Below the pieces are notes generated by a model that was given only the letters and a program-made list of their open reading frames with translations, was not told where the DNA came from and did no database searches. Source: Candidatus Avimicrobium faecavium (GTDB lineage Bacteria; Bacillota; Clostridia; Oscillospirales; Ruminococcaceae). Taken from it: DNA of 35,338 bases. Below, piece after piece: positions 1 through 35,338 of this stretch (positions within the stretch are counted from its first letter, which is position 1; the number at the start of each line of letters is the position of its first letter). The stretch lies in NCBI GenBank assembly GCA_904419105.1, contig CAJFQR010000003.1, positions 1-35,338 on the forward strand. The letters are read 5' to 3'. The translations under genes were made by a program, and so were the position numbers.

Positions 1-264
1 CTCGTAGTTCTCGCCCTCGGCAGCCGCCTTCAGGTTCTCGGCGGTGGTGCCGATGCCCTTCTCCTCAGTGGCCAGTTTGAACCACATCTTGGCGTGCTCC
101 TTCTCGTTGTTGGCGGTCTCCTCGAAGATGGCCGCGATCTGGTTGAAGCCCTCAGCCTTCGCCTTGGAGGCAAAGTAGGTGTACTTGTTGCGGGCCTGGC
201 TCTCGCCGGCAAATGCTGCCCACAGATTGGCTTCGGTCTTGCTGCCCTTGAATTCCATTTTCAT
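1..264 (-). CDS. Rubrerythrin, N-terminal part (runs off window start)
   Basis: Minus-strand translation from ATG at 264: MKMEFKGSKTEANLWAAFAGESQARNKYTYFASKAKAEGFNQIAAIFEETANNEKEHAKMWFK..., typical rubrerythrin ferritin-like N-terminus with ExxAR and EExxH motifs. Confidence 0.92.
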   Translation of the reverse strand, partial: MKMEFKGSKTEANLWAAFAGESQARNKYTYFASKAKAEGFNQIAAIFEETANNEKEHAKMWFKLATEEKGIGTTAENLKAAAEGENYE

Positions 265-280
265 ATACCCCTTTCAAAAA

Positions 281-337
281 TGAGAATGATTACTACTAAT
301 GTATCTTCAGTATAGCATCACCGGCAAATAAAGTCAA
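281..337 (-). promoter_or_regulatory. Rubrerythrin promoter (TTGACT-17-TATACT) with Fur/PerR-like box downstream of the -10
   Basis: -35 at 337-332, -10 at 314-309, 17 bp spacer; TGAGAATGATTACTA at 281-295 resembles the 7-1-7 Fur-family box TGATAATNATTATCA. Confidence 0.6.
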
Positions 338-450
338 CGGCTTTCCCCGTTTTTTTACAGAGTTCACAGCTTTTTCACCGCTCTACAAAGCGGACGAAAT
401 GTGCTATACTGAAAAGGTATCCAGATTTTCACCATCAGGAGGGTGACCCC

Positions 451-1623
451 ATGCTCGCACGCATCCAGCCGTTTTTTGATGACCGTTTCGTCTTTGCCAC
501 ACTGACCCAACGCAAAAAGGGCAGCACCGCCCCCTACAAAAAGGTCCAGGTGCGCCCGTTCCTCCAGTCCGGGGAGCTCTCGTTCCAGCTGACCTACGTC
601 TACGACAAAAAGGTCCTGCACGAAAACCTCACCCCGCCGGAGGCCGCCGAGGCGGTGGCCGGCCTGCTCACCACCACCTTTGACCAGGCCATCCTGCACA
701 CCACCGAACACGACTACCATCTGACCGCCTTCCACGGCCGGCTGAAGATCCGCACCCAGCCCCCGACCAAGGCCGACGGGCAGAACCTCTCCCACGACAA
801 GCGCAAGGCCTATGCCATCCCCGACGGAGAGCCCTGTGACTTTCTGATCCGCCTCGGCGTCATGAACGCCGACGGCCATGTTCTCAAGGCCCGCTACGAC
901 AAATTCCGCCAGATCAACAAGTATCTGGAGATCGTCGCCGACATCGTCGATGAGCTCCCCCGGGACCGGGTGATCCACATCGTCGCCTTCGGCTGCGGCA
1001 AGAGCTACCTCACCTTTGGGCTCTACTACTACCTGGTCAAGCAGCTCCATCTCAATGTCAAGATCATCGGTCTCGATCTCAAGGACGATGTGATCCGCTT
1101 CTGTGAGGAGGTGGCCCGGGAGCTTGAGTACGACGGCCTCACCTTCCTCACCGGCGACATCCAGAGCTACACCGCCGGCGAGCCCATCGATATGGTGGTT
1201 ACGCTGCACGCCTGCGATGTGGCCACCGACGCCGCCATCGTCCAGGCCATCGGCTGGGACTGCCGGGTGCTGCTCACCGTCCCCTGCTGCCAGCACGAGC
1301 TCTTCTCCAAGATCCGCAACGACCGCATGCACCTGCTCACCAAGCACGGCATCCTCAAGGAGCGGCTCTCCGCCCTGATCACCGACGCCATCCGCGGTCA
1401 ACTGCTGGAGGCCTGCGGCTATGATGTGGATGTGATGGAGTTCATCTCGATGGAGCACACCCCAAAGAACCTGATGATCCGCGCGGTGCGAAACGGTCAC
1501 CCCGACCGGAAAAAGTATGCCGAGTATCTCACCTTCGCGAAGGACTGGTCCATCCGGCCCTATCTCGAGGAGGAACTGGTGCGCATCGGCCGCATCCCCG
1601 CCCGCTCTCCGGAGGAGCGCTGA
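451..1623 (+). CDS. SAM-dependent methyltransferase (Methyltransf_32-like)
   Basis: 390 aa ORF with motif I-like VIHIVAFGCGKSYLTFGLYYYL and the downstream VTLHACDVATDAAI motif. Confidence 0.8.
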   Translation: MLARIQPFFDDRFVFATLTQRKKGSTAPYKKVQVRPFLQSGELSFQLTYVYDKKVLHENLTPPEAAEAVAGLLTTTFDQAILHTTEHDYHLTAFHGRLKIRTQPPTKADGQNLSHDKRKAYAIPDGEPCDFLIRLGVMNADGHVLKARYDKFRQINKYLEIVADIVDELPRDRVIHIVAFGCGKSYLTFGLYYYLVKQLHLNVKIIGLDLKDDVIRFCEEVARELEYDGLTFLTGDIQSYTAGEPIDMVVTLHACDVATDAAIVQAIGWDCRVLLTVPCCQHELFSKIRNDRMHLLTKHGILKERLSALITDAIRGQLLEACGYDVDVMEFISMEHTPKNLMIRAVRNGHPDRKKYAEYLTFAKDWSIRPYLEEELVRIGRIPARSPEER

Positions 1624-1640
1624 CCTCTTTTCAGCACATA

Positions 1641-1681
1641 AAAACCGGGTGCCCACAAGATGTGGACAACCCGGTTTTTTT
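1641..1681. terminator. Rho-independent terminator between convergent genes
   Basis: AAAACCGGGT...ACCCGGTTTTTTTC inverted repeat. Confidence 0.8.
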
Positions 1682-1754
1682 CATCCTGCGGTCTTTTTCC
1701 AAAAGGCAGCGGGGATTTTTTGTTTATGCACAGGCGCAGGCTTTCGCCGGCTCC

Positions 1755-3530
<1,776 letters not shown>

Positions 3531-3590
3531 TTTTCTACACTCCTCTATCTCTGTCCCGTCTGCCGGGGTGTGTTTGGTTGATTTCTTCGC

Positions 3591-4904
3591 TCATTCGCCG
3601 TCCAGCTGAGCGTCCACAATCTCGTCGTAGAGGCGGTCGGCCTCCCGGCGCAGCAGCGCCTCCTCCAGCTCGGCAAACGGGACCTCCTGCTCCTCGCCGG
3701 TGTCCATATTCTTGAGCCGGGCGGCGCCGGCGGCCAGCTCGCTGTCGCCGATGACCATCGTATACCGTGCGCCGATCTTGTTGGCGTACTTCAACTGGGC
3801 CTTGAGGCTGCGCTCCATCAGGTCGGTTTCCGCCACAAAGCCCGCCTCCCGCAGGCTCTCCGCCAGCACGCTGCACCGCACCGAGGCCTCGGTGCCCAGC
3901 GGCACCAGACAGACGTCACAGCGGGGCTCCTCCGGCAGCGGGGCGCCGCAGGCCTCCATCACCAGCTTGATCCGCTCCAGCCCCATGCCAAAGCCCACCG
4001 CCGGCTGGCTCTGGCCGCCCATGAGTTCGATGAGTCCATCGTACCGGCCACCGCCGCAGACGGTACCCTGGGCGCCGATGGTCTCGGTCTTGAACTCGAA
4101 CACCGTCTTGGTGTAGTAGTCCAGTCCCCGGACGATGGTCGGGTCCACCTCGTAGGCGATGCCCATGGCCTCCAGCCGCTTTTTCAGCTCTTCAAAGTGA
4201 TCCCGGCACTCGTCGCAGAGGTAGTCCAGCACGATGGGGGCGTGCTCCGCCAGCTCGTGGCAGCGTTCCTCCTTGCAGTCGAGGATCCGCAGCGGGTTGC
4301 GCTCCAACCGCTCCTGGCAGGTGGGGCAGAGCTCATCATAGTGGGCGCCGAAGTAGTCCTTGAGCGCCTGCTGGAACTTGGGCCGGCAGTTGGGGCAGCC
4401 GATGGAGTTGATGAACAGCTTGATGCTCTCCACCCCAAGGGTGCGCAATGCCAGGTCCGCCAGCCCGATGACCTCGGCGTCGGCGGCGGAGCTCTTCGCG
4501 CCGAACAGCTCGACGCCGAACTGGTGGAACTCCCGATACCGTCCGGCCTGTGCCTTCTCATAGCGGAAACAGGGGGTGATGTAGCTCAGCTTCACCGGCA
4601 GGGCCTCGGCCAGCAGCCCCCGCTCCAGCGCCGCCCGGACGGCACCGGCAGTGCCCTCGGGCTTCAGCGTGATGGAGCGCCCCTTTTTGTCCTCAAAGGT
4701 GTACATCTCCTTCTGGACCACATCGGTGGTGTCCCCCACCGACCTCACGAACAGTTCGGTGTGCTCAAAGGTCGGGGTACGGATCTCCCCAAAGCCGTGC
4801 AGCTCACCGATGTGCATCAGCGTATCCTCAATATACCGCATCTTGGCGCTCTCCGCCGGCACAAAGTCCTGGGTGCCCCGGGGGGCCTTGGTGATCAATG
4901 CCAT
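3591..4904 (-). CDS. hisS: Histidyl-tRNA synthetase
   Basis: 437 aa; APRGTQDFVP...KPEGTAGAVRA...GLDYYTKTVFEF motifs. Confidence 0.98.
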   Translation of the reverse strand: MALITKAPRGTQDFVPAESAKMRYIEDTLMHIGELHGFGEIRTPTFEHTELFVRSVGDTTDVVQKEMYTFEDKKGRSITLKPEGTAGAVRAALERGLLAEALPVKLSYITPCFRYEKAQAGRYREFHQFGVELFGAKSSAADAEVIGLADLALRTLGVESIKLFINSIGCPNCRPKFQQALKDYFGAHYDELCPTCQERLERNPLRILDCKEERCHELAEHAPIVLDYLCDECRDHFEELKKRLEAMGIAYEVDPTIVRGLDYYTKTVFEFKTETIGAQGTVCGGGRYDGLIELMGGQSQPAVGFGMGLERIKLVMEACGAPLPEEPRCDVCLVPLGTEASVRCSVLAESLREAGFVAETDLMERSLKAQLKYANKIGARYTMVIGDSELAAGAARLKNMDTGEEQEVPFAELEEALLRREADRLYDEIVDAQLDGE

Positions 4905-4986
4905 TTGCTACCATCTTCCTTCCGTTGTGTGATATCCGGCCGTTTCCACTGAAAAACGGCCCGCTGCATTCGCTTTTTTATTATAA

Positions 4987-5263
4987 CAAAAACTCCGCCT
5001 CCTTGCCACCGGCTGCCGCCGGGGACAAGGGACGGAGAAAAAACCGTGGTGCCACCCTTGTTGAGCCGCTCACGCGGCCCCACTTGTTGCCCTTTAACGC
5101 AGGGATACGCGTCCGCTTCACCGGTGGTGCGCGGGCGGGCTGAACGGGTGTCCTTCCCTCCGGGGGTGCTGCGCCGGGCCGCTCTCAGCCGCGGCGGCCC
5201 GTCTCTGTGCGCGTCCCGGAGCTACTGCTCCCGTATAAACGCCTCTATTTGTATCATTCGGCC
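4987..5263 (-). promoter_or_regulatory. T-box riboswitch upstream of hisS-aspS (Asp-type specifier)
   Basis: T-box motif AAGGGTGGCACCACGG (5059-5044, minus); GC-rich terminator hairpin plus TTTTT at 5037-4987; Stem I with internal loop GGGAAGGACA carrying GAC at 5152-5150. Confidence 0.9.
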
Positions 5264-5297
5264 CGGACCCTCAGCGGAGATTGTCCGCTGAGGCCGG

Positions 5298-5702
5298 TCA
5301 CCTGCTTGGGTTGACGATGTCACGCCAGTCCAAGTCGCCACGCTCCAGAGCATGAATCAATGCCTCGGCGGTGGCGATGTTGGTCGCCACCGGGATGTTG
5401 TGTACATCACAGAGCCGGAGCAGGTCAGCGCCGTTCTGCTCGGCGGGACGCGGAGTGATCGGGTCCCGGAAGAAGAGCAGCAGATCGATCTCGTTGCAGG
5501 CGATGCGGGAGGCAATCTGCTGATCCCCGCCGTGTGCGCCGCTCAGAAATCGGAAAATCTCCAGCCCAGTGGCCTCCGCCACCATCTTGCCGGTCGTACC
5601 GGTCGCGCAGAGATTGTGGTGAGAGAGGATGCCGCTGTACGCAATACAAAACTGCACCATCAATTCTTTTTTGGAATCATGGGCCATCAGCGCGATGTTC
5701 AT
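5298..5702 (-). CDS. mgsA: Methylglyoxal synthase
   Basis: 134 aa; [19 protein letters not shown]...ATGTTGKMV...[14 protein letters not shown]...FFRDP. Confidence 0.97.
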
Positions 5703-5881
5703 TCCTTCTCAACCTCCTGTCAAAATATCGCACGATTTTATATACAAATTAAACAAATATCGTGCCGGGGCACTATACCTCGATATACATTCTATCACAC
5801 AATCCTCTCCGGCACAAGTATTCTTCGGAGAAAAAGGACAAAAAGTCGAGATTTTTTCACGCAATTTCCGCCGGACTGTCC

Positions 5882-5906
5882 AAAAGAGGGCGGAAACTCC
5901 GCCCTC
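5882..5906 (-). terminator. Terminator downstream of mrdA
   Basis: Minus: GAGGGCGGAGTTTCCGCCCTC followed by TTTT. Confidence 0.75.
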
Positions 5907-5971
5907 CTGTGGGAAAACGACGCATATTATTTTACTGCATCGAACGCATCTTGTCAATGCCCGGGCCGCGG

Positions 5972-8131
5972 TCAGGGCAGCAGCGTGCCCGACTGGGTGG
6001 GCTCCTCGGCGGTGACATCGGAGGAGAAATAGGCATCCAGGATAGCCCGGGCCACCGGCGCGCCGGTGTAGCCGTGCCAGCCCTGCTCGATCACCACCGA
6101 AATGGCGATCTGCGGATCGTCTGCCGGTGCAAAGCAGATAAAGGTGGAGTTGGGCAGATCGGCGGTCTCCGGAGTACCGGTCTTGGAGGCCACATCCACC
6201 GGATAGCTGCCAAAATAGTAGGCGGCGGTGCCCACCCGGGAAGCCTCTACCATGCCCTGGATGATCGGGTCGAACACCGACGGGTCGTAGGGGCTCTCCT
6301 GGAGCACCTCGGTCTCATGCTCGTAGAGGGTCTGGGTCATGCTGTCGTCCTTGATCTCCTTGAGGATGGTCACCTTGTTCTGGGTACCGCGGTTGGCGAT
6401 GTTCATCGCGTAAGCCGCCAGCTGAAGCGGGGTATAGCGGTTAAACCGCTGCCCGATGGAGGACTGGAGCACATCGCCGTAGTACCAGCCCTCACCGGCA
6501 GCCTCGGCGGCGGCAGGAGTGGAGATGGTGCCGGGGTTGGTCCAGAGCTCAAAGCCGTTGTCCTGGCCCAGTCCCAGCGAGATGGCCGACTGCTCGATGG
6601 CGTCGATGCCCACCCGGCGCCCGACATCGTAGAAGAAGATGTTGCAGGATACCCGCAGCGCGTCCACCACCGTCTCGACGCCGTGGTAGCCCAGACAGGT
6701 CGGGGTGAAGGCCGCCGCCCCATACTCGGACACATAGTAGTTGTACACCTGTGTGCACGTGACGGTGCTGGCGGCGTCGATGACGCCGCCAGCCAGGCCG
6801 GCCAGCGCCACCACCGGCTTGAAGATGGAGCCGGGAGTGTAGGTCTCCAGCAGCGCCCGGTTGCGCAGCGGCCGGTTTTCGTCGGCGGAGAGGGCGGCGT
6901 AGTTCTCCGAGAGGGTGTTCGGGTCATAGGTCGGGTAGCTGGCCAGCACCAGTACCTCGCCGGTCTTGATGTCGATGGCGCAGACGGCACCGGCGTTCGC
7001 CTCACGGCCCTGCCCGGCGGCGGCATTCTCATTCAGGTAGTGGATCTGGTCCACCAGCGCCTGCTCCGCCACCGTCTGCAGTCGATTGTCCAGCGTGAGC
7101 ATCACCGTATTGCCCGCCTGAGGCTCCACAGAGATCTCGGTATCGGTAACCTCGCCGTCCTCGTTGACATACACCAGCCGCTCGCCGTCCTCTCCCCGCA
7201 GCTCGCTCTCATAGAGCTGCTCCAGGCCGTCCTGGCCGATGATGTCGTCCAGCGAATACTCAATGCCCTGTTCTTCAAACTCGGCGATGTTCGCCTCGGT
7301 AAGCGGCCCCACATGTCCGAGGATGTGGGCGGCCATCGATCCGTTGGGGTAGGAGCGGGTGGTGCCCTGCTCCACTGTGACGCCGGGAGAGGTCAGACTT
7401 CCTTCGGAGATGATGGTGGCGGTGGAGGTGGAGATGTCCTCGGCAAAGACATAGGGGGTGGACAGATTGAAGCCCCGGCGCTCCATCGTGTAGAGCACTC
7501 CGGCGAGTTTGCGCTGCTCCTCGGCGGTATAGGTGCGCGCCGGTGCGGCCTCCTCAGCGGGAGCCTCTTCCTCCTCCCCGCCGAACAGCCCGGTGATAAC
7601 CCCGAGCACCCGGTCCACCAGCCCGCCGCCGGCTGCGGCGGTACTCTGGGAGCTCGGATCATTGTCCAGACCGAACCGGTCCAGCAGCCAGTGCATGACC
7701 TCATCGGCGTCGGCATAGTCGTTGACCCCAGCGAAGGACTTCAGCGCCGCCACCTCGGCGTCAGTGCCTGTGAAGGTGTAGGGTTCGCTCTCCGAGATGG
7801 GCAGCTCGTCGATCCACTCCTCTCCGCTGCGCTCAAGCAGCGCCATCAGGTCGAGGATGGTTTCGTTCTGGGTCTCGGTGGGCAGGAAAGCCCGGTCCAG
7901 CACGATGTTCATACTCACCCGGTTGGTAACGATCGGATTGCCGTAGCGGTCGGTGATTTGGCCTCTGGCTGCGGAGACCGTCTGGGTGCGCACGGTACCC
8001 TTGTAGATCTGGCTTTCGTATTCGTCCCCCTGGATCAGCTGCATCTGCATCAGCCGCCCGATATAAAAGACCAGCACCGCCGCGAAGACCAGCACCAGCA
8101 CATTGTCACGTTTTTTGAGAAAAGAAGGCAT
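5972..8131 (-). CDS. mrdA: Penicillin-binding protein 2 (elongasome transpeptidase)
   Basis: 719 aa; N-terminal TM, TPGSIFKPVVALA (SxxK), SCN, SKTGTPE (KTG) motifs; adjacent to mreD. Confidence 0.93.
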   Translation of the reverse strand: MPSFLKKRDNVLVLVFAAVLVFYIGRLMQMQLIQGDEYESQIYKGTVRTQTVSAARGQITDRYGNPIVTNRVSMNIVLDRAFLPTETQNETILDLMALLERSGEEWIDELPISESEPYTFTGTDAEVAALKSFAGVNDYADADEVMHWLLDRFGLDNDPSSQSTAAAGGGLVDRVLGVITGLFGGEEEEAPAEEAAPARTYTAEEQRKLAGVLYTMERRGFNLSTPYVFAEDISTSTATIISEGSLTSPGVTVEQGTTRSYPNGSMAAHILGHVGPLTEANIAEFEEQGIEYSLDDIIGQDGLEQLYESELRGEDGERLVYVNEDGEVTDTEISVEPQAGNTVMLTLDNRLQTVAEQALVDQIHYLNENAAAGQGREANAGAVCAIDIKTGEVLVLASYPTYDPNTLSENYAALSADENRPLRNRALLETYTPGSIFKPVVALAGLAGGVIDAASTVTCTQVYNYYVSEYGAAAFTPTCLGYHGVETVVDALRVSCNIFFYDVGRRVGIDAIEQSAISLGLGQDNGFELWTNPGTISTPAAAEAAGEGWYYGDVLQSSIGQRFNRYTPLQLAAYAMNIANRGTQNKVTILKEIKDDSMTQTLYEHETEVLQESPYDPSVFDPIIQGMVEASRVGTAAYYFGSYPVDVASKTGTPETADLPNSTFICFAPADDPQIAISVVIEQGWHGYTGAPVARAILDAYFSSDVTAEEPTQSGTLLP

Positions 8132-8144
8132 TGGGCAGCTCCTA

Positions 8145-8720
8145 TCAGATCGTCCCGGTCAGACGTTCGAACCGCTCGTACAGCGCCCGTTCTCCGAGCC
8201 AGAACAGCGGCGTCAGCGCCGAGGTGCAGGCCATCCGCGGCAGCAGCTGGAACACCAGCACCCGCCAGTTTCCCGGATAGCCATACAGCAGGTAGTAAAA
8301 CAGATACTCCACCAGGGTCATCGCCCCGAGGTAGCACACCGCCGTCAAAAAGGCGGTCTTGTAGTCGTTTTTCATCAGATAGATGACGCCAAGCCCCACC
8401 GCCGCGCAGGCGAGGAAGAGGGTCAGCGTGTAAAAGCCGTAGAAGGTATTGGCCGCCAGGTCGCACAGCATTCCGCCAAAGGCCCCGTACAGCGCCCCGA
8501 CAAACTCCCCCTCGAACATGGCGATGGCCAGCACCGCCGGGATCACCAGAAAAGGTTTGACCCCGAAGATCTCCAGAAAGCCCGGCGTGTTCTGCAGGAT
8601 GTAGCACAGCAGCACGAGGCCGGCGTAGAGCAGATATTTTCCGGCCAGCAGCGCGTGCCGGCGTGTCTGGGTAGATCCCCATTTTTTCTCAGTCAAAGGC
8701 CTGTTCCCCCTGTCCCGCAA
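8145..8720 (-). CDS. mreD: Rod shape-determining protein MreD (true start uncertain, possibly TTG at 8696)
   Basis: Hydrophobic 170-190 aa protein between mreC and mrdA; ORF overlaps the end of mreC. Confidence 0.85.
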   Translation of the reverse strand: MRDRGNRPLTEKKWGSTQTRRHALLAGKYLLYAGLVLLCYILQNTPGFLEIFGVKPFLVIPAVLAIAMFEGEFVGALYGAFGGMLCDLAANTFYGFYTLTLFLACAAVGLGVIYLMKNDYKTAFLTAVCYLGAMTLVEYLFYYLLYGYPGNWRVLVFQLLPRMACTSALTPLFWLGERALYERFERLTGTI

Positions 8721-9543
8721 AGGAGGTGATCACCAGCACATCCTTCACCGCCGGAATATCGGCCAGCGGCTCGATGACAGCGTACATCCCCATACCGGAG
8801 GAGTCGGTGCCGATCTCCACCACCTCTCCGATGGCAATGTCCCGGGGATAGGTGCCGCCGTAGCCGGTGGTGTAGATCAGATCTCCCTGGCTGACGCCGC
8901 TGTCCCGGGGCAGCATATTCAGCCGCAACCGTCCGTCGGCGGCCAGGGTGATGTCGCCGCCGGTGGTGCCGATGTCCCGGGTGCGGATGTCATAGGCTCC
9001 CGCCTCCACCGTAACATCAAGGATAGTGAGCACCTTGGCGTAGTTCGGGCCCACCTCGCTCACCAGGCCCACCAGCCCTTCGGAGGTGATTACCGGGTCG
9101 TATTTTTCCACGCCGGCGTTCTCCCCGGCGTCAATGGCAAAGGAGTAAAACCGCTCGGACGCATCCCGGCCCACCACCGACCCGCTGACGAAGGTGAAGT
9201 CGCTGTGTTCCTCCTTGATCTCCAGGTACTCCCGCAGCTGTTCGTTCTCCCGGCGGTAGCGCTCCAGCTCCGCCACCTGCTGGGTGAGGATGCGTACCCG
9301 CTCCTCCAGCTCGGCATTTTCCTGCTCAAGCTCACCGGCCTGAAACAGATGCCGGAAGGCCCCTCCCACCGTCTCGGAGATGCCCGCCGTCACCGACGAG
9401 ATCGGTGTCGTAATGGCCGAAAGCACCCGGGAGGTAATGGGGGTAAGCCCGCCGGACATGGTGGCCCGCAGCATGAACGCCGCAAGCAATATGAACACCG
9501 CCGCCAAGATCTTGAATTTTGCGCTCTTAAAGAAATCCCGCAC
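8689..9543 (-). CDS. mreC: Rod shape-determining protein MreC (GTG start)
   Basis: GTG at 9543 preceded by GGAGG; VRDFFKSAKFKILAAVFILLAAFML TM, coiled coil LEQENAELEERVRILTQQVAELERYRRENEQLREYL, then MreC beta domain. Confidence 0.93.
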   Translation of the reverse strand: MRDFFKSAKFKILAAVFILLAAFMLRATMSGGLTPITSRVLSAITTPISSVTAGISETVGGAFRHLFQAGELEQENAELEERVRILTQQVAELERYRRENEQLREYLEIKEEHSDFTFVSGSVVGRDASERFYSFAIDAGENAGVEKYDPVITSEGLVGLVSEVGPNYAKVLTILDVTVEAGAYDIRTRDIGTTGGDITLAADGRLRLNMLPRDSGVSQGDLIYTTGYGGTYPRDIAIGEVVEIGTDSSGMGMYAVIEPLADIPAVKDVLVITSFAGQGEQAFD

Positions 9544-9609
9544 GCCTGCACCTCCTTCCGCCTGGGGACAATCCCTACTGTGAATTTGTGCCAAAAAGCC
9601 CCGGATAAA

Positions 9610-9647
9610 ACAAAACACTACTTCGCTTTGCCAAAATAGTGTTTTGT
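9610..9647 (-). terminator. Intra-operon hairpin/attenuator between mreB and mreC
   Basis: ACAAAACACTA...TAGTGTTTTGT perfect 11-bp inverted repeat with U-rich 3' flank on the minus strand. Confidence 0.55.
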
Positions 9648-9672
9648 CTCATCTTCAGTTGATCCGGACGCC

Positions 9673-10704
9673 TTACAGGCTGCTGTCCTCGTTGTCGAGG
9701 ACCTCCCGCAGGGTGTCCAGGTTGTCCAGCACGGTGCCGGTGCCCAGGGCGACGCAGTCCAGCGGGCTGTCCGCCACGCGCACCGAGATGCCGGTCTCTC
9801 TCTCCACCAGCTTGTCCAGGCCGCGCAGCAGCGCGCCGCCGCCGGTGAGGACGATGCCGTTGTCGATGATATCCGCCGACAGCTCCGGCGGTGTCTTCTC
9901 CAGCGTGCCCTTGATGGCATCCACCACCGAGGAGAGCGGATCGGCCAGTGCCTCCCGGATCTCCTCCGGATAGACATCGATGTTCTTGGGCAGGCCGTCC
10001 GCCAGATTGCGGCCCTTGATGGTAATCGGGGCCTCCCCCTCATAGGGGAAGGCAGAGCCGATCTTGATCTTGATCTCCTCGGCGGTGCGTTCACCGATAA
10101 GCAGATAGTACTTCTTCTTGATGTACTGGACGATGGCGTCGTCGAACTTGTCGCCGCCGACCCGCACCGACCGGGCGGAGACGATGCCCCCGAGGGAGAT
10201 CACCGCCACCTCGCTGGTGCCGCCGCCGATATCCACTACCATGCTGCCCTGAGGCTCCGCCACCGGCAGCCCGGCACCGATGGCCGCAGCCATCGGTTCC
10301 TCGATGATGGCCACCTTGCGGGCGCCTGCCTTGATGGTGGCCTCCCGAACCGCCCGGCGCTCCACCGCAGTGACACCGGAGGGGATGCAGACCACCACAT
10401 TCGGCCGGGAGAAGAAGGAGTTGTTGGTCACCTTCTTGATGAAGATCTGCAGCATATTGGCAGTGATGTCAAAGTCCGCGATGACGCCGTCCTTGAGCGG
10501 GCGCACCGCCACGATGGAACCGGGGGTACGGCCGATGACATCCTTGGCCTCCTGGCCCACATAGCGCACCGTATCGGTGCGGGTATCCACCGCTACCACC
10601 GACGGCTCACGCAGGATGATGCCCTCCCCACGCATAAAGACCAGCGTGTTTGCCGTACCGAGATCGATTCCTATATCTTTTCCGAATGAAAAAATCGGAC
10701 GCAT
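9673..10704 (-). CDS. mreB: Rod shape-determining protein MreB (actin-like)
   Basis: 343 aa; [52 protein letters not shown]. Confidence 0.98.
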
Positions 10705-10821
10705 TTTGATTTGTTTCCCCTTTCACTTCCGCAAATAAACCTGCCATCGAAAAAACAGCGTCAGCCGCCAAGCGGCCCGCCGGACGATCGACTGTTCCGC
10801 GTGTGTACACGCTTCGAACCT

Positions 10822-10850
10822 ATTATACAATGGCTGGACGGTTTTCTCAA
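10822..10850 (-). promoter_or_regulatory. mreB promoter (TTGAGA-17-TATAAT)
   Basis: -35 at 10850-10845, -10 at 10827-10822, spacer 17 bp. Confidence 0.65.
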
Positions 10851-10876
10851 CCGCAAAACCCCGTTTCGAAAAAAGT

Positions 10877-11464
10877 TTACATTCTTTCCGTCCGCTGCCG
10901 CAGCGGCACGCCCTGTTCTCGGAGCAGCTCGTAGAGGCGGCGCACCGGCAGCCCCATCACCGTATAGAAATCTCCATCGATGCCGGTGATGAACCGGCTG
11001 CCCAGCCCCTGGATCCCGTAGGCCCCGGCCTTGTCCAGCGGTTCCCCGGTGGCGGCGTACCAGCGGGCCTCGGCCTCGGTCACCGGGGCAAAGGCCACCT
11101 CGGTGGTGACGGTGTCCGCCCGTTCACCATCGCCGTCCACCAGCGCAATACCGGTGTGCACCCGATGCCGCCGCCCGGAGAGGGCCAGCAGCATCTGCAC
11201 TGCCTCCCGTTCCCCGGCGGGCTTGCCCAGGATCTTTCCATCCAGATCCACCACCGTGTCCGCCCCGATGACCAGTGCCCCGGGACAGCGTCCGGCCACC
11301 TCTCTGGCCTTGCGCAGCGCCAGCAGCCGCACTGCGTCCGCCGGCGGCGTACCCCAGGGCAGCGATTCGTCGGCGCCGGAGGGCACCACCTCAAACCGTT
11401 CCACCAGCAGCCCGAGCAGCTCCTGCCGCCGGGGGCTGGCGCTTGCCAGTATGATCTTGTCCAT
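10877..11464 (-). CDS. maf: Maf family nucleotide pyrophosphatase
   Basis: 195 aa; MDKIILASASPRRQELL...VIGADTVVDLDGKILGKP...GAYGIQG. Confidence 0.96.
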   Translation of the reverse strand: MDKIILASASPRRQELLGLLVERFEVVPSGADESLPWGTPPADAVRLLALRKAREVAGRCPGALVIGADTVVDLDGKILGKPAGEREAVQMLLALSGRRHRVHTGIALVDGDGERADTVTTEVAFAPVTEAEARWYAATGEPLDKAGAYGIQGLGSRFITGIDGDFYTVMGLPVRRLYELLREQGVPLRQRTERM

Positions 11465-11476
11465 CGTATCCCTCCG

Positions 11477-11743
11477 TCAGATCTTTTTCAGCGCCCAGCG
11501 GTAGCCGAACAGCGACAGGATGATGCAGCCCACCTGGGCGATGTTGAGCTCCATCTCCAGCCCGAGGGAGAGCCGCACCACCGCCAGATCGAGAAAGGCC
11601 GGGCTGGCTGTGGGGATCCCGATGGTCTCCCCGTAGGCCAGCCAGGAGAGCATCGGCACTCCGGCGGCCACCGAGGCGATCAGCGAACCCACCATCGCCC
11701 CGGCCAGGATGAAGAAGAGCAGCAGGATGTTTTTCTTGAGCAT
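11477..11743 (-). CDS. Small membrane protein, DUF4321-like
   Basis: 88 aa, two to three TM segments, SD AAAGGAGG upstream of ATG at 11743; adjacent to maf. Confidence 0.6.
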   Translation of the reverse strand: MLKKNILLLFFILAGAMVGSLIASVAAGVPMLSWLAYGETIGIPTASPAFLDLAVVRLSLGLEMELNIAQVGCIILSLFGYRWALKKI

Positions 11744-11747
11744 CGCG

Positions 11748-12191
11748 TTATCCCTCCTTTGCCGCAAGGCCGGTGGAGCCGAAGCCCTGCTCCCCTCTGG
11801 CGGAGGGGCCCAGGTCCTCGGTGAGCTCCAGCGGCGGGGTCAGCGCCGGCACCACCACCATCTGGGCGATGCGGTCGCCCGGACGCACGGTAAAGGGCAC
11901 CGCCGACTGGTTGCGCAGCGGCACCCGGATCTCCCCGCGGTAGTCCCAGTCGATGACGCCGACGGCGTTGGCCGGGACGATGCCGTGGTGAGCCCCCAGC
12001 CCGCTGCGGCCAAACACCAGCCCCACTGCCCCCTCCGGCAGTGCAAAGCCAACGCCGGTGGGGATCAGCAGCGACTGCCCCGGTTCGATCACCACCGGGG
12101 CGGGCAGATCGGCGGCGAGGTCGTAGCCGCCGCTGCCGGCGGTGGCCCGGACCGGGAGCACTGCCGTCGTGGAAAACTTTTTGACAAACAT
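11748..12191 (-). CDS. dut: dUTP diphosphatase
   Basis: MFVKKFSTTAVLPVRATAGSGGYDLAAD...GRSGLG...GVIDWDYRGEI...PGDRIAQ...RGEQGFGSTG (trimeric dUTPase motifs). Confidence 0.96.
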   Translation of the reverse strand: MFVKKFSTTAVLPVRATAGSGGYDLAADLPAPVVIEPGQSLLIPTGVGFALPEGAVGLVFGRSGLGAHHGIVPANAVGVIDWDYRGEIRVPLRNQSAVPFTVRPGDRIAQMVVVPALTPPLELTEDLGPSARGEQGFGSTGLAAKEG

Positions 12192-12280
12192 ATCGGATCT
12201 CCTATTCCTGTATAAAAACGCCAAAGTCCCGCCGTCCCAGCGGGAGCGGCGGGCGGCAGATCGTATCAAGAGGCAGGCGC

Positions 12281-14362
12281 TCACAGCACCTCCCGGTAGT
12301 AGAGCCCCCGGGTGCGGGCCTCCGGCTGATAGGCACCGGGCTCACCGGCGTAGGCGGCGGCCACCCGTTCGCAGACCCCCGGAGTTTCCCGTGTAAAGTA
12401 GAGGGTGATAAAGTCAAACCCCCGGAGCTCCTCCGGCCGGTCCGCCAGCCAGAGAGGCACGCTGTTGTACAGGTCGCTGACCTCCCGGCGGCGGCCGTCA
12501 TGGGCGCCGCAGTCCACCGTAAAGGTCACTCCCTTGCGGTCAATCAGGCTCTCGTACCCCCGGCAGGCCCTGCAGCCCTTGGCGGCCTGGATCGGGCAGT
12601 TGCGCAGGGCCATCAGCGGCAGATAGCCGTAGGCAAGGATTCCCTTGGCCAGCCCGCCGTCCAGCCGCCTGGCCTCGCCGAGGTCCAGCTCAAAGCTGAG
12701 CTCGCAGACGCCCAGCCCCAGCCGGGCGCACTCCCGCAGGGCATAGGCATTGGTGACGTTCAGGCTGTACCCGCCCTCGGGCAGCAGTCCGGCCTCCCGG
12801 GCCAGCGTCACCGCCCCAAGGTTGCCGCACCAGGCCCGGCGGACGCCGAGCTCCCCGGCCCGGCGCAGCAGCTCCAGTGCCTTCGGCGCCCCGTCAAAGA
12901 GGATCCTCGGGATCTCGACGATCACCTGATCCGGCCGGACAAAGCCGGAGGCGAGCACATCTTCCGCCTCCTCCAACGGCACCTGGAACTCATTGCAATA
13001 CCCTGCCAGCCGGCGGGTAAGCTGCCCGGCGGAAACTCTTGCCCGAAGCTTCGGCTTGCGGCGGTCGGCGGGGGCGTCCGCCAGACGGGGCACCCGGTCG
13101 GTGAAGGGGTGGGGCTCCACCGCCGACCGCCGGGCGGTGAGCTCCTCCAGCGCCTCCCGGCGCAGTGCGTTCAGCGCCGAAGCCGGCACCAGCAGCCCCG
13201 GGCCGATGGTGCAGTCGATCACCTCGGCGTAATAGGGGGTACCGCCGGTTTTGGCCAGGTTCTGGCGGGCGCGGTCGGCGTCGGTGGGTTTCTTCTCGGC
13301 AAGGAGCGGCGCCTCCCCGGTCACCGTGACGGCATGGCCGTCCCGGTCACGGACGGTGAGGACCACCGCCTCCCCTGCGCCGGCGGTGAATCCCATCGTC
13401 ACCGGCACCAGCGGGTTTTCCTTCGCGTAGAGCTTTTCCAGCTCGCCCAGGACCCCGGCGGCGGAGGTGACATCCTCCTTCTGCCGGCGGCCGAACATCT
13501 CCCGGTCGATCTTCCCGTCGAAGTACCCCTTTGTGAAGCCGCTCCGGGAGAAGATGCTGCGCAGCGTCTCAAAGTCCACCGGTTCCCCCTCTCTGGCCCG
13601 GCGCACGGCGGTGACGGCGGCGGCCACATATTCCGGGCGCTTCATACGGCCTTCAATCTTCAGCGAAGCTACCCCCATGCGGGTCAGCTCGCCGATGCGG
13701 TCGGCCAGCGACAGGTCCTTGAGGGAGAGGGCATATTCCCCGCCGCCGTCGGTGGAGAAGGGCAGGCGGCAGGGCTGGGCGCAGAGCCCCCGGTTGCCGC
13801 TGCGCCCGCCGATCATCGAGCTGAGATAGCACTGGCCGGACACCGACATGCACAGCGCCCCGTGAACGAACACCTCGATCTCCAGCGGGGTGGCGGCGCA
13901 GATGGCAGCAATCTCCCCGGCGGTGAGCTCCCGGGCCAGTACCGCCCGGGAGAAACCCAGCTCCTCACAGAGGCGCACCCCCTCGATGTTGTGGATGCTC
14001 ATCTGGGTGGAGGCGTGGATGGGCAGCGACGGGGCGCACTCCCGCACCATCCGGGCGATGGCCAGGTCCTGGGTGAGCACCGCGTCCACACCGGCCTCAA
14101 CGGCCTGGCGGATGGTATCGATGGCCTCGTCGGTCTCATGCTGGAACATGACGATGTTGATGGTCTGGTAGACCTTCACATCCCGCAGGTGGCAGTATTC
14201 CACCGCCCGCCTGAGCTCCTCGGCGTCAAAGTTCCCGGCGCTGCGGCGGGCGTTCATCCCCTTGCCGCCGAGGTAGACGGCGTCGGCGCCGCACTGCACT
14301 GCGGCAATCAGCGAATCAAAGCTCCCCGCCGGGGCGAGGATCTCCGGTCTTTTCTCTCTCAT
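12281..14362 (-). CDS. Peptidase U32 family protein (RlhA/YhbU-like)
   Basis: 693 aa; EILAPAGSFDSLIAAVQCGADAVYLGG...EVFVHGALCMSVSGQCYLSSMIGGRSGNRGLCAQPCR. Confidence 0.93.
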   Translation of the reverse strand: MREKRPEILAPAGSFDSLIAAVQCGADAVYLGGKGMNARRSAGNFDAEELRRAVEYCHLRDVKVYQTINIVMFQHETDEAIDTIRQAVEAGVDAVLTQDLAIARMVRECAPSLPIHASTQMSIHNIEGVRLCEELGFSRAVLARELTAGEIAAICAATPLEIEVFVHGALCMSVSGQCYLSSMIGGRSGNRGLCAQPCRLPFSTDGGGEYALSLKDLSLADRIGELTRMGVASLKIEGRMKRPEYVAAAVTAVRRAREGEPVDFETLRSIFSRSGFTKGYFDGKIDREMFGRRQKEDVTSAAGVLGELEKLYAKENPLVPVTMGFTAGAGEAVVLTVRDRDGHAVTVTGEAPLLAEKKPTDADRARQNLAKTGGTPYYAEVIDCTIGPGLLVPASALNALRREALEELTARRSAVEPHPFTDRVPRLADAPADRRKPKLRARVSAGQLTRRLAGYCNEFQVPLEEAEDVLASGFVRPDQVIVEIPRILFDGAPKALELLRRAGELGVRRAWCGNLGAVTLAREAGLLPEGGYSLNVTNAYALRECARLGLGVCELSFELDLGEARRLDGGLAKGILAYGYLPLMALRNCPIQAAKGCRACRGYESLIDRKGVTFTVDCGAHDGRRREVSDLYNSVPLWLADRPEELRGFDFITLYFTRETPGVCERVAAAYAGEPGAYQPEARTRGLYYREVL

Positions 14363-14371
14363 AGCGGCTCC

Positions 14372-14728
14372 TTACAGCTTGGTTTGGCCGTCCTCACTGC
14401 CGCCGAGCATTTCCAGCCGGCGCTTGAGACGGTCGTTCTCCCGCTTGGTCTCGTCCAGCTCGATGCGGGCCAGCGTGGCGTCCTCCAGATAGTCGGTGAG
14501 CTGGGTGCGCATGTTGTCGGCGCTCTCCTCGCTCTTCTTGTAGGCGTTGGCGTAGTTGAGGCAGCAGAGCACCAGCGCGTCGTTCAGGCTCACCCGGTCG
14601 TTGCCGTCCATCAGCTGGCGCACCTGGGAATCGATCTCCCGGCCCAGGGCCAGGACCTTTTCCTCCTCTTCCGGTGTGGCAATGACATAGCGGCTGCCTG
14701 CAATTTCGATCTTTACTTTATTGACCAT
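14372..14728 (-). CDS. zapA: Cell division protein ZapA
   Basis: 118 aa; VKIEIAGSRYVIATPEEEEKVLALGREIDSQVRQLM plus C-terminal coiled coil. Confidence 0.85.
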   Translation of the reverse strand: MVNKVKIEIAGSRYVIATPEEEEKVLALGREIDSQVRQLMDGNDRVSLNDALVLCCLNYANAYKKSEESADNMRTQLTDYLEDATLARIELDETKRENDRLKRRLEMLGGSEDGQTKL

Positions 14729-14939
14729 GGTAACAAATCCTCCCTATCCCTATGCCCCGTGGTCCGACTGCCCGGGGAAAGCTGTCATATAGAGATATTA
14801 TAGCGTATTTTCCGCCGGCAAAAAAGCCTTTCCTCCTGCTTTCCGGGAAAAAATTCTCCCGCTTCCGGGGGAGCAAAACCCGGCTTTTTTGACACAATAT
14901 GGGCAGAAGCCGCTGCAAGGCTGTAAAGGAGGTTTTTTC

Positions 14940-15494
14940 ATGAAAGGAAAACTGTTGTCCCTGCTGCTCCTGGTGACAGTGCTGCTGGCCGGCTGCACCG
15001 CTGAGGAGCAGCCGTCTCAGGCCACGAATTCCCCGTCGGAGAGCAGCAGCGCCGCCGACGGAGCCGATGGGCAGGAGAGTCCCGGAGATGTGGAGCCCCT
15101 CACCTTCCGGGACGAGACGCTCGGCGTCACCTTCACGCTGCCCGATTCGCTGCGCGGCCATGTCAAAATCACCACCGCCCAAAACGACGCCGGAACCGTC
15201 GACTCGGTGATGGTCTACTATATGCATGAGCCGGGCGACACCGAAAACGACATCCACCTCTTCACCATCGACCTGATGACCACCGCCGACTGGGAAGCCC
15301 TCCAGGCCGAGGGCGGTCCCACCGGTTCGGAGCTTGCCCGCAGCGCCGATGGACGGGTGGCGGTGTACACCACCCTTCAGTCGAACCCGGTGGCGGAGGA
15401 CGATCCCCTCTACGACTTCTTCCAGACGCTGCCAAGCGAGCTGGCCACCGTCACCGAGAGCTTTGCCTTCCTGGATGCCGAAGAAAACGCCTGA
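14940..15494 (+). CDS. Putative lipoprotein
   Basis: SD AAAGGAGG; MKGKLLSLLLLVTVLLAGCTAEEQPS lipobox LAGC. Confidence 0.75.
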   Translation: MKGKLLSLLLLVTVLLAGCTAEEQPSQATNSPSESSSAADGADGQESPGDVEPLTFRDETLGVTFTLPDSLRGHVKITTAQNDAGTVDSVMVYYMHEPGDTENDIHLFTIDLMTTADWEALQAEGGPTGSELARSADGRVAVYTTLQSNPVAEDDPLYDFFQTLPSELATVTESFAFLDAEENA

Positions 15495-15503
15495 CCCTCA
15501 TAC

Positions 15504-15533
15504 AAAAAAGCGCCCTGTAGCGGGCGCTTTTTT
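15504..15533. terminator. Rho-independent terminator
   Basis: AAAAAAGCGCCCtgtagcGGGCGCTTTTTT. Confidence 0.85.
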
Positions 15534-15618
15534 CTCTGTCTGGCGCCGCAGCCCCGACTGTGCTACAATAGAGAAAAACGGTCGGCGCAGCCGCGCCCCG
15601 GGAAATGAGGCGTATCCT

Positions 15619-16137
15619 ATGGCACATTTTATTGAAACAGATCCCCAGACCCTGCCGGAAAACTTTATCCGGCGCATCCGGGAGGAGTGGGCGTTGGCAG
15701 CCGCCACCGCCGGCGGCCGCACCAATGCGATGACGGTGAGCTGGGGCGGCATCGGCTGTCTGTGGAATCAGCCGGTGGCCTTCCTCTTTGTGCGGCCCCA
15801 GCGCTACACCTACCAGTTTACCGAGGCGGCAGAGGGCTTCTCCCTCTCCTTCTTCGGGCCCGGGCAGTTCCGCAAGGAGCTCAGTTACTTCGGTACCGTC
15901 TCCGGCCGGGACGAGGACAAGATCGCCGCCACCGGCCTTACGCTGCTGCACCACAAGGGGATCCCCTGTTTTGCCGAGGCGGAGACGGTCCTCCTCTGCC
16001 AGAAGCTCTACGCCCAGGACCTCCGGGAGGACTGTGCCCTGTCGGAACTGGTCACCAGCCAGTACCCGGAGAAGGACTATCACCGGATGTATGTGGGCCG
16101 GATCCTCACGGCACTGCGCCGGGAGGACACCCTGTGA
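15619..16137 (+). CDS. Flavin reductase family protein
   Basis: 172 aa; NAMTVSWGGIGCLWNQPVAFLFVRPQRYTYQF...FSLSFFG. Confidence 0.85.
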   Translation: MAHFIETDPQTLPENFIRRIREEWALAAATAGGRTNAMTVSWGGIGCLWNQPVAFLFVRPQRYTYQFTEAAEGFSLSFFGPGQFRKELSYFGTVSGRDEDKIAATGLTLLHHKGIPCFAEAETVLLCQKLYAQDLREDCALSELVTSQYPEKDYHRMYVGRILTALRREDTL

Positions 16138-16877
16138 GCCAGCGCCGGATCACCCTCCTCGATGAGCTGCGGGGGCTGGCGGTGGTGCTGATGGTCTTTT
16201 ACCACACGGCCTACGATGTGGTGTATGTGTTCCACCTCACCGGCAGCGGATGGTTCCGGTCGGCGCCGATGGCACTGCTCCAGCGGTACATTGCCTTCAG
16301 CTTCATCCTCATCGCCGGTACCATGTGCCGCTTCTCCCACAACAACCTGCGCCGGGGCGCCCGGACCTTTCTGTGCGGGATGCTGGTCACCGCCGTCACT
16401 GCCCTGGTGATGCCCTCCCAGCTGATCCTCTTCGGGATCCTGCACTGTCTCGGGGTGGCGATGATGCTCTATCCGCTGCTGGCCCCGCTGGTGGAGCGGC
16501 TGCCGGTGTGGGCCGGCGTCCTCCTTTCGGCGGCGCTCTACCTCCTCACCGCCGGCATCGGCCAGCGGGTGCTGGGCTTTGGTCCCTTTACCGTCCCCCT
16601 GCCGGATGCCCTTTACGACTGTGGTTTTCTCTTCCCGCTGGGGCTGCACCCGCGCATCTTCGCCTCGGCAGACTATTACCCACTGCTGCCGTGGATCTTC
16701 CTCTTCCTGGCCGGCGCCTGCCTCGGTGGCTGGTTCAAAAACGAACGGGTACCGGAGACCTTCTGCCGCTCCCACCTGCCGGCGCTCCAGTGGGTGGGCC
16801 GCCACGCGCTGCCCATCTACCTGCTGCACCAGCCGCTGGCCTATGCGGCGGTGTGGGTGGTGGCCTCCCTTTTGTAA
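16134..16877 (+). CDS. HGSNAT catalytic-domain-like (DUF1624) membrane protein
   Basis: GTG start overlapping the upstream stop (GTGA); RITLLDELRGLAVVLMVFYHTAYDV...YLLHQPLAYA, multiple TM. Confidence 0.8.
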   Translation: MSQRRITLLDELRGLAVVLMVFYHTAYDVVYVFHLTGSGWFRSAPMALLQRYIAFSFILIAGTMCRFSHNNLRRGARTFLCGMLVTAVTALVMPSQLILFGILHCLGVAMMLYPLLAPLVERLPVWAGVLLSAALYLLTAGIGQRVLGFGPFTVPLPDALYDCGFLFPLGLHPRIFASADYYPLLPWIFLFLAGACLGGWFKNERVPETFCRSHLPALQWVGRHALPIYLLHQPLAYAAVWVVASLL

Positions 16878-16977
16878 TTTTGTATATTTCCCTATATTAT
16901 TACAAAATGGACTGTATCTTTCTTTGCGCAATAAAATTTTTTGTCCCAAAATTACTATTCGTATACCTCTCTCACGC

Positions 16978-17006
16978 AAAAACGGCCTCCTTCCGGAGGC
17001 CGTTTT
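16978..17006. terminator. Rho-independent terminator between convergent genes
   Basis: AAAAACGGCCTCCttccGGAGGCCGTTTTG. Confidence 0.85.
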
Positions 17007-17060
17007 GTCTGTCCGATGCGTTCCCGTAACTGGGAGGCGGGATAGAAGTGCAAGTTCCGA

Positions 17061-17615
17061 TCAGCCGCTGACCCGGCTGGTGAGGGTGCCGAACACCCGG
17101 CGGGCGATGCCGGAGCGCTCGAGATAGCGGACCACCGGCAGCCCGATGACGACGCAGGCGATGAACTCGCCCAGGCCGGTGGAACCGAAGTTGAACAGAT
17201 AGACCCGCAGGTCGAAGGTGGGGCTCATCACAGCGGTGAGCTCGGCGCCGATGATGAGGGCGTTGAGCAGCACTGGTGCCAGCGCCGACAGCACCGGCAG
17301 CCCCCGGAAGCGGATGTCCCGCCAGCGGTAGGTGAGCACCGCTGCGATGACGGTGGCGGCGGTGCCGAAGAGGATATCCCAGACGCCGATGATGTTGGTG
17401 CCGACAGCCAGCCCGTAGATGTTGGCCAGCATACAGCCGATGCCAACGCCCCAGATGGCCACCGGCGAGAACACCGGCAGCAGGGTGAATACCTCCGAGA
17501 AGCGCACCTGGATCGGCCCATAGGACAGGGCCGGGAAGGCAGCGCAGAGGGTGACATAGGCAGCAGCGATCAGACCCGCCGCGGCCAGATGCCGTGTGGT
17601 GTACTTGGTAGTCAT
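17061..17615 (-). CDS. queT: QueT family queuosine precursor transporter
   Basis: 184 aa; AAAYVTLCAAFPALSYGPIQVRFSEVFTLLPVFSP...NIYGLAVGTNIIGVWDILFGTAAT. Confidence 0.88.
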   Translation of the reverse strand: MTTKYTTRHLAAAGLIAAAYVTLCAAFPALSYGPIQVRFSEVFTLLPVFSPVAIWGVGIGCMLANIYGLAVGTNIIGVWDILFGTAATVIAAVLTYRWRDIRFRGLPVLSALAPVLLNALIIGAELTAVMSPTFDLRVYLFNFGSTGLGEFIACVVIGLPVVRYLERSGIARRVFGTLTSRVSG

Positions 17616-17731
17616 GATTTTGATGTCCTTTCGTAGTGTGGTTTATAGTCAGGAACTTGCGACTGACTCCGCCCTCCCCGCCGGTCGGCGTGGAAAGCCC
17701 TGCCCCCGGGAGCACCCCCGGTGGGACAGCA
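17616..17731 (-). promoter_or_regulatory. Structured 5' leader of queT, candidate preQ1-type riboswitch
   Basis: Promoter TTGCAA (17766-17761)-17-TATAAT (17743-17738); about 115 nt leader with several hairpins; 5' UGUCC (17728-17724) complementary to GGACA overlapping the SD (17628-17624). Confidence 0.5.
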
Positions 17732-17784
17732 GAAGATATTATAGCGGTTTTTCCGGAAAATTGCAAATAATTCCCCGCAAAACC

Positions 17785-17813
17785 TTGCCAATCCGCCCGG
17801 GATTCGGTAAACT
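17785..17813 (+). promoter_or_regulatory. pyrK promoter (TTGCCA-17-TAAACT)
   Basis: -35 17785-17790, -10 17808-17813. Confidence 0.5.
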
Positions 17814-17879
17814 GTTGTGTAGAGGCTCCGGTTCACCGGGCCGACAGGCAAGAAAAACCTTGTTTTGGAGGGCGTTGTT

Positions 17880-18653
17880 ATGTCGTATATACAGAATGTC
17901 TATCCCATTCTATCCCGCGATGCCATCGCCCGGGATGTGTTCGATTTTGTCGTGCACTGCCCGGAGATGGCCAGCCAGGCACAGCCGGGGCAGTTTGTCC
18001 ACATCCGGGCGGCCGGGCACACGCTGCGCCGGCCCATCTCCATCTGTGAGATCGACCGGGAAAAGGGCACGCTGCGGCTGGTCTTTGAGGTGCGGGGCTC
18101 CGGCACCGAGATGTTGTCCATGCTGCCGGCCGGCGGCCTGATGGACCTGCTGGGGCCGCTGGGCAACGGGTTCACCATGCTCCCGGCCGACCGCTCTGCC
18201 ATCGTGGTCGGCGGCGGCATCGGCACCCCGCCCCTGCTGGAGGTGGCCAAACACTATGCGGAAAACGGCACCGCCATCCTCGGCTTCCGGGACGCAGCCC
18301 ATGTGATCCTGGACGAGGACTTTGACGCCTGTGGCTGCGATCTGCGCCTTGCCACCGATGACGGCAGCCGCGGCCACCACGGCTTTGTCACCGACCTGCT
18401 GCGCCAGCGCCTGGCCGAGGGCAATGCCGATATCATCTACGCCTGCGGCCCCAAGGGGATGCTCCAGGCGGTGGCCGCTCTGGCGGAGGAGTTCGGCGTG
18501 CGGTGTGAGCTCTCCCTCGAGGAGCGTATGGCCTGCGGCGTCGGCGCCTGCCTGGGCTGTGCCACGCCGATCCGCACCCCGGACGGCGGCATGACCTACA
18601 AGCATGTCTGCAAGGACGGCCCTGTATTCGATGCGAAAGAGGTGATCTTCTAA
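17880..18653 (+). CDS. pyrK: Dihydroorotate dehydrogenase B, electron transfer subunit
   Basis: RPISICEIDREKGTLRLVFEVRGSGT, GGGIGTPPLLEVAK, CGVGACLGCATPI...CKDGPVF (2Fe-2S cluster). Confidence 0.96.
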   Translation: MSYIQNVYPILSRDAIARDVFDFVVHCPEMASQAQPGQFVHIRAAGHTLRRPISICEIDREKGTLRLVFEVRGSGTEMLSMLPAGGLMDLLGPLGNGFTMLPADRSAIVVGGGIGTPPLLEVAKHYAENGTAILGFRDAAHVILDEDFDACGCDLRLATDDGSRGHHGFVTDLLRQRLAEGNADIIYACGPKGMLQAVAALAEEFGVRCELSLEERMACGVGACLGCATPIRTPDGGMTYKHVCKDGPVFDAKEVIF

Positions 18654-19564
18654 TGGCGAACCTGAAAGTCAATGTGGCCGGTGTGGAGTTCAAAAACCCG
18701 GTCATCACTGCCTCCGGCTGCTATGGCTTCGGCCAGGAGTATGAAAAGATGTACCCGCTCTCCAAACTGGGCGGCATCTGCCTGAAAGGCACCACCTACA
18801 ACGAAAAGCTCGGCAATCCCCCGCCCCGCATCGCCGAGACCCCCGCCGGTATGCTCAACTCGGTGGGCCTGCAGAACCCCGGCGTCAAGCACCTGCTGGA
18901 GGAGGACCTGCCCTATCTGCTGGACAAAGGCACCGTGCTGATCGCCAACGCTGCCGGCTCCACTCCGGACGACTACCGGATGCTGGTGGAGGAGCTGGAC
19001 AAGTCCCCGATTGACATGATCGAGCTGAACATCTCCTGCCCGAATGTCAAGAGCGGCGGCCTCACCTTCGGCGCCAGCTGCGAGGACGCGGCGGCGATGG
19101 TCCGGCTCATCCGCAAGGCCACCACCAAGCCGCTGATGGTCAAGCTCACTCCGAATGTCACCGATATCGTCTCCATCGCCAAGGCGGTGGAGGCCGAGGG
19201 TGCAGACGCCATCTCGCTGATCAACACACTGGTGGGTATGCGCATCGACATCGAATCCCGCCGTCCGGTGCTGCATCAGAACACCGGCGGTCTCTCCGGC
19301 CCGGCGGTGTTCCCGGTGGCGCTGGCCATGGTGTGGAAGGTGGCTTCGGCGGTAAAGATCCCCGTCGTCGGCCTCGGCGGCATCGAAAAATGGCAGGACG
19401 CCATCGAAATGATGCTGGCCGGCGCCCGTGCCATCGAAATCGGCACCGCGCTGTTCTATGACCCCTACGCCCCGCTGAAGATCATCGACGGCATCAACGA
19501 GTGGCTGGACCGGGAGGGCATCGCCGACATCAACGAGATCGTCGGCACGGTGCGCCCCTGGTAA
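18653..19564 (+). CDS. pyrD: Dihydroorotate dehydrogenase B, catalytic subunit
   Basis: 303 aa; NLKVNVAGVEFKNPVITASGCYGFG...NISCPNVKSGG...GLGGIEKWQDAIEMMLAGA; TAATG overlap with pyrK. Confidence 0.97.
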   Translation: MANLKVNVAGVEFKNPVITASGCYGFGQEYEKMYPLSKLGGICLKGTTYNEKLGNPPPRIAETPAGMLNSVGLQNPGVKHLLEEDLPYLLDKGTVLIANAAGSTPDDYRMLVEELDKSPIDMIELNISCPNVKSGGLTFGASCEDAAAMVRLIRKATTKPLMVKLTPNVTDIVSIAKAVEAEGADAISLINTLVGMRIDIESRRPVLHQNTGGLSGPAVFPVALAMVWKVASAVKIPVVGLGGIEKWQDAIEMMLAGARAIEIGTALFYDPYAPLKIIDGINEWLDREGIADINEIVGTVRPW

Positions 19565-19576
19565 CGGAGGGAAACC

Positions 19577-20002
19577 ATGAAGATCTTAGCCGTGGACTAC
19601 GGCGACGCCCGCACCGGATTGGCGGTGTGTGACGCCGGCGAGCTGCTGGCCCGCCCGGTGACGGTGATCCACTCCCACAAGATGGAGGAGGTCCTCACCC
19701 AGACGGCTGCCGCCGCCAGAAGCGAGGGGGCCGGGCGCATCGTCGTCGGCAACCCGATCAATATGAACGGCACCGCCGGGCCACGCAGTGAGCTCTGCCA
19801 GGCCTTTGCCGACCGGCTGCGGGAGCTCTCCGGGCTGCCGGTGGTCCTCTGGGACGAACGCAGCACCACCGTCTCGGCCATCGGGATCCTCAACACCACC
19901 GACACCCGGGGCAAAAAGCGCAAGGCGGTGGTGGACGCTGTCGCCGCCACCCTGATCCTCGAGAGCTATCTCGCCTACCGAAAAAACCACCCGGAGGACT
20001 GA
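19577..20002 (+). CDS. ruvX: Putative Holliday junction resolvase / pre-16S rRNA nuclease YqgF
   Basis: 141 aa; MKILAVDYGDARTGLAVCD...VVGNPINMNGTAGPR...LWDERSTT. Confidence 0.94.
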   Translation: MKILAVDYGDARTGLAVCDAGELLARPVTVIHSHKMEEVLTQTAAAARSEGAGRIVVGNPINMNGTAGPRSELCQAFADRLRELSGLPVVLWDERSTTVSAIGILNTTDTRGKKRKAVVDAVAATLILESYLAYRKNHPED

Positions 20003-20014
20003 GTCCCCGGACAG

Positions 20015-20045
20015 AAAAAACCAGGGCAGACTGCCCTGGTTTTTC
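20015..20045. terminator. Rho-independent terminator after ruvX
   Basis: AAAAAACCAGGGCAGactGCCCTGGTTTTT. Confidence 0.85.
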
Positions 20046-20199
20046 ATTTGAGAAGGGGGACCTGTTGAAGCACCGACTGCCGGTGGCTGCCCACCAATCA
20101 AATTCGAGTTTACCTTCGGCGAGAGCTCCGCTTTCAAACGGTGCCGGTCCCGGTTTGACCTTCAACCGGACAAGGCAGGTCTGTCCCCTCTTCGCAGCA

Positions 20200-20227
20200 A
20201 AAAGCCTCCGCGAATGCGGAGGCTTTT
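20200..20227 (-). terminator. Rho-independent terminator
   Basis: AAAAGCCTCCGCgaatGCGGAGGCTTTT. Confidence 0.85.
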
Positions 20228-20242
20228 GGATCGATGCCTGTA

Positions 20243-21028
20243 TTATGCGGCCATGGCGCCGGCGAGGACATCGTGATCGACTTCCTCATAGCTGTCCAGG
20301 TCGTCCGGGAAGGAGACGGTGACCGCATCGCCGACGGCGTTGTACTCAATACTGATATCCATTACATAGCCCAGCGACTGGCCCTCAGCGGTCATATCCA
20401 TATCCATGTGGACATTGTCGCTGATGACATTGTATTCCTTGTCAATAACGCAGGTGCCGTTCATCTCATTGATGACAAAGCTGCCGGTCTCACCCAGGAT
20501 ATCGTCCATACCCTCCAGGGCGCCGTCCAGATAGTCGTTCAGGCGGTCCTGAGCGATGGAGTAGGTAAAGACATAGTTGCCGTTTTCGTCCTCGGTCATC
20601 TCCAGCTTTTCCATAAAATCGCGGGAGGTGGCGGTGTTCATCTGTGCCTGCCCGGCTACTTCCGAGTAGTCAAATGGAGCCTTGACCTTGGTGGAGCCGT
20701 CGCTCATATAGAAGTAACCGTCCTTGAAATACTCCTCCACCTGCATCGAGGTGCCCAGCACATCGGTGCTCAGGATCATGGCCATCTCCATATCGCTGGA
20801 GGTGGCATTCTTGAGCTGGATCCTGGCATCCATACCCATGGACAGGCTCATGCCGCCCATATCCATATCCATTGAAATGGTCATATCCCCGTCTACGGCA
20901 TCCAGCTCCTGGCTCTTGGCGATGGCCTGGTCGTAGATCTCCTCCGGTGTAAGTGCCTCTTCGCTGCTGCATCCGGTCATGGACAGCGCCAGTGTGGCGC
21001 CAAGGAGCAGCGCAAGCAGTTTTTTCAT
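20243..21028 (-). CDS. Putative lipoprotein (DUF6612-like)
   Basis: 261 aa; MKKLLALLLGATLALSMTGCSSEEAL lipobox; DGDMTISMDMDMGGMSLSM...YFYMSDG pattern. Confidence 0.7.
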   Translation of the reverse strand: MKKLLALLLGATLALSMTGCSSEEALTPEEIYDQAIAKSQELDAVDGDMTISMDMDMGGMSLSMGMDARIQLKNATSSDMEMAMILSTDVLGTSMQVEEYFKDGYFYMSDGSTKVKAPFDYSEVAGQAQMNTATSRDFMEKLEMTEDENGNYVFTYSIAQDRLNDYLDGALEGMDDILGETGSFVINEMNGTCVIDKEYNVISDNVHMDMDMTAEGQSLGYVMDISIEYNAVGDAVTVSFPDDLDSYEEVDHDVLAGAMAA

Positions 21029-21214
21029 ACAGATCTCCTCCTGTTCCGCCGCCGGGCCGTCTGTCCGGCGGAGCCGATGGGTTTCATTTATCTCTATCTT
21101 ACCAGACTTTCCAGCCCTTTACAAGTGCCGTATTGTAGAAATTGCCCGCTTATTTTGGGGTACATTCGCTGAACATCCGGGCAGGATTACCAAAAAAATC
21201 TTTCCCCTTTGGAC

Positions 21215-21252
21215 AAAAAAGACCGGACCCGGGAGATCGTCCCGAGTCCGGT
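21215..21252 (-). terminator. Rho-independent terminator
   Basis: ACCGGACCCGGG...CCCGAGTCCGGT flanked by an A-tract (T-tract on minus). Confidence 0.8.
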
Positions 21253-21263
21253 AACCCTCTGTT

Positions 21264-21851
21264 TTATTCGGCGCCGCCCTCATCGGAAGCCTGCGGCTGC
21301 AGCAGTTCGGTGAGGATGTTCTTCACTGTTTCATATCGGTCCGGATCGTAGCTGTCGTACCGGTTCGGGCTGCCGGCGTCGGCCAGCAGTGCCAGGCTTT
21401 CGGCGTCCCCTGCCAGCACTCCTTCCGCGGCACCGGTGACGGCATAGAAGGTCTCCCGCACCATCTCCAGCGTATCCGGGGCGGCGGCATTCATCCAGGC
21501 GGTCACTCCCTGGCGCAGCGTCTCCTCGTCGGCGGTGTCATAGCCCTCGGCGTAGTTCAAGATGCCGCAGGCGGCGATGTACACCTTCAGGCTGCTTCCG
21601 GCGGTGCCTGGCTGGTAAGCGGTCAGGGCGTCCATCATCTCGGTAACGGCGGAGGTGTCCAGCGGCTCGCCGGAACCGGGCTCACTGGAGCCAAGCTCGC
21701 TGGAGCCAGGCTCACTGGAGCCAGGCTCGCTGGAGGATACCTCGCCGGAAGCGGATCCGCCGGAGCTGCCGGTACCGGTTGTGCTGCACCCGGCCAACAG
21801 ACAGAGCCCGGCGGCGAGGCACAGGGCAAGAAGTCGTTTCATATCATTCAC
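21264..21851 (-). CDS. Putative lipoprotein with Ser/Glu/Pro repeat linker
   Basis: 195 aa; MNDMKRLLALCLAAGLCLLAGCSTTGT lipobox; SSEPGSSEPGSSELGSSEPG. Confidence 0.7.
   Translation of the reverse strand: MNDMKRLLALCLAAGLCLLAGCSTTGTGSSGGSASGEVSSSEPGSSEPGSSELGSSEPGSGEPLDTSAVTEMMDALTAYQPGTAGSSLKVYIAACGILNYAEGYDTADEETLRQGVTAWMNAAAPDTLEMVRETFYAVTGAAEGVLAGDAESLALLADAGSPNRYDSYDPDRYETVKNILTELLQPQASDEGGAE
21673..21732 (-). repeat. 15-bp tandem repeat, 4 copies, in a lipoprotein linker
   Basis: GAACCGGGCTCACTG / GAGCCAAGCTCGCTG / GAGCCAGGCTCACTG / GAGCCAGGCTCGCTG (forward). Confidence 0.85.
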
Positions 21852-21929
21852 TTCCTTTCCCCACTATTGTAGCCCGGCTTTGTGACCGCTGCCGCAAAAA
21901 AGCGGAAACTTTTCGTGAACAGCGCCCGG

Positions 21930-22424
21930 TCATCCGGCGGTCTTCTGGAAGGCGATGCGCTCCTCGTGGTCCCGCACATAGACAATGCCGCACTGGGTAA
22001 AGCCGTTTTTCTCCAGTGTGTGGCGCATCGGCCGGTTGTCCCGGTGTGTGTCGATGCGCACATTGCCGCACTGGTCATAGCACCACTGCAGGCAGAAGCT
22101 GCCGACCCCATGGGTGGAGCGGTCGCTGGTGATCCGGTGGACCACACCGTAGGGGGCGTCGTTCAGCCAGGCGCCGTCAAAGATCTCGGCGTAGTCCGCC
22201 TCCTCCCGCCCGGTGTAGAAGGCGAAGGTGCCCACCACCCGGCCGCCGTCATCCTCACAGACGTAGCTGATGCCGGTTGCGATGTCCTCCTTCAGCGTGT
22301 CCTCCGCCGGGAAGCCCTCCGGCCACTGGGTCGGGTTGCCGTTTGCCGCCATAAAGGCCCGGGCCCCGGCGTAGAGCTCCTGCATCCGGGGGAGGTCCTC
22401 CGGTCTTGAGTGTCTGATGCGCAT
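21930..22424 (-). CDS. GNAT family N-acetyltransferase
   Basis: 164 aa; MRIRHSRPEDLPRMQELYAGARAFM...VHRITSDRSTHGVGSFCLQWC...RIDTHRDNRPMRHTLEKNGFTQCGIV. Confidence 0.9.
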   Translation of the reverse strand: MRIRHSRPEDLPRMQELYAGARAFMAANGNPTQWPEGFPAEDTLKEDIATGISYVCEDDGGRVVGTFAFYTGREEADYAEIFDGAWLNDAPYGVVHRITSDRSTHGVGSFCLQWCYDQCGNVRIDTHRDNRPMRHTLEKNGFTQCGIVYVRDHEERIAFQKTAG

Positions 22425-22508
22425 AACTATTCTCCTCCTGTCCCCGCGGGGAGTGTTTTTTACTATGATAGCGGAAAAAAGCCGCCGCTGTCAACCGCCC
22501 GATACGAA

Positions 22509-22534
22509 AAAACGCCGGCGTTGACCGGCGTTTT
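22509..22534 (-). terminator. Rho-independent terminator
   Basis: AAAACGCCGGcgttgaCCGGCGTTTT. Confidence 0.8.
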
Positions 22535-22543
22535 CCATACCCC

Positions 22544-23275
22544 TCAGAGCACCTTCGAGAGGAAATCCTGCAAACGGGGGTTCTGCGGGTGGGCAAAGAG
22601 CTCGGCGGGGGTGTTCTCCTCGAGCATCCTGCCGCCGTCCAGGAAGATGACCCGGGTGGCCACCTCCCGGGCAAAGCCCATCTCGTGGGTGACCAGCACC
22701 ATCGTCATACCGGCCTCGGCCAGCTCCTTCATGACATCCAGCACCTCCCCGACCATCTCCGGATCCAGAGCGGAGGTGGGCTCGTCAAAGAGCATGATCT
22801 CCGGCTCCATGCACAGGCTTCGGGCGATGGCCACACGCTGCTTCTGGCCGCCGGAGAGCTTGGACGGGTAGGCGTCCCGCTTGTCCGCCAGGCCCACACG
22901 GGCCAGCAGTTCCATGGCCCGCTGTTCTGCCGCGGCCTTGTCCAGGCCGAGCACCTGCATCGGCGCCAGCGTCAGGTTTTCCAGCACCGTCATGTGCGGG
23001 AACAGGTTGAAGTGCTGGAACACGAATCCGATCTTGATACGCAGCTTTTCCAGCTTCTTGTGGTCCTTTGTGTCCAGATCCAGCAGCTCGCCGTCGATGT
23101 ACACCTCGCCCTCCTCCGGCTTTTCCAGACCGGCGATGCACCGCAGCAATGTGGACTTGCCCGAGCCGGAGGGACCGATCAGGCAGATGATCTCCCCCTT
23201 TTCCACCTCGAGGTTCGCGTGGTCGACGGCCTTGAGGTCGCCGAAACTTTTGGATACATTCTTCAGACTAATCAC
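22544..23275 (-). CDS. Polar amino acid ABC transporter, ATP-binding protein (GlnQ-like)
   Basis: 243 aa; [46 protein letters not shown]. Confidence 0.96.
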
Positions 23276-23951
23276 TGAGGGCCATCCTTTCCTCCAGCCT
23301 CTTGGAGAAGCGGGAAATCGTGAGTGTAAGTGCCAGATAGATCACCGATGCCATCAGCAGCGGCGGCACATAGTTGTAGGTACGGGTGCCGATGGTCTTG
23401 GCCGCCTGCAGCAGCTCCACCACGCCGATGGTGGACAGCAGCGACGAGTCCTTGATCAGCGTGATGAACTCGCTGACCATCGGCGGGATGATGCGCTTGA
23501 AGGCCTGGGGCAGGATGATGTAGCGCATCATCTGGATATAGCCCAGGCCCAGCGTCTCACTGGCTTCCCACTGGCCCTTGTCCACCGCCTGGATCGCCGA
23601 GCGGATCAGCTCGGAGGTGTAGGCGCCGGAGTTGATGGCCATGGCCACCACGCCGATGACATAGACGCTGGGGTTAAAGGGCTCGCCGGTGATGGCCCGG
23701 ACGATGGACGGCACACCGAGGTAGAAGAACAGGATCTGCAGCATCATTGGCGTGCCGCGGATCACCTCCACATAGACGGTGGCGATGCCGTGGGTGATCT
23801 TGTTCCTGGAGATGCGCCCGGCGGCTCCCAGCACACCGAGCACCAGACCGCACACCAGCGCCGCCGCGGCAATCCCGATCGAGATACCCGCCGACCGCAG
23901 CAGAAAGGTGATGTTTTCGGCGGTGAGATATTTTTCCAAAATAGTCTGCAT
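23268..23951 (-). CDS. Amino acid ABC transporter permease (HisM/GlnP-like)
   Basis: ATG at 23951; [22 protein letters not shown]...[29 protein letters not shown]. Confidence 0.95.
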
Positions 23952-24023
23952 ACTGCCTCCTGGTTTCAAAACGATGTGAAAATCATACCATATCCCGGTC
24001 CGGTTTGCAAACCCCCGGGACGG

Positions 24024-24055
24024 AAAAACAGCTTTGCGGCGCCGCCGCAAAGCTG
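24024..24055 (-). terminator. Rho-independent terminator downstream of the substrate-binding protein
   Basis: Minus: CAGCTTTGCGGCGGCGCCGCAAAGCTGTTTTT. Confidence 0.75.
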
Positions 24056-24076
24056 CTTGCCGGTATCACTGCGGTG

Positions 24077-24967
24077 TCAGGCCGCCGCCTCCTCCAAAGC
24101 AGGCTCCTCCGCCGGAGCTTCGCTGGAGTTGTCGGTCTCGGCGTCTGCCTCCGCGCCGTCGCCGCCCAGGCCCCACTTGGCCTTGAACTCTTCATAGGCA
24201 TCGGAAGCCCGGAACTGGGCGATGGCGTTATTGACCTCCTCGAGCAGGGCGTCGTTGCCGGTGCGCACGATAACCGAGTTCTCCTCGTCGATGAGCGGGG
24301 TCTCCATCACAACGAAACCGTTGGCCTCGGCGTAGTTCTCACCGACCACGCCGTCACAGACCACCGCATCCAGCGCGCCGTTTTTCAGCGCCTCGAACAT
24401 GACGGTGTAGTCGCCGGTGTTGACCACGTTGGCGCCGATCAGCTGCTCCTTGGCAGCCGCCTCACCGGTGGTGCCCAGGCCGGCGCCGACGGTGAGCCCC
24501 TCAAACTGGTCGAAGCTGGTAATGGTAGAGCCCGCCGGCAGCACGACCACCTGCTTGCTCTCCAGATAGGGATCGCTGAACAGGCACTCACGCTCCGGAT
24601 TATAGGTGAAGGCCGCGACGCCGAGGTCAATCTGGCCGGACTGGAGCGCCGTGATGATGGTGGAGAAGTCCATCTGCTGCCAGACCACCTTCACCGGCTT
24701 GTCTTCGGTGCCCATATAGGTGGCCAGCTCCTCCATCATGTCGATGTCAAAGCCCTCGAGCTCGCCGGTGGTGGAAAGGCTCTCATAGGGCGGGTAGTCG
24801 GCAGAGACACCGACGACGATCTCACCCGGGGTGAGGATCTCGTTCTCATAGGCCTTGCCGGTGTAGGTCTCGGCGGTGGAGGACTCCTCGCCGCCGGAGC
24901 AGGCGGTCAGCGAAAGGGCCATGGCGGCCGCCAGCGCAGCGGCGGCGATCTTCTTGAGATTCAGCAT
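24077..24967 (-). CDS. Amino acid ABC transporter substrate-binding lipoprotein (SBP family 3)
   Basis: 296 aa; LTACSGGEES lipobox; GEIVVGVSADYPPYESLSTTGELEGFDIDMMEELATYMG. Confidence 0.95.
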   Translation of the reverse strand: MLNLKKIAAAALAAAMALSLTACSGGEESSTAETYTGKAYENEILTPGEIVVGVSADYPPYESLSTTGELEGFDIDMMEELATYMGTEDKPVKVVWQQMDFSTIITALQSGQIDLGVAAFTYNPERECLFSDPYLESKQVVVLPAGSTITSFDQFEGLTVGAGLGTTGEAAAKEQLIGANVVNTGDYTVMFEALKNGALDAVVCDGVVGENYAEANGFVVMETPLIDEENSVIVRTGNDALLEEVNNAIAQFRASDAYEEFKAKWGLGGDGAEADAETDNSSEAPAEEPALEEAAA

Positions 24968-25024
24968 ATCCGATTTCTCCTTTTTGTTATCAATATCAAA
25001 AATACAACAGATCGTATGAAAAAC

Positions 25025-25918
25025 TCAGTGGGTGATGATGGCAAACCCCTCGTACTCGTATCGCTTGAGGCCGGTGCTGCCGACCTCGTCCGGGGCCTTG
25101 CCGGCGAGCACCTCGCCGAGGGCCGCCGCCGTCTTGCCGAGGAAGCTGCCGTCGCAGAAGGGCTCATTGTGGGAGCAGATCAGCTTATAATCCGAAAACT
25201 GTTCCGCCAACCCCGCCATCGTCTTCTGATAGATGGCCAGCAGCTCAGGCACCGGTTTTTCGCTGTTCAGGTCCACATAGAGGGCCGCCGGGTAGAAGCT
25301 GTCCCCGGTGAAGAGGAGCTTCTTTTCCGCATCATAGAGCATGATGCTGTCCGGCGAATGGCCCGGTGTATTCACAACGGTGAGCTTCCAGCCGCCGAGG
25401 TCAAACACCGTCCCCTCCGGCGCCGGCGTGGCGGCAAAGGGCTGGATCGTGTACCCGGCCGGGTCAAAGCCGACTGGCCAGGGCTGCGAGTTGGAGCCCG
25501 GCACCATATTCACCGCCAGCTCCTCCTGGCTGAAGCCCGCCGCCGCCCGGGCAATGGCCTCCGGGCAGTCGGGGATGTACACCGTCTCAAACTGGTGATT
25601 GCCGCCGACATGGTCAAAATGGGTGTGGGTGTTCACCACAAACACCGGCTTATCGGTGAGGGCCTCCACCACCGCCTTGATGTCGCCGATGCCAAGGCCG
25701 CTGTCGATGAGCATCGCCTTGCCGCTGCCCTCCACCAGGAAGGAGATGACCTCCTGGAAGTGCCCCGGCTCGTAGATGGCCCAGAGCCCCTCTCGCAGCT
25801 TGTGCACCTCAAACCAATCGTCCGAGCTCGCCGCCTGCGGATAGGCCTTCCAACCGGCCCTGGGCAGCGCGTCCGCCCAGGCCGGGCGCTGCATCGCGGT
25901 ATCCATTTCCTCTGCCAT
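25025..25918 (-). CDS. MBL-fold metallo-hydrolase
   Basis: ATG at 25918 with SD GAAGGAGG; VVNTHTHFDHVGGNHQF, NTPGHSPDSIMLYD, LFTGDSFYP. Confidence 0.92.
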   Translation of the reverse strand: MAEEMDTAMQRPAWADALPRAGWKAYPQAASSDDWFEVHKLREGLWAIYEPGHFQEVISFLVEGSGKAMLIDSGLGIGDIKAVVEALTDKPVFVVNTHTHFDHVGGNHQFETVYIPDCPEAIARAAAGFSQEELAVNMVPGSNSQPWPVGFDPAGYTIQPFAATPAPEGTVFDLGGWKLTVVNTPGHSPDSIMLYDAEKKLLFTGDSFYPAALYVDLNSEKPVPELLAIYQKTMAGLAEQFSDYKLICSHNEPFCDGSFLGKTAAALGEVLAGKAPDEVGSTGLKRYEYEGFAIITH

Positions 25919-25944
25919 CTTTGCTCCCTCCTTCGTGATGATGC

Positions 25945-25978
25945 GTATAATTATACATCGATGATTCATCGCTGTCAA
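25945..25978 (-). promoter_or_regulatory. Perfect sigma-A promoter (TTGACA-17-TATAAT) with palindromic operator-like sites
   Basis: -35 25978-25973, -10 25955-25950; palindromes GTATAATTATAC (25945-25956) and CGATGATTCATCG (25959-25971). Confidence 0.75.
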
Positions 25979-26072
25979 CTGGTAATTTATCCAAACCGGA
26001 AGAAAAATCGCCGAATAATCCGCATATTTTACCAAATTACCGGCAGTTTTTTCAAAAGGCGGCAAAAGAAGA

Positions 26073-26101
26073 GCCGGTATACTGTGAAAGAGTATACCGG
26101 C
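26073..26101 (-). terminator. Terminator-like hairpin after the AraC regulator
   Basis: GCCGGTATACT...AGTATACCGGC. Confidence 0.6.
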
Positions 26102-26112
26102 AGGCTGCATAT

Positions 26113-27003
26113 TCACTTGGTAAACCGTTCGCGGTAGGCACGGCGGGCCCGGGATGGCGAGATGCCAAAGGCCTCCTTGTACACCCGGGAGAGATGGAAC
26201 GGCGAGGAGAAACCAAGATCCGAGGCCACCAGCTCCAGCGTCAGGTTGGAGGTGTTGATGAGCTCCTCCGCCAGACGGATCTTCAGCCCCATAAAGTACC
26301 GGCTCGGCGAGGTGCCCATAATCTCGTTGAAGGTCTTGTTCAGGCGGCTCTCGCTGGTCTCCAGGGCCTTAATCATCGCATTGACCCGCAGCGGCCGGTC
26401 CATACCGGCCATCGCCAGCTCCACCGCCCGTTCAATCAGGTCGGCCTGGTTCTGGGTCACCGGGTATTTTTCCGCGGCGGCGGCGCAGACCTTTTCCGGA
26501 ATCAGATCCCGCAGGGCCAGCATTATGGCCGCCTGGAGAAGAATCGTCCCGCCAAACTGCCGGGCGTCCATCTGCCGGATGCCGATGTCAAGCAGTTCCT
26601 CCATCCGGCCGGTGTCGCTCAGCGGGAACACCAGCTTGCCCGCCTCCCGGCTGATGCCGCAGAGGGTCCGTTCGAGGTAAACCGGTTCCACCAGGAAGTG
26701 GACCGAGCGGCAGCGCAGCGCATCCCCGTCCTGCGGGGCCAGTGTGAACGGCCGGAACGGCAGGAGCAGCACGGCGCTGCCCGCCTTCAGCGTGCCGGTG
26801 AGCCCATCCTGCCCGACCACGGCCGAGCCGCCGGTGCACAGAAGGAGTTCAAAATCGCTGATGACATACTCCGCCTCATTGCGTTCTCCCTGCCATTCAC
26901 AGGTTTCAACATTGCGAATCGCAAAATGCAGCCGGTCCAGTCCGCCACTGTGGGATCTGCGCGCGGTCGGGACCTTGTGCTCTTCCAATCGTTTCAGTGC
27001 CAT
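26113..27003 (-). CDS. AraC family transcriptional regulator
   Basis: ATG at 27003; C-terminal LTLELVASDLGFSSPFHLSRVYKEAFGISPSRARRAYRERF HTH. Confidence 0.93.
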   Translation of the reverse strand: MALKRLEEHKVPTARRSHSGGLDRLHFAIRNVETCEWQGERNEAEYVISDFELLLCTGGSAVVGQDGLTGTLKAGSAVLLLPFRPFTLAPQDGDALRCRSVHFLVEPVYLERTLCGISREAGKLVFPLSDTGRMEELLDIGIRQMDARQFGGTILLQAAIMLALRDLIPEKVCAAAAEKYPVTQNQADLIERAVELAMAGMDRPLRVNAMIKALETSESRLNKTFNEIMGTSPSRYFMGLKIRLAEELINTSNLTLELVASDLGFSSPFHLSRVYKEAFGISPSRARRAYRERFTK

Positions 27004-27031
27004 AACGTATCGCCTCCACTTTGTTAAGTCT

Positions 27032-27060
27032 ATTATACCGGAAAATGTCCCCAGCTTCAA
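27032..27060 (-). promoter_or_regulatory. Promoter of the AraC regulator (TTGAAG-17-TATAAT)
   Basis: -35 27060-27055, -10 27037-27032. Confidence 0.6.
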
Positions 27061-27348
27061 GCTATAACGGTTTTATTTTCTATATATTCCTCTCAAAAAA
27101 TCGCCGTCAACGAATATTTTTTATGAAAATGCCCGGATCTTCCCTCTTTCCGGACGAACCGGCTCCCCAAACAGCGGCAAAAAAATTCCCGGAAGGCCGA
27201 AGCCCTCCGGGAACGGAGAAAAAGAAACACACATCTGCCGCAGCGCCGGCGAAAAAAATTGGAGAGCGCCGGGCCCGGCTTTCGTATGCTTTCCCAAACA
27301 TCGGGCAGACACTTGCTCTTCTTCCGCCGATGGTGTTGGGCCTTATCG

Positions 27349-27610
27349 CAGAGGGGAACGCCCCTCTGCCGGGTGCGGAGAGAAAGGCTGTCGGGACCAG
27401 ACCTCCGCATCCGGCAGAAGAGGGGGGCTCTTCGCCCCCCTTCCCCTGTCTCACCCCCGCCGACGGAACGGGGGCTGTTTTTAGATTTGGCAGAAGCTAT
27501 CAGCTGATGCTTCTATCCGTCCACGATGTTTTAAGCGTCAGCTTAAAACTCATAGGGATTGGACCGCGAGTTTGCGCAGCAAACTCGTAGGGAGGTAAGC
27601 GAAGCTTACC
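27349..27610. repeat. Dense array of consecutive palindromes/hairpins
   Basis: CAGAGGGGaacgCCCCTCTG (27349-27368); CTGCCGGGTGCGGAG...CTCCGCATCCGGCAG (27366-27417); GGGGGGC-tcttc-GCCCCCC; CCCCCG...CGGGGG; AGAAGC..GCTTCT; GTTTTAAGCgtcaGCTTAAAAC (27528-27549); CGAGTTTGCgcaGCAAACTCG (27567-27587); GGTAAGCgaaGCTTACC (27594-27610). Confidence 0.85.
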
Positions 27611-28706
27611 GACCGGTGTCAGGGTTTACCTTACCATCGTCGGTGGTGGTGTCGTCCTTGTCCTCGGTGACGGTCTTCTCGTCCAGCTCTACATCGGAGA
27701 CAGCGTAGCTGCTCAGAGTGCGGGTGCGGATTCTCCAGGCCTCGTAGTCCTCGTCCCACTCGGCATCTACATCGACAGCGCCGTCAGCGGATACGCCGTA
27801 GATGAAGGAATCCTCAGGAGCGTAGATGTAGAGGTAACCGTTGCGGTTGAAGGAAGGAGTACCGGAGAAGGTCAGGAAGTCGATGTTGGCATAGCTGTAC
27901 ATGTCAGCGAATTCCTTGTTGTGGTTGGTATTCCAGGACAGGTTCAGGCGGCCCTGACCGGTCACATTGACGGTGAACATGGCCTCATCGCCGAACTCGA
28001 TGTCGATCTCGCCCAGGTCGTCCTCAAAAGCAACAATACCGGTGAAGCCTACATCCAGAGTGTCATCACCGTCAAACTTCTTAACGATGTTGTCGTTAGT
28101 GCCATCGGGAGCGTAGGAGATGTTTACCGCATAGCTATGCTCGGCGTTGCGGGCACGGGCAGCAGTGGTGCCAACCTTAATGGTACCAGCCAGGTCAGCA
28201 ATCTTGTTGGTGTCATTCTCAGGCAGAGTGATAACAACAGACCAGATACGGCCATCAACACCCTCATCAGTTACATCGGGGCGATCATCAGATACATCAT
28301 AGTTTACAAGTTTTACATCAACCTCGGCATCGCCCTCGTCCCAGTCAGCATAAGCGCGCACGGACTTGTCATAATCGAAGTCGTTGTTGTACTTGTACCA
28401 CCTGATTTCATCGGTGCCACCTACATCGAAGGTATCGTTGGCGCCATTTCCTTCTTTCCAGATGGACAGCGGGATAGCGACCTGGTCACCGCCCTCAAGC
28501 TGCACATCCTCAGTAATATCAAAAATCGAGGTGGCCTTACCGTCAGCATTCAGCAGGAACATATAGTTGTTCTCAGCAATAGCATCACCAACGCTGCCTC
28601 TCAGACCAATGACAGGTGTTACATCACCAGTATCGGCAGCAAAGGCAACAGTACCCATACCCGCAGCCATAACGGCAGCCAGAGTAAGAGCAAGAATCTT
28701 CTTCAT
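27606..28706 (-). CDS. Secreted acidic surface protein of unknown function ending in NPDTGR
   Basis: MKKILALTLAAVMAAGMGTVAFA-ADTG signal peptide; SD AGGAGG; Thr/Asp-rich C-terminal linker then KVNPDTGR stop. Confidence 0.8.
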   Translation of the reverse strand: MKKILALTLAAVMAAGMGTVAFAADTGDVTPVIGLRGSVGDAIAENNYMFLLNADGKATSIFDITEDVQLEGGDQVAIPLSIWKEGNGANDTFDVGGTDEIRWYKYNNDFDYDKSVRAYADWDEGDAEVDVKLVNYDVSDDRPDVTDEGVDGRIWSVVITLPENDTNKIADLAGTIKVGTTAARARNAEHSYAVNISYAPDGTNDNIVKKFDGDDTLDVGFTGIVAFEDDLGEIDIEFGDEAMFTVNVTGQGRLNLSWNTNHNKEFADMYSYANIDFLTFSGTPSFNRNGYLYIYAPEDSFIYGVSADGAVDVDAEWDEDYEAWRIRTRTLSSYAVSDVELDEKTVTEDKDDTTTDDGKVNPDTGR

Positions 28707-28782
28707 TGTCATTTTCCTCCTAAAAGTTTTTCTCACAATCAACAGGCTCTCCCGTCGAATGAGATCCTGTCGTTGTGATGCC

Positions 28783-28810
28783 ATTATACCCCCCCCCGGC
28801 ACTTTGTCAA
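28783..28810 (-). promoter_or_regulatory. Promoter of the secreted protein gene: TTGACA-16-TATAAT with a G9 homopolymer in the spacer
   Basis: -35 28810-28805; spacer AAGTGCCGGGGGGGGG 28804-28789; -10 28788-28783; A/T-rich UP-like sequence upstream. Confidence 0.85.
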
Positions 28811-29059
28811 CCCCTCTTTGATATTTTTTTGTAATTTTTCTGTAATTTCTCCGTCTGCGGCGGACTTTTTTGCCGGGTTTGCGGTCTGTTCCTGCATTTT
28901 GCAGCGGATTCGGCTGTTTCTGCGCCCCGATTTGCCGCGATCCCTGCATTTTTCTGCCCGGCTCCGACCCCTCTGTCATTCCCCAACCGGTGGAAAAGTG
29001 GATTTCCCCCGGTGGAAAACCCCGGATACCCCCGCCCGCAAATTTTTTTCAAAAAGCCC

Positions 29060-29088
29060 TTGACAAAGAACATATTTTCGGATACAAT
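29060..29088 (+). promoter_or_regulatory. Near-consensus sigma-A promoter (TTGACA-17-TACAAT) with no downstream + strand CDS
   Basis: -35 29060-29065, spacer 29066-29082, -10 29083-29088. Confidence 0.65.
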
Positions 29089-29125
29089 GGAACTTGTAGG
29101 GAATATTTGTTCGCTACCGCCCGAT

Positions 29126-29151
29126 AAAAAACGCCCGGGCCGGCCGGGCGT
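29126..29151 (-). terminator. Terminator downstream of the YcxB-like gene (hairpin usable on both strands)
   Basis: AAAAAACGCCCGGgccggCCGGGCGT. Confidence 0.7.
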
Positions 29152-29169
29152 CACTCTGTTTGTTTGGTT

Positions 29170-29709
29170 TTACCAGCGGTGCACGGTAAAGCGCTTTCCC
29201 ATGTGGTCGATGGCCAGGGCGCGGATGGTATCCGCCTGCTCGGCGGTGAGCTGCCCCTTGTCGATGGCCAGGGCCTGGGTCTCCCGCACATAGAAGAGGA
29301 AGGCCTTCCCGATCTCATGCCCCTCCCGGAGCTTGATCCAGTGGAAGCCGGCCTCGCCGCTCTCCACCCGGGTGGTGATGCCCTCGTCGTCGATGATGAG
29401 GGTATGGCTCTGGCCGATGGTGGTGTTCTTCATCTCGGCGACCTTTTTCACCTGCCACTCGGTGAGCCCCACCATGAGAAACGGCAGGAACAGAAGGGCC
29501 ACGCAGAGGTAGAAGGTGAACTGCCCGAACACGAACTGATCCACCGTATAGTAACCCAGCAGCTTGGATACCACCACAGCGATGGCCACCAGATAGCCCA
29601 GGATCCCCAGCGGCAGGGTGGTCTTTTTCCGGCGGAACACCTGGAAATAGGCCATCTCCCGGTAGAGCTCCCGGGTGATGGTGGTATGCACTTCTACGCG
29701 TCGTTCCAT
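29170..29709 (-). CDS. YcxB-like membrane protein
   Basis: 179 aa, two TM segments followed by HTLIIDDEGITTRVESGEAGFHWIKLREGHEIGKAFLFYV. Confidence 0.65.
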   Translation of the reverse strand: MERRVEVHTTITRELYREMAYFQVFRRKKTTLPLGILGYLVAIAVVVSKLLGYYTVDQFVFGQFTFYLCVALLFLPFLMVGLTEWQVKKVAEMKNTTIGQSHTLIIDDEGITTRVESGEAGFHWIKLREGHEIGKAFLFYVRETQALAIDKGQLTAEQADTIRALAIDHMGKRFTVHRW

Positions 29710-29735
29710 AGTCTACTGCCTCCGTTGGGGAAAGA

Positions 29736-31556
29736 TCACTTCTTGTTGATGGTCTTCATGCGCTGGGAGTTGGAGAGGATCCGCTTGCGGATGCGCAGGT
29801 TCTCCGGGGTGACCTCCAGCAGCTCGTCCTCGCCGATAAACTCCATGCACTCCTCCAGGCTCATGCGCTTGTAGGGGGTCAGCCGCAGGGCCTCGTCGGA
29901 ACCGGAGGCCCGCATGTTGGAGACATGCTTCTTCTTGCAGACATTGACCGCCATATCGTCCCCCTTCGGGTTGGAGCCCACCACCATGCCCTCATACACC
30001 TGGGTGCCCGGCCCGATGAACAGGGTGCCGCGCTCCTGGGCGTTGTAGAGGCCGTAGGTCACCGCCTCGCCGGTCTCAAAGGCGATCAGCGAACCCACAT
30101 GCCGGGTGGGAATCTCCCCCTTATAGGGCTGGTAGCTGTCAAAGACGGCGTTCATGATGCCCTCGCCCTTGGTATCGGTGAGGAACTCGCTCCGGTAGCC
30201 GAACAGGCCACGGGACGGGATCAGGAACTCCAGGCGCATCCGGCTGCCGGAAGGCGCCATGTGCACCAGCTCCGCCTTGCGGGCGCCGAGCTTCTCCATC
30301 ACCGAGCCGACGGCCCCTTCCGGCACATCGATGAGCACCCGCTCCACCGGCTCGAGCTTTTCGCCGTTCTCCCCGGTGTGGAAGAGCACATGCGGGGTGG
30401 ACACCTGGAACTCATACCCCTCCCGGCGCATCGTCTCGATGAGGATGGACAGGTGCATCTCACCGCGTCCCGCTACCAGGAAGCTCTCGCTGCTCTCCCC
30501 GTCGGAGACCCGCAGCGACACATCCTTGAGCAGCTCCCGGTAGAGCCTGTCCCGCAGATGCCGGGAGGTGACGAACTTGCCCTCTCTGCCGGCGAAGGGG
30601 GAGTTGTTCACCGAGAAGGTCATCTCCACGGTGGGCTCGCTGATCTTGACGAAGGGCAGCGGCTCAGCGGCGGCCGGGTCACAGAGGGTATCGCCGATGG
30701 TGATGTTCTCGATGCCGGACAGGGTGACGATGTCGCCCATCCTGGCCTCGTCGCAGGCCACCCGGTTGAGGCCCTCGATCTGGTAGAGGTTGACCACCTT
30801 GCCGGTGTAGGGGGCGTGAGAGCCGTGGTACTCACAGATGGTCACCGTCTGCCCCATGCGGATGCTGCCCCGCTCCACCCGGCCGATGGCGATCCGGCCG
30901 ACATAGTCGTTGTAGTCGATGGAGGAGACCAGCAGCTGGGTCGGGCCCTCGGCGTCCCCTTCGGGGGCCGGGATCTGGTCGAGGATCTTCTCAAAGAGGA
31001 CGGTCAGGTCCTCGCCGAGGGCGTCCGGAGCCAGACCGGCCTGGCCGGTGCGCCCGGAGCAGAAGATGATCGGGCTGTCCAGCTGTTCCTCGCTGGCGTC
31101 CAGGTCGAGCAGCAGCTCCAGGCACTCGTCCACCACCTCGTAGGGGCGGGCGTCGGGGCGGTCCACCTTGTTGACCACGACGATGACCTGGTGCCCAAGC
31201 TCCAGCGCCTTGGACAGCACAAAGCGGGTCTGGGGCATCGGGCCCTCGGCGGCGTCCACCAGCAGCACGACGCCGTTCACCATCTTGAGCACCCGCTCCA
31301 CCTCGCCGCCGAAGTCGGCGTGGCCGGGGGTGTCGATGATGTTGATCTTAACGCCCTTATAGTGGGCGGAGGTGTTCTTGGCCAGGATGGTGATGCCGCG
31401 CTCCCGCTCGAGGGCGCCGCTGTCCATCACGCGGTCCTCCACCGCCTGGTTGGCGCGGAACACACCGCCCTGCTTGAGCATCTGGTCGACCAGCGTGGTC
31501 TTGCCGTGGTCGACATGGGCGATGATGGCGATATTTCTCAAATCGTTTCTAACCAA
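29736..31556 (-). CDS. typA: Translational GTPase TypA/BipA (probable TTG start at 31556)
   Basis: [63 protein letters not shown]. Confidence 0.97.
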
Positions 31557-31785
31557 AATATGCGTCTCCTTTTTTCTGAGCTCCCGCCGGCTCACCGGAC
31601 GGGCGATCTTTCAAGTCCCATACTGATTTATTATAGTCCTTTTTGGGGCTGTGTGGTAGTGTTCCCGCAGGGTTTTGACAAATTTTTTTGTTTTCGATAG
31701 CCGCGGCGGGGCTCCTCCGGCGGTTTTTTGGCAAGTTGCATAGAAGCGCCGGCCTCCCGCTGGGAAAGGCCCCGCCCCACCCCGC

Positions 31786-31819
31786 AAAAAAGCGTCTGCC
31801 CGGCGGGCAGACGCTTTTG
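31786..31819 (-). terminator. Rho-independent terminator after lexA
   Basis: AAGCGTCTGCCCggCGGGCAGACGCTT flanked by an A-tract. Confidence 0.85.
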
Positions 31820-31829
31820 CAGCGCGGAG

Positions 31830-32426
31830 TTATTCGTAGTTTCGCAGCACGGCGATGACCTTGCCGAGGATATCCGCCCGGTCTACGATGATCGGGGCCA
31901 TTGTGTGGTTTTCCGGCTGCAGGCGGAAGTGCCCCTCCTCCTTGTAGAAGGTCTTGACGGTGGCCTCCTCCCCGACCAGGGCCACCACGATCTCGCCGTT
32001 TTCCGCCACCGGGGTCTGCCTGGCCACGATGATGTCGCCGTCCAGGATGGCGGCCTCGACCATGCTGTCCCCCTTGACCCGCAGGGCAAACAGCTCCCGG
32101 GGGTCGTGCCGGCCGGCCACAAAGGGCACGCAGCACTCAAAGTTCTGGTCGGCCAGGATCGGCAGGCCGGCGGCCACTGTGCCGATCAGCGGCACCTGCA
32201 CCACCCGGTCGGTATCCGGACGCAGCAGGCGAATGTTGCGGTTGCGCCCGGCATCCACGGCAATGTAGCCCATCTGCTCCAGCTCCTTGATGTACTTATG
32301 GCCGGTGGAGGTGGAGCGGAAGCCCATCGCATCGCAGACCTCCCGCACCGACGGCGGCACCCCGGCGTCCACGCTCCGGGTGATGTAGTCCAGCACCTGC
32401 TTATGCTTTTCGGTAAATTCTTTCAT
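31830..32426 (-). CDS. lexA: LexA repressor
   Basis: FTEKHKQVLDYITRSVDAGVPPSVREVCDAMGFRSTSTGHKYIKEL; ALRVKGDSMVEAAILDGDIIVAR; alternative start at 32441. Confidence 0.95.
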   Translation of the reverse strand: MKEFTEKHKQVLDYITRSVDAGVPPSVREVCDAMGFRSTSTGHKYIKELEQMGYIAVDAGRNRNIRLLRPDTDRVVQVPLIGTVAAGLPILADQNFECCVPFVAGRHDPRELFALRVKGDSMVEAAILDGDIIVARQTPVAENGEIVVALVGEEATVKTFYKEEGHFRLQPENHTMAPIIVDRADILGKVIAVLRNYE

Positions 32427-32510
32427 GTCGTCACCCCACATAGGATCGAGCGGCCGAAGCCGCCGGCATCATTTATACAGATATAGTATAACAGATTCCC
32501 GCCGGAATTG

Positions 32511-32524
32511 CAAACATAAGTTCG
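32511..32524 (-). promoter_or_regulatory. LexA/SOS box upstream of lexA
   Basis: CAAACATAAGTTCG versus Gram-positive consensus CGAACNNNNGTTCG, 1 mismatch; overlaps/abuts a TTGCAA -35. Confidence 0.75.
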
Positions 32525-32862
32525 GAAATTTTTTCGTTTTTTCCGCCGATTTTTGGCGTTTTTTTACTTTAATAAAATTTCAAACAATTCGGACAGACTA
32601 TTCACAACATCTCCCTGCCATCGGGGTATAATAAGGCTGTACCCGAGAGGTGACCGCAACACCGAGGCCACAGATCGGCGGCGGGAAAGCAGCAAACAGT
32701 CCCGCTGGCCGGGCCGCCGGGTATCGTCAAACCCTCCTCAATTACAATACACCACAAACAGCGAGAAGCGACCGCCGGGATCCGGGGGCCGCTTTTCGCG
32801 TGCGGGAAAATGTGGTAGAATAGGGGTGGACCCGGCCCTGCCGGGAGAAAGGCGGGAACGCG

Positions 32863-34110
32863 ATGCACGATACGATGGAAAAGGCCCCACGGGCCATCTT
32901 AGTCGGGGTGGACACCGGCGAATACGACGCCGAGCTGAGCCTGGCGGAACTGGAGGAGCTGGCCGCCACCGCCGGTGTGGAGACGGCGGCCACCACCTTA
33001 CAAAAGCGCCCGAAGCCGGACGCCGCCACGGTGGTGGGCTCCGGCCGGCTGCAGGACATCAGGGCCAGCGCCGAGGAGCTGGAGGCCGGGCTGCTGATCT
33101 TCGACTGTGAACTCACCGGCAGCCAGACCCGCAACATCGAGGACGCCACAGGCTGCGCGGTCATCGACCGCACCACGCTGATCCTCGACATCTTTGCCCA
33201 GCGGGCCCGGTCCAGCGAGGGCCGGGTCCAGGTGGAGCTGGCCCAGCTGCGCTACCGGCTGCCCCGGCTCGCCGGTTCCAGCGAGGCCCTCTCCCGGCTC
33301 GGCGGCGGCATCGGCACCCGGGGCCCCGGCGAGACCAAGCTGGAGACCGACCGCCGGCACATCCGCTCCCGGATCCAGAAACTCGAGGAGGAGCTGGAGG
33401 AGCTGGGCCGCCGCCGGCAGCGGCAGCGCGCCCGCCGCAAAAAGGACGGGGTGCCCACGGCGGCCATTGTCGGCTACACCAATGTGGGCAAGTCCACGCT
33501 GCTCAACGCCCTCACCGACGCCGGTGTGCTGGCGGAGGACAAACTCTTCGCCACACTGGACCCGACCGCCCGGGCGCTGCTGCTGCCGGACGGCCGCTCG
33601 GTGATGCTGGTGGACACCGTCGGCCTGGTGCGGCGGCTGCCCCATCAGCTGGTGGAGGCCTTCCGCTCGACGCTGGAGGAGGCCACCGACGCCGATGTAC
33701 TTCTGCTGGTCTGCGACGCCTCCAGTCCGGAGATGGAAGAACAGCTGGAGGTCACCACCCAGCTGCTGGCCGAGCTCGGCGCCGGGGACACCCCGGTGGT
33801 CCGGGTGCTGAACAAATGCGACCTCACCCCCTGGCTTCGGGAGACCGGCCGGGAGGACACGGTGCTGCTCTCCGCCAGGGAGGGCTGGGGCCTGGACCGG
33901 CTGGTGGAGGCAGTCGCCCGGGCGCTGACCCCGACCCAGACCCGGATGACCCTGCTGCTCCCCTACGACAGGGCCGGCCTGCTGGCGGAGGTCCGCCGGG
34001 ACGGCAAGGTGTTCTCCGAGGAGTACCTGCCGGAGGGCATCCGGGCGGACGCCCTGGTGGACGAAAAGGTTGCCCATCTGGTGGCCCGCTACCGCGAGCA
34101 GGCCGAATAG
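32863..34110 (+). CDS. hflX: GTPase HflX
   Basis: 415 aa; RVQVELAQLRYRLPRL, GGIGTRGPGETKLETDRR, VGYTNVGKSTLLNALT, LVDTVGLVRRLP. Confidence 0.96.
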   Translation: MHDTMEKAPRAILVGVDTGEYDAELSLAELEELAATAGVETAATTLQKRPKPDAATVVGSGRLQDIRASAEELEAGLLIFDCELTGSQTRNIEDATGCAVIDRTTLILDIFAQRARSSEGRVQVELAQLRYRLPRLAGSSEALSRLGGGIGTRGPGETKLETDRRHIRSRIQKLEEELEELGRRRQRQRARRKKDGVPTAAIVGYTNVGKSTLLNALTDAGVLAEDKLFATLDPTARALLLPDGRSVMLVDTVGLVRRLPHQLVEAFRSTLEEATDADVLLLVCDASSPEMEEQLEVTTQLLAELGAGDTPVVRVLNKCDLTPWLRETGREDTVLLSAREGWGLDRLVEAVARALTPTQTRMTLLLPYDRAGLLAEVRRDGKVFSEEYLPEGIRADALVDEKVAHLVARYREQAE

Positions 34111-34113
34111 TCC

Positions 34114-34147
34114 AAAAAAAGACGGACCCGGCGGGGCCCGTCTTTTT
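34114..34147. terminator. Rho-independent terminator after hflX
   Basis: AAAAAAAGACGGacccggcggggCCCGTCTTTTTC. Confidence 0.8.
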
Positions 34148-34155
34148 CGATATAA

Positions 34156-34368
34156 TCAGTAGAGCGGCTGGTCGGTGCGGCGGTCCCCTTCGGCGGCGCG
34201 CACCGACAGTGCCCCCGCTATCACCGCGCCGGCGGCCAACAGTCCCAGCAGGCCCCGGCCCCGCCGGGAGGACAGGGCCGCCCCGATGAGGCACAGCCCC
34301 GCCGACAGGGCGAGCAGCCCCCGGGCGCGGGCATCCAGCGGACAGCGGGCGATACAGCGTGTTCTCAT
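34156..34368 (-). CDS. Small hypothetical membrane protein
   Basis: 70 aa ORF with two hydrophobic segments; ATGA-type overlap with the upstream ORF. Confidence 0.4.
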   Translation of the reverse strand: MRTRCIARCPLDARARGLLALSAGLCLIGAALSSRRGRGLLGLLAAGAVIAGALSVRAAEGDRRTDQPLY

Positions 34369-34922
34369 AGTCGTGAAGCTCCTTTCTCATCGGTCGTACA
34401 GGCGGGAAGCCCTTCGGCTGCCAGCCGGAAGCCGAACAGCTCCCGGAGCCATCCGGGCCAGCCGGCGGCCTCTGCGGACAGCCGCAGGAGGGTGCGCCGG
34501 CCGCAGCGGCGGTCAAACAGGGCGAACATCACCACCAGCGGGTCCGGAGACGCCAGGCTTGCGGCGATGGGCTGGCTGCGATACCGGGCCAGCGCCTCGC
34601 AGAATTCCCCGTCGGTGTGTACCGGCCGCTTTGCCGGCGGAACGGCCTCCAGCCCCTGCCAGAACCCCTCCCAGTACCCGGCGATCCCCGCCTGGGTGGC
34701 CGAGGATTCCTTCTTTCCGGCGGCCAGCAGCCAGCTGTTCACCGTCTCCCAGGAGAAGCGCCGTACCACCTTTCCGTCCAGTGCCAGCGTAAAGATGCGG
34801 CAGCCGTCCATTCCCACATAGGTGGTGCAGCCGTACCGCACCCGCCCCCGCAGGCTCGGGGCCAGCATCTCCTGCTCCAGATAGCGGCGCATCCCGCCCC
34901 AGGAGCCCAGGATCTTGGGCAT
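34365..34922 (-). CDS. SF0329 family-like protein
   Basis: 185 aa; GGMRRYLEQEMLAPSLRGRVRYGCTTYVGMDGCRIFTLALDGKVVRRFSW resembles the SF0329 family N-terminus. Confidence 0.55.
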   Translation of the reverse strand: MPKILGSWGGMRRYLEQEMLAPSLRGRVRYGCTTYVGMDGCRIFTLALDGKVVRRFSWETVNSWLLAAGKKESSATQAGIAGYWEGFWQGLEAVPPAKRPVHTDGEFCEALARYRSQPIAASLASPDPLVVMFALFDRRCGRRTLLRLSAEAAGWPGWLRELFGFRLAAEGLPACTTDEKGASRL

Positions 34923-35014
34923 CGGCGTCCCTCCTCATCTATGGCCTTTCTTCCAGCATACCGGATAGATGTGAATTTTTCCCTCTTTTTATAAAAATAA
35001 TTCGCCCAAAGACG

Positions 35015-35040
35015 AAAAAACGCCCATGCGGGCGTTTTTT
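35015..35040. terminator. Rho-independent terminator
   Basis: AAAAAACGCCCatgcGGGCGTTTTTT. Confidence 0.85.
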
Positions 35041-35043
35041 TCA

Positions 35044-35338
35044 TCAACCTCTGGCCAGCTTGACCCGGATGCGGGTGGAGATAAACTCCACTGCCAGCAC
35101 CAGGATGATGAGTCCGGCCAGAATGGCGCCGGCCTCGTTCCAGCGGTAGGCGTTCATCGCGAAGATCAGCGGCGCGCCGTAGCCGCCGGCGCCCACCAGG
35201 CCCAGCACGGTGGCGTCCCGCAGATTGATGTCAAAGCGGTAGATCGCCGTTGAGGCAAAACTGGGGATCAGCTGGGGCAGGATGCCGTAGCGCACCTTCT
35301 GGAAGGTGGTGCAGCCGGCGGCCTCCAGCGCCTCGAGG
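35044..35338 (-). CDS. phnE: Phosphonate ABC transporter permease PhnE, C-terminal part (runs off window end)
   Basis: LEALEAAGCTTFQKVRYGILPQLIPSFASTAIYRFDINLRDATVLGLVGAGGYGAPL... Confidence 0.85.
   Translation of the reverse strand, partial: LEALEAAGCTTFQKVRYGILPQLIPSFASTAIYRFDINLRDATVLGLVGAGGYGAPLIFAMNAYRWNEAGAILAGLIILVLAVEFISTRIRVKLARG

Follow-up and report, generated by a model that had tools for sequence, protein, structure and literature searches.

The window analysed here, a 35,338-bp stretch of a gut Clostridia genome, contains a gene for a predicted secreted protein whose promoter carries nine consecutive Gs between its -35 and -10 hexamers, which raises the question of whether this run is a phase-variation switch. 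The promoter occupies positions 28783-28810 of the minus strand and reads TTGACA-AAGTGCC-GGGGGGGGG-TATAAT. Sequence reading and motif matching show that both the -35 hexamer (TTGACA, 28805..28810) and the -10 hexamer (TATAAT, 28783..28788) match the consensus exactly, and the sequence, coordinates and strand given in a first-pass annotation are all confirmed. The 5' half of the spacer, AAGTGCC (28798..28804), recurs as AAxTGC(C) across most paralogs and congeners, while the 3' half is the G9 tract (28789..28797), which abuts the -10 hexamer and is the presumed site of slippage. A recount (7 + 9) returns the 16-bp spacer claimed earlier, and as in porA-type loci the mononucleotide tract lies entirely inside the spacer. 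The window contains no other homopolymer of at least 8 of any base, and the next-longest G-runs are of 6 (three cases). A ribosome-binding site, AGGAGG, can be read directly at 28716..28721. We consider that G9 is probably a slipped-strand contingency element (probability about 0.82), controlling transcription of the secreted-protein gene through the -35/-10 spacing. The switch originally proposed is supported at the sequence level by its recurrence before surface genes, the confinement of long tracts to spacers, differences in tract length, and a 17-bp spacing where the G-run is absent.

The G9 promoter is one of about nine copies of one cassette in the window's genome (G000), which was compared with two congeners (G001 and G002), giving one genome per species. 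Eight strict copies were found in G000, with G6, G8, G9 or G10, and a ninth has TATACT as its -10 hexamer. Copies in G001 carry G7-G11 and those in G002 G9-G11, the range in the congeners being G5-G11 with the inclusion of one G5 copy, and further copies in the genus have variant hexamers (TATACT or TTGACG). Because G000 is an 88%-complete MAG, its tract lengths may, taken singly, err by one. The fragmentation of this assembly into 158 contigs and the awkwardness of sequencing G-tracts (PMC9187656) could also suggest that the promoter is a product of chance or of assembly. However, zero matches to it are expected in shuffled sequence (100 shuffles, up to 2 mismatches), and the pattern recurs in many independent assemblies and in the isolate genome G001, which matches 'Hydrogenoanaerobacterium saccharovorans' An564. 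Chance or artefact is thus refuted for the pattern and retains almost no probability, although single tract lengths stay uncertain. The isolate comes from chicken.

Long G-runs are nearly confined to promoter spacers in this genus. All 7 distinct tracts of at least nine Gs in G000 are directly enclosed by a -35 and a -10 hexamer, as are 6/6 and 9/12 in the congeners, for a total of 22/25. The three exceptional tracts are all in G002: GTATAC/TATA flanks two of them, and the third is part of an ispE-like coding sequence. Because consensus spacers make up in total only ~0.03% of the stranded genome, this confinement is not due to chance, and a tract of slippage-prone length that is rare outside such spacers is a property of porA-type loci.

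The genes behind these promoters are predominantly those of exported proteins. Within the genus, 21 of the 23 polyG promoters with at least seven Gs lie upstream of a signal-peptide gene, and the remaining two lie before a single orthologous APC-type permease; since the 21 mostly serve one paralogous family, these counts are not independent. Where at least seven Gs abut TATAAT in other genera and families, surface genes follow in 13/19 cases by inspection and 14/19 by script, mainly lipoproteins, secreted proteins and a pseudopilin. The corresponding values for control promoters, which are ordinary 17-bp promoters of G000 and G001 only, are 4/31 and 7/31 (p = 1e-4 and 9e-4). Signal peptides were called by a simple hydropathy rule rather than a trained predictor, and on these predictions the products are of the surface or secreted kind found at porA-type loci. 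The predominance of one paralogous family also allows a neutral account, in which the G-runs are hypermutable relics that were co-inherited during duplication of the family and are now drifting, with no selection for switching, and C50 and C96 are indeed clear duplicates. Yet the G-run has been kept in three species, also precedes unrelated genes (the permease and secreted families other than this one) and hardly occurs in the rest of the genome, and polyG promoters of unrelated genera favour surface genes too, all of which makes neutral drift very unlikely.

A switch that acts through spacing predicts that spacing should vary, and it does. The spacers of 20 polyG promoters range from 11 to 18 bp with 5/20 at 17-18 bp, compared with 83/110 among the other consensus promoters of G000 and G001, 69 of which are exactly 17 bp (Fisher p = 2.6e-5); some of the controls with a spacing of 8, 20 or 22 bp probably match by chance, which only blurs the control distribution. 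Two promoters with the TTGACG variant have spacers of 18 and 19 bp, extending the polyG range to 11-19 bp. Among paralogous and syntenic promoters, the flanking spacer bases are kept while the length of the tract differs. For example, an alignment of ~200 bp around the C50 and C96 promoters of G000 contains many substitutions and a single indel, G8 versus G10, and two G001 promoters (L015 and L018) with nearly identical upstream sequence differ in the tract, G9 versus CG11. Between species, C97 (G9, 15 bp) differs from the syntenic G001 C2:231331 (G10, 16 bp), behind which the genes are collinear, and C154 (G9, 16 bp) from G001 C1:356361 (G7, 14 bp), where the two-gene operon is 63-69% identical. 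The orthologous permease promoters have spacers of 16 bp and 11 bp, and their proteins are 78% identical. All of these are differences between paralogs or between species, with one genome for each species; a search of viral contigs yielded no additional strain. Two further candidates were rejected: G002 C6:16903 (spacer 11) as a third permease-promoter copy, a different gene being located downstream, and G001 C1:445082, which neighbouring genes place ~11 kb away in the collinear block, as the ortholog of the window locus.

Three promoters of the family have no G-run (C68, G001 C2:204459 and G002 C15). They are apparently orthologous, having a leader sequence in common and, in the case of C68 and the G002 copy, an upstream gene as well, and their spacers are unrelated to one another in sequence and each exactly 17 bp long. 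On these comparisons, selection for a fixed spacing can be seen only at promoters that lack the G-run, because the three are all 17 bp while the syntenic polyG loci differ.

Upstream of the window promoter lie two direct copies of ATTACA on the minus strand, a distal one at 28841..28846 and a proximal one at 28830..28835. Among the 16 paralogous promoters with upstream DNA available, the proximal copy is found in 16/16 at -25 (or -24) from the start of the -35 hexamer and the distal copy in 14/16 at -36 (or -35), so that an ATTACR pair with 11-bp spacing stands at a constant distance in 14/16 and its proximal member alone in the remaining two. This region had been annotated as an UP-like element; its A-rich DNA is real, but the repeats, 11 bp apart and at the same position in 14/16 paralogs, bear a closer resemblance to a binding site of phased direct repeats common to the family. 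Direct repeats of the OmpR/PhoB type have a similar phasing, an analogy that we offer as a lead only. Since the repeats are shared across the family, a common regulator could act on all members, with each G-run setting individual responsiveness.

The same repeats bear on another explanation, in which the G-run and AAxTGCC form a binding or DNA-shape element for the family regulator and the differences in length reflect drift that is tolerated. That paralogs and species alike retain AAxTGC(C) next to the tract fits such an element, and the phased ATTACA pair makes a shared regulator likely. Its length should stay constant, however, whereas G5-G11 and spacers of 11-19 bp are found, some of them at spacings where sigma-A should barely work. 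In addition, a related ATTACA pair lies upstream of the C68 promoter, which has no G-run, and in unrelated genera polyG abuts TATAAT with other 5' spacer halves. A fixed regulatory spacer is accordingly an unlikely explanation.

Under the slippage switch that we prefer, replication slippage would add or remove Gs in the G9 run, and the change in G number would alter the -35/-10 spacing so that sigma-A transcription of the secreted-protein gene is switched or graded. The usual spacer optimum is 17 +/- 1 bp. The window copy, at 16 bp, would be intermediate; one additional G would bring it to the optimal 17 bp, and the loss of two or more would leave it nearly off. Among the other G000 copies, C96 (17 bp) is predicted to be near-optimal, C1, C100, C154 and C21 (16 bp) intermediate like the window, C50 and C97 (15 bp) weak, and C65 (13 bp) off. 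In length, G9 falls close to the lower limit of tracts known to slip fast. The roughly nine cassette copies, most of them driving paralogous NPxTGR proteins and one a permease, would vary independently, and a population could therefore display many combinations of surface proteins. We infer that the tract slips within a clone, that spacing affects transcription, and that the products are displayed at the surface to the benefit of the cell.

The driven gene (27606..28706, minus strand) encodes a 366-aa protein, predicted to be secreted, in which a signal peptide (MKKILALTLAAVMAAGMGTVAFA) is followed by a beta-rich body and the ending ...GKVNPDTGR-stop. It belongs to a paralogous family of secreted products with about 11-14 genes in G000, whose members end invariantly in NP[DNS]TGR; NPDTG is invariant at the very C-terminus of 19/19 aligned members. 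The product had been described as secreted and sortase-motif-like. It does have the N-terminal signal peptide of the sortase-anchored class; its NPDTG could be a sorting pentapeptide, and sortase-domain proteins are encoded in G000, G001 and G002, but all aligned members stop right at NPDTGR with no hydrophobic stretch and no basic tail. With this C-terminus the NPxTGR protein falls outside the canonical sortase substrates, and the NP[DNS]TGR ending without a hydrophobic tail may act as an atypical C-terminal signal for sorting or attachment. Searches of Pfam and NCBIfam returned no family for the protein, only weak sub-threshold matches (to the signal peptide); an I-set match (E = 0.0035) was below the cut-off and was not used. 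The AlphaFold model is of moderate quality (pLDDT 72, pTM 0.52), and its best Foldseek match, ankyrin ZU5, was rejected as an assignment (E = 4e-3, TM about 0.25). Downstream on the same strand is an AraC-family regulator gene (26113-27060, minus) with weak similarity to TIGR04094, a model for the YSIRK-targeted surface-antigen regulator.

Folding with ViennaRNA places a stem-loop in the 5' leader (28734..28777, minus strand), with an outer CAAC/GTTG stem and the loop TCGACGGGAGAG, and similar hairpins with differing stems before most paralogs. The loops in the family are TGGAGAG or TCGACGGG while the stems change, and the hairpin could serve as an mRNA stabiliser or a protein-binding site; Rfam gave nothing above chance near the promoter or leader. 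Behind the driven gene are three palindromic hairpins (27522..27610, minus strand), the first of which encloses the stop codon, as is usual behind NPxTGR genes. One to several hairpins of common design (CGAGTTTTnnn-loop-nnnAAAACATCG / GAGTTTGC..GCAAACTC), with stems that vary yet stay paired, also follow the genes of C50, C68, C96, C97, C105, C140 and C154 and genes in G001/G002 (L169-L188). A strict scan of the ~350 kb examined located such palindromic hairpins only behind NPxTGR genes, and genes might be exchanged among paralogs at these sites. At G000 C65 (L175) and C96 (L176) and at G001 C1:349584 and C1:356361 (L180), the upstream genes are syntenic with 89-91% identity, and different NPxTGR family members stand behind the promoters, a comparison which suggests that the genes have been shuffled between expression sites. 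A wider and more tentative reading is that of a genus-wide combinatorial surface phasome, in which one cassette (ATTACA pair, TTGACA, AAxTGCC, slipping G-run, TATAAT and leader hairpin) would head many NPxTGR expression sites and genes would be exchanged between them, so that slippage and shuffling, perhaps helped by the family-specific palindromes, together diversify the surface. We hold this to be possible but doubtful.

By analogy, the multi-locus pattern best matches the slipped-strand contingency loci of the porA, opc and Treponema pallidum tp0126 type. In Neisseria meningitidis porA, as here, poly-G lies between the hexamers of a surface-protein promoter with distance as the control variable, and transcription is lost once the spacing falls below the optimal 17 bp (PMC7864442). 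Unlike the present case, porA is a single locus in a Gram-negative pathogen, whereas here a gut Clostridia genus has one cassette before many paralogous genes, and nearly all copies have both hexamers at exact consensus. The closest family-wide precedent is found in T. pallidum, in which poly-G promoters serve several paralogous surface-protein genes: tp0126 has poly-G between -35 and -10, and tprE/G/J/L are similarly equipped, tprL having 7-11 Gs within an isolate and expression that depends on length (PMC7864442). The proteins are unrelated, the tprL tract has another geometry, ending 4 nt before the start site, and clonal variation and reporter effects have been measured in T. pallidum (PMC7864442). 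Bifidobacterium breve UCC2003 is, like our organism, a gut commensal, and its G10-G11 pilus tracts switch surface structures by slippage in vivo, G11 more than G10, with modulation in mice; the characterised tracts of this actinobacterium are intragenic and act by frameshift rather than transcriptionally, although the same paper also mentions G-tracts in promoter spacers (PMC9187656). In the hif fimbriae of Haemophilus influenzae, as cited in that paper, repeat number likewise sets the -35/-10 spacing of surface genes, but the repeats in that account are TA dinucleotides in one divergent (overlapping) promoter, not a mononucleotide and not a multi-locus cassette (PMC9187656). The poly-G promoter-spacer arrangement is thus known in kind and unusually extensive here; no report of a multi-locus poly-G promoter system was found in the open-access literature searched, subscription journals being outside its coverage.

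Comparable tracts were observed elsewhere. In Streptococcus azizii 12-5202 (L088), the minus strand at ~2397 reads TTGACAAAATGCC-G8-TATAAT with a 15-bp spacer upstream of cpsB/cpsC-like capsule genes, making it a candidate phase-variable capsule promoter. Very long G-tracts precede TATAAT in the spacers of other genera (L061, at G312:C7:5500, and L042, in G368; G15 and G12). A second style, (G/A)TATAC-Gn-TATA(AT), occurs at G347:C31:54392, C34:10798 and C34:241388, being a promoter all three times, and at G002:C17:276 and C20:15471, with one G002 copy immediately preceding the start codon of an ABC transporter.

What is known of phase variation in gut Firmicutes concerns mainly DNA inversion. 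If the proposed switch is real, commensal Clostridia would share the transcriptional slippage of Neisseria and Treponema, in a genus that includes the sequenced isolate An564. An undescribed family of secreted proteins would then be a likely target of pressure from the host or from phages, and at least eight Gs abutting TATAAT would provide a simple signature for phase-variable surface genes in metagenomes.
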